From Candidatus Absconditabacterales bacterium (GTDB lineage: Bacteria; Patescibacteriota; Gracilibacteria; Absconditabacterales; Absconditicoccaceae): a stretch of DNA of 64,000 nucleotides. Location of the stretch: contig JANWWO010000002.1 in assembly GCA_025057375.1 (NCBI GenBank), positions 1 to 64,000 on the forward strand. The letters are read 5' to 3'. The position numbers and the translations under genes are program-made. Shown here piece by piece: positions 1 to 64,000 of this stretch; the stretch's first letter is position 1; the number at the start of each line of letters is the position of its first letter. The notes below the pieces were generated by a model. The model saw only the letters and a list, made by a program, of their open reading frames with translations, was not told where the DNA came from and searched no databases.

Positions 1-375
1 TACATCACCGCTACTGACAAGTCTACAGTCAGGATTACCATCTTTGTCAATACTAATGAGTAGTCATGATCAGGGAGGACAGGAAATTGGATTCTCAACG
101 ATATCAAATCCAAGGTCTGGTCTCGCAATTGATCCATTCGCAAAAGCTCCTGGCTCTATCCATATGCCATTCTGGTCAGTTGTATTGATCGTGAGGACTT
201 GTGTTCCACTTCATCATATGATGACTGCAGGACTCGCTGGGTCTCAAATCACTACAGACCTGATAAACTGTGTTGTCTGCGTGATGACAGACGGAATCTG
301 TAATGCACTAACGAGTCAGCCGATCATTAATCAGGCGATGATTCAGAGGGTGTTGCGAGAGAGTGTGCTGTGCAT
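1..375 (-). CDS. Secreted/surface protein, paralogue of the next gene, 3' end missing
   Basis: Reading the minus strand with UGA as glycine gives a frame from an ATG at 375 that runs off the left edge (125 codons). Residues 10-28 are a hydrophobic segment that fits a signal peptide or anchor. A module about 85-125 residues in contains RPDLGFD, a Cys-Pro-Pro-Gly and a second Cys after an IDKDGNPDC motif. The gene at 523-1746 carries the same module (RPDLGFD, then IDQNGKGEC), so the two are paralogues. TAG at 412-414 closes the frame upstream. No Shine-Dalgarno site is obvious, so the exact ATG is inferred. The function is unknown; a cell-surface role is an inference from the leader and cysteines. 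Confidence 0.6.
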
Positions 376-522
376 TGAGAGAAAGGGAGGAAATAAAGAT
401 TGATACTATCTTGATCTTTGTATGAAGTCTATTTTCGTTGCTTTTGAGTTATTGTTTATCAATGTTGCATAGTTTTTAGTTTTTTTTCTTAATTAAGTTT
501 TCTTATGAATTATAAGGTTTTT

Positions 523-1746
523 TTATATACAATTCGCCATCAGTGGACTGTCGCAAGGATATTGTATGGTAAATCAATTAAGTGGATCCGCACAATCACA
601 CATTGCTGGATCAGGAGTAGGAGTTGGATTTGGGTTTGGATCAGGAGTAGGATTAGGATTTGGGTTTGGACCAGGAGTAGGAGTTGGGGTAAGTTCTACT
701 CATCTGCAAATGAGTGTTCCATTCATCTGTACTCATGCGAGGAGTTGGTCTTGAGGACAGAGTCACGTTGCTTGTCCACAGAGGGCGAGTCATCCAGATG
801 TAAATCATTGGAGTCGTTGATGTTCTTGACATTGCGAGTAGGTCCCAAATGCTGGTCAGCAACTTCAGCCACGATAGACTTGTCATGCTGGACAGTCAGG
901 AAGCTGATTGGGTGCACAGATAGGTTGTGATGTAGTATTATAGCCGATGATTGATTGTCATGCAGGACATTGGAATGCTGGGTTATTGGGAACGCAAATG
1001 ATGCCATTGGTGCTAAATCATGCTATTGCATGTCCGGTAGCACATGAAAGACTTCCCAGTGCATCAACAAGCGATCAACATTTGACTCTTCTGGATGCTC
1101 AGTTTCATTCTACTCCTATCATAAATGTCCATTCTGGGCATATTCATCAGATGTTTCGTTCGAAATGATCTGCAAGAAGATCAATCAAGAATTGACGATT
1201 AGGGAATTCACACATAACGCGTCAGTCCCTTTCAATACTTCTTACAAACATATTGTCAGGACATGGTCCTTTGATACGGCGTTGATATGTATTGTCGAAG
1301 TTGGTATCAAGATCATTGTGTGTAATTTTTTTACATTCTCCTTTGCCGTTTTGATCAATTTTTCGAATAAATCACTCTCATGGTCCACATATGATAGGAT
1401 TGGCTATGAGATCAAATCCAAGATCAGGTCTGAGAATAGATCTGTCACGGAGATTTCACGCTTGAATAGCGAGTGCATTATCTCCTTCTGATCTGATACG
1501 AATGACTGGTCAGGATTGCTCTTTATTTATTTGGATAATTGGTGCTCCTCACTCCAGTCAATTGACGGTATAAACGACCGCACGAATATATTGTGCGGCT
1601 TGAGAAAATTGTGATTTGATCGTCGAGTCTTCTGATGCAAATGATCATTGGACGAGAAGAAATCCTAGAACAAATCATCACAGAACAGATCATATCATTG
1701 TTGTGAGATGATATTGCGGAAGTTTGGGCCATGCTGGTTTGGTCAT
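523..1746 (-). CDS. Cys-rich secreted surface protein with Pro-rich linker
   Basis: 407 residues under table 25. The N-terminus (residues 15-37) is a Gly/Leu/Val-rich hydrophobic stretch ending in a signal-peptidase-like Ala-Ser. The RPDLGFD module shared with the gene at 1-375 follows. Then come several short units of the form Cys-Pro-x-Gly ... Cys, spaced roughly 20-30 residues apart, which looks like a disulphide-linked repeat array. Near the C-terminus a linker of alternating Pro, Asn, Asp and Thr is encoded by a 30-bp tandem repeat. ATG 1746 is chosen because it clears the stop of the upstream gene by 43 nt; ATG 1824 in the same frame would overlap that gene. The family is not recognised, and an extracellular location is inferred. 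Confidence 0.65.
611..690. repeat. 30-bp tandem repeat (2.7 copies)
   Basis: Copies start at 611, 641 and 671 (the last is partial), each a variant of tcaggagtaggagttggatt followed by tgggtttgga. It encodes the Pro/Asn/Asp/Thr linker of the minus-strand surface protein. Because the unit is a multiple of three, copy-number change would lengthen or shorten the linker without a frameshift. Confidence 0.85.
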
Positions 1747-1789
1747 GGATGAGATGGAGAAGTAAAAATATCTGGATGGTATCAGATTG

Positions 1790-2311
1790 TTATTTATTAT
1801 GATCGAGATCAATTGTTCCGTCATGCGAGAGTTGAGGTTTGTCAGTTATAGTGTCAAAGTCCAATTTGGCAGCAAAAATTGATGATATATTGGGGTCATA
1901 GTAGATAAATGATCATCAATTGGTCCATACCATCAGTCATGAGTCTGTATCAAACGAATAGATCCGGTCTTCCAGATGTTTGAGTGTGATTCCATAATCT
2001 TTGGTGATGAGAGGGAGAGAGGGAGCATTTCACTGTCAATGATGCAATCAGGGTTTTCTTTCTGTCAGGGCGACACGTTGATTGATGATGACAACTCATG
2101 TTTCATTGTTTACGGTGATGTGTGATTCGTGGATAGACGGATGGGAAAAGGTGAGGATAGGAGGTTGTGGGCGAGCTGCTCAGTGATTGTCTGAAATGGG
2201 TTGGGGTGGGGCAGGCTGTGAGTTATTTGTCATCATGAGTCGCACTCCTATTGCCCCTGCAGTACTGATCGTAAGAATGATGCTTGTCCGTATTCGTTGT
2301 TTTTGGGTCAT
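1790..2311 (-). CDS. Membrane-anchored or secreted protein of unknown function
   Basis: 173 residues under table 25, ATG at 2311 and TAA at 1790-1792. Residues 8-27 are hydrophobic and fit an uncleaved signal anchor. A Pro/Gln-rich spacer and a mostly polar, beta-prone remainder follow. It is the first gene of the minus-strand surface set and lies 43 nt upstream of the Cys-rich gene, so the three probably share a transcript. No family is recognised. TGA is used for several glycines, which supports the frame. Confidence 0.55.
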
Positions 2312-2576
2312 GAGTGGGGAAAAATGGAATGTTAAAAGACCGAGTATGTACTTTTTTCTTATCTATATATAGTCAGATATGATGAAAAATGCAAATTTTT
2401 GATGACATTTTTTTAATTTGTGATTTTATATAGAAATTAGAAATAAAATGTGTCGTTATATAATATATATAGATATATAGAATGTGTCTTGTATGTGTTT
2501 ATGTGTTGTATGATTTTGTCTTGCAATCAATGAGAGAAACTCGTATAGTAGTAATGGTTTTAGTCTTTTTGTCTCT
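2312..2576. other. Divergent AT-rich intergenic region
   Basis: 265 bp between the minus-strand surface genes and rsmI. It is very AT-rich with runs such as tatataatatatatagata near 2457. It must hold both divergent promoters, but no -35/-10 pair is convincing enough to place. Confidence 0.5.
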
Positions 2577-3254
2577 ATGCTCTATGTTGTTCCTACACCA
2601 ATCGGGAATGCTGACGATATAACGCTTCGTGCACTGAAACTCTTGACACACACATCTGTTATTATTGCAGAGCGTATTGCCAGTATCCGTACATTGTATG
2701 CTATTCATGATCTATCAACTGCAGGAAAAACGTTTGTTTCCTATACGGGTGCTGATGATGACAAAAAGTTTGTCTCTTTTCTTGAGCAAGCGAGGACGCA
2801 GGATGTTGTCGTTGTCTCTGAAGCGGGGACACCATGATTGTCGGATCCATGAAAATCCCTGATTGCACTTTGTCATCGTTTGTCCATTCCTTTTTCTGTT
2901 CTTCCTGGAGCTACCGCATTGATACCTGCTGTGGTTGCTGCTCCTTTTCCAACACATCAGTTTATTTTTTTGGGATTTCTTCCTCACAAAAAAGGGAGAG
3001 AGACGTTTTTGCAGGCATTGATGAATTATGATTTGCCGGTTTTTTTTTATGAGTCTGTGCATAGGATGGGAAAGTTGTTTGAGCAAGGGAAAAAGATCTG
3101 ACTGACGGGTAATGTCTGGATAGCCAGAGAAATCAGTAAGCAATTTGAGTCATATCGGTATGGCTCGTTTGCGGAGGCAGCATTAGCATGGGAATCGCAT
3201 CAGATTGTCCCCAAAGGTGAATTTGTGATTGGATGGAACAATAACCCAATATAA
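2577..3254 (+). CDS. rsmI: 16S rRNA (cytidine1402-2'-O)-methyltransferase RsmI
   Basis: 225 residues. The SAM-dependent tetrapyrrole-methylase fold is clear: VPTPIGNADDIT at the N-terminus, SEAGTPGLSDPG around residue 82 (two of its glycines are TGA), LPGATALIPA near residue 107 and FIFLGFLPHKKG near 127. RsmI 2'-O-methylates C1402 of 16S rRNA in the decoding centre, using SAM. Typical homologues have about 280 residues; this one lacks the C-terminal helical extension. ATG 2577 puts the first beta-strand at residue 2 as usual in the family. M29 and M48 peptidase genes follow on the same strand. Confidence 0.93.
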
Positions 3255-3384
3255 GAATTCCGGTTATTATGGTTTGACTGGTGATGTGTGATCGATCGTT
3301 GTTGTCGTATCCTATGCGATGCCAGACAAATCATCACTATATGGCGGCACTTCGTTGATCCTTTTTTTATTTCTTCTTTTTGTT

Positions 3385-4590
3385 ATGTATTATCCTCATC
3401 CTATTATTTTGGAGCGTTATGCTCGTGTGTTGATCAATTTTGCTTTGCATTGATGACAAGGGGTCAAACCAGGAGATGTGGTTTTGCTTGCTGTACCTGA
3501 GTGTGCAAGATCCTTGCTTGATTATCTGTATCGTGCGGTGATTGATGCTGGTGCTCATCCTGTGGTGAGATTGATTCCCGATGGCTTGAGTGCGTATTTG
3601 TTTGAACAAGGGAGTGATGACCAGCTGACATGGACGGCACGTCACTCGTTGTTGGGAGAAGTGGAGGATATCGATCATCGTGTTGCTATCATTGCTGATC
3701 ACGACAAATATGAGCTGGCTCATATCGACCCTAAAAAGATTATGCTTCGTCAAAAATCGATGAAATACTACAAAGACGCCCTGTTTGCTAAAGAAGATCA
3801 AGGGAAACTAACCCGAACACTCGCTTTGTATGGAACATCAAGTATGGCTGCAAATGTAGGGATGAGTCTTCAGGAATACCGAAACCAAATCATCAATGCC
3901 TGTTTTCTTGATCATGAAGATCCTATCGCTCACTGGCGTCAGACATTTTCTTTTCTCGAACACACAAAAAGCCGTCTCAATGCCTTATCTATCGAACGAC
4001 TTCATGTCCAGTGAGAGGATGTCGATCTTCGTATCAAAATTTGAGCTAATAGACAGCGACTTGGCTGAAGTGGTCGCAATATTCCATCTTTTGAACTTTT
4101 TATCTCACCTGATCGACGTGGGACCAATTGATGGATGAGATTTAACCAACCCTTGTGGAGAAATGGATCGGTAATTAAGGGTATTGTTCTTCGTTTTGAC
4201 AACGGTGTGGTAGTGGAAGCAACTGCACAGGAAGGTGAACAGTTGCTCAAAGAAATGATTGCTGTCGAGAATGCAAACAAAATTGGTGAATATAGCTTGA
4301 CTGACAGGAGGACAAGTAGAATTGATCGCATTATGGGAGAAACATTGTATGATGAAAATATCGGTGGTCTGTTTGGGAATACACATTTGGCGATTTGATC
4401 TGCCTACAAAGAAAGTTATCGTGGTGATGTTGCCTCAGTTTCTAAAGACCAACGAGATGAGCGATGATTCAATGACTCCGTTATCCATACAGACATTGTT
4501 TCTACCACAAACAGGGTCGTTACAGCGACCTTGACTGATGGTTCATGTGTCGTGATCTATCGTGATGGCCAGTTTTGTGATACATTTTAG
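3385..4590 (+). CDS. M29-family aminopeptidase (leucyl aminopeptidase / AmpS type)
   Basis: 401 residues. It starts with YPHPIILERYARVLINFAL and a VKPGDVVLLAVPE block typical of M29 enzymes. Around residue 235 it has GRNIPSFELFISPD, the family's Asn-[IM]-Pro...Glu region that supplies a metal ligand. Residues near 320 (GETLYDENIGG, then NTHLAIG) supply the Glu/His ligands and the catalytic Tyr region. Several conserved glycines are TGA. M29 enzymes are cytoplasmic, two-metal (Co/Zn) exopeptidases that remove N-terminal residues from peptides, which would suit a peptide-scavenging host-associated cell. ATG 3385 is chosen because the upstream sequence has no family similarity. An M48 membrane protease gene follows 18 nt downstream. 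Confidence 0.88.
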
Positions 4591-4608
4591 TCATTTGTGC
4601 CCTGTGTT

Positions 4609-5412
4609 ATGGTCGATTATGTTATTCCCAAGCCTTTTTCTCACAATATCAATATGCCAGAATCAACCTCCTGGCGAGAGAGTGGGCGATGATTTGCGGC
4701 GAAGATAACGTTGGGTGTGGTATGACTTTTTTTCTTATCTGCTGTGATTGCTGAGTTTGCTGCTCCTCATATTACGATCGATCAAGAACGTCGTTGGTTT
4801 GGTGGATCGTGGACGACTGTCGTTGGGACAGAATCATTTTTTACCGACGCTCTTAAACGCTCGCTCGATGATCGACTTGCCCAAACAAGCACCGGGGTAA
4901 GTGTTCCTTCTTTTCGTTTGTATGATTCTCCTCAACCCAATGCGTTTGCGATGCTTGGGTGATATATTGTCTTGACCCGTCAGTTGATCACTGAAGTGGA
5001 GACTGTTGAAGAATTGGCTTTTATCCTTTTTCATGAGCAGAGTCACGTAGATCGTCGTCATGTGATGCGTGGGTTGCTGAGAATTTTGCCGATTTCATTT
5101 CTCTTCAGCTTTGTGGGGCAGATAGATGTAGAGCCGTTGGTTCAGATAGGGAATATGATGTTTTCTCGTCGCTATGAAAAAGAAGCTGACATTGATGCGA
5201 TTATGATGATGCGTGAGGTATGACGTAATCCTGTGTGTGCGGCTGGGTTTTTTGAACGTGATGAGGGAGGTGCCTGGGATTCATGGTTTGTGTGGCTCTC
5301 TACTCATCCTTCGTCAGTATCGAGAACGGAGCTGTTGCAGAGTGCTGATACCTGACAGCCTTGTACTCCTTTGCCTGAGGAGTGGCGTCGTGCTGATGCG
5401 ATTGTGTTTTAG
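4609..5412 (+). CDS. M48-family zinc metalloprotease, membrane-anchored
   Basis: 267 residues. One hydrophobic helix lies at residues 32-48 (LGVVGLFFLSAVIAEFA). The zinc site HEQSH (HExxH) is at about residue 142 and the third ligand lies in RRYEKEADIDAIMMM near 190, so the M48 catalytic set is complete. M48 peptidases related to HtpX or BepA degrade or trim misfolded envelope proteins. Ahead of the zinc site, SPQPNAFAMLGGYIVLTRQL matches the family's Pro-Asn-Ala-Phe substrate-edge strand. The gene begins 18 nt after the M29 gene, so co-transcription is likely, and ends in a strong terminator. Confidence 0.87.
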
Positions 5413-5436
5413 TCCTCCCTTAGTGGAGGATTTTTT
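5413..5436 (+). terminator. Rho-independent terminator after the M48 gene
   Basis: TCCTCC / GGAGGA stem with a 6-nt loop (cttagt), followed by TTTTTT. It begins just after the TAG stop. Confidence 0.85.
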
Positions 5437-5448
5437 GTAGTAACAGAT

Positions 5449-5477
5449 TTGACAGGAGAAAAAAAGATGAATATACT
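5449..5477 (+). promoter_or_regulatory. Sigma70-type promoter of the UGA-rich cluster
   Basis: TTGACA at 5449-5454, a 17-bp spacer and TATACT at 5472-5477. Transcription would begin near 5484, 33 nt before ATG 5517. This rules out the ATG at 5467, which has an AGGAG-like sequence ahead but lies inside the promoter. Confidence 0.75.
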
Positions 5478-5516
5478 TGATGTGGTGTATTACCATTTTT
5501 TATCAGTATTCTACCA

Positions 5517-8500
5517 ATGCCACTGTTTCAAGAATCAACAACATATGCAGCATCAACTGAAGACCAATTCACAACAGATCTGAATAAATTTAATGATTGT
5601 TTTACCAAAAGTAATGCTATCGAAATCCGCGAGCATGCACTCTGACTTATGGCTGCGCATGAGGAGAAGATGAGAAAGTTTCTCGCAGATAGGTGAATTG
5701 ATGGAACTAGTAAATGATTTGATGGGGTAATCAAACAATCTGGTTCTGCTCGAGACAGATTTGGTCAAAAGTTGGTACAAGATATCCAAGATCTTACATC
5801 ATGAACAAAATCAATAAAATCTTCTTGACGCTGACATATTGAACCCTCACAAAGCGAAATAGTAGCAGAAGCGATGATCGAAGCACAGAAAGAAGCGATA
5901 CAAGAGATGAACAAACTCATCGAAGATCAAAAACAAGCATTGGGAGAAGCAAAAAACTGGATACATAAAATGTGAGATGCCAAAGATGGATATAAATCAG
6001 CGATGGAGAAGAAAAGCAATCCAGATGAGACATTTGTCATTGAGTTTACGGATGCATCCAAATTGCCAAAAATCCACGATATTCTTACCCCAGCAGATAT
6101 AAAATCTGATGAAAACGTCTTTATTGACTACTCAGCATGTACCAATCCTCAAATTTGAGCATATCTTACGAGACATTGAATATCGTGAAAACAAGTCCAA
6201 ATCGTTGCATGAAAACGGAATTGAGTAGATACCTATCTTCTTGTCGGACCAGATTGAAAACCAATTAATGCAAGAGCTCTTGTTCGACCATGAGTCAAAA
6301 TATTCTCAAAAAAAGCAACTGAGTTACAGAGAGAGATAGATCAAAGAAAACAAGAAGCCAGACAAGCAAAAGAAAAACCAAAGGATGTCATCAAAAATCT
6401 CAGTTGACTTAAGTATAGCTTTGAGAGTATAGAACAGGCACAAGAATTTAATGATGCAGTAGTAAACGTATTTGACGTACTCAAAGCACAATGTCGTGTT
6501 AATGGCATCACTCCTATTGATGTTCCTTTTTCCAAAACCTTTGTCTGAACGTGACATTTCCAATTTGATGGGAGAACCAAAGATGGAAAGTCGTTTGAGG
6601 TTGATCCAGTTTTTCCAAAATCAGCTTTATCAGACAAACTCTATGAGATTATTGATAACAACGAAGATGTTTTCGTATCATACCTCAATGAAAGGCGAAA
6701 CACAGAATACACCCAAGATGTCGTGGAGCGTCAGAAAGAGTGTTTTATTCCATGAATTGATATCAATCGATGATCCGAAGAGGATGCACAGAAGATGAAA
6801 TGATATCTTGATGATATTGTGAGTATAGTTATGAATGATATCGACAACAATCCTCCGGAAGATGGACAACCATTCAAAGTTAGTACCGCGACCTGATGAG
6901 AAATTTATTATGATGGGAGCAATAACCAAGATTTTCTCTATGATGATGAAGAAATTGCGACATACTTTAAAAGTAAGTGATTTGATATGAGTGATGATAA
7001 GCTCAACAAAAAACTTTGTGACTATCTGAATGCTGAATTTGCGAAACAGCACCTTACAGTCACATGAAATGAAACACTGACAACAAATAAAGATGATCTC
7101 AAGAAAAAAATACAAGCAGATGGGAATATGGTATGAGTATGAATTAATCAACACGAATACAGAGATCTCGCAATCATGGAACAACAAGACTATAATGCAC
7201 TCATGGAAAAATTTGATATAAGCAAAGCAGCAGACTACCTTTCGCTCTATACCCATGATCAAGCACTCAAAGAGTGACAAGGAGACCTCAGACTTGAGCG
7301 TCTCAGGGCTGTCGCTGACAAGATGATAGCAACAAACCCTGATCAAGCATTCCAGACTTTCCTCGCGCTTCACGCTCAGTATGATGCTGAAAAACATCCT
7401 GACTCAGTTTATTTTATTCTCAGACAGTTTACAGGACATTTTTGACAAAAACTTGCTGATGTACGGAAATGAAAAGGACAAACGATTAGTACAGAGAATC
7501 AAAAAAAACTTTTGTCACTTGTCCACTTGGTGACAGGGAGAATGGAAGATATGAAAACAACATATATGAAACTTGCTCTTGCCATGCACACATGATTATC
7601 CATGCTCTGTCCAACATGAAAAAAACCATGAGATATCGACGATGATCTTCGTGATCTAGGACTTGCACAGTCGATCATGGCAGACCTCATGCCTTGAGTT
7701 ATTGATGCAGCGAAAACTGATTTTGATGCACAACAAAAAGCTGAGTTTGAAAAAAACAAATCTACACTGACTGCATATTTTGGTGATAAGATTTCTCTGT
7801 GATGAATAGAAACAGTAAAAATAGATGAGATTGATCGGTCAAGGTTATCATTCCAAGAAAAAGCAGCATTAACTGCACATATAAAGTATGTAAAGAGATT
7901 TCCAACAAAACCAAGCGAAGATACAGAACTGAAAGACAATCCAAATTTGCTCAAAGAAAGAATCTTCCTCCTTGCATCTCATGCTCAAGAAGATTTGATG
8001 GCATGATTTGCCGATTTTATTGATGACTGAGTTGGTGGAAAAAATCTTGAATTACAATGACTTAACAAAGAAATCTACGACACCTATACAGATATGATAG
8101 GAGCATGATGGTTCAATCTCAGTGATGAGAATGTTACCAAAGCAGTTGAGGGTAGTAAAATGGCGTGAGTGATCGTCGTTGCTGTCGCTGCATCGTTTGC
8201 ATCAGCATGACTTGCAACATGACCAGCATTGGTTTCAATATTTGCAGCTGCATGATGATCAATCGCATGATTTACGGCTGATATGCTTATTAACCAAAGA
8301 CAATATACATCACGGGAGTGAGTGGCCAAAGATTTTTTCTCTACGCTTGCTACAGATATTGCAACATCAGGACCGTTTGCATTGGTGCCATGAATTTGAC
8401 CCCTGTTAGCGAGAATACCCAAACTTGGAAGCATCTTTAGACCAATTGCCCGCACTATAGAAATCGCAGGAAAAAAATATAATACTGCAGAAATTCTTGT

Positions 8501-8585
8501 TTCCTGAGTGATATCATGACAAGCAGAAGCATTGAGACAAGAATTTATTATGCATCAAGATCTCTCATTTGAACAAATCATCTAA
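5517..8585 (+). CDS. Large UGA-rich protein of unknown function with C-terminal Gly/Ala membrane segments
   Basis: One uninterrupted table-25 frame of 1022 residues; the standard code would break it about 50 times. There is no signal peptide. The first 250 residues are rich in Lys, Glu, Gln and Ala, and the stretch around residues 120-160 looks coiled-coil. The middle is charged, mixed alpha/beta sequence with no motif I recognise. Residues about 885-935 form hydrophobic Ala/Gly-rich segments (VVAVAASFASAGLATGPALV and the segment after) that could insert into a membrane. By hand count about two thirds of its glycines are UGA, against about a fifth in tex. It opens a cluster with a coiled-coil protein and a PG-binding protein. 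Secreted cargo, a surface adhesin and a phage-like structural protein are all possible. Confidence 0.8.
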
Positions 8586-8600
8586 CAAATATGAATGGGT

Positions 8601-9986
8601 ATGGCTGTTCCGCTTGCTATAAAACGGTGACCACAAGTTCGATCCAAAATTTGAGTAGATAAGCTCAAAGCAGGCGTTGATGAAAATATCAAAACATGGA
8701 ACGACGTACTCAAAGACAAACAGCTCACATCACAGGAAAAAACAATGCTTGAAAAGATGAAAGCGGAATATATGTGATACAAAAAACAGCTTGAACAATT
8801 CCAAGCGCTCAAATCTGAGTATGAGGCGAACCAAAAAAAACTCACTGACCTCACTGAGGAGTTGCAGGCAAATCTGAACGAATGGCCTACAGCGTCAAAA
8901 AGACCTGAAGTAGCTATTCTCAAGGATATCGCTGATCTCGAGGCGAAACAAAAAGAATTGGAAGGAAAGATTGGAGAGATAGAACAACAACCAGCAAGAT
9001 GACAACAAGCAACAGATAAAAGTCAACAACCATGATGAGCGAATGAAACAAATCAATCATCAAAACAAAACGCAGAAAATCCACATACTAAAATTGAAAC
9101 ACAAGCAGATGTTCCAAATCTTGTGAAACAACTTGATGAGATGAAAAGTAAACTCAAAGAAATTCGAGCTCATCTCGGAGAACTTGATGATTGGTATGAC
9201 CAAATAGAAAAATCGAATATGCTAAAAAACGACAAAGACGTATTGCAACAACAAATTGAACATGCACATCAACGACGAAGAACCAAAGAACAAGAACTTC
9301 TTGCGAACATCAAAGCACTTGAAGAAGATCAAACAAATCAATCATCAAAACAACAATCTGAATCACCAACTCCCCAAGTCGAATTGTCACCACACACCCC
9401 CAAATGATTTGACGACTATATGAAGATCCTCGATACAGAGATCTCATTTCTTACGAAGCAACTTGATGCACAAAAACTCAAGATTGATCACTTCATCAAT
9501 CGTCTGCCTGATGTAGAAAAAAGACAAACCAAATGACTATGGGATAAGATGAAAAGTATTTTTGATCGTCTCAGGACTGGGGAAACAACAGTAAAAGAAC
9601 TTGACGATGCAATCAATGAAGCAAACAACAAAGCAAACAAGTCATCAGAAAGGCTCAAACAAGCATGGGAAGCGATCAAAAATTTTGGTATCACCATCAA
9701 AGAATTTTTGGTATCTAAAGTATCACTCAAAAAAACTCTCAAAGACGCAGAGGCTGTCAATGAAAAGACTGATTCATCTCGCCTCAAGCAACTCTCAGAC
9801 AAACTCAAGGCAATGAGAAAAGGGGCATCAGATGCGATGAAAAAGCAAATTGATCACATCAAATTATATATTGACTTGTTTTATGTGCAACGTTTACTAA
9901 AAGTTGCATCAAAAATTTCACCAAATAAATATCTTGAGGCAAAAAAAAAGGAATTGGAAGAAAAGATTGGAGAGATAGAAAAATAA
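8601..9986 (+). CDS. Coiled-coil protein of unknown function
   Basis: 461 residues, beginning 15 nt after the preceding stop. Most of the chain is charged helix with heptad character: residues about 40-145, 170-260 and 290-460. Two low-complexity Gln/Ser/Asn linkers separate the helical blocks (NQSSKQNAENPHT and NQSSKQQSESPT). Internal duplication is visible: LEAKQKELEGKIGEIE near residue 115 and LEAKKKELEEKIGEIE at the C-terminus. No catalytic motif, signal peptide or membrane helix is seen. The gene sits between the 1022-residue protein and the PG-binding protein, so a structural partner role is plausible but inferred. Confidence 0.8.
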
Positions 9987-10216
9987 CAACAAGCACAATG
10001 AAAATAAGCCAAAAATCAAAATGAGTAATCATGATAAGTTTGAAATGTTGATATTAAAGCAGATGCTTCAGATGCAAAAGTTAATATTGGAGATGCACAT
10101 AAATAATGAAAAGCTAGAGAACAAGAACTTCTCGAAAATATCAAAGTTCTTGAGGGACAACAAACACCAAAATAAAAAGCAGAAACAACACATCCTCAAC
10201 AAAAATGTTGAGATAA
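9987..10216 (+). pseudogene. Decayed duplicate of the coiled-coil gene's repeat
   Basis: In the same frame after the TAA at 9984-9986 the sequence still resembles the coiled-coil gene. REQELLENIKVLEGQQTP (near 10117) mirrors KEQELLANIKALEEDQTN (near 9287), but several TAA codons interrupt it, at positions where Gln or Glu would fit (CAA or GAA to TAA). Best read as a tandem copy of the repeat that lost its reading frame. Confidence 0.55.
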
Positions 10217-11266
10217 ATGGATTTGTTATCAGACAAACAAACAAAAAATATACCTCCTGAACGTGTCAAAGAGCTTCATACACATGTATACAAAACAGAG
10301 ATTGTTCGTGCTTACGAAAGATTATCATCACTGCCTGATTTTAGTATCTTTAGACAAAAAAAAGCGTTTGAAAACTTTTACAATGCAACACCTGAAACTG
10401 TCTCCAAATACGATGTTCAGTGGATGCAAGCAGAATTGTGAGTTCCTATCGACTGAGTCTTTTGACCCAAAACTCGCCAAGCACTTGATGCATATATCAA
10501 TCAAAAATATAATGAAGGAGCATTTGAGCCTAAAAGACCAGATGCAGAAACTACACCTCCTCGTGAGCAAACACCAGAGTATCAAGCGAGACAACAAGAC
10601 ATTGAAATTGCTTTTGCTATCAATGACGTCAAACAAAAAATCAGTGGATGACAAATGGATGACTTGTTTCTTGATCTATCACCAAGAAGACTGGCACAGC
10701 AGGTTGATGTATGAGATGTCATTCGCTCAAACGGAGAATCATATTATGTGCTAGAATCAGGAAATGGATCAGTCAAAATGGTAGATATTGATAATCCTAA
10801 GAAAGAAATAACTATCACTCGTGAGATCGTCAAAGCAAGCATCAATGATCCAAAATACAAATACCAAATACTCAAAAAACAATCAATTGAAAATCCACAA
10901 GAGGCATGAGAACTCAAACAAAAGATTGACAATGCAATCGGAGAAAGAGCTGGTGCACTTGCAGGCATGTACAAAACAAATCCTGAGAAGTTTTTATCTA
11001 CACCCAAAGAATGACCAGAATGAAGCAAACTGGATCCGAATGTCTTGGAATTGGCTATCAAAAATCCAGACGACCTTTGAGTTAGGCAATCTGATATTGA
11101 TAACGCATGATGAGAGATGCCAGCAGCACAAAAAGCGATGATTGAACAAGCAGTCAGAAAGGCATTTTTTTCCAAAGAAGCGGTGTGGACTGCTGTGTGA
11201 GTTACTGCAGTTGCGTTAATTGTATGATGATGTACCATACTTGTCAAAAAAGATGACGATGAGTAA
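10217..11266 (+). CDS. Tail-anchored protein with peptidoglycan-binding-like motif
   Basis: 349 residues. Residues about 67-91 (QWMQAELGVPIDGVFGPKT, then RQALDAYI) match the PG_binding_1 consensus Leu...Gly-x-x-x-Asp-Gly-x-Phe-Gly-x-x-Thr-x-x-Ala-Leu. The remainder is charged. Residues about 318-342 are a single hydrophobic helix (AVWTAVGVTAVALIVGG) followed by Lys-Lys-Asp-Asp-Asp-Glu, which fits a C-terminal tail anchor. There is no N-terminal signal, so the topology would be mostly cytoplasmic unless the cluster has its own export route. ATG 10217 gives the first frame free of the decayed repeat upstream. It is the last gene of the UGA-rich cluster. Confidence 0.75.
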
Positions 11267-11398
11267 AAGAAAGAACCTGGGCAGTCTCTCTCCCCCGTTA
11301 GTGAGGATTTTTTTCTTTTTCTCTTGCTTTTTTGGAAAAAATATATACTATAGCACCAAAATGAATTTGATGCTATTTTATTTTTTGATAATACCAAT

Positions 11399-12442
11399 AT
11401 GGATTTTGATCCACAAAAAAATTATTATGAGATTCTTGGCGTAGACGAAAACGCTAGTGAGGATGATATCAAAAAAGCTTTTAGAAAACTTGCTGTCAAG
11501 TATCATCCTGATAGATGAGGAGATAAAGAAAAATTTCAAGAAATCAATGACGCACACCAAGTCCTTTCAGATCCACGCAAACGCCAACAATACGACGCGA
11601 TGCGCAAAGGTGGCTTTGGGTGATTTGGCTGAGGATGATTCCAAGTAGACTTTGGGTCATGAGGTGTTGATTTGGGTGATTTGATGGGCGATCTGTTCGG
11701 AGTCCAAACGTGATGACGCGGTCGTGGAAGACAAGATGGGAATGATCTTCAAATTGGGATGTCGATTAGTTTTGAGGAAGCTTTTTTGGGCTGTGAAAAG
11801 ACAATCCAGGTTTCTCGTATGCAAAGAGTTGCTGGCGCCACCAAAGAAACCTGTTCTACGTGTAAAGGAGCAGGTGTGGTTCAGCAAAAAGTCCAAACAC
11901 CTTTTGGGGCTATGTTTGCTCAAGCATCTTGTAATTCGTGTGGGTGATCAGGAAAAATTTTTACCAAAGATGGGAAGCGTTTGGCATCATGATGACTCGA
12001 AAAAGTCAACACTGATGTTACAGTTAAAATTCCTGCAGGAATCAAAGATGGTGTATTTATCAAATACGCTGGTAAAGGAGATGAATCACCAAGTGGTGGT
12101 GAACCAGGAGATTTGTATATAAAAATTACCGTCCAACCCTCTGATCGTTTTATTCGTCAGTGAGACGATTTGCATGTCAAGGTTGATGTCACTGTGTTTG
12201 ATTTAGTACTTGGTGGAACCGTGCGTATTAATCATCCAGAATGACCTCTTGATGTCACTATCCCAAAAGGTACTCAAGTGACGTCAAAAGTGAAGGTTGC
12301 AGGCAAATGATTTGGTGATAAATGATTTTTTGCAAAAAGGGGTGATATGTATCTCATTCCAATTCTTACGCTTCCAAAAAAGCTTTCTCGTGAAGAGGAG
12401 CAGTTGTGGGAACAACTCAAAAAAATAAACGGTTCTGCATAG
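11399..12442 (+). CDS. dnaJ: Chaperone DnaJ with a shortened zinc domain
   Basis: 347 residues. The J domain (residues 1-70) has NYYEILGV and the HPD tripeptide in YHPDRGG; a Gly/Phe-rich linker follows. The zinc region has only two Cys motifs, CSTCKGAG near residue 151 and CNSCGGSG near 178, whereas canonical DnaJ has four CxxCxGxG repeats and two zinc centres. The C-terminal substrate-binding beta-domains are present ([28 protein letters not shown]). DnaJ delivers unfolded clients to DnaK and stimulates its ATPase. With one zinc site left, disulphide or holdase activity may be reduced (inference). The gene has its own upstream TATACT box at 11344-11349. No dnaK or grpE is in the window. Confidence 0.93.
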
Positions 12443-12454
12443 GCCGTTTTTTTT
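12428..12454 (+). terminator. Terminator overlapping the dnaJ stop codon
   Basis: AACGG / CCGTT stem around the stop codon, followed by T8. The short stem makes it moderate in strength. Confidence 0.6.
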
Positions 12455-12588
12455 GTTGGTTGATACTCATGCATGTGTCTGTAGTATATCTTGAGCTTGC
12501 ATTTCCCCCAAAAAATCCTAGAACAAAAGAAGAGAGATGATAGTGTGCTAGGTTGCTATGTCTCATTTTAGTCCTGATAATATCGTTG

Positions 12589-14751
12589 ATGATTAGTCTC
12601 TTGGCCCAAAAAACATGAATGCCAGAACAGCGTGTTCGCACGATTGTTGCATTGCTTGAAGAGGGGAGTACGATACCATTTTTGGCGCGTTATCGTAAAG
12701 AGCAGACTGGATGAGCTACAGATACACAGCTTCGTGAATTTGAGAGGATGTATGTATACCAAAAAAATCTAGAAGAAAAAAAAGCTGATATTATTCGTAT
12801 TTTGACTGAAAAGTGATTACTTACATCCTCGATCGAGCTCGCAATCAGTCAAGCTACGACCTTGGCAACATTGAATGATATTTATAGACCATTCAAAGAA
12901 AAAAAACATACAAGAGCGACGAAAGCTCTCGAAAAATGACTCAAACCACTTGCTGATGCATTGCTGGCGTGTCGTATGGATATTGATGATTTTGATGTGT
13001 ATGCGCAGAGCTTTGTGCGTGATACTGGTGATGAAAAAACATCTGTCCGCGATATCGATGAAGCTATTGATGGGGCGATTGATATTGTTGCAGAGATGAT
13101 TGCTGATCGTGCAGACATTCGTCAATGGATCAAACAGACACATCGTGGACGTGTGATTTTGACTGCTAAACCGACAAAAACATTTGATCCTCACGGTGTG
13201 TATGCAACCTATCAATTGTTCAAAAAACCTCTTTTTCAAACTCAAAGTTATGCCTATCTAGCATTAGCAAGAGCAGAAAAAGAAAAGCAGTTAAGCTTGA
13301 GTGTGCATTATCCTGAAGACGATATTATTAGCTATGTGGAGTCGTTGGTTATTCCTCCTGATTATGGGACTGTGGTCGATTATTTGCAAGATGCCGTCGA
13401 GGATGGGATAAAGAGACTCTTACTGCCCTCACTGACCAATGAAATGAGGTCCGAGCTCAAAGAAGAGGCTGATAGACAGGCAATCGATGTTTTTGGGACC
13501 AATGTCCAAGAGTTGTTGCTTGCTCCTCCCGTCAAAGGAAAGATCATCATGGGTGTTGATCCTGGTATCAGAACGGGAAATAAAATTGCGATCATTGACT
13601 CAACCGGGTCAGTCCTTGCTTTTTCTGTTATTTTTACAACGCCTGATGATGATGATAAGCTCGCTCAACTTCTGATACATTATAAGGTGGACATTGTGTC
13701 TTTGGGGAATGGAACTGGCTGTAGAGAGGTTGAAGCAATGATAGCTCGTGTGATCAAAAACAACAATCTTATGACCAAGTTTATCATTGTTTCTGAAGCA
13801 GGTGCATCTGTCTACAGTGCATCAGAACTCGCTTCACAAGAATATCCGGATCTTGATGTGACGATTAGAGGTGCTGTCAATATTGGTCATAGGTTGCAAG
13901 ATCCCCTATCTGCTCTCGTAAAAATTGATCCCAAATCACTTGGTATCGGTCAATATCAGCATGATGTGGATCAGCATCTTCTGCATGACATGCTTGACAA
14001 AAAAATCCAGGATGCCGTCAATCGTGTTGGTGTGGACGTTAATACCGCATCAGTTGCCATTTTGTGTCATATTGCTTGATTAAACAAAAAAACGGCACAG
14101 GCCATTGTTGATTATCGTACCGCTCACGGTCCCTTTGTCTCCAGGGATCAATTCAAACAGGTCCCTGGCATCTGACCAAAGACTTTTGAGCAGTGCGCAT
14201 GATTTCTTCGTATTCTCAATGCACACAATCCTCTTGACCAAACAGGCATCCACCCAGAACAATATGAGCTCACAAAAAAAATACTTACTGATGAGTATGG
14301 TGTTGATGTTGCTACCCTGACCGTTCCGTTTGTTCTTGAGGATGTGGATTATGATCGTTTGGTGAGGAAGTATGGTGTTGGTGAAGAGACAATTAGAGAT
14401 ATTGTCCGTGAACTTGCCAATCCCTGACTTGATCCTAGGACAGAGTTTCCTGAACAACAATTTCGTTCTGATGTCTTGAGTTTTGAGCATGTGAAGGTGG
14501 GAATGGTGCTGACAGGTATTGTGAGAAATGTCGTTGATTTTGGTGCGTTTGTGGATATTGGACTCAAAAATGATGCTCTACTACATAAATCTCAAATGGC
14601 AGACCGCTTTGTATCTAATCCGTTTGAGATTGTCCAAGTAGGACAGACCGTAACTGTTCGTGTTCTGACGATAGTTCCCGAAAAACAACACATCAACCTG
14701 ACGATGAAAACACCTGAGGAGGGCAGACTATGAGATATCAACGTGTGATAG
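12589..14751 (+). CDS. tex: Tex family RNA-binding transcription accessory protein
   Basis: 720 residues, near the usual length. The N-terminal helical domain has VRTIVALLEEGSTIPFLARY and the RKEQTGG motif. A YqgF/RuvC-like domain with GVDPGIRTG begins near residue 320. A helix-hairpin-helix pair follows (VDYRTAHGPF, then QFKQVPGIGP near residues 510-540). An S1 domain closes the protein (GMVLTGIVRNVVDFGAFVDI to about residue 714). Tex binds nucleic acid and affects transcription; its exact reaction is unsettled. ATG 12589 is the earliest start before an in-frame stop and keeps the conserved N-terminal helix. About 10 of 45 glycines are UGA by hand count. Confidence 0.95.
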
Positions 14752-14892
14752 GAGAAATAACATATCACATAGGATGATCATTGTGTCGTCTTTCTCTTCG
14801 GTTTTCTTTTTTAAAAAAAAAGAGATAAGGAAATTTGTTGTGGTTAATGTTTTTTGCTGTGCACTACTATAGTATTTTAGTCATCATCATAT

Positions 14893-15762
14893 ATGTATCG
14901 TTCGAACGCAAAACTTCTTCTCTTTGGTGAATATCTTATGCTTGATGGCTATCTAGGATTGGCTCTTCCTTTACGTCATGGGCAGATACTTGACCATACC
15001 AACGCATGAGATACGAGTATTTCCCTTATATGATATGCTCATGATCATACTGTGTGGCAAGAAGAAAGACGACCATCGTCATGAACATCGCTGTTTCATA
15101 GATGCTGTGCATGGCTTGATTCCCAGTGATTGATTCCTCCATGACATCATCATCTTACGACGACATTGACTTATCCTCAGATGCGATGATTATGATCAAG
15201 TTCGACTTTTATTGATCTGATCGCTCAATGGGTATGATGTGATCCATTTGCATTGTATCGTGCTGTCAGTTTATGATCGGGCTATGATATCGCGTGTGCT
15301 CGTCAAAAAAAACCACTCTTGTATGATCCCATTACCACGGAGTCACAAACCGTCGATCTTGATCCCTCCTTACTTGCAGGGATGTACTGTATTCCGTGTG
15401 GTCATAAACAGTCTAGTGACAAAGCGATTGCACACTATCGTTCTCGTTTTCATCAGGGTCCAGATCACTATGATCGATGTGAATTTCTTGATGGACTCTT
15501 GTATGAGCAGACGATATGGTGATGGGGACAAGGGATCGTGTATCATGATACAATCATCGCATCACTTATCAATCAACCACCATTGATGCAGTCTCATCCA
15601 TGGATTGGAGAAGTTGGGTACGGAAAATGGTTGTGAGCATGGTGAGGAGATTGTTTTCTTATTCTTTCTGACTATCATCCAGATCATGTCCGTGCTGTTT
15701 GTCATCGTGCCTGATATGATCTTTGTCTTCCCCTGCAGACAATGCTATGGGATGGTGAATAA
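14893..15762 (+). CDS. GYDIA-family GHMP kinase (putative mevalonate-pathway kinase)
   Basis: 289 residues. The N-terminus AKLLLFGEYLMLDGYLGLAL is the GHMP-kinase substrate-edge strand. WSSSTFIDLI near residue 105 stands for the ATP-binding Pro-x-x-x-Gly-Leu-x-Ser-Ser helix. SLGSGYDIACA near residue 126 contains the GYDIA signature of a family known mainly from Bacteroidetes. The C-terminal block GEVGYGKWLGAWGGD is also typical. The diphosphomevalonate decarboxylase gene follows 146 nt downstream, so phosphorylation of mevalonate or phosphomevalonate is the natural inference; substrate identity cannot be read from sequence. In-frame codons after the TAA look protein-like but lie beyond the usual family C-terminus. 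A TATAGT box lies at 14868-14873. Confidence 0.85.
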
Positions 15763-15908
15763 CCAATCATGTATGATGGATGTATGTTGGTCGAGGAGGT
15801 GTGCTTGTGAAAAATGATTGACCACGTTTAGAGAGCGAGAAAATATCTACGTTGTGCATATGGCGCACTTTACACACATTCCCCTTTTTTATTGTTTGTT
15901 TTTTTTGT

Positions 15909-16916
15909 ATGTCCGTTTATCATGCATCATGCCCATCAAATATTGCTTTGGTTAAATATTGGGGAAAAAAACCTTGATATAAGCAAATCCCTGCAAATCC
16001 TTCCGTTTCACTGACGTTGACTATGTCACGCACGATGATGACATGGTATATGAATCCTAAGCATGATGATATTCCTATTAGACAGTGTTTTTTTCATGGA
16101 AAAGAGCATCAGTATTTTGGGCAAAAAATTGCATCTTATTGTGCATGATTGGCTGATGTATTGCCATGACTTGATCAACGGGATATTGTCGTACAGTCAG
16201 AAAATACCTTTCCCCATAGTGCGTGAATTGCAAGTTCTGCAAGTGCTTTTGCGACTATGGCATTATGTCTTGGGCAATGGTATCGTGATCAAGGACATAC
16301 GCTCCCGTTAGGCTATCGTACCTGGGACCAGTTTCATTCTATGCTCGCAAGACGTTGATCAGGAAGTGCCTGTCGTTCTGTCTATTCTTGACTGGTAACG
16401 CGATGATGGGAGTCTGTCGATTTTGCCTCTCCGGTTGATGTACATCATGTGAGTAGAACATACGACACAATTTATGATACGATTATTGTGATTTCTTCAG
16501 ATGAAAAAAAACAGACATCAACTGCCTGACATGCGAGTATGGATACCAATCCTTATGCCTCCATTAGATACGAACAAGCAAGGCGTCATACTGAGGAGAT
16601 TTTGAGATGATTTGAGGAAGGATCGTGGTTACTGATTGGGTCGATTATTGAACAAGAATGTTGGGAATTGCATGCGATGATGCTTCTCTCGCAGCCAAGT
16701 ACGATCCATCGACTTCCCGAAACGCTTCGTTGTATTCAGGTGATCAAAGAATGGAGAGATCAGACAGGGGAAGAGGTGTTTATTACGATTGATGCTTGAG
16801 CAAATATTCATTGTCTCTCCCTTCAGCCACTATCACCACAGCTTCGTCAGCGTCTTCATTTCCCTCTCATTGAGGATTGGAGTGTATTGCGTCCTGATAC
16901 GAGAGATGTCTTGTAG
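15909..16916 (+). CDS. mvaD: Diphosphomevalonate decarboxylase MvaD
   Basis: 335 residues. Diagnostic motifs are present: SNIALVKYWGKK at the N-terminus, SENTFPHSAGIASSASAFAT near residue 90 (phosphate-binding loop), ARRGSGSACRSVYSG near 145, and TIDAGANIHCL near 290 with the Asp-Ala-Gly-x-Asn metal/phosphate site. The enzyme decarboxylates mevalonate 5-diphosphate with ATP to isopentenyl diphosphate. With the GHMP kinase before it, this is part of a mevalonate route to isoprenoids. The decarboxylase-specific Ser-x-Ser-Ala and Arg-x-Gly-Ser-Gly-Ser motifs argue against a plain mevalonate kinase. Confidence 0.94.
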
Positions 16917-17010
16917 GGTGAGGAACATGTGTCAGTAGAGAGGGCAGTAAGCTCTGGACAACATATCTATTGTGGTTCTAACTCATTTTTATTATTATTT
17001 TTTGTGTCTT

Positions 17011-17700
17011 ATGAGTCATTTCATCTGTATTTCTATTTTCCCCGAGATTTATACATCTTTTCTCTCTACCTCTCTTATTGGAAAAGCTATTGAAAAAAAT
17101 ATCCTGACCATCACTTGTATCAATCCCAGAGATTTTTGTATAGATAAGCATCGTCAGGTTGATGACACTGTGTATGGGTGAGGTGTAGGTATGCTCCTTA
17201 AGGCAGAACCAATCATGCAGGCAATCGAGTATTGTATCGCTCACTATACCGATGGACAGCATTTTCGCGTTTGTATGGTGACCCCATCTCTTCAGATTTT
17301 TGATCAAAAAATCGCTCAGACGTGGGCAGATGATTTGGTTCCGACGATTTTTGTATGTGGGAGATATGAAGGATTTGATCATCGTATTCTCTTATGGGGA
17401 CGTGATACGTATCCAGACCAACGATGGGAAGTATCGATAGGCAAATTTGTGCTATTAGGTGGTGAAGTTGCAAGTATGTGTATGATCGAAAGTACTATCA
17501 GACTTGTACCTTGAATTGTGTGAGATCATACATCAACTGTGTCAGAAAGTTATTCTTCTCCCTGATTGGATATGCTTGAATATCCTCAATACACTAAACC
17601 ACAAACTGTTAGAGGTTACGATGTTCCTGCTATTTTACTCTCAGGTCATCATCACCATATTGACCAACGAAAACAACAAAACCGTAGACGTGTGGAGTAA
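17011..17700 (+). CDS. trmD: tRNA (guanine37-N1)-methyltransferase TrmD
   Basis: 229 residues, the normal size. CISIFPEIY opens the protein. [17 protein letters not shown] near residue 49, [12 protein letters not shown] near 115, and the trefoil-knot SAM site [20 protein letters not shown] near 145 follow. The C-terminus has [10 protein letters not shown] and [10 protein letters not shown], the G36-G37 tRNA-binding tail. TrmD methylates G37 of tRNAs that read CUN, CCN and CGG, preventing +1 slippage. ATG 17011 is preferred over an in-frame ATG at 16972 because the family starts directly with the first beta-strand. It is followed by a damaged frame rather than the usual rplS. Confidence 0.94.
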
Positions 17701-17708
17701 GGAGACAA

Positions 17709-18149
17709 ATGTCGTGAGGGTGTTGTCGTAGATGTGGTTGAAAAAGGTATTGCATTGAGGAGAATATTTTTGCGGTTGTCTGCATGGTTATGCAGGTGCG
17801 TAAACTCGGGCATAAGACGAGGAAAAAAGGAGAATATTGTTCGTTTGCTGTGGTCCAAACGTCAGGAGATACTGATGCATATGTGGACTAGTATGCTTTG
17901 TATGATGGTGCTGTGATAGAATAAGCGGTCTTCCTTCGTCTGTCCCCAAACGAAGTGTCTCGTTGATTGTTTTATGTCATGCGAGAATACTGAGAATATC
18001 TGACCACAATCGATGATGATGGTGGATGATTGTTCGTGATTGAGGATCATAGACTCATGTCTGGATTAGACAGTCGAGGAGTTGTGATCAATCTTGTGCA
18101 GATACATCAAAAAATGTGATCAATGGAAGAAGATTGGGGAGAGACATAG
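17709..18149 (+). pseudogene. Protein-like frame broken by TAG and TAA, family unknown
   Basis: A GGAG site precedes ATG 17709, 8 nt after trmD. The frame reads as natural protein (VRKLGHKTRKKGEYCSFAVV, later SPNEVSRGLFYVMREYGEYL and GLFVIEDHRLMSGLDSRGVV) but carries TAG at 17889-17891 and TAA at 17922-17924, and ends at TAG 18147-18149. Several TGA codons fall where Gly is plausible. I do not recognise the family. A recently inactivated gene or two sequence errors would both explain it. Confidence 0.5.
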
Positions 18150-18185
18150 GAGCACAAAAAAAAGACAAAAGATATCGGATTATAC

Positions 18186-18392
18186 CTATTCTACTTGGCC
18201 CGTAGCAAGGTTAGTTTTTCCTGTGGTGCCAGTAAAAACTTGTGGCGTAGGTGTTTCTTGCGTAGGAGTGAGAGGTTCAGATGGGAGCGGGCGTGATGCT
18301 TCTCTGACTGCGACAATTGCAGTAAGGACTGTGGTGAGAAGAAAAATTGCAAGAACAGCAACAATGATTCATTTGATAGTAGAAGAGCGCAT
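18186..18392 (-). CDS. Small single-pass membrane protein
   Basis: 68 residues. Residues 6-30 form one hydrophobic helix (IKGIIVAVLAIFLLTTVLTA) with a positively charged N-terminus. A Pro/Thr-rich tail of about 35 residues follows and would face outside. It is the last gene of a minus-strand run headed by the PSP1 protein and lies 41 nt after the TPR gene. The function is unknown. Confidence 0.6.
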
Positions 18393-18433
18393 TAAAGAGA
18401 GGAGAAAAAAGATAAAAAAAAACTGACCGACAT

Positions 18434-19330
18434 CTAGAGTGTATTGAGTTTTCTTCTGGCTTGTGTATTGGTGGGCTCACACTCAAGAACGTGAAAATAA
18501 TATTTTTTTGCATTGACGTAGTCTTCAATCTCTTCGTATAATCAAGCAAGTGCGATGAGATAGTTGACGTTGTTTGGTCTGAGATGAACAGCTTTGTGTA
18601 ATGTATTGAGAGCTTCGGTGATACGATCGGTATTGTATGTAATTTCTGCCAATGAGATATAATATTTGGGTCTATCATGTGCATAATCAATTGCTTTACG
18701 AACTAGCAGCTCTGCTTGGTCAAATTCTCATTGCTCGATGTAGATATCGCCTAATTGCCATAATGCTTCATGATCTGTAGGATCAATATCAATAACTTTT
18801 TTGAGGAGAGAGATAGATTTTTTATGGTTATTATTGTGGAAGTAATATTGTGCAAGTTTTTTGAGAATCGTCGTATTGGATGGTTCGAGGACTGTTCCTT
18901 CGATGAGTTTTTTTTCATACAGGAGGAATTGTCCTTTGTTTTTTAGTAATTCTGCAGCTGCGAGAAGTTCCGCTACAAGGGGGGAATGTGTTGTTGGTTG
19001 TGGAGATGATGATGCACTTTGTGTAGTTTCAAATGATTCTCCCAATCATGATGCAAGCGTCTGCATAGTAGCTTCATCATGCTGGCTGATCGCTGTGTTT
19101 TGCTCGAATGATGATGGAGTCTGTTTAGCATCAGAAAAGTCAATTGCTTTGACGACATCAATAACCCATTCTTTGGTAAATGATGAGAAGGCTATCAATC
19201 TTGTCAGAGTATTGTGATATTGGAAGTATCGATAGGATACTCAGCCTCTTACTGCAAGAAAAAAATATCGCGTCCATCAGAGGATGGTAATCATAGACGT
19301 AATTATTCGTAACCAAAAGATTCGTGTCAT
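18434..19330 (-). CDS. Membrane-anchored TPR-repeat protein
   Basis: 298 residues. One hydrophobic segment lies near residues 12-30; a Ser/Gln-rich spacer follows. The C-terminal 160 residues form about four TPR units with consensus Trp/Leu-Gly-Tyr-Ala-Pro spacing (AQYYFHNNNHKKSISLLKKV, ALWQLGDIYIEQGEFDQAEL, and two more). TPRs mediate protein-protein contacts, so a scaffold role at the membrane is likely but unspecified. The neighbours are a PSP1 protein upstream and a small membrane protein downstream, closely spaced on the same strand. ATG 19330 is the first start after an A-rich leader; the N-terminus is uncertain by a few residues. Confidence 0.8.
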
Positions 19331-19383
19331 GAGATCAAAAAAAAGAAACAAAAAAGATTGAAGGTATGTGAATATCGCAGATA

Positions 19384-20238
19384 TTAGTGAAATGCGTGTT
19401 TTTTTGTCTGTTGCTGTGCATAGGCTTCTTGTAGGAGATCAAGATCGAGAACAACTGGTCATCAGTCAGTTTTGACATGAACTTTTCTGGTTTGGATATT
19501 GATATTGGTAACAATTCCACAGGTATTACAGAGATTGTTTATTGTTGATCATTTGGCTGGTGTTTTTTTATTTTCGGCCATATAGTCATCAATCTCGAAG
19601 ATCAGACTGCATTTGAATTTACCACATCTGCCTTTAAGTTTTTCGATATCGCTGATGACGAGGTGTTGTTCATAGATTTCTTGAATATCAATCAAGGGGA
19701 ATGGACGATGTCTTTTGCAGCATAGTCATTGTCCTTTGACGCAGCCATGGAGTTCGTCTGTAGCGGGAGATATTTTCATCATTTCTCTTGCAGATATTTG
19801 ATAGATGAAAAATCATGCATCAAGCTTGGATCTAAACGTTTTAACAAAGTCAGAAAAGTTATATCTTTTTTCTGCATAAAAATAGAAAAAATATTTGTTT
19901 TCCAAAGGATTGAATTTTGCTGTTACGGGTGTGACGTCGGGAAGATAGGCTTTGAAGTCTTTTTTGAATAGCGGATAGATAGTGCGTGCACGACGCTGGT
20001 CGTTGTCAAAGTGTGTACGATCTTCACCACGGATATGGCTGACAAATAAACCACTTCTTTCGTACGCAAAGTGGGGAACTGTACCGGTCGACATTCCAAT
20101 ACTCTCTTTGCCATTATCTTGTTTATACACAAAATATTCACCAAGTGCTGGCAATGGTTCTCACTCAGGTAGTGCAACACCAATATACTTGTGATTAAAC
20201 CAGTCAAGTGTATACACACGTAGTGGTTCCATCAGCAT
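19384..20238 (-). CDS. PSP1-domain protein (YaaT/RicT-like)
   Basis: 284 residues. The PSP1 core is clear at about residues 110-190: NKYFFYFYAEKRYNFSDFVK, then RSKLDAGFFIYQISARE, then GCVKGQGLCCKRHRP with the conserved Gly-x-x-Gly-x-x-Cys-Cys element. RicT/YaaT proteins from Firmicutes help bring RNase Y to mRNA and carry Fe-S ligands in this region; that exact role here is inference. A later CNTCG pair might also bind metal. It heads a minus-strand run with the TPR and small membrane genes. AGTATA at 20265-20270 (minus TATACT), 27 nt ahead of the start, is a likely -10 box. Confidence 0.88.
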
Positions 20239-20471
20239 AGGACGAATAAAGAAAGATATACACAAGTATAATAGGTGAAAAAGATAAAAAAATCAAGAGA
20301 ATTGCTCAAAAAAGTTTTTTCTCCACAGAACATGCTTCATTTTTTGTTGCAAATGAAAAAAAAAATTCTATAAAAAACAGAATCAGGAAAATAAAATTTA
20401 TTTTTTGTGTCCGATATATACTTCTTTCGCACTTTTTATGTTCTCGGGTTTTTTAGTTCCTTGCTGTTCTC
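20239..20471. other. Divergent promoter region
   Basis: AT-rich spacer between the PSP1 gene (minus) and the 680-residue membrane protein (plus). A minus-strand TATACT lies at 20265-20270. On the plus strand a TATACT-like box lies near 20426. No open frame. Confidence 0.5.
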
Positions 20472-22514
20472 ATGTCTCTTCATACGCTTGATGATGCTTT
20501 GACGCGTATTTCCCTTTCATCTCGTGAGGAGGTCTACGAATTCCGTCATCAAACGGTGCATTGAATAGTCTTGTATTGTTATGTGGATTGTAGTCAGACC
20601 CCTTATTATCACTATATTAAGCAATTGTGTGAAGATAGAATTGCTGATTGTGTTTCACAGATAGAGTCTGCAGCAAGTACTGATATCCCTCGTATTTTTG
20701 AAGATGTTCTCCTTACCTTCAATACTGAGCTTACTACTTTTTATGAGAAGTTCGTAGATCATGAGACCAATCCTCAATCATTGAGAGGTATATTGTGGTG
20801 TGTGGTCGAATGACGCTTTTTGTGTAGCATTTTGGGAGAAGGATCTATTTTTGTGATTAGAAACAAAAAAATCCACTATACGGTCGCGAATCATCTTGCA
20901 CCCAATCAGAGAAGTATCTTTGCTGATATGCTTGATGGAGAGCTTGATATTGATGATATTATTGTGTCGTTTGGGATTGATTATGCAAAAATATATACCA
21001 AGGCAGATATCAAGGCTCTTGGACTATCATTGCAAGAGTATCATGGCGATCTGGCAAATTATTTTCACCAGTCTATCAAAGCAAGTATTGATCCTGATTT
21101 GGTATGATGGATTATTGCATTGGATTATGGGAAAACATTTGGTCATTCACGTTTTAGTCCACGCAAACATTCATTGCAGTCCAATGTATTTGTTATGCTT
21201 GGGGCTATCCAAAAAAATATTTTTTTGTATAGATATGCTGTGGCTGCTGTCATTGTTTTGGGTATTGTATGATGGTTGGCTTTTTCCATTTTTCGTGATA
21301 TGCAACAGTTGCAAGCCAATATGCCAACAATCGAAGTTGCATGAGAAACAAGAGTCGTGACGATTGAAACAATCAAACAGGATATCGATTATTTTCAAAG
21401 ACTTGATCCTACATCTCCAACAAAATCTCAATATTATAACCAAATTATTCAGCATCTTGCATTTTTGGATTCATTGGGGAGATGGCCAAATGATGTCAAA
21501 CAACTCAAAGCGTTGGTCCAAAATAAATATTTTGAATGATTTAACGTTGTATATATCAATGATTTGATGAACAATGTAGATACGCCTCAATTGCTTACGT
21601 TTACAGCAAGTGAGCGCCAGACTTTGTGAGAACCAGTTCGTGTGTTTTTTGCATCTAAACTTATTATTGCCTGATCACAGGGTGCGATTATGGGTGCTAT
21701 CAATAATGACTTGAGAGGAAGTTTCTTGTCGTATTCTCTCTGATCTGACGTAGTGAAGTGATGTTCTCTTGATATCATGAGGATTGGTATGTACTGTTTT
21801 ACGTCTTCAAATAGTTTGATTCGTATTACGGAGTGAGGTGTAGAAAATGTTGTTTTTGTGGAATGAGAGGATAAACAGGGGCAATTTGATACGCCCATCT
21901 CTGATATTGCAGTCTTTGCGAGGAATAATATGTATCTTTTGCATCGTGATCCTGCACTCAACGAAGGGATGTCTTACATTACGAGATATAGGAATCAGGT
22001 AGGCAGTACTACGCAATTTTCTTCGCCATTGAGGTATATCAATGTTGGTGATTTTGGGACAGGTACTCGTTTCGATTTTGTGAGTATGTATGTTGATGGA
22101 AGTTTTTTGATGTGGAATCGTACGGACAGACAGATGTATCAGCTGTGGAGAGAAACGTCCCCAACCAATCTCAATACACGTAGAGTCACGATTCAATGAT
22201 GAGATTTTCTTGATCGTGCGAGCGAAAATGTTCGTATTTTGACCCAAGAAGGAAGTCCTTTTGTGTATTTTTTTGATCGTGATCGTCAAACATTTACTGT
22301 GTTCAAATCGACGCCTCTCAGAACACAAGAAAGGTTTACCTTTGCGTATAATTTACAATATGTTTTTCAGTTTGCGTTTGATCTAGGAGAACATGCTATC
22401 AAGGATGTTGCTATTCCTGAAACCAAATCGCAAGGAGAAAGTCTCTTTATCTTGACGGATGCTGGTGTTCATCAGATTGCATTGGGAGAATTTTTGAGGC
22501 AGTTTGATAAATAA
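20472..22514 (+). CDS. Large single-pass membrane protein of unknown function
   Basis: 680 residues under table 25 with no break. The first 240 residues look cytoplasmic and mixed alpha/beta. One transmembrane helix lies near residues 255-275 (YAVAAVIVLGIVGWLAFSIF). The roughly 400-residue outer part is beta-rich with repeated aromatic strand patterns (MYLLHRDPALN, FLMWNRTDRQMYQLW, FVYFFDRDRQTFTVF, LFILTDAGVHQIALGEF) that suggest a beta-propeller-like sensor. A cytoplasmic domain, one helix and an extracellular propeller would fit a signal transducer, but no kinase or phosphatase motif is recognised. It ends in a strong bidirectional terminator shared with sodA. Confidence 0.78.
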
Positions 22515-22550
22515 CCTATATGCAAAAAAAAACTTATAGATAAAAAAGTC

Positions 22551-22584
22551 ACCACTGACGTGCTTAATGGTCAGTGGTTTTTTT
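22551..22584. terminator. Bidirectional terminator between convergent genes
   Basis: ACCACTGAC / GTCAGTGGT perfect 9-bp stem with a loop of about 10 nt, T-run on the plus side and A-run on the other. It serves the plus membrane-protein gene and the minus sodA gene, whose TAA lies within it. Confidence 0.9.
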
Positions 22585-23191
22585 ATTGTGTGGCTTTTTC
22601 GTAGGCTGTAGAGACATGATCTCGGTTGATACAGGATCGGAACGCCTGAATATAGTCAGATCTACGGTTCTGGAATTTGAGATAGTAGGCATGTTCTCGT
22701 ACATCAATACCAAGAATAGCAGCATATCAGCTCATGAGAGGATTTTCTTGGTTGGGTGTGGTCATGATACGGAGTTTTCCTTGATCAACAATAACCCACG
22801 CCCATCAACTCCCAAAGAGTGTTGTTGCTTGTGCGACAAAAGCGTCTTTGCATCCTCAGATAGATCAAAATGATTGTTCGATGACAGAGAGGAGAGGTCA
22901 TGATGGCTGTGTTGATCATCAGGGTGTGAGGATATCCCAAAAAAATGTGTGATTCCGATGTCATCAGGCATGATTTTTGATAACAGTATGATAGGGTTGG
23001 GGGATGTTTGCAACATTGCGACAGAGATGATCGAGTGTCCATGATTCGTAGATTGATCATGCTAGTCATGCATTGAGTTTGTCAACATAGGCTTGGTGAT
23101 GTTTACTATGATGGATGAACATTGTTTGTTCATCAAGAAATGGTTCACAGGCATTGTAGGGATAGGGTAGTGGAGCAAGCGTAAATGTCAT
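22583..23191 (-). CDS. sodA: Superoxide dismutase, Mn-type signature
   Basis: 202 residues. Metal ligands are visible: His in [15 protein letters not shown], His in [13 protein letters not shown], and Asp/His in [17 protein letters not shown]. The Gly-Gly before HRNH, the Phe in FFW and the Asn-Gln pair in TTPNQENP follow the Mn-SOD pattern rather than the Fe-SOD Ala-Gln/Tyr/Ala-Gly pattern. Dismutes superoxide to peroxide and oxygen in the cytoplasm, so the cell probably meets oxygen. Several conserved glycines are TGA, including two in the Gly-Gly-His ligand motif and the first Gly of GSGWAWV-like sequence. Confidence 0.94.
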
Positions 23192-23276
23192 GATGAAAAG
23201 ATGATGAAATAAAGAATATCAAGCATATGGTAATTTGACTAGACAGAATAAGAACCGGTGCAAGGCGAAGAGACAA

Positions 23277-24743
23277 TTAGCTTTTTGTTGCTATCCTTTG
23301 ATCAACTAGCTGAGCAGAAATCATGACCATGGGCATACCAATTCATGGATTGGTAGTATGTCAGACATAGTAGAGATTGTCAATTTTTTTGGAAATTGTA
23401 TTGGGTCTAAAAAGTGCTGTTTGCATGAGGGTATGGGCAAGTCAAAGTGCAGTCCCGTTTCGTGCATTATATCTGCTTTGAAAATCTCTTGCAGTAAAGA
23501 CTTCTTCGACTACAAGATGAGGACGGAGGTCGATACCTGTATAACGAAGAATGGTTTCATAGATATGATTTTTGTAGTGGAGGACGTCTTCGTCACTGGG
23601 ATAAATACCATTGGGTGCGGGAACCAAGACAAACATATTATCCTTGCCTTCTGGTGCAACGGTATCATCGGTTGCTGAGCTGCGACACAGATACAGCGAT
23701 GGATTTGGTGGGAGTGCTTTTGTACGTCCAAAAATACGCTCAAAATTTTCTTTCCAATCATCACAAAACAACAATGTATGATGGGTGAGCTCTTCAAAAC
23801 GCTTGTCCAATCCTATATAGATGATGAATCCTGATGGTGCAAAGGTCTTTTTGTTCCAGTAATGTGTGTCATAGCTTTGCCACTGAGGATCGAGGAGGGT
23901 GGTCTCTGCCCATGCCATATCAGCATTACATACAATTATGTCAGTCTCGATGTTTTTTCCTCCTACAACAAGTGCAGTTGCTTTTTTGTTTTCGACGACG
24001 ATTTTTTCGACAGGAGAATGGGTATGATAGGTGACACCATACTTGCTCCCTATCGTTGTGAGCGCTTCAATGAGAGCATAAATTCATCCTTTGGGGTAAA
24101 AAACTCACTGACGGAAATCAACGTGTGACATGATATTGTAGAGTGCAGGGGCATCAAAGGGTGATGTACCTAGGAAAACGAGTGGATATTGCAGAATTTT
24201 TTGAACCTTGGGACTGGAGAAGTGTTTGCGGACATAGGAATCCATGTTCAAAAAGATGTTGATTTTTGATCATTCGATTATAGTTTCTCGTGTGAGGAAA
24301 TCGAAAATTGAGTCATAGTTTCTCCTCACAAATTTCATCCCAATCTCATATTGCTTGCTTGAGGTAGCGATATAGTCACGAAAACGTTGTCCAGATCAGG
24401 GTTCAAGCATTTCGATGGTAGGGAGGTCTTTTTCGACGTCTCATCGAATATCGACGTGTGTTTGGTCCTCAAAATAGATACGATAGCTGGGTTCCAGTTT
24501 GATGAGTTCCAGATGGTCTGCGATATTTTCCCCAATTGATGCAAAAAATTGCTCAAAGACCTCGGGCATAAGATATCGACTAGGTCCCATATCAAAGCGA
24601 AATCAATTTTTGGTTAGGATACTTGCCCTTCATCCTACATGGTCGTTTTTTTCGTACACATGGGTTTGATAGCCACGACGAGCCATCAAAATTGCACTAC
24701 ATAGTCAGCCAATTCATGATCAGATAATGCTTGCTGTGCACAT
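23277..24743 (-). CDS. crtI: CrtI-type phytoene desaturase-like FAD oxidoreductase
   Basis: 488 residues, full length. The N-terminus [20 protein letters not shown], then [12 protein letters not shown], is the dinucleotide-binding motif of this family, with most glycines encoded by TGA. The C-terminus has [16 protein letters not shown], then [20 protein letters not shown], typical of bacterial phytoene/diapophytoene desaturases. These enzymes desaturate C30 or C40 carotenoid precursors. No phytoene synthase (crtB) or cyclase is adjacent, so the substrate may come from elsewhere or the enzyme may act on another polyprenoid. The mevalonate genes 8 kb away would supply isoprenoid units. It is adjacent to and co-directional with sodA; a photoprotective or antioxidant pairing is inference. 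Confidence 0.88.
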
Positions 24744-24961
24744 AGAAGGTGAAGAGAAAGAATAAAAATCTTGTCTGACGATACTGTTTTTTCGTGATAT
24801 TGCAAGTGTTTGTGATGACTACAAGGTGCTTGTATTGTTTTTTATCTTGACTTTTTTGTAAAAAAATCTATGGTTTGCTGTGAGTTGCTGAGTTGAATCA
24901 TACTTCTTCGTTGTAAGGAGTGCAACTAAATATAAATAATCTTTTATTTTTTGTTATTGAT

Positions 24962-25531
24962 ATGGTTAATGTAGTGAGGATGGTATCGAAATTATTATGA
25001 TGATGAGTTGGGACATCAACGGCACTGCTATTGTTTTTTTTATTTTATAGCTGATGTGCTGATGCTGCTAGACCAGCGACAAACAATCGTCATATATTGT
25101 CATATAGAGCTAATATCTCGATGTATGAGGGACGACAAACGATGTTTCGTGATGATTCTACCTACGTGACGTTGTATACATTGTTACTTCCACAATCGCT
25201 TGATACTTTTCAGCTTATCAATATATTGACCTTTCCTTATGAGGGAGAGGAACAAGAGTATTGGCTGTTAAGTGCTTCTCATACAGAGACTATTAATCGT
25301 TTGCAATATTTTTTGCAGGAGCTTTTTAAGAACCCATTGTCCCTCCTGCACTATCCTGATCCCTGCAGTCCTTTTCTTAATACTGGTATAGATGCATGTT
25401 TGTGTAAGAATACACAAGGTCATTTATTTATTATTCTTAATTTTGAAGAATGACCAAATGTTATTGATATGATGCTTTTGAATTTCCCAAATCCTCGCGT
25501 TGTTTCATGTACTGTTGTTAGTGACAAATAA
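24962..25531 (+). CDS. Small secreted protein of unknown function
   Basis: 189 residues. Residues 10-36 form a Gly-then-Leu/Phe-rich signal peptide (TSTALLLFFLFYSGCADA); the Gly-Cys could even be a lipobox-like Tyr-Ser-Gly-Cys. The mature part is mixed alpha/beta with four cysteines near the C-terminal half. It has its own terminator downstream. No family is recognised. Confidence 0.7.
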
Positions 25532-25567
25532 TCTGTATCACGGATGCTTTGTATTGAAAGAAATTAG

Positions 25568-25594
25568 AGAGACATGATAGGTCTCTTTTTTTTT
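25568..25594 (+). terminator. Rho-independent terminator
   Basis: AGAGAC / GTCTCT stem with a 7-nt loop followed by T8, 37 nt after the preceding stop. Confidence 0.88.
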
Positions 25595-25620
25595 GACAGA
25601 CAAAAAAAAATCTGTATACT
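25593..25620 (+). promoter_or_regulatory. Sigma70-type promoter
   Basis: TTGACA at 25593-25598, 16-bp A-rich spacer, TATACT at 25615-25620. It directs the frame starting at 25653 and begins inside the T-run of the previous terminator. Confidence 0.8.
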
Positions 25621-25652
25621 TAGTATACGTTTTATTTTTTTACTATAGTGAT

Positions 25653-27764
25653 ATGGAAAAAATATATGATTCATGTACTGAGTCTTTTCAGCAAAATATG
25701 TCATTGTGAGAGGCAATACAGGATTTCAAAATGGATTTAGCTGCTTTAGAACAGTCTATTCTTCATAATCAAGGGAAAGAGGAATCCAATGAGTCGTGAG
25801 AGAATAATTGGTACAAAAAGATTGAGGAAAGTATTGCAAGCGAAAGATCAACATTCGCATGACGAGTGACTGTAGGCAGAAATGCTACAGAACGTTCTGC
25901 TATTTTTGCTGAAAAGAAAAAAGAGTTTTTGTCTATGATGCAGACGTTCATAGACAAGGGGGATTTCCCTTATTCTCTTTCCAAGAAGGATCGGATAACC
26001 ATCAAGAACAATGATTTTTTTCGTAATAGCAATTTATCGACGAACTAGACCTTTCAGTTCTTATATAGATTACGGTATATTGAGAAAACGGTTGAGCAAA
26101 GACGTGAGATTGGTCACAGGAAGATGGAACATATTAAGCAGTCGTGTGAGAATTTGCGGCTCAAGCTTGCTAATCCTCAAGGAGAGGAGCGTGATTTAGA
26201 GAATGCGAGACAAGATATTGGACAGTTATGGCAAAGAATGCAAACCATCGTACAAGATACTGGGAAGCAACGATGATATGCTACGGTATCAGTAGATTTT
26301 CCTCAGTTTGATCACAAGAAAGCATCATACACAGACTTGATGGATGTTCTTGGGATGCTTCAATCTTTTCCTCAGAAATTTTTGGATCAAGTATTACCAA
26401 AAAGTAGAGATGAATACGGAAGGATGTATGAGGAGATGAAAGTTCCTATGTTTCATAATGTTGGAGATCCTTTGGTATGATGATACCACAAGGTTTCTTC
26501 GTATGACAATCTTTTTGTGCAGGTTGACTGATGGGAGAGAGAAAAAAATACATATACTATTACAACAGAAAAAAGAAATCTGACATGAAATGGTATTTCA
26601 AGTGACCCACAAACAAGAAAATACTTTTATCCATCGCATTTACCTCAATATGTTGTTACCGGACTATTCCCCATTCAGAGAACAATTCCTAGTGATTTTA
26701 TGAAGAAACAGTATAAAGAGTATATCGGAGCCCTACAATCTCGTAAAAGCGAGCAGTTTCCAGATGCATTGATTGGTGCAAAGATAGATGTTTGTGCTCC
26801 AAATAAGTTCCAAGATGATATATGGATATCGTTTATGATAAATACAAAAGATGTATGGCCACACATTCCTGTTGTAATGGGGAAAAGATTGACGACTGAT
26901 GAGGTTCCACTAGAAAAAAAAGTCGATGATGTTCCTCTTTCGTTGTTGATTTCTGATCACAATGGCTGATATGTTCTCAATCCTCAGATTAAACCTGATG
27001 ATGTTGCAAAGTATCTTGCTGGTAAAATTCCTTTAGAGTCATTTTCATTGCCTGCTGGCGTTTTTGCTGAGTTTCTGCCACAGTACGAACAGATGCGTGC
27101 GAGATACAAATACAAGATGAATCAGTATCAGCCATGAACATTGACAAAGATGTTTCGTGAATATCTACGTTTTTATGTCCCTTCTCAGGAGCCTCTTGTA
27201 CAAAATACTGTTTCAGACAGTAAGCCATGAAAGATTACTCTTTCCCAGCAGCTCTCAGTTGATTCACAAGAATCATCAAGAGAATCCCTAGCATCTCCTG
27301 GTGGGACAGTCGAGCAGGTATCATCAGAAACAACGGAATCAATACGTGTTAGGACAATGCAAGAACTTACTCCTCAAGAAATACAACAGTATTATGGTGC
27401 CAATGAGCATATGAAAAACCAAATTACTCTCAAGACTATGTCTATAAACTGACAAAAGTTTTTGGTTTACGTGCCCCCAGAATGAAAAAAATGCTCTCCT
27501 GTTGCTGATTCTTCACTTCTTCTGAATTTTTTGGACAATCTATTGAAACAGTATAGCCCAGCTGAAGTTCAGGCATTGATATGATATCCGCAGCATGTCG
27601 TGCAAAAAATTGTATGACAAAGCAGAGAAGATCCAGACAATCTCAAAAAATATAAGTTTCATCTTCTGCCATTACCATCTGATAGTACCACGCTTGTTAT
27701 CGACGGAGAAAGTATTCTATGAGTGAGAAAGGGTTATAGTACGAAGCTTGCTATAGCATATTAG
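25653..27764 (+). pseudogene. UGA-rich protein of unknown function, interrupted by one in-frame TAG
   Basis: The frame spans 703 codons from ATG 25653 to TAG 27762 and is open except for a single TAG at 26046-26048 (codon 132). Both sides read as one protein: a charged helical N-terminus, then after the TAG more helix (RYIEKTVEQRREIGHRKMEH), a beta-rich middle and a Ser/Thr-rich linker near residue 540. No motif is recognised and there is no signal peptide. Alternatives are two separate genes (the second could start at an internal ATG near 26133), amber suppression, or a sequence error. It has a good promoter and a terminator, so the locus is probably transcribed. Confidence 0.6.
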
Positions 27765-27774
27765 GGAATTGACG

Positions 27775-27796
27775 ATTGACGATGTGTCAGTTTTTT
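27775..27796 (+). terminator. Terminator after the TAG-interrupted frame
   Basis: ATTGAC / GTCAGT stem (one G-T pair) with a 5-nt loop followed by T6. It lies between that gene and the convergent tRNA-Thr. Confidence 0.6.
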
Positions 27797-27807
27797 CTCC
27801 ATAAAAA

Positions 27808-27880
27808 AGCCCAGAACCAGGATTGAACTGGCGACCTCACCCTTACCATGGGTGTGCTCTACCTACTGAGCTATCTGGGC
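27808..27880 (-). tRNA. tRNA-Thr (anticodon GGT)
   Basis: All arms fold: acceptor GCCCAGA/TCTGGGC, D arm GCTC/GAGC, anticodon arm CACCC/GGGTG with loop ATGGTAA, and T arm GCCAG/CTGGT with loop TTCAATC. Anticodon GGT reads ACC and ACU. The CCA end is not encoded. Confidence 0.95.
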
Positions 27881-27930
27881 AGTCTCTATCGTAATGATGG
27901 ACAACTACGTAAGCTCTGTTATGCGGATGG

Positions 27931-28257
27931 CTAAAAAGGTAATTCATCATTGGATGATGCTTTGGGTGTAGATGACACTCATGTTCAGCCATTTCCTTTG
28001 TCGACAATTTTCCACGCTCTGAGGGAATTGTAGTATTTTCCATTATATTCATTACAGCGAGAATTGAGCGATACCTCTACAATTGATCCAACACTATATG
28101 GTTTGATAAGATCGATTTTTTCTCCCAAGAGATCAAAAGAGAGGGAATTGGGATATTGAGTGTCGACTTCTTCGATAACAACAGTAATTTTTGCTGTTTG
28201 GTTTGGTCAAACTTTTTCTTCTGGTGAGATAAAGGTAATTTTACCATTAAATTGCAT
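27931..28257 (-). CDS. SSB-like OB-fold protein (DUF3127)
   Basis: 108 residues. MQFNGKITFISPEEKVGP, then ITVVIEEVDTQYPNSLSFDL, then KIDLIKPYSVGSIVEVSLNS and YYNSLRAWKI match the DUF3127 OB-fold pattern. The C-terminus ends in DELPF, resembling the acidic-hydrophobic tip (DDIPF) by which single-stranded DNA-binding proteins recruit partners. Role in ssDNA handling is inferred from this fold and tail. The gene lies 50 nt beyond tRNA-Thr and 61 nt after the next minus gene. Confidence 0.8.
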
Positions 28258-28318
28258 GATTGCTACAAAAAATAAAAGTACAAAAAGAACATATAACCAC
28301 ATACGAAAAGAACGCCCC

Positions 28319-28918
28319 TTATAGCTGGCTCATCAAATCGCCAAGCTTGCTTGCTTGCTCTACTTTTGCTTGTTGTGCTTCTTTTTCTCTTCCGAGTGTC
28401 TCGAGCATTGCTTTTCGTCTTTTTACTCTATATTCTCTTTGTCCCATGATAGCATTGATATCTTCTTGTGTTCACTCTTTGGTCAAAACTTGAAGATGCA
28501 TTTGTTCTTCGATGTAGATTTCATAGAGTCTCATAATTTGAAATGACCACAATGTGATGACTTTTTTGACGACGACTTGATCGCCATTTTTTACCGAAAT
28601 CGTCAAATCGTAGACAATTTTGCTAGCATCGTCGGGATATGTTTCTCCTTCTTTGAGCTCTGGTTTTTCCAAAAAACATTCTGATGAAAATGATGATGCA
28701 ACTAGTTGGATAAGAAGTCATCGATCAAATTGATCCGTCAATTCTTCTGGCACTCTATAAGGAATAGGCTTGAAATTGATAACATATTCTTTGAACCATT
28801 GTTGATCCTTGACGTCTCATGCGAGCGTTCCAAAAAACTTTTCATATTTTTCGACAAGTTCTTTTTTGTCGTCTTTGGTTTTTAAACTTTCGACGAAGGA
28901 AATAAAATCGAACAACAT
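28319..28918 (-). CDS. Conserved-looking cytoplasmic protein of unknown function
   Basis: 199 residues, no signal or membrane segment. The N-terminal two thirds are mixed alpha/beta; the C-terminal 60 residues form a charged helix with heptads (REYRVKRRKAMLETLGREKE), probably a coiled coil. It is likely co-transcribed with the DUF3127 gene downstream. No family is recognised. Confidence 0.65.
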
Positions 28919-29159
28919 AGATATGAAACAGGTAAAAAGTAAAAATAAAAAAATGAACTTACAGAAAAGAGCAATGATGACTGATAATTGTAGGTTGTAT
29001 ATAGAGAGATGTTGTAGTCATGATGGCAATAGTTTTTTCTGTTTTATGTTTTTTGTTAGGAAGGAGAATAGAATACAAGTGCTACTTTTTTGATCTATAA
29101 TGTTTTTTGAAAAAAAAGCAATACGAAAAAAGACGAAAAGACACTAAACTGTCAGTTGT

Positions 29160-30011
29160 TTATTTTTTTTCGATAATTTCACCATATCATGCTTGTTGGG
29201 CACGCCATGCACGCCATCTTGTGAGCAAGACTGTGCGATGTGTTCGGCATAGTTGTACCACTCATACAAGTGTTGTTGTGACGATATAGAGGGCAAGACC
29301 TCCTCTTCGTGTCAAGGTAAAAAATCCTATTATCAAAGGCATAATGATTGCCATTTTGTTCATCATTCATGTCATGTCCGGCATTTTCATACCATTGGGG
29401 AGTATCATTGATTGTTGTGTTTGTGGCTTGATGAGATTCATGATTTTGGTATTGGCATAGACTGTCAGTGCTGCAAGAATTGCAAGATAGACGTTTCCTG
29501 TAGCCAAAAGGTCCATCCCAAGAAAGGTCGTTTGGATCATTGCAGGATCAAAATAGGGTTGTGTCAATCGATGCAAAAAACTGTAGACCAATTGATCAAA
29601 AGGGAGATCAAAATACAACCATGGCTTCGCTGATCAGGAGACTCATGCAAGTGTAGAAATCGCACCATAGATTCAGACAAACACAGGAATTTGGTACAAC
29701 ATCGTTTTGCAGCCTGCAAATATACCTCCTTTCCCTCCCATAACCTTCATCATTTCTTGGAGTTGTCTGTGGGGATCATTTTTGTATTGTTCTTGGATTT
29801 CAAGCATTTTTTTTTGATACTCTCATGATTGCATCGATTGCATCGCTTGCATAGGATCACCTGCTATTGCTCCCAGAAGTAGTCTTAAGACGATCGTCAA
29901 AATAATAATCGCCCGGCCCAAATGTCATCCTACAATGACCACAATCACCATCAATAAGGCAAAAATAGGACGAAAAAAAAGATGAAATCAAAAAAACTTG
30001 AAAATGCCCAT
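29160..30011 (-). CDS. yidC: Membrane protein insertase YidC/OxaA
   Basis: 283 residues. Transmembrane segments lie at about residues 12-35, 44-58, 122-145, 173-190 and 220-240. The cytoplasmic loop GEYQKKMLEIQEQYKNDP, then QLQEMMKVMGG, is the characteristic YidC hairpin, and the following segment ends in GCKTMLYQIPVFVGIYGAIS. A Thr-rich/Met-rich TM region (PNGMKMPDMTGMMNKMAIIM) also fits. YidC inserts membrane proteins alone or with SecYEG; there is no long periplasmic domain, as in Gram-positive and CPR forms. Its start is separated from frr by a divergent promoter region. Confidence 0.93.
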
Positions 30012-30129
30012 TGTTCACATGCTCTATAATGCAAAAATAAAAATGATCCTATACTTTCACAAGTGTGTAAGGAATTTGTGTCATATTGCAAGAGAAAACA
30101 ATATGATAGACGTCTTGTGATGATTTTCC

Positions 30130-30157
30130 TTGCATTTTGTGTCAAAATTGCTATACT
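30130..30157 (+). promoter_or_regulatory. Promoter of frr
   Basis: TTGCAT at 30130-30135, 16-bp spacer, TATACT at 30152-30157, 34 nt before the frr start. The same TTGCAT-16-TATAxT pattern occurs at dnaA and recX. Confidence 0.75.
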
Positions 30158-30191
30158 AAATATGATTTTTTTATTTCTTGTTGTTTTTTGT

Positions 30192-30740
30192 ATGGATTAC
30201 TCGCAACTCAAAAGTGCATGTGATAAACATTATGCCTACTTTCTCTCAGAACTTGATCGTATGCAGGTGGGGAGGGCATCAAAATCTCTTGTTGATTATA
30301 TTGTCATCAGAACATCCTATGGAGATACACCTTTGAGTCAAGTTGCAAATATTTCGCTTGTCGATGCAATGACTCTCAAAATCGAACCATGGGATAAATC
30401 GTTGATGAAACATATTGTGGATGCAATTTATGCTGCTGATCAGGGACTAAGCCCTCGTGCGTGAGACTCAACTGTTTTGGTGTCCATACCTCCCATGACA
30501 GGAGAGAAAAGAAAGGTACTCGCAAAAAATGTTGCGACGATGGCAGAGGAGATCAAAGCAAGACTAAGGACAAGTAGGCAAGATGCAATGAATACTGTCA
30601 AAAAACTTTTTGCAGAGAAAGCTATTTCAGAAGATCAGAAAAAAAGTGATGAAAAAAATATAGAAGATCTTATCAAAGAGTATGTCCTCAAAATAGATGC
30701 TGCTGCAAAAAAAAAGGAGACAGAAATTTTGACTGTGTAA
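30192..30740 (+). CDS. frr: Ribosome recycling factor
   Basis: 182 residues, normal size. The long three-helix bundle is evident; conserved segments are DRMQVGRASKSLVDYIVIR (residues 22-40), YGDTPLSQVANIS, LKIEPWDKSLMKHI and VLVSIPPMTGEKRKVLAK. RRF with EF-G splits post-termination ribosomes. ATG 30192 matches the family start; the frame is open further upstream into the promoter, which argues against the longer form. Confidence 0.96.
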
Positions 30741-30861
30741 AGACATGCGTGTATGGTTTGTCTCTTTCTTGGTATTGTCTTCGTGTATTAGGTAGTTGTT
30801 TCCTTCTGAGGGGAAGATTTTTTTGTATTTCGTCTTGCAAATTATCCAAAAAAAAATATAT

Positions 30862-30867
30862 TATAAT
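30862..30867 (+). promoter_or_regulatory. -10 box of the tRNA-Gly/tRNA-Trp unit
   Basis: TATAAT 10 nt ahead of the first tRNA nucleotide. The nearest -35 candidate (TTGCAA, 30835-30840) is 21 bp away, so the upstream element is uncertain. Confidence 0.55.
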
Positions 30868-30877
30868 ATCATTGTAT

Positions 30878-30951
30878 GCGGAATTAGCTCAATTGGCTAG
30901 AGCGCGTCCTTGCCAAGGACGAGGTTGCGGGTTCGAGTCCCGTATTCCGCT
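30878..30951 (+). tRNA. tRNA-Gly (anticodon GCC)
   Basis: Acceptor GCGGAAT/ATTCCGC, D arm GCTC/GAGC, anticodon stem CGTCC/GGACG with loop TTGCCAA, T arm GCGGG/CCCGT with TTCGAGT. It reads GGC and GGU. The tRNA-Gly(UCA) required to read UGA is not in this window. Confidence 0.96.
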
Positions 30952-30979
30952 ATTTTTGGTATATGTCTATATCAATCAT

Positions 30980-31051
30980 AGGGCTGTAGCTCAGTGGTAG
31001 AGCGGGAGTCTCCAAAGCTCCGCGTCGCGAGTTCGATCCTTGCCAGCCCTG
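30980..31051 (+). tRNA. tRNA-Trp (anticodon CCA)
   Basis: Acceptor AGGGCTG/CAGCCCT, D arm GCTC/GAGC, anticodon stem GGAGT/GCTCC (one G-T pair) with loop CTCCAAA, T arm GCGAG/CTTGC with TTCGATC. CCA reads only UGG, consistent with UGA not meaning Trp here. A T-run follows at 31052. Confidence 0.94.
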
Positions 31052-31137
31052 TTTTTTTGAACAGAAAATCGACTCGCTACTGTTGATTTGACTTTAGATT
31101 TAAATATAAAGATAAAAAAGTAGAAGATAAAAAGGCT

Positions 31138-32382
31138 TTAGTACATTTGTGCTTGTGCATTGGTGATTTTATATCATAATTGGTGAATAGGGGTAAAAAG
31201 CTTTGCCATAACAGAGCGAAATCAGAGGATGGATTCATGATAGGCAAGGAGTCAGATATGGACAGGAAAGGTATAACGTACTTGATTGATTGTTTTGATG
31301 ACTGATTGCATCAAGAGAGCTGCTTGATCTGCATCTCTTCTTGCTTGTCAGGATTCAAATGCTATTTGTTCTATTTGTCTTCTTGCTGCGTCAGATTTAT
31401 CCGTGCGAGAGAGGGTAAGGTCATGACGAAGAAGTTTGCCATACCAGACCGCAAAGAGTCTATATCGAATCAATTCATTATACATTGTGTTGATAAAGAG
31501 TCACATATCGCCATCTGTTTGGGCAAATGCTTGAGATGGAGAATACATACATCATCGTATATCTCGGTTTTTTTTTTGGTCAAGCTGTCCTGCATCAGTG
31601 AGTAATGTTGTCATGAGACAGTCTGTCTCTTTTTTTTTGCTCCCACGTGTTTGGAGAGTTTGTCCGTCAATCATAACAGTTTTTTTCATCAAATCACGTG
31701 TGTTTTTTAGATAGGTAGTAAGATAGCGATGTGTACGCGGAAAGTGAGGGAATTTCTCATTTTTTAGGACACTATTGGATCGTTTGAAATAGAGTTCATT
31801 TGCACGTTCTTCTTCTTTTTTTGCTCAATCATTAAGAGAAATAACGTGTCCATATGCGTGTGCAAGCCCAATATTACTCAAATCATTTTGGATGAGTGTA
31901 AAAATTTTATTTGTCAAAAGTGCAAAATTACACGTATTAAGGCTACCTCATGTTCGTGAACATCCAGGAACACATCAGTGTGGTCTAGGCCTTGATCACT
32001 CTTTTTTACAAATGATATCAAGTTTTGTGAGATCTAGTGTTTTAGTATAATGATTGAGGAGATCACGAGAAAAAAACGAGAGATCAACTCATACATGAGA
32101 GCAGAGGGCGAGCAAAAAAAGAGACTGACGAGCATCATAGTGCACAGGAGTCATTCCTGTATGTTCGTCGATTGCTAGGTAGCGATGAGCAAGGACAGTA
32201 TGACAAAATGACGAAACAACACCTTTCCTCGATGTTGCACGTGATCCTATCAATTCAAGCTGAATTGCATTGATAAAACTATCATAGGTTTGGTGGATGG
32301 TACTCTCAGGAGGAACAGCATAGACAGGGAGATGCCGCCAGAGGAAGAGAAATAATATGCTAAGTCATCGATGGCGTATCAT
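31138..32382 (-). CDS. Secreted protein of unknown function
   Basis: 414 residues. Residues 6-22 are a signal peptide (GLSILFLFLWRHLPVYA). The mature chain has a Cys cluster near residues 128-148 (CKKEG...GCVPGCSRTGG...C) and a long helical C-terminal half rich in Arg, Gln and Asp. No enzyme motif is recognised. It is the last gene of a minus run (UPF0489, queA, lipoprotein). The start is the first ATG of the frame before the hydrophobic stretch. Confidence 0.65.
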
Positions 32383-32534
32383 AAATGATGAGAAGATAAA
32401 ATCATGACATGGACTTTGTGCTTTTGTTTTTTCAAAGTATAGTGATCGTTGTGTGTGATGTCAAAAAAAACGCACCAGGATTGATGCGTATGTGGATACA
32501 TTGATGAGATATGATCAATCATAATTATCTTTTA

Positions 32535-33098
32535 TTACTTTTGTGTGTCTCCAGTACCAGGAGTTTGTTTGAAGGTATAATTGTGTTTGGTGGCAAATGC
32601 GTGTTGTGCTTCAGAAAAAGCTTTGTTGATTGTTTCTCGTTGGGCAGCGATATTGGCATTATAGGTTTCTGCCTGCGTTTTTTGTTCATCAGTTGCAGGT
32701 GTATCTTGAGCTTTGAGGTCTTTCCATAGGTTGACAAGTCATCTATCTTTGTCAGTATCATTAAGTATTGCAATAAGTCACACAGTATAGGTATTGGCAG
32801 CATCAATCAGTGCTGTGTCTCCTTTGTAGCCGCCCATTGCGTTCATTATTGCTTGTCTTTCTTTGATGGCAGTAATCGCTTGTTCGAGTCTTTCTTCGAT
32901 TTTTTCGACATACTGGAGAGATGTTTCTTCGGCATAGGTAGAATAATCCTCATAGATGGCATCCATAGCAACGAGATGATCTACAATCGTATCATTGTAC
33001 GTGACAACATCAGGACCAGAGTCAATGAGTGATGCAGGAGAGCATCATCCAAGAATCATAAGTGACGCAATGAGGATGACCGGAAATGAGTGTTTCAT
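32535..33098 (-). CDS. Predicted lipoprotein
   Basis: 187 residues. The N-terminus MKHSFPVILIASLMILGGCS is a textbook lipoprotein signal with lipobox Leu-Gly-Gly-Cys at residues 16-19. The mature part is almost entirely helical (YVEKIEERLEQAITAIKERQ and similar) and Ala/Glu/Thr-rich. It would be anchored to the outer face of the membrane. No family is recognised. It lies between queA and the secreted 414-residue protein on the same strand. Confidence 0.75.
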
Positions 33099-33209
33099 GA
33101 GAAAGGAAGAAAAATAAAACTGACAGGAAGTGCCTGTATAAGAAGAAGTGTAGTGTTTTTTTTTGTGAATGCAATGACTTGTGTTGGTTGTTTTTTGATA
33201 AAGAGGATA

Positions 33210-34403
33210 TTAGCTCCATCTGATATACATACAATCGCCAAAACTTGCTCGTCTATATTTATGAGTGAGTGCATAGTCATAGCTTTGGCGCCGTTGCTCA
33301 TAACCCATAACTCACGCAACAAGCATCACCAGTGATGTTCAGGGAAGATGAAAATTGGTAATGATACCAGTGATGAGTGTTGGGTGTCGTCATGGATAAA
33401 TAAAGAGATTGGTTGATCGATGGATGCCTTTCGTATCATGATGAAAAATCTGTATCGTGGGTGCTGGATGTGTTGGAAGTTTTTGTGTCTTTTTGTCCCA
33501 CCAGGCGATGGTAGCTGTATCAGCAAAGGAAAGGAGATGAGAACGACAGAGCGGATAGAGATAGATTAGGGATTCGATGACTCTCGTGCTTGTTGTTCCT
33601 ATGGTAACCAGAGGCTTATTATGTTGATAATGCTGGGCAAGGCGTCAAAACAACGATCGTGGGATGCTGCAATATTCAGGATGGAGAGTGTGTTGTCTGA
33701 TGTCAGGATGGGTAATGGGTGCAAAGGTGCCTATGCCTACATGGAGGGTAATTTCTTCTCGTCATATTCATCATTCATGCAGACGTTGCCTCAAGAGAGG
33801 GGTAAAATGGAGTCATGCTGTGGGTGTTGCGACTGATCATGCTTGATCACCAAAACTCGTCAGATAATGTTTTTTTTCTCTTACCTGCTTCGCGTCAATA
33901 TATGGAGGCAGAGGAATGTCTCACCAACGATCCAAAAAATCGATAATATGAGCTCCTTCACAGTGTACCCAAATCCCATCATCCTCAAAATGTTTGCTGA
34001 TGAGGAGAGTCCCATCAGGGAAAAGAATACGATATCACGGTTTAGCGATGTTTTTGTTACTTGCCCAGACAATCAATGTATGCTGGTCAATAAGTCCTTT
34101 GGTGCGAATAAGACGGACAACGAGAAGCTCTGATCACTGATTAGGTGTTTTGTCTCCTTGAGGAGTCTGGATGATGCAGTGATCAAGTGGAATACGTCCA
34201 CGGATTGTTTGTGAATTATTTGCAATCAGTATTGTCTGTGGTGACAATATCGTAGGCAAATAACTTACGTGTGTATCAGTGAACGAGAGATGGGGAAGGA
34301 GGTCACAGATCAACATTTTTGCTTCGTGAGCAGGCTCACATGGATGGTGAGCGATACGAGTATGGTCAAAGGGGAAGTGATAATCATGGAGGTGAAATGA
34401 CAT
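33210..34403 (-). CDS. queA: tRNA preQ1(34) ribosyltransferase-isomerase QueA
   Basis: 397 residues. Family motifs in order: GYRILFPDGTLLISKHF, GSVATPTAGLHFTPLL, ITLHVGIGTFAPI, TIGTTSTRVIESL, and TNFHLPGTSLVMLV near the C-terminus, then RRASFGDCMYI. The enzyme transfers and isomerises the ribosyl moiety of SAM onto preQ1 at the tRNA wobble position, giving epoxyqueuosine. Several conserved glycines are TGA. The family normally begins near residues matching DYHFPFDHTRIAHHP, so ATG 34403 is sound. No tgt or queG is in the window. Confidence 0.94.
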
Positions 34404-34451
34404 AAGTGAGAAGAAATATAAAAGACATGAAAGCGTGAGATGTGGTGGGGT

Positions 34452-35210
34452 TTAGTGTATGTTTGTGTCAGCAAGCATGTTGATAATGGTGGAACATATG
34501 GTATGAGCAAGGTGCTGATCGATGAAAAGTGGAGATGTTGCAATACCAATCCCCAGGAGGGGATAGGAAGAGATGATCTTTTTGAGTGCAGTCAGTCATT
34601 GATGTTGTTCATCTCTTCGTCATGCTGCATCCCAAAAATCACAGTCAACGTCCAAAATGTAGTGCGTGGTATGATCTGGATGATGGTCTGCTATTTCGTG
34701 TAATTTATAAAGCGACCTAATTTGGATACAATCATCGATGATCTGTGCATCAAGGGCAGGGTTGATAAAGGTTGCAATACTACAGTTGTTGATGGTATAT
34801 GTTCGCCAGTCCTGATGTGTTCCTTGAGAGGGAAGAGGTATCGTATTGGGTCAGAGATCAGCATGAGAATCAATATGGATGACAACAAGACGGCTAGAAG
34901 TGAGAGCGTATTTATGATACATTTGTGACCGATGACATCGTCGAGGCAAAACATGATGATGATTGTCTACAAGGATGACTGGCCACGAAAGAGACGAAAC
35001 AAAAAGATGATTGATCCATCCATATCCCTGATTCCAGGGATACTCGTCGCTGATGATACAGGGATGCTGGGCTGGGAGAAGGAGAGATGCTATTTGTGTG
35101 TGATGGCTATCGATCCATCCTGCCTGATAAAGTATTTTTTTGGTATGAGGATGGCGAGTGTAGTGTGCTTCATTAGGACAAAAAAGTCACCCAAAATTTG
35201 CAAATTGCAT
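34452..35210 (-). CDS. UPF0489-family protein
   Basis: 252 residues. PVILVDNHHHVLP near residue 82, followed by VVIHIDSHADLG near 115, reproduces the UPF0489 Asp-Asn-His-x-His and His-Ile-Asp-x-His pattern, which resembles a metal-binding hydrolase-like site (arginase/deacetylase-like in look; inferred). YILDVDCDFWD near residue 177 adds further acidic ligands. Biochemical function is not established for the family. It begins the minus run containing queA. Confidence 0.8.
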
Positions 35211-35307
35211 AGGATTGGATATAATTAAAAGAGTATTGTACGATTGAGGAGTAGTGAATCTTGGTGGATGGATGTGTGAATAGTATTTTATCTTTGTACT
35301 GATAGTA

Positions 35308-36117
35308 ATGGAAATTACAAACAAAAAAGCATGATTGTTGCTATCAACTGATGTATTGGGATGATATGGGCTTGACATCATTTTTGATCTTGCAAAATCT
35401 GCGTGATTTGATGGGATTGATCTATGTATGCGAAAAAATTTTGATGCACGAAATGCAAAGTATGTAAAAAAATTGACTGGCAAATATGATATTCCTGTTC
35501 GCTGTATTCAAGTTTCTGAACACGTTACCAAAACCGAAATGAATCAAGCACTCGATTTGTGTGAAGTCACAGGAGCAAAAGTACTGACTATCAATGCTCC
35601 ATCGTATTTTTCTTTTTGATCCTACAATTTTTTGGTCGACAATCTCGCAAGTTATCAATCGCATAATGCTGACATTTCGTTTGCTATTATCAATCCTGAC
35701 GATACCTCATTTTTTGGACTTCCTTTGCCCAAGTATCGCTTTCGCAACATTGTCGAAATTATCAAAAAATACAAGACCAATGTCGGACTTAATCTCTCCC
35801 AAATCAATCCCGATTATCTTGAAGGCGAATTGCTCAAAAAAATGGAAAAATTTCTTCCCAATATTCCCGTTGTGTATCTTGCTGACAAAGGTAAACTAGG
35901 TGCTCCCTATCTTTTGCCTGGTGAATGAATTCTCAAGCTTCCCAAAATCCTCAAAAAAATAAAAGAGCAGATGTATGATGGTTGGATTAGTATCAAAATA
36001 GTTATTGATAAACATGCATTGACCGATTTGGACAAAACGCTCTTGATTCTCAAAAAATGTGTTGCGTACTATCAGGAGCATTATGAAAAAGTAGAGGTTA
36101 TTCCTCTGGTAAAATAG
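35308..36117 (+). CDS. Xylose isomerase-like TIM-barrel protein
   Basis: 269 residues. GLLLSTDVLGGYGLDIIFDL at the N-terminus, AGFDGIDLCMRKNF next, then EVTGAKVLTINAPSYFSF are the alternating strands and helices of the AP_endonuc_2/xylose isomerase-like barrel. Acidic and His residues sit at strand ends (FAIINPDDTSF, VGLNLSQINPD), though the full metal-binding set of a true AP endonuclease is not obvious. Possible roles are sugar isomerase/epimerase-like or endonuclease IV-like. It ends 37 nt before a possible terminator on the opposite strand. Confidence 0.72.
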
Positions 36118-36859
36118 CATGATGATTGTGTGAAAATTGATATATTCATGTTACAAAAATAGCAAAACTATTGCCCCGCATTATTGTGCTACGTTGACGA
36201 TATTAGTTCCATAGGATGCTCGTTTCATGCCGGTGTGATTTATACGGTTGATATAGAATTGAGTATTTTTTTGAGAGAAATACATTTTTTTAGTAGTTTT
36301 GTGTTTTGTCATCGTTGATGATTGGAGAATCTAAACGAGCCAATATTTAACAACAAAAGTTCTTGTTCGTATGAAAGAGTGAAAATATTCTGATGATGGA
36401 TACTATAGCGATAGTGTATGATCATAGAAGAGATTTTTTTACACATGCTCCATTGAGAAGAAAAAAACTCTGAACTGAGGAGGTTGGATGTTCAATACTG
36501 CAGTGCAGATTTTTTGTTGATGTATGGGGGAGTTAGGTGATGAGATTTATGTATCAATTGTTTGTATATTTTTGTAGAGATCTTGTTTATTCTTTTCATT
36601 TGCTTTTGTGAGTTTTGTAGTAGATTTTGTTGGTTTCCCCATTGGTATTTTTCAGTTTTATTGTAGAAATTGAGCAGTTTTTATATCAACATTATCATAA
36701 TCTCAAATAATAATTTTTGTTTCTCATGTTTGTGTATCAACAAGGAAAAAAAAGGACGAGTTGTCAATTTTTGACAAGTTATGTGTATGGAAAAGTATCA
36801 TAGAGGGTACTTTATATTTTTATTACCACATTTATGCACACATCAACTATACCCATTAT
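36118..36859. other. 740-bp low-coding region with decayed short frames
   Basis: Only short, mutually overlapping minus-strand frames are present: 36181-36312 (43 aa, Lys/Asn-rich), 36240-36599 (119 aa, Ile/Lys/Ser-rich, two TGA), 36547-36642 (31 aa) and 36658-36801 (47 aa, containing VDTQTGETKIIIGDYDNVDI). The last two share a frame separated by one TAA and look like pieces of one decayed protein. None can be given a function. Confidence 0.4.
36154..36173 (-). terminator. Possible minus-strand terminator
   Basis: AATAG / CTATT hairpin with a 5-nt loop and a five-T run on the minus strand, just beyond the 43-residue minus frame ending at 36181. Weak stem. Confidence 0.4.
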
Positions 36860-37474
36860 ATTCTCTGTAAAGAGTGCTACAGACTATACAAAGAATGAAA
36901 AACATAGGATAGATATGGTTCAGTTGTAAGGTATGAAAAGACGCACGCGTAAGAGCTTGTGCACATTGATGTGAAGAAATTGAAAAACATTATATGACAC
37001 AATTCTAAACAGACCAGGTATTTTATATGAGTGATTGATGATTGTACAAGGATAAAATGATACGGAGGTTCTTCCTGACAAAAAAAATACAAACTCTCGG
37101 ATTATTTCTCACAAGCGCATACGCATGATTTCTTTCACAGGGTAGAAAAATACGAGCAATACTGTACGACAGTGGGAAAGCGTTTACAACATATCGAGAA
37201 CAAGAGAACACGAATCATGTTTGTACAAAACCATAGTGAGAACTATAAATCAAACAAATATTTACAAAAATGCGTAGACCTCACACAAATGGGAAGAGAA
37301 GAAGCTGTCGGCGTACAACCAATAAGGAGTTTTTTTAGTTTGATGCAGTGTAAATCGCGAAAAGCATGACAACTGACAATCACAACAACGATCACACTAT
37401 ACAGTTGATACACACAACCTGACTACGTTCTACCTACATATCAGATGATTATTGACATTTTTTGTAGCAGCTAG
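36860..37474 (+). pseudogene. IS481-like transposase relic (rve/DDE fold)
   Basis: In one plus frame the sequence reads VVRYEKTHA, TAA (36950-36952), ELVHIDVKKLKNI, then RYFIGVIDDCTRIKGYGG. The arrangement Tyr-Glu...Gly-Glu-Leu-x-His-Ile-Asp-x-Lys-Lys-Leu and the Ile-Asp-Asp-x-x-Arg strand are hallmarks of IS481/IS3-group integrase cores. The TAA stands where the family has Gly, so a UGA(Gly) to UAA change is a natural explanation. A second stop (TAG near 36897) lies upstream. The second catalytic region reads VQNHSENYKSNKY, with Asn where Asp is expected. TAG at 37472-37474 ends the frame. No terminal inverted repeats were found by eye. Confidence 0.65.
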
Positions 37475-37616
37475 ACGTGTTTCATTGATTCAGACACATC
37501 GTTGCAAAAACAACCATCAGACACGAAGAGATCGATATGTTTTTCTGTGGCTGTTTGGGAGTAGTGTTTTGATGAGAGAGGAGTAATCATAATCTCTGCA
37601 GGATATGACTTATTAT

Positions 37617-40305
37617 TTATTCTCACGATTTTTTCTCATATACTGTTCGTTCGATCGTTGTATCGTCACGACGTTTTACATAGACTCTCAGTGTTTTCCC
37701 AGGAACAAAAAGCTTTCTTCGCTCGTCTTTGGGGAAGTGGTCGATGATCTCGGATTTATGTAAAAGTCCGACGCTATCTTCTACTTGGATCATACAGCCA
37801 TAATTTTTTGTATGGACGATGGTGCCGATATACGGAGTTTTGTATGCGAGCGGGATGCGTCATGGTCATGAGGTTGGAATTGGTTTATCAACGGGATCAG
37901 GTGTTCCGGTAAGACCAAAATCCATATGTCATTCTTTGTGTTGAGTGGTTTTCTTTGTTGGTGTGTTTTTTGAGCGAGTATGAGGTTGATTGCGAAGAGT
38001 TTTTGTCGTCTCTGATGCAGGGGATTGTTCTGATAGAGGTGTTGTTACTTCTTTTTTACGTGCTTTGCTCTGAGTGGTGGTCTGTGAAATGAGATGATCA
38101 GATGATTGTGTGGAAGTGTTGCGTGAGATTTTTATTGTTTCAGGTTGTTTTTGTGTTGTTTTAGAGTTTTTGGGCTTTTCTTCTGTTTTTTTGACTGCGA
38201 GGGTTGATGGTGACGAGATTGTGACATGTGATTTTTTTTCAGACGTTCATCATATTGCTTGTGGTGTGGTTTGTTTTTGTGTGTCTGACGACGTAGTGGT
38301 GTTGTCTCTGCGAGGTGCTGCATACTGTTCACGTGTTTGTGCAATGATTGCTTGTTTCATCTCTTCGTTATCTGGATGTGTGACCAAGGCTGTTTGCATC
38401 ACAAAAGGGGCAAGAGGATTGCCCTGTATTGTTAATTTTGCATAAGCACGAAATTTTGGAAGGGACAGAAAATCGTTTGCGAGTAATTCATGCCCAAATT
38501 GATCAGCAAGGATACGAGCATCATCAATGCCAACGGTAAATGCGATCATCGATCCAATATTTCCAAAAATTGCTTGTTTGATCCCATCAGGGAGTTGGGA
38601 TGTGTATTGATGTGCCATGATGAGAGCAAGTTTATATTTTCTTGCTTCAGAGAGGATAGTCACAAAGGAATCATTCACAAAATTTTGGAACTCGTCAATA
38701 TAAAGGGCAAAAAACCTTCTCTGACTGGCATGTATGTTTGCTCTTGCCATTGCGTCAATTTGTATTTTGGTTGTTATCAGACTTCCTAGTAGGTTGGCAT
38801 TATCTTCCCCTATTTTGCCTTTTGAGAGATTGATCAAAATGATTTTGCCATTATTCATTGCATCAGCCATCACAAAATTGCCTTGTTCCGTACCAAGGAT
38901 AGCTCTGATAATTGGGGAAGAGAGACATTGTCAGATCTTGTTGGTGATAGGTCAGATGGATTCTTGAATTTGTTTTTCACTCCATTTCCCAAATTCATTG
39001 ATCCAAAAATCTAAGAGAACTTCATCACGAACATAGTCTGATACAATCATCGTACGAAATGCTTTGTCAGTCAAGATTTTTTGGACAGAAAGCATCGTGG
39101 CACGCGGATATTCTATTACTGATAAAAGCACATTTCTTAAAATATACTCAAGTCTCGGTCATCGGGAGTTGGAAAACAGTTTGGCAAAAGTGGTCAGGAT
39201 TCCTGATGCTACGAGATTTTTTTGCTCCTGTGTTTGATATGAAAAGAGAGAAAAGGGAATAGGGTTGGCGGTATCTCCCACATCATACCAAATTACATCC
39301 TGGAGACGATGAGAGGGAATTTTGCCTACAATGCCTTCGACAAGCTCGCCATGAGGATCGAGGACACATAGTCACGCACCATCAGCAATATCATTGAGAA
39401 TCAGATTTGAAAGCAATGTTGATTTTCCTACTCATGTTTTTCCCACAATATAGAGATGACGACATTTGTCTTCTTGACTCAACCCAAAAGGACGGGAGGG
39501 GTTTTTTATCATCTGTATAGCCAATAATTCCTCCTTGATGTGTTAAAGATAGTGGTGCAGGTGGTTTTTTGTAGCCAATAGTAGCCATATTTGGTAAGGT
39601 GAGACCTTGTGGAAGGTGGATGAGGGGGGTGAGTTGATCAAGAAAAACGGGGACTCGCTGGCGGCGTGTTCCTACTTCGATAGATCACGATTGGATAATA
39701 GTGCCAAGCGAGGTTGTAAGGAGTGTTTGGATATTTGATTTATTGATTTGCGATCATTGATAGGAAAATCCAATGCTTACAAGACGACGGGGAAGAGAGA
39801 AACGAGGATCTTCTTCGGTGACCATATTGACAGTACGATTGGGTGCACGAAAAAGGAGAGTATCAAGAAACGATCATGTGTCTACTTTCGTCTCAATTCG
39901 GACGATGAGTGTATCCGTTTCAGGGACACGATCAAAGCATAAGAGGAGTTGATTGAGTGGATTGAGTCCTGTTCCTGTGCTATACTGGTCCATGGTGCGT
40001 CGCATGGTGCCCGATGACCAATGAAAAAAAGATTTGGGTGTTTGGGGTTTCTGTTTTGTTTCAATAACTTGCGCATAGGGATACAAACTATCAAATCAGA
40101 GCAAAAAATTTGATACTGACGCAGAGGGGAGTGCGATATTACAGGTGAAGGACTGTTTATTTCCTACAAAATATCGATGAGCAGTCTCAGCATAGCCATT
40201 GATTTGAGTCAGGAGTGCGTGTGCCTGAGCTCGTCCATGATCATTAGTAGGAAGAGGAAGGAGGCTAAGATGATGCATGCAGTTCACTGATGAGAAGTAA
40301 AGCAT
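37617..40305 (-). CDS. TraG/VirB4-like conjugation ATPase with C-terminal S1 domain, apparent frameshift
   Basis: From ATG 40305 the frame covers an N-terminal domain of about 265 codons to a run of six A at about 39511-39516 (minus); the rest continues in the next frame to TAA 37617-37619. The joined protein is about 895 residues. The second part has Walker A GKTGVGKST, CVLDPHGELVEGI, and Walker B ALYIDEFQNF, with a DUF87/TraG-like order, then FGNIGSMIAFTVG. After a Pro/Thr/Lys/Ser-rich linker of about 120 residues, the last 60 residues form an S1-like OB fold (IGTIVHTKNYGCMIQVEDSV, then GLLHKSEII). Such ATPases drive DNA or protein transfer in type IV secretion-like systems. The frameshift may be a sequence error, slippage, or a true break. 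Confidence 0.75.
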
Positions 40306-40492
40306 ATAACAGAATAATATGAGTATAGCGATTTTCCTACAAAATGCAAATCCAAGCGTGATCGATACGTTTGTCGTGTTTTTTCCAAAAAACACTAGTA
40401 ATTACGAAAAAAATCGCTATAAAACTATAAAAATATCCATAGTATACTACACTTAAATAGTATCTGGCATTTTATTTTTCGTTGTTGTGTAT

Positions 40493-43126
40493 ATGCTAAT
40501 TCATGAATTTGAGTTTCGCTATCAAGCCTATCGTTGACTAGCATTTCATGCTGGACTAGACCGGAGTCAGGATCTTCTTTTTTCTTTGGTTCATATCAAT
40601 GAAGACATTCCTGCGCCTGCTGCGATCAATACGATTCAGCCAGACGAATTAAAGCGTCTATCTCAGGAAACCTATCATCATCACAAACATATATTTCTTG
40701 CAGACCATGGATATATGCCTGTTTTGGAAGCAGGATTGCCGTTGGCAGAGTATATTCATCGTCTTGAATACGAAATGTATGTCATCAAACATATGGGTTT
40801 TATTCCGTATATGTTGGTTGTTGCAGATTATGTGCGTGCAGCAAGAGAGATGAAGATTGTCGTCTGACCAGGAAGATGATCGTGAGCGTGATCAGTGTTG
40901 GCTTGGTGTTTGATGATTACTGATGTGGATCCACTACAGTATGGATTACTTTTTGAGCGTTTTTTGAATCCAGCTCGTATTTCGATGCCTGATTTTGATA
41001 TCGATTTTGAAGACTCTCTGAGAGAAAAAGTGATCCAGTACGTGACCCAAAAATATGGAAGTGATAATGTATGTGCGATTGGAACCTATATGCAACTTGC
41101 ACGTAAAGCTGCCTTTAAGGATGTCGCAAGAGCGATGGGAATGAGTTTTGAAAGGGCGAATTATCTTACGACATTACTGCCTGAAAAAATAGGGATTGAT
41201 GAAGCAGTTATGAGCACCGATGATGAGTATGCAGATTTTCGTTCAGCTTACAATCATGATCAACTGTTTGCGCAAACACTTATGTATTCTCAGCGTCTTG
41301 AAGGGAATCTTCGTCAGCTTGGTGTGCATGCCTGTGGCTATATTATTGCTCCTGATGCGATTGTCAATTATACAGCATTGTTTGATGGATGACCCAAAGG
41401 GATGGTAGCACATGCGGATGGTCATGTTCTTGAGGATTTGGGTTTGCTAAAAATGGACTTTTTGGGTTTAAGGAACCTTTCTGTCATCAAAAATTGTTGT
41501 AAAATTATCAAAGCGAGGAAAGAGCTTTATGGTGTCTCATTTTTTGAAAACACGCACCCTTCGCTTGCCTCATTTTGGTCAGTGTTGGATCATTTTTTCG
41601 AGACGATGTTGTTCCATCCACCGATGGATGATGCGTATGTGTTTGAGACTGTTTTTAAGGCGTGAGATACCAGTGGGATTTTCCAATTTGAGTGAGAGGG
41701 GATAAGAAAATTTTTGGTCCAACTCAAGCCAACGGATATCAATGATTTATTTGCGATGAATGCACTTTATCGCCCCTGACCTCTTGAATTTATCCCGATG
41801 TATATTCGTAGAAAACATGGGGAAGAGGAGATTTCCTATATGCTATCTGAGTTGCGTGATGAGCTTGTTGCTCTGTATTGACCAGATTGTGTCGAAGAAG
41901 AAAAAAAGAAACTGACTGAGGATTTGGGTCCTATTATGGATGTGACGTATGGGATCGCTGTGTATCAAGAGCAATTGATGCTGTTGGTTCAGAGAATGGC
42001 AGGATTTTCGTTGGCGGATGCAGACTTATTGAGAAGATGAGTGGGGAAAAAAAATAAAGAAGTAATTGAAAAACTCAAAGGAGAATTTGTTCACAAGGCT
42101 GTCAATTTTAGACAATATAAACCAGAAACAGCACGTGTGATTTATGAAAAAATGATTGAGCCAGCGGCGAGTTACTCATTTAATAAGTCTCATTCTGTGT
42201 GTTATGCGTTGATTGCCTATCAGACTGCGTATCTCAAAGCATATTTTCCACTTGAGTTTTATGCAGCATTATTACGTAGTGTTGAAGAAGATACCGAAAA
42301 ATTGGGTCAGTTTATCAATGAGGTTATTGATCATGGTATTGAGGTGAGATGCCCTTGCGTCAATGCATCATTTTGTCATATTGCGGCAGTTGATCATCAT
42401 GTCCAGTTAGGATTTTTGTGTATCAAAGGCATTGGATTGACTATCGCTGAGTGATGTGAACAAGAAAAAAGGATGAATGGTCGTTTTGCATCAATTTCAG
42501 ATTTTTTGCGTAGATGCAAGCCATGGATCAACAAAAAATCACTTGAAGGACTGGTCTATGCAGGTGCTTTGGACTGTTTTCATGATCGTCAAACATTGAT
42601 CGACAATATTCAGTCGATGCTTGATTTTGCAGCTTATGATCATGATGATGGTGGGTGACTTTTTGGGGATGTGGTCGAACAGACGTGCAACATCCGTATC
42701 TCTTCTCATCCCTTATCACAACGTGAGCTTGGAATGATGGAATATACAATGTTCAAAGCGTTTGTTTCCTATCATCCTTTCAATTATTGTTATCCTCTCC
42801 TCAAAAAATATAATTTTTTGCAACAAGTACTTGCTGAATCATTTTCGGGTGCCTTTGTGATTCATGCGATTGTGCTTGGAATCCAAAGAGCAAAAAAAAA
42901 GTGATTTTTTGTCATGATCGAAGATAGTACGACCAGATATGAACTATTTTTCAAAAATAAAATGGATTTTGAGGTAGGGACAATGCGAAAGATGAGTGGT
43001 TACAAAAGTGGAAGATATTTATCACTTGAGACTATCACTGTGATTGATTACTCTCTTTGGCGAGAGACGAATAAAGACAAACGGTCTCGCGATTATCCTG
43101 TTTGGATAGTGAAGAAGATGAGATAG
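40493..43126 (+). CDS. dnaE: DNA polymerase III alpha subunit lacking the PHP domain
   Basis: 877 residues. It begins where other DnaE proteins end their PHP domain: within the first 105 residues comes YIHRLEYEMYVIKHMGFIPY, then VVGPGRGSGAGSVLAWCLMI (glycines mostly TGA). The palm Asp pair is MPDFDIDF near residue 165 and the third Asp is LLKMDFLGLRNL near 320. The middle has GIFQFEG and the thumb/fingers motifs YGIAVYQEQLML and SYSFNKSHSVCYALIAYQTA. The C-terminus holds a tandem HhH-like region and an OB-like tail. Canonical DnaE has about 1150 residues. No PHP-encoding frame lies upstream, where the TraG-like gene diverges. A TATACT box lies at 40443-40448. Confidence 0.93.
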
Positions 43127-44389
43127 ATGTGCTATGTGTATTGCATAACACAAGGCATTTAGAGTGTGAGTAGTCCATAGGGTGTTTGCAATGATGATTA
43201 TGTGGCACAAAGAAAATCATTTACCATCATATTCATTAGTCTGTATTTCTTGATGATTGACATAAAAAAAGTTATGTTCTTCCATAAAAAATTGGAGTTG
43301 GGTTACCGCGTGAAATCAGAATATAATCAGATGAATAGATTTTTCTGAGAGAAAAATCATGGGCATGTCTCTAAAGACAATTTGTTTTTTCTGTACATTC
43401 AAACATTAATGTTGTTCCTATGGCGTTGAGATAGGGATTTTCACTGCTTTCTACCTTTATGATTTATGGTGATCGGGTGATGCCAACCTCTTGAAGAATA
43501 TGAGTAATGTAGTTAACCATTGTAGGTTTTTTTGCATGATTGAGAAATCTATCAAATATTTGCATCATTGCTTTTTTTGATCATGGAGCCATATTTGATA
43601 ATCAAAGCACAAAAAGTCTTCTTTTCTCATGAGAAAATACAACTGGTCAGTGAAGTTATATTAATTAATAGTTCAGTATGTGATCATAGAAACAAAAAAA
43701 TCATAATCGTTTTTGGTTTTGCTGTCTTTGGAGAAATAAAAAAAGACATAGGGTGTAATATCTGCGTGACACAAGAGTGAGTGGATTCATATCAGTTTTC
43801 CTATATGTGTTGTTTGTATAATAAGCATGGGCATCGCAGAGTCAACACCAATATATGTTATGAGACATCCTTCATGCTTGAGTGTGGAACATATATTTTT
43901 GTCTAGCATTACGTTTTCACATCAGAGACTGACAATCGTATATAGCTATTTTTGATAATACTTCTCAGGTATCCACGATAGTCAAGGGATTCTGGCTTGC
44001 CTTGATTGTTTTTATATTGATTTTCAAGTGTTGTGGGTTGTGTTCGTAGTGATCCAAATTTTGGAGCAGCATCTTTAAGATAGTGAAACGTTTATTCAAT
44101 TTTTCTTCTAGTCAGATTTGCTACAGGCTAATTGTCTAGTTGCTGATTAGATATTATGGTATGGAGCGAATGGTGTATGGTAAGGTAGTACAAAAGTAAA
44201 AGTGCTGTCGTTGATTATGAACCCAACAATTTCTCAATCCCTATGTTTTTCCCTTGTTGATCAAAATATCATTGCTTGAAAGCAAATGGAACAAGACAAT
44301 CGTCTTCAGTCGCCTCAGTGTTTATTTACTAATTTATACCAATGACTGTGCTCGCATCAACACATCATGTGTTATCACGTATTGTCAAA
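43127..44389 (-). pseudogene. Decayed coding region of unknown origin
   Basis: 1.26 kb with no intact frame. On the minus strand several protein-like pieces in shifting frames remain, for example DYRGYLRSIIKNSYIRLSVS near 43960 and GIHSLLCHADITPYVFFYFS near 43760. Some may be the downstream part of the RelA/SpoT-like relic at 44390-45201, but I could not match the synthetase motifs. Confidence 0.35.
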
Positions 44390-45201
44390 AAGATTTTTTA
44401 TTATCAATGTTCCAAATGACATTGCTTGCATGCAGACATAGCTGTGCATACTGTCATCAAAGTCTGCAAATATATCAGCAAAAAGGTCAATTTTGATATC
44501 ATACGGTGATGGATTATTAACCCCTTTGATATGGTCAGTCCAGTTTTTTTTGTTTGATCGAGAGTGAAGGTAGTATTGCCAAACCTAAGAATGGTGTTGA
44601 GTGGAACATAGACTGCTTGTGATTCATAACTCATTTTGATTTGTTTGTTTTTTGGTAATCCATCCAATGTTTCTAGGGTGTGTCGTTGTCATAAATCTTG
44701 ATGATAAGAGCACGGATATCACATATTCCTCTCCATAGCAGTTGTTCAATTTTATCAGGAAAATAGAGATTGGTAAAGGCTGAATAATGGAGCTTCTGAT
44801 CAGAAACGGTATCGACAATGAGACCGACAGTATCTCCAAAGCTTTTATAAATCATTTTCAGCGTTACTGTATGATTATTTTCTGTAGTATCATGAATTAA
44901 AGCAGCGATGGTAGCATCACAATCCTGCGTTTTGAAAAAACCTTTTTTTGCAACAGTAACACAGTGTGCGCGAGGTAGGGCATGCCATCACGTTTTCTTT
45001 TTTGGTATGCATGTGCGTTTTGTGAAGCTCACAGGCAGCATTGATGCGTGATTGTTTCGTCACAAACCATGGGGCGTCATGGATTGTATCCAAAAAATCA
45101 GCAATAAGTAGATTCCCTCATGAGACATAGGGATGGCTGATGCTAACAAACTTATCTGATGAGTTTGGTATGCAATTATATTGCTGAAGTCTGTCTTGCA
45201 T
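44390..45201 (-). pseudogene. RelA/SpoT-like relic with several frameshifts
   Basis: Pieces line up in order with the HD hydrolase half of long RelA/SpoT proteins, but in different frames: KKRDGMPYLAHTVLLLQKKV, then DCDATIAALIHDTTENNHTV (the His-Asp pair), then SFGDTVGLIVDTVSD and IEQLLWRGICDIRALIIKIY, then TLETLDGLPKNKQIKMSYES and QAVYVPLNTILRFGN. At least three frame changes are needed. The start would be ATG 45201. Function (ppGpp turnover) is probably lost; the gene may exist intact elsewhere. Confidence 0.6.
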
Positions 45202-45252
45202 TATGCACAAAAAGCACTATTCTTATGTATAGTTTTATTTTTATTGCTCGAG

Positions 45253-45663
45253 ATGAACTATCCTATTACGAGTGCTACGATGATGCAAGAATTGGGTAGA
45301 AAGATTGCTGCTCAGTATCGCTATGTGAGTCTTGCTTGAGGGGTGGGTGTGTGAAAAACGACATGCGCATCTTGATTGGTTCAATGACGATGATATCAAT
45401 GAGAGGTAACGAGTCCGACGTATGCACTGATGCAGGTGTATGGGGATAAGATTGTGCACTGTGATATGGATAGACTTTGATCTGCAGACGAAATGATTGC
45501 TAGAGGGATATATGATGCGATCAATGAGTGCGCTTTTTGTATTGTTGAACATCCTAAGTGGGTGGATATGTATGCTGATGATTCCTGGTTACATCTGACA
45601 TTAATGCGCAATGGTGATGTGAGATATATTGTCTGATTGCCCCCATGATTTGTCATACGCTAG
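45253..45663 (+). CDS. tsaE: tRNA threonylcarbamoyladenosine ATPase TsaE
   Basis: 136 residues. The P-loop AGGVGVGKTTCASGLVQG lies near residue 28 with two TGA glycines. EVTSPTYALMQVYG near 51 is the switch-like strand, IVHCDMDRLGSADEM near 66 supplies the His-x-Asp motif, and CIVEHPKWVDM near 94 is the Walker B-like strand ending in Glu. TsaE with TsaB and TsaD transfers the threonylcarbamoyl group to A37 of ANN-decoding tRNAs. Those partners are not in the window. Size and order are typical. Confidence 0.92.
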
Positions 45664-45710
45664 CTGAGAGTAATGATGTTTGTCTGATTAAGAAAAAACG
45701 ATACAATGTG

Positions 45711-46868
45711 TTATGCTGTCGGAAGTATGGTTGCCATGAGGCGAAAAATCTCTGCTCTGGAGATGGAAACGCCAATCCATGGCCATGGCGTACTGATGAG
45801 TTTACGACGAGAGAACTCTTCAACATACGAATCATACCAGTTTCCTGTAGGTGCATTGTTGATTCATCGCAGCAATCTTCAAAAAATAGCGAGAACTTCT
45901 TCGCCACGTACTTTGCCATGAGGGGAAAACTTTCCTTCATGACCACGAACGATACCATGACGCGCTAGCATAATAATTGCTTCTTGAGCTTCATCATCGA
46001 GACCAAAACAGTCTTCAAATCTTGGATTTGGATCGACAATACTTCCAAGAGGAAGCTTGAGGATCGATGCAAATCTTGCAACGAGTAAGACAAGATGATA
46101 TCTTTCTAGTGGTTTGTCAGGAAAGATCTTTCCTTGATGTCCGCGAATAAAGCCACGACGATGGAGGGTGAGAATTGCATGAGAAAGAAGAGGATCTCAG
46201 GGAAGGTCAGAAAAAATTCATTTTGACTCTGATGGAGATTGTGGTAATGATGGTATGGTCTTGATCATTTCAAGAGGATCGAGTGTGTGCGCTTGGATCA
46301 TACTTGCTCTTCCTTGTGGATCAAAATATGGTTGGAAGGGAGAGGTGAGTTTGTCGCACTGGAGATGGAGATGGAACTGAGTTGACATACCCGTATTGCC
46401 ACAGGTGCCAATTTGTGTCCCAGCTGTGACTGTTTGTCATTGTTTGACGGTGATAGTGTCCAAATGACAGTAGGATCGATAGCAACGATCTGTTTTGATA
46501 ACGATACAGTTTCCTTCATTTTTGGTGACGCCGTCTCGTGTTTTGGTACGGACGACTATTCATCACTCAAGACAGGTAATGGGTGTCCCACGTGGCATCA
46601 TAAAATCGACACCATGATGTGTTCCTTGGCCGACACGCCAAAAAAAATAGGGGCTATTTCGTGAAGTCGGCATAGCGCGTTTGTGTTTTTGATCTTGACT
46701 GGAGAGATGCGCCATCGAACGGACATCTACATCAGCAAATTGTTGGAGATAGTGTGGTGTGAGGAGACGTGCAAAATCATCAATTGGTGTCCAATCTGTT
46801 GTATATCATGCAAAGGGTTGTTTCATAGCAGTTTCATACTGAGATCCTGTTCGGAGTGGGATACGCAT
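45711..46868 (-). CDS. M23 peptidase with C-terminal SLH-like repeats
   Basis: 385 residues. Near residue 83 GTHHGVDFMMPRGTPITCLE contains the first zinc ligands (His-x-x-x-Asp). The site is completed by RSYCHLDTITVKQGQTVTAG and GNTGMSTQFHLHLQ, the LytM/M23 His-x-His. M23 enzymes cut peptidoglycan cross-links. The C-terminal 170 residues carry about three SLH-like units (PLLSHAILTLHRRGFIRGHQ, then GKIFPDKPLERYHLVLLVAR; EAIIMLARHGIVRGHEGKFS), which tether proteins to cell-wall polymers. No signal peptide is seen at ATG 46868. A hydrophobic stretch in another frame just upstream (FFLFLLLP) might be a displaced signal sequence, so the true N-terminus may be altered. Confidence 0.85.
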
Positions 46869-47001
46869 GGGAGTAAAAGAAATAAAAAAAATGTATGACG
46901 TGTAAAAGGTTAGATATAAACTACGTGAAGAGAGAAATATTGGTAGTATGTTGTATGTTGATAGGGTCATTTCCTCGCAGACAATGTTGAGAACATAGAG
47001 T

Positions 47002-47576
47002 CTATTTTGTGATATGGGAGTTATGGTTTTTTTGCCAGAGATGATGTGGGAGATTTGTGAGTATGTTATACAAATGTTGACTCACTGGCGTTAAGTCAAA
47101 AGGGAATGTTGCATCTTCGATTGCGTTTTTTCATACGCCAAACAGATCAGATAAGGCATAGATACAGAGTTTTTGTGCTCGTCAGAATGTGTATGTTCAT
47201 TGGATAGAGTAGCTATGACACAATAGAGAGGGAAAAATAATAGTCATAAAGGTGTGTTGATACAGCGTGTTGAGAGTGGTAAGAATGTATTGATAGTGTC
47301 TCCGGGGATGTTCCATTCTTCTTGGAATTCTCTTGCAAGGTACTGGGTAAGACGTTCTGTTGTGTTTGATGGTCGTTCTCTTCGTCATCCTCATGGGGCA
47401 TTCCTACGTGTTTGCTCGTTTTCATTTTCCTTTTTGAAGAAGGAGTGTTTGGGAATTGGGGTACGGGAGTATGTTACTGGGTATTGTTGATGAGCGCTCA
47501 TTTGGGGATGGTATGAATATCTAGGTATGCTAGTTTTTCCGCTCGTTGTGTTATTGTTACATCGTTCATGACCCAT
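47002..47576 (-). pseudogene. Nudix-hydrolase-like relic in two frames
   Basis: The minus frame from ATG 47576 contains NAPGGGRRERPSNTTERLTQ, then YLAREFQEEWNI, a Nudix box (Gly-Gly...Glu-x7-Arg-Glu-Phe-x-Glu-Glu-x-Asn-Ile with Gly replaced by Asn). The natural C-terminus, SDLFGVGKNAIEDATFPFDL and beyond, lies in the next frame, ending at TAG 47002-47004. One frameshift near 47200-47300 joins the halves. The substrate is unknown. Confidence 0.45.
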
Positions 47577-47787
47577 GGCGATCGTTCAGAGAGGAGGAAT
47601 GCCAATACCCTTTTTTGTTTTTTCGTTTAGGATGCTACCTGTTGTATTGTTGGAGATGAAATAGTCTATCAATAATATTGCAAAGAATTTCTTCCCTTGT
47701 GTTATGCTATATTCTCCAGTTTGATGCAGTATATGCAATGGATAACCCATGCGTTAATGAAACAATAAAATATCGATGATTGTTGTG

Positions 47788-49302
47788 TTACCCTTTCAAT
47801 TTTTCGATAAAGATATGAAAATCGTGAGCAAGTGCGGAGTCTTTTTTGAGTCTTTTTGCGATATTATTGTGAGCATAGATGACTGTGCCATGGTGTTTCC
47901 CACCAAACCAATCAGCAATTTTTTCGAATGTTCGATGATAGTATTCTTTTGCACAATACATTAGTAATTGTCTGGCAGTCGTGATTTCTTTTGCTCTTTT
48001 GGGTCCTTTGAGATCTTCGAGCGTTAAATTATAATACATCACGACAAAATCAACGAGTTTTGCAAAAGAGAGTTGTGATCTTTGGGTCATGATTGACATA
48101 TCGCGTTTGGCAATATCGTCTCTAGGACCTGTATATCCAAGGGTAGCAAGTGTCTCGACAATTGTTTGTTCTGTAATATCCTGTCAGGTCAATTTTTTTC
48201 TGGTGAGGAGTGTATTGAGAGCTCCTTCAAGTTCTCTGACATTGCTTGCAACATGGTGTGCGACAATGGTCAACAAGTCAAAATCAATGACTTCTCCTTT
48301 TCGCAAACATTTTTGGGTCAAGATTGCGAGTCTAGTTTCGTAGTCGGGTAATTGCACATCGACGACCAAACCTTTCCCAAAACGTGATGTCAGTCTGGAT
48401 TCAATATTTTTCAGGTCTTTGGGTGCTTTATCTGATGTGAGAACAACTTGTTTGTCTTTTGCACTATAGTCATTGAAGATGTCGAGAAATACTTCTTGGG
48501 TTTTTTCTTTATTTGCCAAAAATTGGATATCGTCAATGAGGAGGACATCAGCCTGGCACAATTGTGCTTTGATAGCAGTCAGTTTATTTTTTCTAATCCC
48601 ATGGACAATGAGATCAACTAGTGAGGTTGCCGGAAGACAAAGAATGCGTTTCTTTGGATCATGGCGAGCAATATCTCGACCAACTGCATGAAGGATATGT
48701 GTTTTTCCTAGTCATACGCCACCATACACGAAGAGCGGAGAATATAGTGTGCCTGGCGATTCTGCAACAGCTTTGGCTGCGTTGACGGCAAATTCATTAT
48801 GTGCACCGCAAATAAGACGAGAAAAATCATATTCTGGTCTAAGTGACATAGAATCTATTGTTGTTGGAGATGAAGTGGAGACGGGAAGGACAGGTTGAGC
48901 AAGAAGTTCTGGGAGTGATTGTTTTTTTTTGGGGTGGGAAGAAGGTTTGGAGGTTCATGACAAAAATTTGGTGATATTGAGGGCGAGGGGATGGTTCTTT
49001 TTTTGGAGGGGGGGGAAGATTTCAAACGTCAGTGTTGCTTTGGGGTCTAGGATCTCTTTAATAATCGTGCTGAGATCAGTAGCAAAAAATTTTTTTATTT
49101 GGGTGAGGATAAATTCATTGCTGACTCAGATCGTACAGTGATGTTTGTCAATGTCACAATCAAGTAAACATGCATACGAAAAAAAAGAGATAATCTTTTT
49201 TGGGTCATGATTGTTTGCGAGGCGTGAGATGACATCTCCTCGCATTGTGACCAGGATGTCGATGCGGTCAGGTGCGATGTCGATGCTTGGCTGCACAATC
49301 AT
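47788..49302 (-). CDS. dnaA: Chromosomal replication initiator DnaA
   Basis: 504 residues. Domain I (about residues 1-85) is divergent but has VSNEFILTQIKKFFA; a linker follows. The AAA+ domain has Walker A GGVGLGKTHILHAVG near 180 and Walker B DVLLIDDIQFLANKEKT, with sensor motifs SDKAPKDLKNIESRLTSRFG. Domain IV ends with GKHHGTVIYAHNN, the DnaA-box-binding signature. DnaA-ATP melts oriC and loads the helicase. ATG 49302 sits 39 nt below the TATAGT box. The usual neighbours rpmH, rnpA and dnaN are absent; a Nudix relic follows instead. Confidence 0.96.
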
Positions 49303-49340
49303 TCGATCCACAAAAAAAATAAAACAGTAGTACATTACTG

Positions 49341-49368
49341 ACTATAGGACTTTTCAATCATAATGCAA
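49341..49368 (-). promoter_or_regulatory. dnaA promoter
   Basis: On the minus strand TTGCAT (49363-49368), a 16-bp spacer and TATAGT (49341-49346). Same architecture as the recX and frr promoters. Confidence 0.7.
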
Positions 49369-49409
49369 GGATAGATGATTATAAGCTTGCAAACCAAATG
49401 CTAGCAGTT

Positions 49410-49418
49410 TGTGAATAA
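49410..49418 (+). promoter_or_regulatory. DnaA-box-like nonamer
   Basis: TGTGAATAA differs by one base from the consensus TGTGGATAA and lies in the AT-rich spacer between dnaA and recX. A single near-match is weak evidence for oriC. Confidence 0.3.
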
Positions 49419-49443
49419 TTGATGATAATATCTTTTTTATCTC

Positions 49444-49471
49444 TTGCATTTGTCTTGTGTTCTGCTATAGT
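49444..49471 (+). promoter_or_regulatory. recX promoter
   Basis: TTGCAT 49444-49449, 16-bp spacer, TATAGT 49466-49471, 40 nt before the recX start. Confidence 0.7.
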
Positions 49472-49510
49472 AGATGCGATGAGTAATTTTTTATTTGTTT
49501 GTGTTTGTGT

Positions 49511-50002
49511 ATGGATTTGTTCCCCAAAATTCTTCGCTGGTTGGCAACAAGACCTAAAACCGTTATGCAGACTCGTTATAAACTCATCGAGTGGTGATGC
49601 GATGAAGCCTATATGAACGAGATTATTGAGCAATTGATTAAAAAAAAATACCTTGATGATGAGGCGTATGTTCAGGCATGGATCTATTCTGACTGTATCA
49701 AAAAAGGGAAGAACCCCTCCCTCTTATATGGAAAACTCAAACCCAAAGGAATTGATCCATCCTTGATCGAAACATTGGTTCTTCGTTATCAGGATGAAAT
49801 CGGTGAGTGACGTCGTGGTCAGCTTGTTCGTTTGATTCGTATGCACCTTCGTAAGGGGACAAACAAACAATCAATGATTATATCTTGTCAGCGTCAGTGA
49901 TTTTTTTTCTCCCAGATTTGCGAGGTTTGCGATGAGCTTTGAGTTTATCAAGACGTTTCTCCAAGGTCCTGAGGGATAGTCTGGTCTCCCTCGCGTGGAT
50001 AA
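49511..50002 (+). CDS. recX: RecX-like regulator of RecA
   Basis: 163 residues. The three-helix RecX modules are recognisable: KILRWLATRPKTVMQTRYKL, then YMNEIIEQLIKKKYLDDEAY followed by VQAWIYSDCIKKGKNPSLLY, then GKLKPKGIDPSLIETLVL, and a third module SMIISCQRQGFFFSQICEVC. RecX caps RecA filaments. TGA codons supply at least four glycines. Because TAA 50000-50002 is the first stop in table 25, the gene overlaps the convergent gene ending at 49878 by 125 nt; the RecX-like third module lies inside the overlap, so the overlap appears real. Confidence 0.78.
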
Positions 50003-50252
50003 ATTCGCTTGCACGAAGCCAAAACATCCCTCTCAATGCCATATTCTGAGAAATGATATCGATACTGTCGCCTGTATGCATCTGATCACGGAGTTCTTCT
50101 AGGAATTCGCGAAAGAGTTTTTGCCTACGATGCAAAATAATCATTTTGTCATCATTGAGTCAGGCAACAAATTCTGAGATATCATTTTGTAATCGATATC
50201 GAGGACCAAAGCGGTCAATATAATGAAGAAATAACTGCTTAGGACACGACAT
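49878..50252 (-). CDS. Small protein of unknown function with basic tail
   Basis: 124 residues, ATG 50252 to TAA 49878. Mostly helical (RRQKLFREFLEELRDQ, then ETRLSLRTLEKRLDKLKAH) with a Lys/Arg-rich C-terminus (RKPRKSGRKK) that could bind nucleic acid. It follows ftsE by 47 nt, in the slot where ftsX would be expected, but has no membrane helix. Its 3' end is antisense to recX. No family is recognised. Confidence 0.6.
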
Positions 50253-50299
50253 ACCATAGCAAAAAAACTAAAAAAAAAGAAGTCAGGAAGTACAATAAT

Positions 50300-50974
50300 T
50301 TAGAGGGTCCACTCTCTGGTTTGAGTTTTGTTGCTGATGTAGTCTTTGATATCCATATTGTGTGTAATCATGAGAATGGTATGCCCCATTGTGTTAAGTT
50401 GGATAAAAATATCAGCGATTTTTTTTGCATTGGTCGGGTCGAGATTTCCCGTGGGTTCGTCGGCGATAATAAAGTCAGGATTGTGGATGAGGGCTCTTGC
50501 GATTGCGACCTTTTGTTTTTCTCATCCACTGAGATACTGGACGATTCTGTTGTCATAGCCATGCAGTCAGACGATATCGAGAATTTGGTTGAGTCTGGAT
50601 TTTTTGAATCCCAGGGGCGAGTTAATGATTGCAAGGGGGTACATGATGTTTTCGAGGACAGTTTTCCGTTCGATGAGTTTGTAGTCCTGGAAGACGACTC
50701 CTACTTTTCTCCTAAAAAGTTGGACTTCTGCATCAGTGTATTTTGCCATATCTTCTTGTTTGTGATAGAGCATTTTTTTGGGGATTGCGTATTGTCTAAG
50801 GATGAGTTTTGCAAGTGTTGATTTTCCTGATCATGAGGCACCTGTCACCAAACAAAAGTCATTTTTGTACAATCAAAAAGAAAATCTATGGAAGACCATG
50901 GTAGGTGCATTGGGATAACCCCAGGTGAGGTCTTGGGCAGAAATCAGGAGATTGTGTGCTTGATGAGAAGTCAT
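50300..50974 (-). CDS. ftsE: Cell-division ABC ATPase FtsE
   Basis: 224 residues. Walker A GASGSGKSTLAKLI near residue 44, Q-loop VVFQDYKLI, signature YLSGGEKQKVAIARAL near 150, Walker B DFIIADEPTGNLDP and the H-loop MITHNMDI are all intact. The pattern (DYKLI after the Q-loop, NLDP) matches FtsE rather than a general exporter. With FtsX it activates septal peptidoglycan hydrolases; FtsX is not adjacent. ATG 50974 gives the family N-terminus (AQDLTWGYPNAPTMVF). The frame stays open upstream to 51340, covering a stretch with two hydrophobic segments. Confidence 0.9.
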
Positions 50975-51340
50975 ATGATGCGAGATGAGAAAATAAAAAG
51001 ATTTTTTCTGTTGTAGTTTGAGTATAGGGAAAGACAATACCAAAAGCAAACAAGAGGAAATAAATTTTTGTTTCTGGTTTGCCTTTTTGGGAAAAAATGA
51101 TGGGATGGAGAAGGGCGAGAGGACAACAGAAACAACCATCACAAAGTGTACATAACTACAACGATCTATGGTTTTTTGAACTCTTTGGTCTACAAAGGGA
51201 TATGTATCATGCCTATAGCAGTTAATTGCCTGTTGTGCTGTCATGTGCGATATGTTTACTGTCAGTACATCAACATTGGGGAATAGGTCGTGTGCCAATG
51301 CTATTAGGTCAATTATTGTTTTCCTGATTGAAGATCAGTA
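50975..51340 (-). other. Open extension upstream of ftsE
   Basis: Same frame as ftsE without a stop: about 122 residues with hydrophobic segments (HFVMVVSVVLSPFSI, then FISSCLLLVLSFPIL) and a soluble start (HDLFPNVDVLTVNISHMTAQ). It could be an N-terminal membrane extension of FtsE, the remains of another gene, or chance. A separate 50-residue frame at 51313-51465 (NQFIFVLAINGTRFIGDQTI) overlaps its beginning. Confidence 0.35.
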
Positions 51341-51501
51341 CTACCACGTTCGTCGTCCGCTCGTGAGCGTAGATGAAGACGATTGAATTGCCATATGGTG
51401 ATTGTTTGATCACCAATAAATCGGGTACCATTAATGGCAAGCACGAAAATGAATTGATTATACATGTTTATTTGTTGTGCGGTTTCGCAACACTACTTAT
51501 T

Positions 51502-51522
51502 GCTTCGTAGGAAGCTTTTTTT
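51502..51522 (+). terminator. Orphan plus-strand terminator-like hairpin
   Basis: GCTTC / GAAGC with a 4-nt loop (GTAG) and T7, a strong terminator on the plus strand. No plus-strand gene lies upstream within 1.4 kb, since its neighbours recQ and ftsE are both minus. Confidence 0.6.
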
Positions 51523-51566
51523 AGACGAAAGTCAAGAGAAAATAATGCTTCTCTCCTCTATCTTTC

Positions 51567-52775
51567 TTACCTAAAATACTGACACAAAAAATCAGCACGT
51601 TCATGGGCGGGGATCTTGACAAAGTCCCACATACGAGCAAGTTTGGTCAGTCGATACTCTTGCATGGGTCATCAGGTGCGGCGGATCATATGTGCGTGGA
51701 GGGAAACATCGCCTTGGTTTGCTGTCATGACGGCACGAGCAGGCTGTCCGTCTCTTCCTGCTCTCCCTGTCTCTTGGTAGTATGCCTCAATTGATCTAGG
51801 CATGGTATAGTGATAGACTCGTCTGATATCATGTTTATCAATACCCATTCCGTAGGCAATCGTTGCAATCATCACCAAACATTCATTGCGACGAAAACGT
51901 TCATCATTACGTTGACGAGTCTGAGTATCCATCCCAGCATGGTACCCAAGACAGGATATCCCATGATGATGTGCAAGCGCAAGGAGAGAATTGACGCGCG
52001 CACGACTTCCACAATAGACAATCCCTGAGTCTGTGACTTGAGAAAGAAAGGTTAGGAGGTGTGCGTTTTTTTTTTCTCCTGTAATGATATCGAGGCTTAG
52101 ATGTGGTCTGATGGCAGGCGCATGGTATTCCCAGACATTTGTCAGTCCAAGTTGTTTGATGATATCAGCACGCGTCATAGCATCTGCAGTAGCCGTCATC
52201 GCAATAAAGGGGACAGAAGGAAAAAATTTTTTGTAGACGGTGATTTGATGATATTCTGGACGGAAGTCATGTCATCGATGGGATGCACAGTGCGCCTCAT
52301 CGATCACAAAGGAATGGATCGTGACGTTACGCAGGAGGGTAAATATCTCATTGGTTGCAAACTTTTCTGGAGAAATATACAAAAATGATACTGACTCTTG
52401 TCTGATATGGTGTTTGATGATAGTTTGAGTATGGATGTCTTGCTGGGAGGTGAGACAGGTCGCACGAATACCATACTGACGGAGCGATATGACATGATCA
52501 TTGATGAGGGAAATAAGGGGAGAAATGACAACACATAATCCTCCTTGTATCAATGCAGGAAGTTGAAAACACAGTGACTTGCCTGCTCAGGTCGGCATTG
52601 TCACTAAACAATCACGTCATGACAAAATCGCCCTGATGACATCTTCTTGACCAGGACGAAAAGAGTTAAAATTAAAATAATGATGGAGTGCATCAATCAT
52701 ATGGTCAGTATACAATTTTTTTTTCTCTTTGCAATGTCAAAGTTTTTTGTTTTCTTCTTCACTCAAAATTTGCAT
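51567..52775 (-). CDS. recQ: Short RecQ-family DNA helicase
   Basis: 402 residues. Motif 0/I FRPGQEDVI and MPTGAGKSLCFQLPAL, motif II VIDEAHCASHRGHDFRPEY with the RecQ aromatic-rich loop, motif III FIAMTATAD, and motif VI YQETGRAGRDGQPA are complete. The chain ends about 60 residues after motif VI, so the zinc/winged-helix RQC and HRDC domains are missing or minimal. RecQ unwinds 3'-5' in recombination repair. TCA on the forward strand gives the expected glycines. ATG 52775 includes a short charged leader; ATG 52700 is an alternative. Confidence 0.9.
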
Positions 52776-52825
52776 TGGGTCTTGGTTTTTTTTATACTCA
52801 CAGGGAGTATATTTTAGTTTGGTCT

Positions 52826-55666
52826 ATGTGGATGCCTAGATTATGACTGATTCATCGAATAATATGTGGTTTGTGTGCACTGATTTTTCTCGCTGATCCT
52901 GTTTTTGCGATCAATGTCTCATCCCAATCAATGGAAACATTTGCCAATGAGTGGATGACGCTGTTGCAAAGTATCCTCAAGATTATCTATATCCTTATGC
53001 GACCTATGCTCGTCATTGCAGGGAATGCATTGGACAATACTTTTGTGTATGGTGAGTTTATTAATCTTGATGCTCCCTTGTTTCAATTACGATTGATTAC
53101 GAGGACCTTTGTCAATTATGCCTTGGGTGCGTATGTGTTGTATGTGATTCTTAAATATTATTTTACTGATATGTCGGGGAGTGCGTGATCAATTGTTTCT
53201 GAAATTGGGAAAGTGGTGTGAGTTGGTGTTGCTGTCCAGTTTAGTTGGTTTTTGATGGGTGCATTGATTGATATTTCAACTATTTTGACGTATGGATTGT
53301 GATGATTGCCGATGACATTGATTCAGCAATCTGCGATGGGAGACAAACCCATCATTGGTATCCAGTCAGTTATTGATCTAGGAGGTGCAAATCGCACAAC
53401 GGAGATGAAATCGTCCTTTATGTATTATTATTCACGAGGAGAAAAAAACTATCCAGCGTGTGAAGTTTACAAATGATTTGTGATTGGGGCAAGAATAAAC
53501 GATGCAGCGACAAAGAAAAAAATCGTTTTTGATGACAATCGATGCTTATACAATATGCATAGTATGGTCAACATTGAAGAGATAAAAAAATCTGCATGAG
53601 CAAAAGTTGATGCACAAAATAATACCTGGATCACAAGGAATCAAAAGGCACAAGAGGCTGTTGAGTCATTTTTGGCCTGAAAATGAAATGAAAGTATTCA
53701 GTGAATTGTCTATACACGCTTTACCAACCAAGTGAATGGAAGAGCGTTGCCGTCATGATGGTACCATTTTGGGCAGGAGAGTGTTGGGTGAGTTGTTAAA
53801 TCACGGGAAGCGTTTGTTGAGGATGTCTGTCCAAATCCGAATGTTAATAATTGATGATGTGGTTTGTTTCTCAAAGATCTTCTCGAAAAATCAAGAGGAT
53901 TTGTATGACCATTGGTGACGATGTATGTTTCTTTGCTCAATTTTGCTGATTTGCATCAAGCAAGTGTTTGATGAGGAGCGTGAGGAACCAATTACGCTCT
54001 TTTTCTTCAGTTTTTTCTTAAGGCTGTCGTAGGGCTTCTGCTTTTTATTCCCTTGATTGGATTTTGTGTTGCTTTGGTGATTAGGGTATTGCTTTTATGG
54101 ATTGTGATAGCATTTTCTCCTTTGTTTATTTTTATGAAATTTGGTGGGTGATGGTGAGAAGGAATGCAAGGAGGATGGAGTCAGATATGATGATCAGAGA
54201 CGTGGTTCCCTATAAATAAACTTGATGTTTCATCTATTCTCGGATTGATTTTTAGTCCTGTGATTGTTGTTGCTGCATTGGGCATCTCTCTTCTCTTTCT
54301 TCAAACACTCCAAATAGCATTCAATGAAAGCAATAATGTCAGGATTTATCAGTCTATGAATATCGCACTCAATCCATGACAAGGTCCAGCAGAGGATTGT
54401 TTTTCTATTCGATGACTCACTGATATTTGTATCAATGTCGGTGAATTTAGTGGAGGATGAGATATTTTTCTCAATCTGTTTTCATGGTTGATTATGAATA
54501 TTTTTGGGATTGCGATTGTGTATGCATTACTCAAAACTGCGGTGAGTTCTTCAGGTTTGATCGGTGGTGCAGCTAGTGCCGCGATGGAGAGTGCCAAGAC
54601 TGTCGCAAGTACCTTTGATTTTGGGACCAATTGGAGTTTGGCAAAATTGCAAGGCGCAGCACAACCATTGATTGGTACATGATCATCATCTTTGTATCAG
54701 AAATATATTAAAGATCCGGCTGATAGGGCAGCGAGAGCAGGACGAGACATTGTCGAAGATTGGATGGATACTAATGAGGTAGAGACTGCAATCGAAAACC
54801 TCAATCGTGGTATGAATCCTAATAGTGCTATGATTAATGCGTTGAAAAAAGCCAACAAACATGGCAGAGCATATAATCCCGATACTGATCTGTCATTATT
54901 ATTGACTCAACATTTTTCTGGACGTTGAGATAGGCTCAATGGTGACGCAGTCAAGCGTTTGGCTCAAGCGTCAAATGTTGATGAACTCATCAAAAAACTT
55001 GAGGATACATCGTCGTCTCAGGCAGATAAGAAAGCAGCTGCACAAAAGCTTCAGCAAATACGTGATATCATTGCATCGTCAGCGAGTGCCGGGTTCCAAA
55101 AAGCACAAGCACGTGGTGTTAGTGGAAGAGATTTGGATTTACTCCAATTAAAAAATAACCAAGATATTGAAACGATTATGAATCAGTTTATCTATGGAGG
55201 AAATCCTGCGAAAAAGGCAGATATTGATTATCTTCTTGCCAAATATGGTTGAACATCTACTCGGCCAATTGTTACGATAGGACAGAAAGCATATACCAAA
55301 GATGATCTCGCTAATATAGCTGACTATGCGTGATGGAATACTGTTCTCGATGCAAACGAGACCAAACAGATTACTAATCCTGTCAACAAAAAACTACTGA
55401 TTGATGCATATATTGCGTTTCTCAAGGGAAAGTTTGCTCAGTTGCCATGAATATGAACTGCAAAACAAGATTTTGTTGATTTTGTGAATAAACATCAATT
55501 TGGGAAGATTGAGACGCAAGGAACAAATAAGTCTTCAACACTTGGTACTGTGCTCTGACTACAATCTTTGCAGCTTGCTGATTATACAGTGATGAAGACT
55601 GAGCTAGAAAAGAAATGACTAACGATTGATCAGAATTGACAAGTCCGTATTAGTCCTCCCTCGTAG
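52826..55666 (+). CDS. TrbL/VirB6-like polytopic membrane protein (1)
   Basis: 946 residues. Signal peptide at residues 8-28 (IHRIICGLCALIFLADPVFA). Several transmembrane helices follow (near residues 45-65, 95-115, 140-160, 390-440, 470-500, 555-575). The block VYGEFINLDAPLFQLRLITR near residue 75, the Asn-Tyr-Ala-Leu-Gly that follows and the Phe-Leu-Met-Gly-x-Leu-Ile-Asp-Ile-x-Thr-Ile-Leu near 140 are shared with the next gene. The long hydrophilic C-terminus (about 350 residues) is helical. TrbL/VirB6 proteins form the inner-membrane channel of type IV secretion systems; assignment rests on topology, the paralogous pair and the TraG-like ATPase 12 kb away. About a third of its glycines in conserved blocks are TGA. 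Confidence 0.65.
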
Positions 55667-55726
55667 CAGTCACCTCTTCAAGTAATCAGATCAGACCTCT
55701 GTCGGTATTTTATTTTTCCCCCTCGT

Positions 55727-57610
55727 ATGAAACTTGTATGGATAATATTGCTGTGGATAATATATTTATTTCCTACATTCTCGTTTGCGGAGGATCAGGC
55801 GACGATTACACCCTCGATGACTACCAATGTCATTCACTTTTTCCATATAATAATTTCACTCTGCTCGTGGATATGGATTATTCTTGCCTCGCTTGCTGGG
55901 AAAATGCTGACCAATACCATCGTTTATGGTGAGTTTATCAATCTTGATGCTGCCTTGTTCCAATTGTGGAATATTACTAGAACATTTGCAAACTATGCTT
56001 TGGGTTTGGTCATTTTGTATAAGATTCTTCGTTATATCTTCTCTGATCCTACCCAGAGCAGTCCCATTGATATTACTAAAAGCATTGGATGAGTGGTTGT
56101 GGGAGGGATAGGAGTTCAGTTTAGTCGGTTTTTGATGGGTGTATTGATTGATATTGCAACGATTTTGACAGTTGCGATGGGGGCTTTACCAACACTGGTG
56201 ATCACCAACGATGGCCCTATGCAGCAGTATCTTGCCCAACAAACCATCAAAATCCCCAAAAAAATGGTTATTAATCTTGATAGATCACTCGATCAACCTT
56301 TGTCAGATTTTATATTTCCCAAAGATGGACAAACGACAGCTGATGGTTCAGACATGCAAGAGCTTGGTATGACAGAGTTTATCGATAGATTGATCCCCAA
56401 TGCCTGAAATGCCTGATGACCACTCTTGTATATCTGATTGTCTGTTATCCATGCTCAGAATTATCTTGCATGGACACCCAACATGACAAAAAATGATGTG
56501 ACTGACGCAATTGTCACGATTATGATCAAAGCATGATTATTGATTTTGTATACGGTAGCCCTTTTTCTTTTGGTGGTGATCAATGTGATGAGGACTTTGT
56601 ATATTTGGCTTTTGATAGCGATTTCGCCATTTATTGTCCTTTATGCTGGGATATCGATGATGGAGATATCTGTGTGAGAAAGTTTCAAAAAATTTCTCGA
56701 TCGAGGAGAGGCGCTCAAAGCAATTTTTATGCCTGTTGTGTTTGTGGCCTATTTAGGATTGATGTTGGTGATGATTGTCACGATGCAGAGAATGATGGTG
56801 ACTAACGAATGATATGCGTTCAATAATTGATCCGTTTTTGTAGAGGGAGATAGAGTCTGATTTGCAGGAAGTTCCTTTACCCTAGAGGGAGAGCTATGGC
56901 CCAATGCCTGAGAGGATGCAAAATCAACCATTACCGATCTCTTATTGATGATTTTTACTCTGCTTTTGATGTATGGACTTGTTTATTTGGCAACGAGTCG
57001 ATGACCACAATTTATCGTTGATGTTGCAGCAAAAGCTCGTACAATAGCAATGACTGCACTAGGCAATATCCCGATCTGATGATGATTGACAGCGTGATCC
57101 GCATTGAAGTTGCCAGGACAGTTGTATGACCAACAAATGAGATTTACAAAAAATCTTGTTGATAAACAGATGACAGCGTGAGAGAAAGAGGTAAAAAAGT
57201 TTTTGAATGACAAATTTGGTATAGAATTGGGATGAACATTGGACAGAGTTGCTGTGTCTAATCTTGAGAGAACTATAAATTGATCGAGCAATACAAATAG
57301 TCTCAAACAAAACATGAATATTACTGATTTTTCTTTTTTATGAGGAACACCTATTGGGCAAACAAAACTTTTGGAGACGATTTATAAACAACAATATTTT
57401 TATGACTTGGTGAATACAGAGTTGAAACGGGGCAATAAATATAAAAATCTTTATGATACCAATAAAGATAAAACCTTGTCAGATTTTGTGAATGGTATCA
57501 ATAACAAGAGTGATCAAAAAGCATTCCTGTCACGATTTGCAACGTCGTTATGATATACACAAAAAGCGGTAACGACTCTTGAGCAACTAGAAAAGATTAC
57601 GAGCTTTTAG
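55727..57610 (+). CDS. TrbL/VirB6-like polytopic membrane protein (2)
   Basis: 627 residues, paralogue of the preceding gene. Signal peptide at residues 2-21 (LVWIILLWIIYLFPTFSFA). The shared block is VYGEFINLDAALFQLWNITR, followed by the Asn-Tyr-Ala-Leu-Gly pattern and VQFSRFLMGVLIDIATILT. Further helices lie near residues 245-262, 268-320, 340-365 and 410-430, then a 180-residue hydrophilic C-terminus. It starts 60 nt after the first paralogue, so the two are probably co-transcribed. A channel or scaffold for secretion is inferred. Confidence 0.65.
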
Positions 57611-57700
57611 GATGATACTGTGCTTGCATTTTTCTTTTATGTTAGATATCCTTTTGACAATTGATAAAATACGACGTTTTAGTATGTCAAAAAACTACTA

Positions 57701-57991
57701 ATGGGTGTGTTTCTCTTATTGTGTTGTATCAATATCCTTGCTGTGCTTACTATGGGATGGGATAAATGGCAGGCTCGTCGTGCGTGATTATCTACTGACC
57801 CAACCCACAAACCACGTCGTATTAGTGAACGTCGTCTGCTTCTTTTATCTCTGTGTGGTGGTTGGTTAGGGATTTTTTTGGGTATCACTCTTTTTCGTCA
57901 CAAAACGATCAAAACGTCATTTCTCTGGCGTTTTTATGCAATAGGATGTGTGTGGTTTGGATTGATTGTATGGTTGATGGTAGCATGATAG
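57701..57991 (+). CDS. DUF1294 membrane protein
   Basis: 96 residues. Two or three transmembrane helices and the family pattern MGWDKWQARR, PRRISERRLLLLSLCGGWLG, then LFRHKTIKTSF are evident. Function of DUF1294 is not established; some members are linked to nucleic-acid-related contexts. It follows the TrbL-like pair on the same strand. Confidence 0.85.
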
Positions 57992-58105
57992 TTGTGTGTC
58001 TTGATCGTTGAGGTTTTGAGAAACGTGACCAAGGTGAAAAAAGTAGTCTTGCATGTGTCCAAAAAATCATTATTCTTACTCTAGAGTTAGATGGTTTTTT
58101 CTCTA

Positions 58106-59662
58106 ATGACGTTTTTTTATTTTTTCTTTATGATGTTGTCTTTCTTTTTCTTTGTGATGTTTTTGTTGGTTGGTTTTGGTGTCAATGCAAATCTTGTGTC
58201 TTGACCATTGTGTACTGAAGAATGACTGCGTGCGGCTATTAGTCAGGCAGAACCCAATACTACTATCACACTTGATTGTCCAGATCCAGTGAGTATATCA
58301 TCTCCTCTTATCATCGACAAACCTTTGACGATTGAGGGGCAAGGAGCTGTCCTTGATGGATGAGGTAAGTCACGTCTTTTTGTCATTGTAAAACAGATTT
58401 GATGGCTTATCGATGGAAGACTCAATCCAACGCCACAGCAATGAGGTGCATGAATTCATGTGACATTTCGTCATATGACACGACAACATGCTCATGGAGC
58501 TCCTTTTCGTTTTGCGGACAAAACAGCGAAACCAGAAACGACGACAGACTGATCTGCATTGTATGTTGGTATATGGTGACATGCAACACTTGATAGAATT
58601 ATTGCACGTGGTAATTCGACCCCAACTGATGGATGAGTGATTTATATTCATGGATGAGATAGTGGAACATTGACAATAAAAAATTCACGCTTTGAGGGCA
58701 ATACAGCAGGTGGGTGAGGATCTGTTGTTGCTAGCCAACAAGTGAGTAATCTCACTGTTGATTCTTCAGAGTTCCATGGGAATATTTCTCAATGTAAAAC
58801 AGTGGATTGCCTCAAAGGAGAACGTGGATGAGCACTTCGTATATGGGCATGATGAACACTGACAGTCAGACAATCGCTTTTTTCTTGAAATAAGGCAAAT
58901 CTTGGAGGAGCAATCAATATTTTGCAAGCATGATTTGATATTCAGGATTCTCATTTTTTTTTCAATGAATCACTACCAGGGAGGATTGTGTTACATAATC
59001 AACCATGACTTGTTGATGATCCTACAATGAATGAAACTCGTTGATGATGAGCGATTTATGCTGATACATCAAATAGATGACCTTCCAAAATTGTTCGTTC
59101 ACATTTTGAGTGAAATAGAGCACAAATGGATGGTTGAGCAATCTATATGTATCTCCGCGATGCACGCTTGATGATAGATTCTACCCGTTTTGTGGCAAAT
59201 CATGTCCTCAAATCTAGGGGTGCTGCATTGGGGTTGTATGGGAAAGTAATACTGACTGACACAATTTTTGAGGGGAATACTGTGTGACGTCCTGATCAGC
59301 ATACGAATGGTCGTGTTCTTTTTCCAGAAGGGAATGATGTAACGTTAGTGAGAACATCGTTGACACAAACAAATCAGGTAGTCCCACCAACAACGACTCC
59401 GCAAGATCAGATGACTTCCCAAGAGACGACGTTGCTTCCACAGATATATCAGTCGTTACAACCGTCATCACAAGCACAAAATGTCCAAGAGAGACAACAG
59501 ATCGCGACACTTGTTGCTCTTTTAAGACAAAGAAAAAACCGTATGCAACCAGCACAATGGAAACGTTTTCATCAATCATTTGTTGCAAGAGTTCACACGT
59601 CACGTCGTTTGACAGCAAGACAAAAAGAGATCTGGCAAGAGGCGCTTCGTCAGGTTAAATAA
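58106..59662 (+). CDS. Secreted right-handed beta-helix protein
   Basis: 518 residues. Residues 1-29 are a Phe-rich signal peptide (MTFFYFFFMMLSFFFFVMFL...VNA). The middle 380 residues are parallel beta-helix repeats of the polymorphic-membrane-protein style, with Gly-Gly-Ala-Ile/Leu and Phe-x-Gly-Asn units: RFEGNTAGGGGSVV, RGGALRIWAGGTLTV, GNKANLGGAINILQ, GGGAIYADTSNRG, HFEGNRAQMDGGAIYM, EGNTV. Many of these Gly codons are TGA. The C-terminal 110 residues are helical and basic after a Gln/Pro/Thr linker. Such proteins are adhesins or polysaccharide-binding; host attachment is an inference. Confidence 0.82.
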
Positions 59663-59666
59663 AAAA

Positions 59667-59690
59667 AGAGGGTATGCCCCTCTTTTTTTT
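59667..59690. terminator. Terminator between convergent genes
   Basis: AGAGGG / CCCTCT stem with a 5-nt loop and T8 on the plus side and A7 on the other. The xth stop codon overlaps its right end. Confidence 0.85.
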
Positions 59691-60456
59691 ACCCTTCAAT
59701 CTCGAGCATAATCGGGCAGTGGTCAGATCAAGTGATATGGTCAAAATGGTCAATGGCTCTCACATGAGGCATGAGGAGGGTAGATGCACAGGCATAGTCG
59801 ATTCTTCGTCCGATATTTCTTTCTCTGGCTCAGGCACGAGGAGATCGCCAGGTATAGGCATCACGTCTCTCAGGATAGTGAGCTCTAAAGGTATCAACAT
59901 ATCAGGACTCGAAAAATTGTGTCAGTTTTGATCTTTCGACTGGCAAAAATCCGATGCTTGTTTGATTTTCTTTGGGGCGAGCGATATCGATTTCTTGGTG
60001 ACAGATATTGAGATCTCCGATGATAAGATGAGGTGTATGGTGGAGTTGTTTGGTATAGTCCATGAGATGATCATAAAAAGCGAGTTTGTAGCTTAGCATT
60101 TCCGTCCCATCTGCCCTTGATCAGCCATTGGGAAAATATCCATTGATAATCACCAATCCATCTAGATCAATTTGTGTCAGTCTTCCATCCTCATGAAACA
60201 TTGTGTGGTCAAAAGTGTTTTTGGTCTGAGATGGCTGTTTTTTGGTCATAATGACGGTGCCGGCATAACCAGGTCTGGTCCCTGCATGCCAGGTGATATG
60301 ATAGCCAAGATCGAGGAGTTCTAGTGGCGCTTGATCGAGGAAGGCTTTGGGTTCTTGGAGACAGATGACATCGGGGTCAAGTGCGAGTATGGTTTGTGCA
60401 AAGCCTTTTTTTACAATACTTCTGATACCGTTGACGTTTCGTGAGAGGATTTTCAT
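59689..60456 (-). CDS. xth: Exodeoxyribonuclease III / AP endonuclease
   Basis: 255 residues. Catalytic motifs are all present: NVNGIRSIVKKGF, VICLQEPKAF with the metal-binding Glu, the Tyr region NGYFPNGSR, IIGDLNICHQEIDIARP with Asp and Asn, GRRIDYACAS and the terminal GSDHCPIMLE with the catalytic His. It incises DNA at abasic sites and trims 3' ends in base-excision repair. It follows the CAP-domain gene by 24 nt. Several Gly, such as the one before Tyr near residue 185, are TGA. Confidence 0.95.
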
Positions 60457-60480
60457 GAGAAAAAAAAGAAAATAAAAACG

Positions 60481-61188
60481 CTAGTGTGCAGGAAGTGCAA
60501 AGACTTGGACTCGGATGGTATCATGTCTCGCAACTCATCGGTGGGTCATGGATGGATTGAGCATATTTGCTCTATGTCAGGGACTGTTTCGGAGTAAGTC
60601 AAAGGCTTCTTCGGGATCACGTGTATTGGCAAGATTTTCTGCTACTCTTTGGAAACGATATCCTGCATCACGCACTCTGTCGGTCACTTTTTTTCCATCT
60701 GGTCAGGTATGAGAAAAAATTTGTGCTGTGACCAAGGTTTCGGCATAGGATTGAGCAACGCTTGTCAAAAGAGGATTGAGAACAAGGGTAGGTGCTCAGG
60801 CTGCACGTCTACGTTCATTGACCAATCACATCATCGTAAGGATATGAGGAGGAAGTGGTGATTCGGGAGGAGGGCTGATCGGTGGCGTTTGTCATGTTCA
60901 GGGAGGAGAAGTAGTCAGAGCAAGGTGATGGTGGGTAGCGACAAGCATCAAAGCAAGGAGGCGACGTCTTGCAGGAGAGATACTGGGTCTGGATTGCATC
61001 TGTTTGATGGCTTGTCTGAGGGTAAGAAGATAAGACTGACGCTGGTCAGGTGGTTGACTGGCTACGAGGTTTCCTATGGTTGTGATGAGAAAGGCTTGGT
61101 TTGGATCGGTCGGTGATGAGTGGAGGGTGGATGCAACTGTGATGCTCACAAGAAGGATGCACCACAGAAACAATCGTCGTTTGGGCAT
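60481..61188 (-). CDS. Secreted CAP/SCP-domain protein
   Basis: 235 residues. Signal peptide at residues 5-22 (RLFLWCILLVSITVASTL). A helical spacer and a Pro-rich linker (PPISPPPESPLPP) lead to a CAP domain in the last 130 residues: LVNERRRAAGAPTLVLNPLL, then AQSYAETLVTAQIFSHTGPD, VAENLANTRDPEEAF, and NSPGHRANMLNPSMTHRGVA. The His and Glu of the CAP cavity are present. Bacterial CAP proteins are extracellular, with roles in sporulation, host contact or lipid binding; none is proven here. It lies directly upstream of xth. Confidence 0.88.
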
Positions 61189-61281
61189 AACATGGTGTGA
61201 GGAGCTAAAACATTATCATTTCCCTTCAAGGGGAAGAACCTGACATGCGGAGTATGGATGCACACAAATCCAATCACTTCC

Positions 61282-62100
61282 TTACATAACTGGCTCAAGG
61301 ACAATCTCTGATCACAGTCCAATTCACAGATGTGCTGCAGCAGATCATCCCTGGATCATAATCTCACATCGACGATGCTGCCCATACCCTGATGAGCCAA
61401 TTACGAGTCCTATCTCACCATTGGGCAGATCTTTGAGTCTTGTGGTTGCTGTCAGAATTGTCTGTCAGAGGCGATATTGTTTCCCTGCTTGTCGTCAGCA
61501 GTCTTGTGGCGCGATGGTCGTCTTACAATTCCCAAAAATATCCACAAACCAAACCCTCGATCATGCGTCAGGAACATAATCCAACGACGTCTCGGTAGCA
61601 GGGACATCACGACCATCTCGTACCCATTTCGCTACACGAGGTAAAAACTCAAAACTTCTAAATTGTGTTGCAATAATATGATCAGCAAGGGTTTTGTCAC
61701 ACAGTCCATTTTCACAACATCGATTCATGACTGTTGGGATATCCCAGATAGTAATATGGTCGCTGATGCCACATTTTTTTATCAAACTTAAGACATATCC
61801 ATCGATACTTGTACATACGAGCGTTTTTCCAACCCAAAAATATCCAAATGGCGTGCCGTTTGGTCGTTTTTTTGCTGGTCAGGAGCGTGGTGCTTTGTTG
61901 ACGAGGATGACAGAGGGTTCACCACAGCTTGCATCAAGACAGTCAACAAGATGTCCTCCTGCCTCCAAATCACTGAGTGTTTCAAAGGATGGATCAATAC
62001 CAATTACAGTTGCAGGTGCTAAAAAAAGGGTATTTGCTCTGATGACTTGACGTGCGGTTGCGTTTGCATCACAGCAGTCGGTGATAATAGTGATATGCAT
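61282..62100 (-). CDS. SAM hydroxide adenosyltransferase (DUF62 family)
   Basis: 272 residues once TGA is read as Gly; the break at 61561 under the standard code is an artefact. N-terminal strand ITIITDCCDANATARQV stands for the family's Asp-Phe-Gly...Asp substrate loop. VILVNKAPRSG and NGTPFGYFWVGKTLVCTSID match the Val-x-Pro-Gly region. The C-terminal domain DIFGNCKTTI...LPNGEIGLVIGSSGYGQHRR...GGSAAAHLGIGLGSEI is the classic Arg/Asp-Phe-Gly-Asn and Ser-Ser-Gly part. These enzymes hydrolyse SAM to adenosine and methionine. The N-terminal Asp-Cys-Cys-Asp is unusual. It is in a minus run with rsuA upstream. Confidence 0.8.
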
Positions 62101-62183
62101 AGGAAAAGGAGAAATAAAAGATACAAACTAAAAATATGATGCAGAAGATTATCATCAATGTGACGTTTGGGGAAAGTTTCATG

Positions 62184-62858
62184 TTATGGAACAAGACGTC
62201 GTTGTCATGGAGGAATGTCTCATAGGTTTCGTTTTCCCACACGCCAACGATGGAGTCAGATACATTCGTTGTGTATTGCCAGACACATACGTTTGACTTG
62301 GTGGTATTTGCCTTCGGTCAAGGTGAGATTGATGCTGCTGTCACTGAGTCTTTGGACTTGTGCAGGTTTGGTTAGACCATCATCAAGCATGACTCATGCT
62401 TCAAGCTGTCTACAATCCTCGTCAGTGATGGTTTTTTTGAGGGTGACAGTATACGTTTTGGGGCAGAGGAATTTGGGGGAGATGATGCGGTGGATGAACT
62501 GTCCGTCCGTGCTCGCAATGAGGAGTCCAGTTGTATCAACATCCAGACGTCAGGCACAGCGAAGGTCTTTATGGAGGGGACAATCTTCAATCAAATCACG
62601 CCAGCTACGTCGTTGTCCTTCGTGACGATCACTGCAGACATAGCCACTAGGTTTGTGGAGAAGAATTGTTACTGACAGGCGGACGATGTGCTGAGTGATA
62701 CCCATGTATGGTCGGTCGATAATATCATTGTGTGAGACAAGAAGAGATGGATCGGTGGTTGAATCTGTATTGATTGTCATGGGATGTTTTTTGAGTATTT
62801 TGGTTGCTTGTGTTCTCGACACCCAGCCCATGCGTCCCATGTATTGATCGAGTCTCAT
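62184..62858 (-). CDS. Pseudouridine synthase, RsuA/RluB family
   Basis: 224 residues. An S4-like RNA-binding domain (RLDQYMGRMGWVSRTQATKI) precedes the catalytic domain: LLHKPSGYVCSD, AGRLDVDTTGLLI with the catalytic Asp (Gly from TGA), CPKTYTVTL, EGKYHQVKRMC and LHRWRVGKRNLGDIPPGQRR. RsuA-type enzymes modify 16S rRNA U516 and RluB/E/F-type enzymes modify 23S rRNA; short length and the RsuA-like arrangement favour RsuA, but the target cannot be settled here. Confidence 0.88.
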
Positions 62859-63080
62859 ACAGAACAATGAGAAATAAAACAACGTATTGCTGTGGTTGTA
62901 TATATAGGAATTGTCTATGATTTTACAAGAGAAAAAACCATCACCACTGATTAGTTTTGTTATTTTTTCTTTTTTGTCAAGATAGTAATCACAATCTGCT
63001 CCCAAAATTTGCAAAAAAAAGATTTTTGACTATACTCGAAGTAAGAAATTGTACTTTTATTTATTTTTGGGAAAGAAACG
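62859..63080. other. Divergent intergenic region
   Basis: AT-rich spacer between rsuA (minus) and the partial gene starting at 63081. A TATACT lies at 63032-63037 on the plus strand, about 43 nt before that ATG. Confidence 0.5.
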
Positions 63081-64000
63081 ATGGCTTTGTGGCAAAATAG
63101 TGCGGCGGAACAGATTTATACAGCGATTGAGGGATATGGTAATAGTATTGTAGATGATGTAAGAAAAAATGCAAAAAATCTAGAAAATCAGATGATCAAT
63201 GAGCAAAGAGAGCATGTCTTTTCTCAATTGAGTACCAATTCTGAAGAATATACGTCTCTCATCAATGCACGCGATGGATTTCTTTCAAGAACATGAAACA
63301 ATACTGACTGACTCAGAGCATTCAACTCGGGAAAGCGAAAACAAAAACAAGGTCACTATGATATTGCTCTACTCCAAGCCGCGATGATTGACTGTGGTTC
63401 CAAACTAAATGAAGTCAAGAGGTGAGCATGAACAGTAGCAAACACGTTAGGGCTTGTTGAACTCAGGGTTCCAGTCGATGGTAAAGTAGGATGGGGAACC
63501 TTGGAATGACTGATAAAGTTGGCAAAAGAGCTTCAGGTTGTAAATGCTTTTGAGAATGGGAAGCCGACGTGGGCATTGATCAAAGCGATTTTTGAGAAAT
63601 GTAATGCGCCTTCTTCATCAAGTAGTACTGATAACTCATCATTTGAGGTTTCTCAATATGAAATAATATGATGAATAATCTTTCAACAACAACCTGATGG
63701 AACAAAACAATGAACGATTGATGGGAAAGACGTCGTTATCGACGCTTCTTGAAAAAAAGGAACTATTGATGGTGTTGTGTTTGAGATAGACTGAGAAAAT
63801 GTAAAACCAGAGCTTACGTCATACGCATGAGAGAATGATGGATGAACGCCAACATCTGATTGGATGGAATCAATGTCTTTGAAAAAACTAGCACAATCAA
63901 CACAGACGATCAAAAGCGTACAAGACTGGATCAGTACCAATAAACTATGAATTAATCAGCAAAAAATAACTCTTGATGATCAATGAAAGATTACATCATT
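63081..64000 (+). CDS. UGA-rich protein with PG-binding-like motif, 3' end missing
   Basis: 306 codons from ATG 63081 to the window edge, with no stop in table 25 and more than 15 TGA. No signal peptide. Residues about 128-150 (ANTLGLVELRVPVDGKVGWG, then TLEGLIKLAKEL) resemble a PG_binding_1 motif (Val-Asp-Gly-x-Val-Gly-x-x-Thr). Charged helices precede it, and beta-rich stretches with GTKQGTIDGKDVVIDASG follow. The style matches the genes at 5517-11266 and 25653-27764 (no signal peptide, UGA-rich, PG-binding hint), suggesting one protein class. Confidence 0.7.

What the first reader, a model, noticed from the sequence alone, without database searches (positions are those of the whole stretch)
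5449..11266. Promoter-led cluster of giant UGA-rich proteins with a PG-binding tail-anchored member
A strong promoter drives a 1022-residue protein with C-terminal Gly/Ala membrane segments, a 461-residue coiled coil and a tail-anchored protein with a PG-binding motif. None has a signal peptide. The same style recurs at 25653 and 63081, so this may be an undescribed lineage-specific surface or contractile/attachment system.
Basis: inference. Interest (0 to 1): 0.75.

Follow-up and report, generated by a model that had tools for sequence, protein, structure and literature searches.

The report
Split giant protein with swappable tail
The three large proteins look like the pieces of one giant protein, a split copy of a family not matched by the databases searched, found only in one class of tiny host-dependent bacteria, whose members share a membrane-inserting core and carry different tail modules (a protease, a chaperone domain), as a set of delivered effectors would.

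Summary
In code 25 (TGA=Gly) there are ORFs of 1022, 463 and 349 aa behind an 11/12 sigma-70-like promoter. None has a signal peptide. ORF1 has a Gly/Ala hydrophobic segment, ORF2 a heptad-periodic coiled coil, ORF3 a weak peptidoglycan-binding motif and a tail anchor.

The three-gene reading is incomplete. ORF1 and ORF2 share a frame, parted by one TAA that falls inside the last conserved helix of a core domain. The ORF2-ORF3 linker is a decayed duplicate of ORF2 sequence with six in-frame TAA. An unsplit paralogue (1731 aa) lies 60 kb away. The cluster is best read as one giant gene split in three.

ORF1 belongs to a family without a database name, found in at least 47 of 226 genomes of its class and nowhere else in a phylum sample. 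Members share an N-terminal helical region and a D-x-x-G-x-G plus Gly-zipper core. C-termini vary: calpain protease, J-domain, glycosyltransferase, weak M91- and HopA1-effector-like matches.

The likeliest reading is effector-like proteins acting at the host envelope; delivery is inferred. 'Contractile/attachment' is untested. Phage origin was searched for and not found. 'UGA-rich' is only codon usage. The loci at 25653 and 63081 are unrelated orphans.

The parts
5411..5432 (+). terminator-like hairpin plus T run that closes the upstream M48 peptidase gene
5449..5477 (+). sigma-70-like promoter TTGACA-17-TATACT for the unit
   Evidence: 11/12 consensus match; not tested for function
5517..8585 (+). 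ORF1, 1022 aa: N-terminal helical and beta region plus the hydrophobic-core domain of the giant-protein family
6045..6302 (+). N-terminal domain (res about 177-262, KIHdiL..IDYS..RALVRPGVKI) shared with relatives in the same taxonomic family
   Evidence: alignment A4; E=1e-10 with G011, 3e-8 with G025
7923..8582 (+). conserved core domain (res 803-1022): DMIGAGWFNLSD motif, then Gly/Ala-zipper hydrophobic segment
   Evidence: profiles A1, A2 and A7
8091..8126 (+). core motif DMIGAGWFNLSD (D-[IM]-x-G-x-G-x-F-[DN]-x-S-D)
   Evidence: D and both G nearly invariant in 34 sequences
8157..8234 (+). hydrophobic Gly/Ala segment (res 881-906), probable membrane insertion
   Evidence: hydropathy; a segment in the core of 18 of 18 members tested
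8583..8585 (+). in-frame TAA that parts ORF1 from ORF2 inside the last conserved helix of the core
   Evidence: core profile matches run through the TAA to 8606-8624
8595..9986 (+). ORF2, 463 aa, same frame as ORF1: rest of the core helix, then coiled coil with internal repeats
9987..10216 (+). linker: decayed duplicate of ORF2 segments 8935-8991, 9043-9098 and 9255-9335, with in-frame TAA where ORF2 has CAA or CGA
   Evidence: six of the seven in-frame stops fall at 9984 to 10173, clustering P=3e-8
10217..11266 (+). ORF3, 349 aa, shifted frame: C-terminal modules of the giant protein
10415..10489 (+). peptidoglycan-binding-like motif VQWMQAELGVPIDGVFGPKTRQALDA
   Evidence: PG_binding_1 and PG_binding_3, sub-threshold
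10709..10792 (+). candidate SH3/KOW-like module GDVIRSNGESYYVLESGNGSVKMVDI
   Evidence: top non-seed hit of a profile made from other members, E about 1, so weak
11189..11245 (+). C-terminal tail anchor followed by KKDDDE
   Evidence: best 19-aa hydropathy 2.22 at res 325; similar tails in G026, G105 and G071 by eye

Best explanation
The locus is one ancestral giant gene (about 1915 codons) of a class-restricted family, now split into three adjacent ORFs. The family protein is made without a signal peptide. It has a long helical N-terminal region, a conserved core with a Gly/Ala-zipper hydrophobic segment, often a coiled coil with peptidoglycan-binding-like and small beta modules, and a variable C-terminal module (calpain protease, J-domain, glycosyltransferase and others). 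Most likely the N-terminus and core are a carrier and membrane-insertion platform, the peptidoglycan-binding part holds it at a cell wall, and the tail acts on the host cell during epibiotic attachment, as in a polymorphic effector set. Shown: the family, the shared core, no N-terminal hydrophobic segment, tail variability, the in-frame stops. Inferred: membrane insertion, wall binding. Not shown: export, delivery, toxicity. Whether the split copy in the window still makes three working pieces or is decaying is open; stop clustering favours three retained ORFs.
For: Family: ORF1 finds distant relatives (G011 E=2e-11, matching both N-terminus and core). Profiles find 17, 38 and 47 class genomes; every hit in the phylum samples is in that class. 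Split: ORF1 and ORF2 colinear and in frame; core profile runs through the TAA; stops aligned to CAA/CGA of the duplicated segment; 6 of 7 stops in 4% of the length, P=3e-8; unsplit 1731-aa paralogue in the same genome. Tails: calpain E=1e-9 with C, H and N in place and 2e-5; J-domain E=6e-12 with HPD; glycosyltransferase E=3e-5; M91 E=0.003 with HEMGH, HopA1 E=0.0035. Conserved N/core against variable tails in pairs; G174 and G216 near-identical except one tail cassette of about 180 residues at 26-28%. No N-terminal hydrophobic segment in 36 of 36. PG_binding_1-like match also in a separate gene of the core operon of G057.
Against: No secretion route, immunity gene or toxicity is shown. Many tails have no recognisable domain. 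J-domains and glycosyltransferases are not toxin-specific. M91, HopA1 and PG-binding matches are below curated cut-offs, and unrelated chance matches occur at similar E-values. Mostly one copy per genome, unlike toxin arsenals. The AlphaFold model of ORF1 is useless (pLDDT 40), and the hydrophobic core is low-confidence in the homologue too. No close relative was available to measure selection on ORF1-3.
Confidence: 0.5

Rival explanations
1. Surface or attachment scaffold: the giant protein is a structural part of the envelope or of the host-contact zone. Coiled coils and peptidoglycan-binding parts hold it to the cell's own wall, the hydrophobic core sits in its own membrane, and C-terminal domains are accessory.
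For: Giant surface proteins are reported in Vampirococcus and Strigamonas (PMC8080830, PMC13059738). Low copy number; tail anchor and PG-binding motif; conserved multi-gene operons of large proteins in family f14.
Against: Published giant proteins carry signal peptides or TM segments and adhesin domains. Here no member has an N-terminal hydrophobic segment and no adhesin domain was found. Enzymatic tails are hard to place in a scaffold.
Confidence: 0.25
2. Decaying pseudogene: the window copy is a dying paralogue of the intact 1731-aa gene and makes no functional protein (compatible with any function of the family).
For: In-frame TAA inside the conserved core, frame shift and six stops in the linker; intact paralogue in the same genome; a second locus at 25653-27764 is also broken by one TAG.
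Against: No stops in 1834 codons of ORF1, ORF2 and ORF3, while six cluster in 77 linker codons (P=3e-8); the three ORFs stay open and the promoter-like site stays. Short relatives end naturally just after the core.
Confidence: 0.3
3. Phage- or mobile-element-derived injected or tape-measure protein (long coiled coil, hydrophobic segment, peptidoglycan-binding domain).
For: Tape measures share this general make-up (general knowledge); a weak, non-significant PHROG tail match for ORF2 (E=0.15).
Against: Housekeeping neighbours: M48 peptidase, dnaJ and tex in the window; queA, rsmH, tgt and ribosomal genes in relatives. No match in 50,697 phage records or in pattern scans of IMG/VR.
Confidence: 0.08
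4. Intracellular helical scaffold or cytoskeleton-like protein unrelated to the host.
For: All-helical solenoid N-terminus in the homologue model; no export signal.
Against: Peptidoglycan-binding-like motif, conserved hydrophobic core, variable enzymatic tails.
Confidence: 0.12

Closest known systems
Giant surface proteins of Absconditabacteria (Vampirococcus lugosii, Strigamonas methylophilicida; PMC8080830, PMC13059738)
   Same: Very large proteins of the same broad lineage, thought to mediate host contact
   Different: Those carry signal peptides or TM segments and adhesin-type domains; this family has neither an N-terminal signal nor adhesin domains, but a conserved hydrophobic core and swappable tails
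Polymorphic toxins / large secreted effectors
   Same: Conserved N-terminal part and core with variable C-terminal enzymatic modules (calpain; candidate M91 and HopA1)
   Different: No known trafficking domain, no immunity gene identified, mostly one copy per genome, N-terminal part without a database match
Bacterial calpain (Peptidase_C2) proteins (PMC4631099)
   Same: Tails of G041 and G096 match Peptidase_C2 above the Pfam cut-off, with Cys and His in place (Asn in G041, Asp in G096)
   Different: Here the domain is one of several alternative tails on a giant carrier; it is absent from the window copy

Membership tests
Zipper-core giant protein family (defined here) | core domain with D-[IM]-x-G-x-G-x-F-[DN]-x-[SA]-D followed by a Gly/Ala hydrophobic segment | tested here: met
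   ORF1 res 859-906
Zipper-core giant protein family (defined here) | no N-terminal signal or TM segment | tested here: met
   0 of 36 members have a hydrophobic N-terminus
Zipper-core giant protein family (defined here) | complete core including its last helix in one polypeptide (a usual trait, not required: some members end just after the core) | tested here: inconclusive
   Broken by TAA at 8583 in the window copy; intact in the own-genome paralogue; short members
Polymorphic toxin | conserved N-terminal part with variable C-terminal domain | tested here: met
   C-terminal identity 0.19-0.31 with many unaligned columns against 0.25-0.51 for N and core in distant pairs; G174/G216 cassette. 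Met for the family; the window's own tail (ORF3) has no recognised enzyme
Polymorphic toxin | known toxin domain at the C-terminus | tested here: inconclusive
   Calpain above cut-off in two members; M91 and HopA1 below cut-off; most tails unassigned
Polymorphic toxin | known trafficking or secretion domain | tested here: inconclusive
   None found in Pfam or NCBIfam scans; absence of a match is not proof
Polymorphic toxin | adjacent immunity gene | not tested
   Downstream neighbours vary; no systematic test made
PG_binding_1 domain (ORF3) | score above the curated Pfam cut-off | tested here: not met
   16.4-19.2 bits against a cut-off of 23
Phage structural protein | sequence match to phage proteins or records | tested here: not met
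   no significant match in the collections searched

The most novel reading that the evidence does not exclude
Gracilibacteria carry an undescribed, Sec-independent class of giant polymorphic effectors: usually one membrane-inserting, wall-binding carrier per genome with an interchangeable enzymatic tail that is delivered into the prey or host cell.
Probability: 0.3. Interest if true: 0.85.

Novelty: new variant of a known kind. Interest (0 to 1): 0.6.

Why it matters
How epibiotic and predatory Gracilibacteria breach and exploit their host is largely unknown at the molecular level. A class-wide gene family with a fixed core, no export signal and swappable enzymatic tails would give a concrete set of candidate effectors, and tail identity could be compared with host type. 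The split copy shows how such a giant gene can break into operon-like pieces.

Tried and rejected
AlphaFold of full ORF1 with six sequences gave pLDDT 40 and was not used. The model of the G041 homologue gave a confident helical N-terminal half but a low-confidence core. The fold comparison gave only generic helical repeats, designed proteins and VPS35 (best Z 11.6, below the roughly 13 advised for helical repeats), and no family is concluded from it. The core profile against PDB sequences gave only insignificant hits (E 0.2-0.9, including MakA and an N4 gp53-like protein), not used as evidence. ORF2 matches to SMC, Rad50 and Zorya-type coiled coils are coiled-coil resemblance. P0001 as a search query in GTDB contigs and IMG/VR found no relatives; alignment A1 was too diverse for that tool. 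I considered that the G011 second copy (875+741+609 aa) repeats the three-ORF layout; rejected, since the 609-aa gene looks by eye like glucosamine-fructose-6-phosphate aminotransferase and the 741-aa gene showed no similarity to ORF2. Recoding of TAA was considered and dropped: TAA is used as an ordinary stop elsewhere in the window. No relationship to a T4SS locus is claimed; only G041 has a coupling-type ATPase nearby.

Full report
WHAT IS THERE. The window uses genetic code 25 (TGA=Gly). Behind a TTGACA-17-TATACT site at 5449-5477 lie ORF1 5517-8585 (1022 aa), ORF2 8595-9986 (463 aa) and ORF3 10217-11266 (349 aa). Upstream is an M48 peptidase gene with a terminator-like hairpin at 5411-5432; downstream are dnaJ (11399) and tex (12553) (named by eye). 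Chance open frames of this length are excluded. TGA makes up 66%, 47% and 64% of Gly codons against 30% in 13 other window genes. Since family members range from 6 to 82% and several use the standard code, this is codon usage, not a feature of the system.

ONE GENE IN THREE PIECES. ORF2 is in the same frame as ORF1...SFEQII-TAA-QIGMGMAVPLAIKRG.... The paralogue at G000:C14 69774-74969 (1731 aa, one ORF) reads SLEAMISEMGPLMGIMAAMKL at this place. Core profiles match through the TAA to 8606-8624; because the window sequence up to the stop is a row of those profiles, only the extension past the stop is informative. After ORF2 the same frame reads EIEK*QQAQGK*AKNQNE*SG*VGNVDIK...AHK*GKAREQELLENIKVLEGQQTPK*KAE. 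This is a duplicate of ORF2 segments (57 nt at 88%, 81 nt at 75%, 56 nt at 66% identity), and the stops that can be aligned sit at CAA or CGA of the ORF2 copy. Six of seven stops fall in 77 of 1916 codons (P=3e-8). Neutral decay of the whole gene would scatter them, so ORF1-3 are probably still retained as separate frames, with a dead linker. A pseudogene is a live rival because an intact paralogue exists.

THE FAMILY. ORF1 detects G011 (two stretches, N-terminal 120-454 and core 776-1016), G025, G041 and G023; pairwise E-values with four of the giant proteins are 1e-10 to 8e-7. The G023 stretch lies in or beside a helicase gene and was not used. A five-sequence profile finds 17 of 242 class genomes, including G075 at 1e-27 and G191 at 6e-13. 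An 18-sequence profile finds 38 of 234, a 34-sequence profile 47 of 226. In two phylum-wide samples (379 and 361 genomes) all hits are in the same class, which also serves as a control that a hydrophobic segment alone does not give hits. Named members are Peribacteria, UBA4473 and co234_bin65; with the code-25 members this points to the GTDB class Gracilibacteria (inference). Nearly invariant core positions are D and G of D-x-x-G-x-G and two later Gly. In all 18 members tested a hydrophobic segment lies in the core, just after the motif where the motif was recognised; none of 36 has a hydrophobic N-terminus. In this taxonomic family an N-terminal domain (ORF1 res about 177-262) is also conserved.

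VARIABLE TAILS. C-termini include calpain (G041 E=1e-9, G096 E=2e-5, both above cut-off; Cys and His present, third residue Asn or Asp), a J-domain (G098 E=6e-12, HPD present), a family-2-type glycosyltransferase (G179; Pfam E=0.002, NCBIfam HpnI E=3e-5), and weak M91 (G105, with HEMGH), HopA1 (L102) and OmpA (G071) matches. Chance matches occur at E about 0.002 in the same searches, so only calpain, J-domain and probably the glycosyltransferase are firm. In distant pairs N-terminus and core are more alike than tails. In the near-identical pair G174/G216 everything is 94-100% identical except the first window and one tail stretch of about 180 residues with small beta repeats, at 26-28%. Short members end after the core and, in family f14 and G017, stand in operons with further large genes; one of these in G057 has a PG_binding_1-like match, E=0.003.

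ORF3. Profiles made from other members' peptidoglycan-binding-like and SH3-like modules rank ORF3 as the best non-seed sequence outside the family (E=0.0015 and about 1). The seeds for the first were picked by eye for this motif, so the test is partly circular. The tail anchor resembles tails in G026, G105 and G071 (by eye).

MECHANISM. Best reading: a giant carrier with a membrane-inserting core and wall-binding modules that presents or delivers a variable tail to the host (0.5). Export, delivery and activity are not shown. Rivals are an envelope scaffold, a decaying copy, a phage-derived protein and an intracellular scaffold. No phage record matched. Published giant proteins of this lineage (PMC8080830, PMC13059738) are described as membrane or signal-peptide proteins with adhesin-type domains and differ from this family. 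Literature searches for polymorphic toxins or calpains in this lineage found no description of it; the library lacks most subscription journals.

REST OF THE CLAIM. The loci at 25653 and 63081 share size and style, but neither protein had a relative in 58 other genomes or similarity to ORF1-3.

Noticed in passing
window 25653-27764 (+): ORF 25653-26048 and ORF 26124-27764 are in one frame, parted by a single TAG at 26046-26048: a second large orphan gene broken by one stop.
   Followed up: partly
L088 6852-11450 (G174) and L094 8691-13265 (G216): Two giant proteins near-identical over about 1350 residues differ in one cassette of about 180 residues with tandem small beta repeats (26-28% identity), which suggests cassette replacement or rapid diversification.
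   Followed up: partly
L086, L095, L096, L036: In family f14 the core gene sits in a conserved run of giant genes (about 1030-1310, 940-1290, core, with a small hydrophobic protein and a 520-880 aa protein downstream in several) without clear Pfam names.
   Followed up: partly
L010 4641-7037 (-): Just beyond the window end, a 798-aa ORF begins with tandem NGVFVPA repeats.
   Followed up: no
window 60481-61188 (-) and L010 6974-8551 (-): Two proteins with similar C-terminal domains that look like CAP/SCP domains, by eye.
   Followed up: no
L093 11383-13608 (+): In G011 the second core gene is followed by a 741-aa protein that by eye holds a thioredoxin-like CxxC part; Pfam finds no clear family.
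   Followed up: no
window 52688-57610 (+) and 37617-39524 (-): Two large multi-TM proteins resembling VirB6 and a VirD4/VirB4-like ATPase, by eye: a possible type IV secretion system in this genome.
   Followed up: no

Follow-up and report, generated by a model that had tools for sequence, protein, structure and literature searches.

Type IV coupling proteins (T4CPs) of the VirD4/TrwB type, such as TrwB of R388 (1e9s), comprise a RecA-like ATPase with an all-alpha domain between the Walker motifs, a variable C-terminal domain and two N-terminal transmembrane (TM) helices. The protein described here shares this ATPase layout and a variable C-terminal domain but, unlike VirD4/TrwB, begins with a soluble N-domain of ~300 residues, ends in a predicted S1 domain and is encoded without linked relaxase or T4SS genes. 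Substrate recognition in T4CPs falls to the C-terminal domain, and some T4CPs have no membrane domain, among them TraJ/TraI of pIP501, which are likewise T4CP ATPases but belong to conjugative plasmids, with some using small membrane partners and no S1 tail mentioned (PMC7434980). In Patescibacteria, most VirD4 homologues of the same superfamily lie away from virB4 and may have been exapted (PMC12102498), and the passages on them do not mention an S1 tail; the S1-tailed subgroup was found only in Absconditabacteria among the genomes we sampled. The T4SS of Southlakia epibionticum is without a recognisable coupling protein (PMC10633639). HerA and CedD translocases resemble our protein in the HerA central domain and in belonging to the hexameric translocase superfamily, but the window protein and its relatives fall far under the NCBIfam cut-offs, and no nuclease or Ced partners were seen. 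The S1 domains of bS1, PNPase, GSP13/CvfD and Tex match its tail in sequence profile and predicted topology, although here a disordered linker joins the domain to an ATPase of the translocase type. Those of bS1, GSP13 and Tex tether to ribosomes or mRNA; S1/OB folds bind single-stranded DNA and proteins too.

The gene lies on the minus strand of the window, the 64,000-nt stretch of DNA analysed, and was read with genetic code 25 (TGA = Gly), as table 11 breaks the region into fragments and was rejected. Table 25 gives an open stretch of 641 codons (39542–37617) with 11 in-frame TGA codons read as Gly; shuffling the bases of the segment 200 times gave no open stretch longer than 212 codons. Its product carries a Walker A motif (GKTGVGKST, ~39443–39417), a DPHG motif, a Walker B motif (LYIDEF, ~38705–38688) and then the C-terminal tail GTIVHTKNYGCMIQVEDSVGLLHKSEI, which bears the motifs NYG and GLLHK and is followed directly by the stop codon (37617–37619). 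Every ATPase residue that is invariant across the family alignment is kept, whereas the F of NYGxF is replaced by M.

The interval 37617–40305, taken as one gene reading by the earlier note, covers two frames, the portion upstream of ~39500 not sharing the frame of the ATPase. A profile of the relatives' N-domains that leaves out the window sequence picks up that upstream frame (E = 2.8e-11, against 1.5 for the runner-up in the window), and the alignment is colinear; the N-terminal domain (39511–40278, minus strand, start possibly 40308) is thus part of this gene, which a +1 shift interrupts at an A6C4 run (39507–39498). The relatives are unshifted here, a single ORF covering both N-domain and ATPase in 31/31 complete loci, so a conserved programmed frameshift was rejected and the split is a frameshift in the window copy or an assembly indel, not two genes by design. 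The same genome encodes a second, intact S1-tailed copy on contig C11 (L057:9090–11837) and a third VirD4-like ATPase copy that is degraded, with an in-frame TAA and frame changes (G000:C1:36297–37273), which suggests expansion and decay of the ATPase family in this genome. Given these two further copies, the one in the window may be a duplicate in decay; it is probably either a recently frameshifted extra copy or an intact gene with an assembly indel. For the window copy only, the odds that it is a functionless pseudogene, with the intact C11 copy doing the work, fall a little short of even: the frameshift between its N-domain and ATPase, the plain degradation of the C1 copy and the long branches of both the window and C11 copies in the tree all fit this account, but the frame stays open over 641 codons with the invariant ATPase residues in place, the homopolymer at the shift site makes an assembly indel possible, and the window branch is shorter than that of the C11 copy (0.91 vs 1.58).

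The ATPase core (38319–39497, minus strand) scores 30.9 bits with Pfam DUF87, the HerA central domain (cut-off 23.2), and 23.1 bits with TrwB_AAD_bind (cut-off 20.5), which with Walker A and B identifies a RecA-like nucleotide-binding domain as in T4CPs; TraG-D_C is just under its cut-off in the window protein (21.3 vs 22) and above it in the relatives. An AlphaFold model of the window protein made with 24 relatives was well resolved over the ATPase part, and its top Foldseek matches were all TrwB of R388 (1e9s/1gl6; E ~3e-12, target TM 0.61–0.65). The model includes the all-alpha domain, as helices at residues 99–224 between Walker A (28–36) and Walker B (272–279). The ATPase is therefore closer to TrwB/VirD4 than to VirB4, and the VirB4 part of the label given by the earlier note was dropped: the homologue from RAAC1_SR1_1 reaches 25 bits with the VirB4 model TIGR00929 (cut-off 643), and a VirB4 scan of the window's genome left the window gene unmatched, its best match (70.8 bits) being on contig C16. 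The HerA model NF040819 gave 16.7 bits against a cut-off of 970, and the best NCBIfam match of the RAAC1_SR1_1 protein was the DNA-translocating ATPase CedD, far under cut-off. For the N-terminal domain, no Pfam match was found in the proteins scanned and no PDB sequence match was better than E = 0.039.

Beyond the ATPase, a low-complexity linker rich in Thr, Ser, Lys, Pro and Gln (37845–38309, minus strand) is predicted to be disordered (pLDDT ~30); at ~155 residues it is longer than the 120 residues first estimated. The C-terminal domain (37620–37850, minus strand) is assigned an S1 (OB) fold from profile matches and predicted structure. The window tail scanned alone reaches 22.3 bits with Pfam S1 (cut-off 22, E = 1.7e-4), and full-length relatives 23.5 and 29.8 bits, with the C11 copy under the cut-off at 19.7. 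The tail profile A1, which includes the window sequence itself, scores 84.5 bits at 37629–37850, and another from which that sequence was left out still places this ORF ahead of every other in the window (E = 2.8e-7). In the PDB, the tail profile finds bS1 at E = 6e-24 and the PNPase S1 domain 1sro at E = 8e-9. In the AlphaFold model, window residues 564–615 are predicted as strand-strand-strand-helix-strand (block pLDDT 61–84), the last S1 strand not being confident; the model of a relative, L094, has five strands with a helix between strands 3 and 4 (E919–928, E931–936, E939–944, H956–959, E965–976, E979–985). NYG and GLLHK are invariant in the tail alignment, with NYGxF and LLHK as conserved positions, and the tails are only mildly positive in net charge, at −2 to +7. 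The earlier note's central claim, an S1-type tail on the ATPase, here taken as TraG/VirD4-like, is thus supported by the Pfam score, the tail profiles and the predicted topology. As an observation on the wider set, most S1-tailed proteins have an extra domain of ~150 residues between ATPase and S1 (~736–880 in L094, where it is without a Pfam match, and in its relatives), missing in the window copy and several others.

The tail was found in 32/33 sampled genomes of the window's family, Absconditabacteria/SR1 (84–138 bits), the sole exception (G002) having its ATPase at a contig end. Most named loci of the family are titled SR1, Absconditabacteria, Gracilibacteria or uncultured bacterium. N-domain, ATPase and S1 form a single ORF in 31/31 complete loci, including RAAC1_SR1_1, so that the architecture the earlier note proposed to look for in other Absconditabacteria is present there, and the tail is not a separate gene in these relatives. 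The note's parallel proposal for Gracilibacteria yielded nothing outside this family: neither the 159 other genomes of the class nor the phylum-wide sample of 380, which partly overlaps the class sample, gave a tail match above 50 bits. Matches under 50 bits fell mostly in frames of ~360–840 aa, a size range fitting bS1 and PNPase, and the ORFs of seven phylum matches retrieved as loci contained no ATPase motif. A tail common to the class or phylum was accordingly rejected, only generic S1 proteins scoring outside the family. In a search of genome contigs, 35/37 loci belonged to the S1-tailed Absconditabacteria group; the remaining two are from Saprospiraceae (29% identity), and the fused architecture was not seen in their ORF scan. 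The S1-tailed architecture is therefore specific to Absconditabacteria among the sampled genomes.

Phylogenetically, the S1-tailed ATPases form one clade (support 100/96) beside homologues without S1 that belong to other families in the class, with the exact sister group weakly supported (81/21). Elsewhere in the tree lie a soluble group lacking S1 and the paired TM-bearing proteins of G000, G005, G009, G010 and G012. Mean pairwise identity across 30 proteins is 71% for the ATPase, 67% for S1, 59% for the region just past the ATPase, 37% for the N-domain, 36% for the mid domain and 18% for the linker; the identity of S1, near to that of the ATPase, indicates a constraint close to that on the catalytic core.

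The S1-tailed proteins have no N-terminal TM helix of the kind that marks T4CPs. In L100, L114 and the C11 copy, hydrophobic stretches are confined to long extensions at the N-terminus, the starts of which are uncertain; in L124 and L126, the N-domain itself contains an amphipathic or hydrophobic segment. An N-terminal helix is present in 7/12 S1-less homologues of the class and absent from 5/12, and a strict rule by which the membrane helix was swapped for S1 was rejected on this ground. The 20-kb regions around the gene in 14 relatives revealed no conserved neighbour, and specifically no T4SS gene, nuclease or ComEC as such; membership of a T4SS operon was rejected. The window gene likewise stands alone, does not adjoin virB4 and lies outside any conjugation or T4SS locus.

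We put a probability of about 0.4 on the reading that the protein is a T4CP-like ATPase with an ancestrally acquired S1 tail that docks RNA or ribonucleoprotein onto the motor. In the common ancestor of Absconditabacteria, the C-terminal tail of such an ATPase would have been replaced or extended by the S1 domain. The ATPase would form a TrwB-like hexameric motor, and the S1 domain, on its flexible tether, would bind RNA or ribonucleoprotein and present it to the motor, or else regulate that motor, at the membrane's inner face. This role for S1 is modelled on the C-terminal domains of T4CPs, which handle their substrates; since those domains recognise substrates and T4CPs lacking a membrane domain are known, S1 may likewise serve as a tethered docking module. 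Counted against RNA docking are the ability of S1/OB folds to bind single-stranded DNA and proteins as well, the only mildly positive charge of the tail, the lack of a conserved T4SS or other neighbour in the regions compared, and, in the window copy, the F-to-M replacement in NYGxF and the broken frame. Furthermore, one might expect variation in a cargo receptor, whereas the tail is highly conserved, as would suit a fixed partner, for instance the ribosome, just as well.

That partner is central to a rival that we consider unlikely but worth weighing: S1 may tether the ATPase to ribosomes or mRNA, giving it a role in RNA- or translation-linked processes and not in envelope transport. The bS1 domains are the closest S1 relatives in the PDB, the S1 domain is conserved almost like the ATPase, as would suit a universal partner, and both an N-terminal TM helix and T4SS neighbours are absent. 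Nonetheless, the fold is TrwB-like and not that of an RNA helicase, and the amphipathic or hydrophobic N-domain segment in several members (L124, L126) suggests a membrane. We are more doubtful of a DNA translocase of the HerA/FtsK/CedD kind, acting on taken-up or own DNA, with the S1/OB fold binding single-stranded DNA or a protein partner. The HerA central domain is over its Pfam cut-off, CedD is the best, though distant, NCBIfam match in RAAC1_SR1_1, and uptake of host DNA is thought to occur in Absconditabacteria (PMC8080830); however, the tail matches RNA-binding S1 families and not SSB-type OB folds, and neither a nuclease nor ComEC is a conserved neighbour.

Absconditabacteria are parasitic or predatory bacteria, and in the improbable case of a dedicated RNA or ribonucleoprotein translocase, the S1 tail would capture RNA and the motor would move it across the envelope, to or from prey. 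To our knowledge, RNA transport is not established for type IV machines; if the hypothetical RNA cargo, at which the earlier note hinted, proved true, the kind of transport would be new for them. A chance S1-like similarity or gene-prediction artefact, to which the window tail's bare passing of the Pfam cut-off (22.3 vs 22) might point, is negligibly probable and already refuted by the relatives, which carry the same tail in 32 genomes, fused in 31/31 loci and with Pfam scores up to 29.8 bits. Patescibacteria are rich in stand-alone VirD4-like ATPases, and this subgroup bears a domain of predictable chemistry, so that what such ATPases move or regulate can be asked directly, as the question of which nucleic acid the tail binds. 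A search of open-licence PMC papers gave no account of an S1-bearing T4CP, an absence that is weak evidence; the earlier note knew of no established conjugation ATPase with such a tail.

Several further features were recorded among the homologues and in the window's genome. The S1-less homologues L077 and L078 (class family f6) carry an extension of another kind at the C-terminus (ALDPQGGCFTRNPDQ), a further case of a lineage-specific tail on this motor, and a soluble group of ~750 residues from the same superfamily (L138–L143), without TM or S1, includes several members ending in an acidic motif, e.g. FEEPLI. On contig C6 of the window's genome (7.8–16.3 kb), two adjacent TM-bearing VirD4-like ATPases neighbour a protein that seems, from its C-terminus, to resemble a VirB2-type pilin, a probable T4SS-like locus. 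Within the window, a ~730-codon ORF on the plus strand (12544–14748) ends in an S1 domain (61 bits), which together with the ORF's size gives it a Tex-like look. Finally, an 879-aa DnaE-like ORF (40487–43126, plus strand) has DNA_pol3_alpha, finger and HHH_6 domains and no PHP domain, its N-terminus being either missing or encoded elsewhere.
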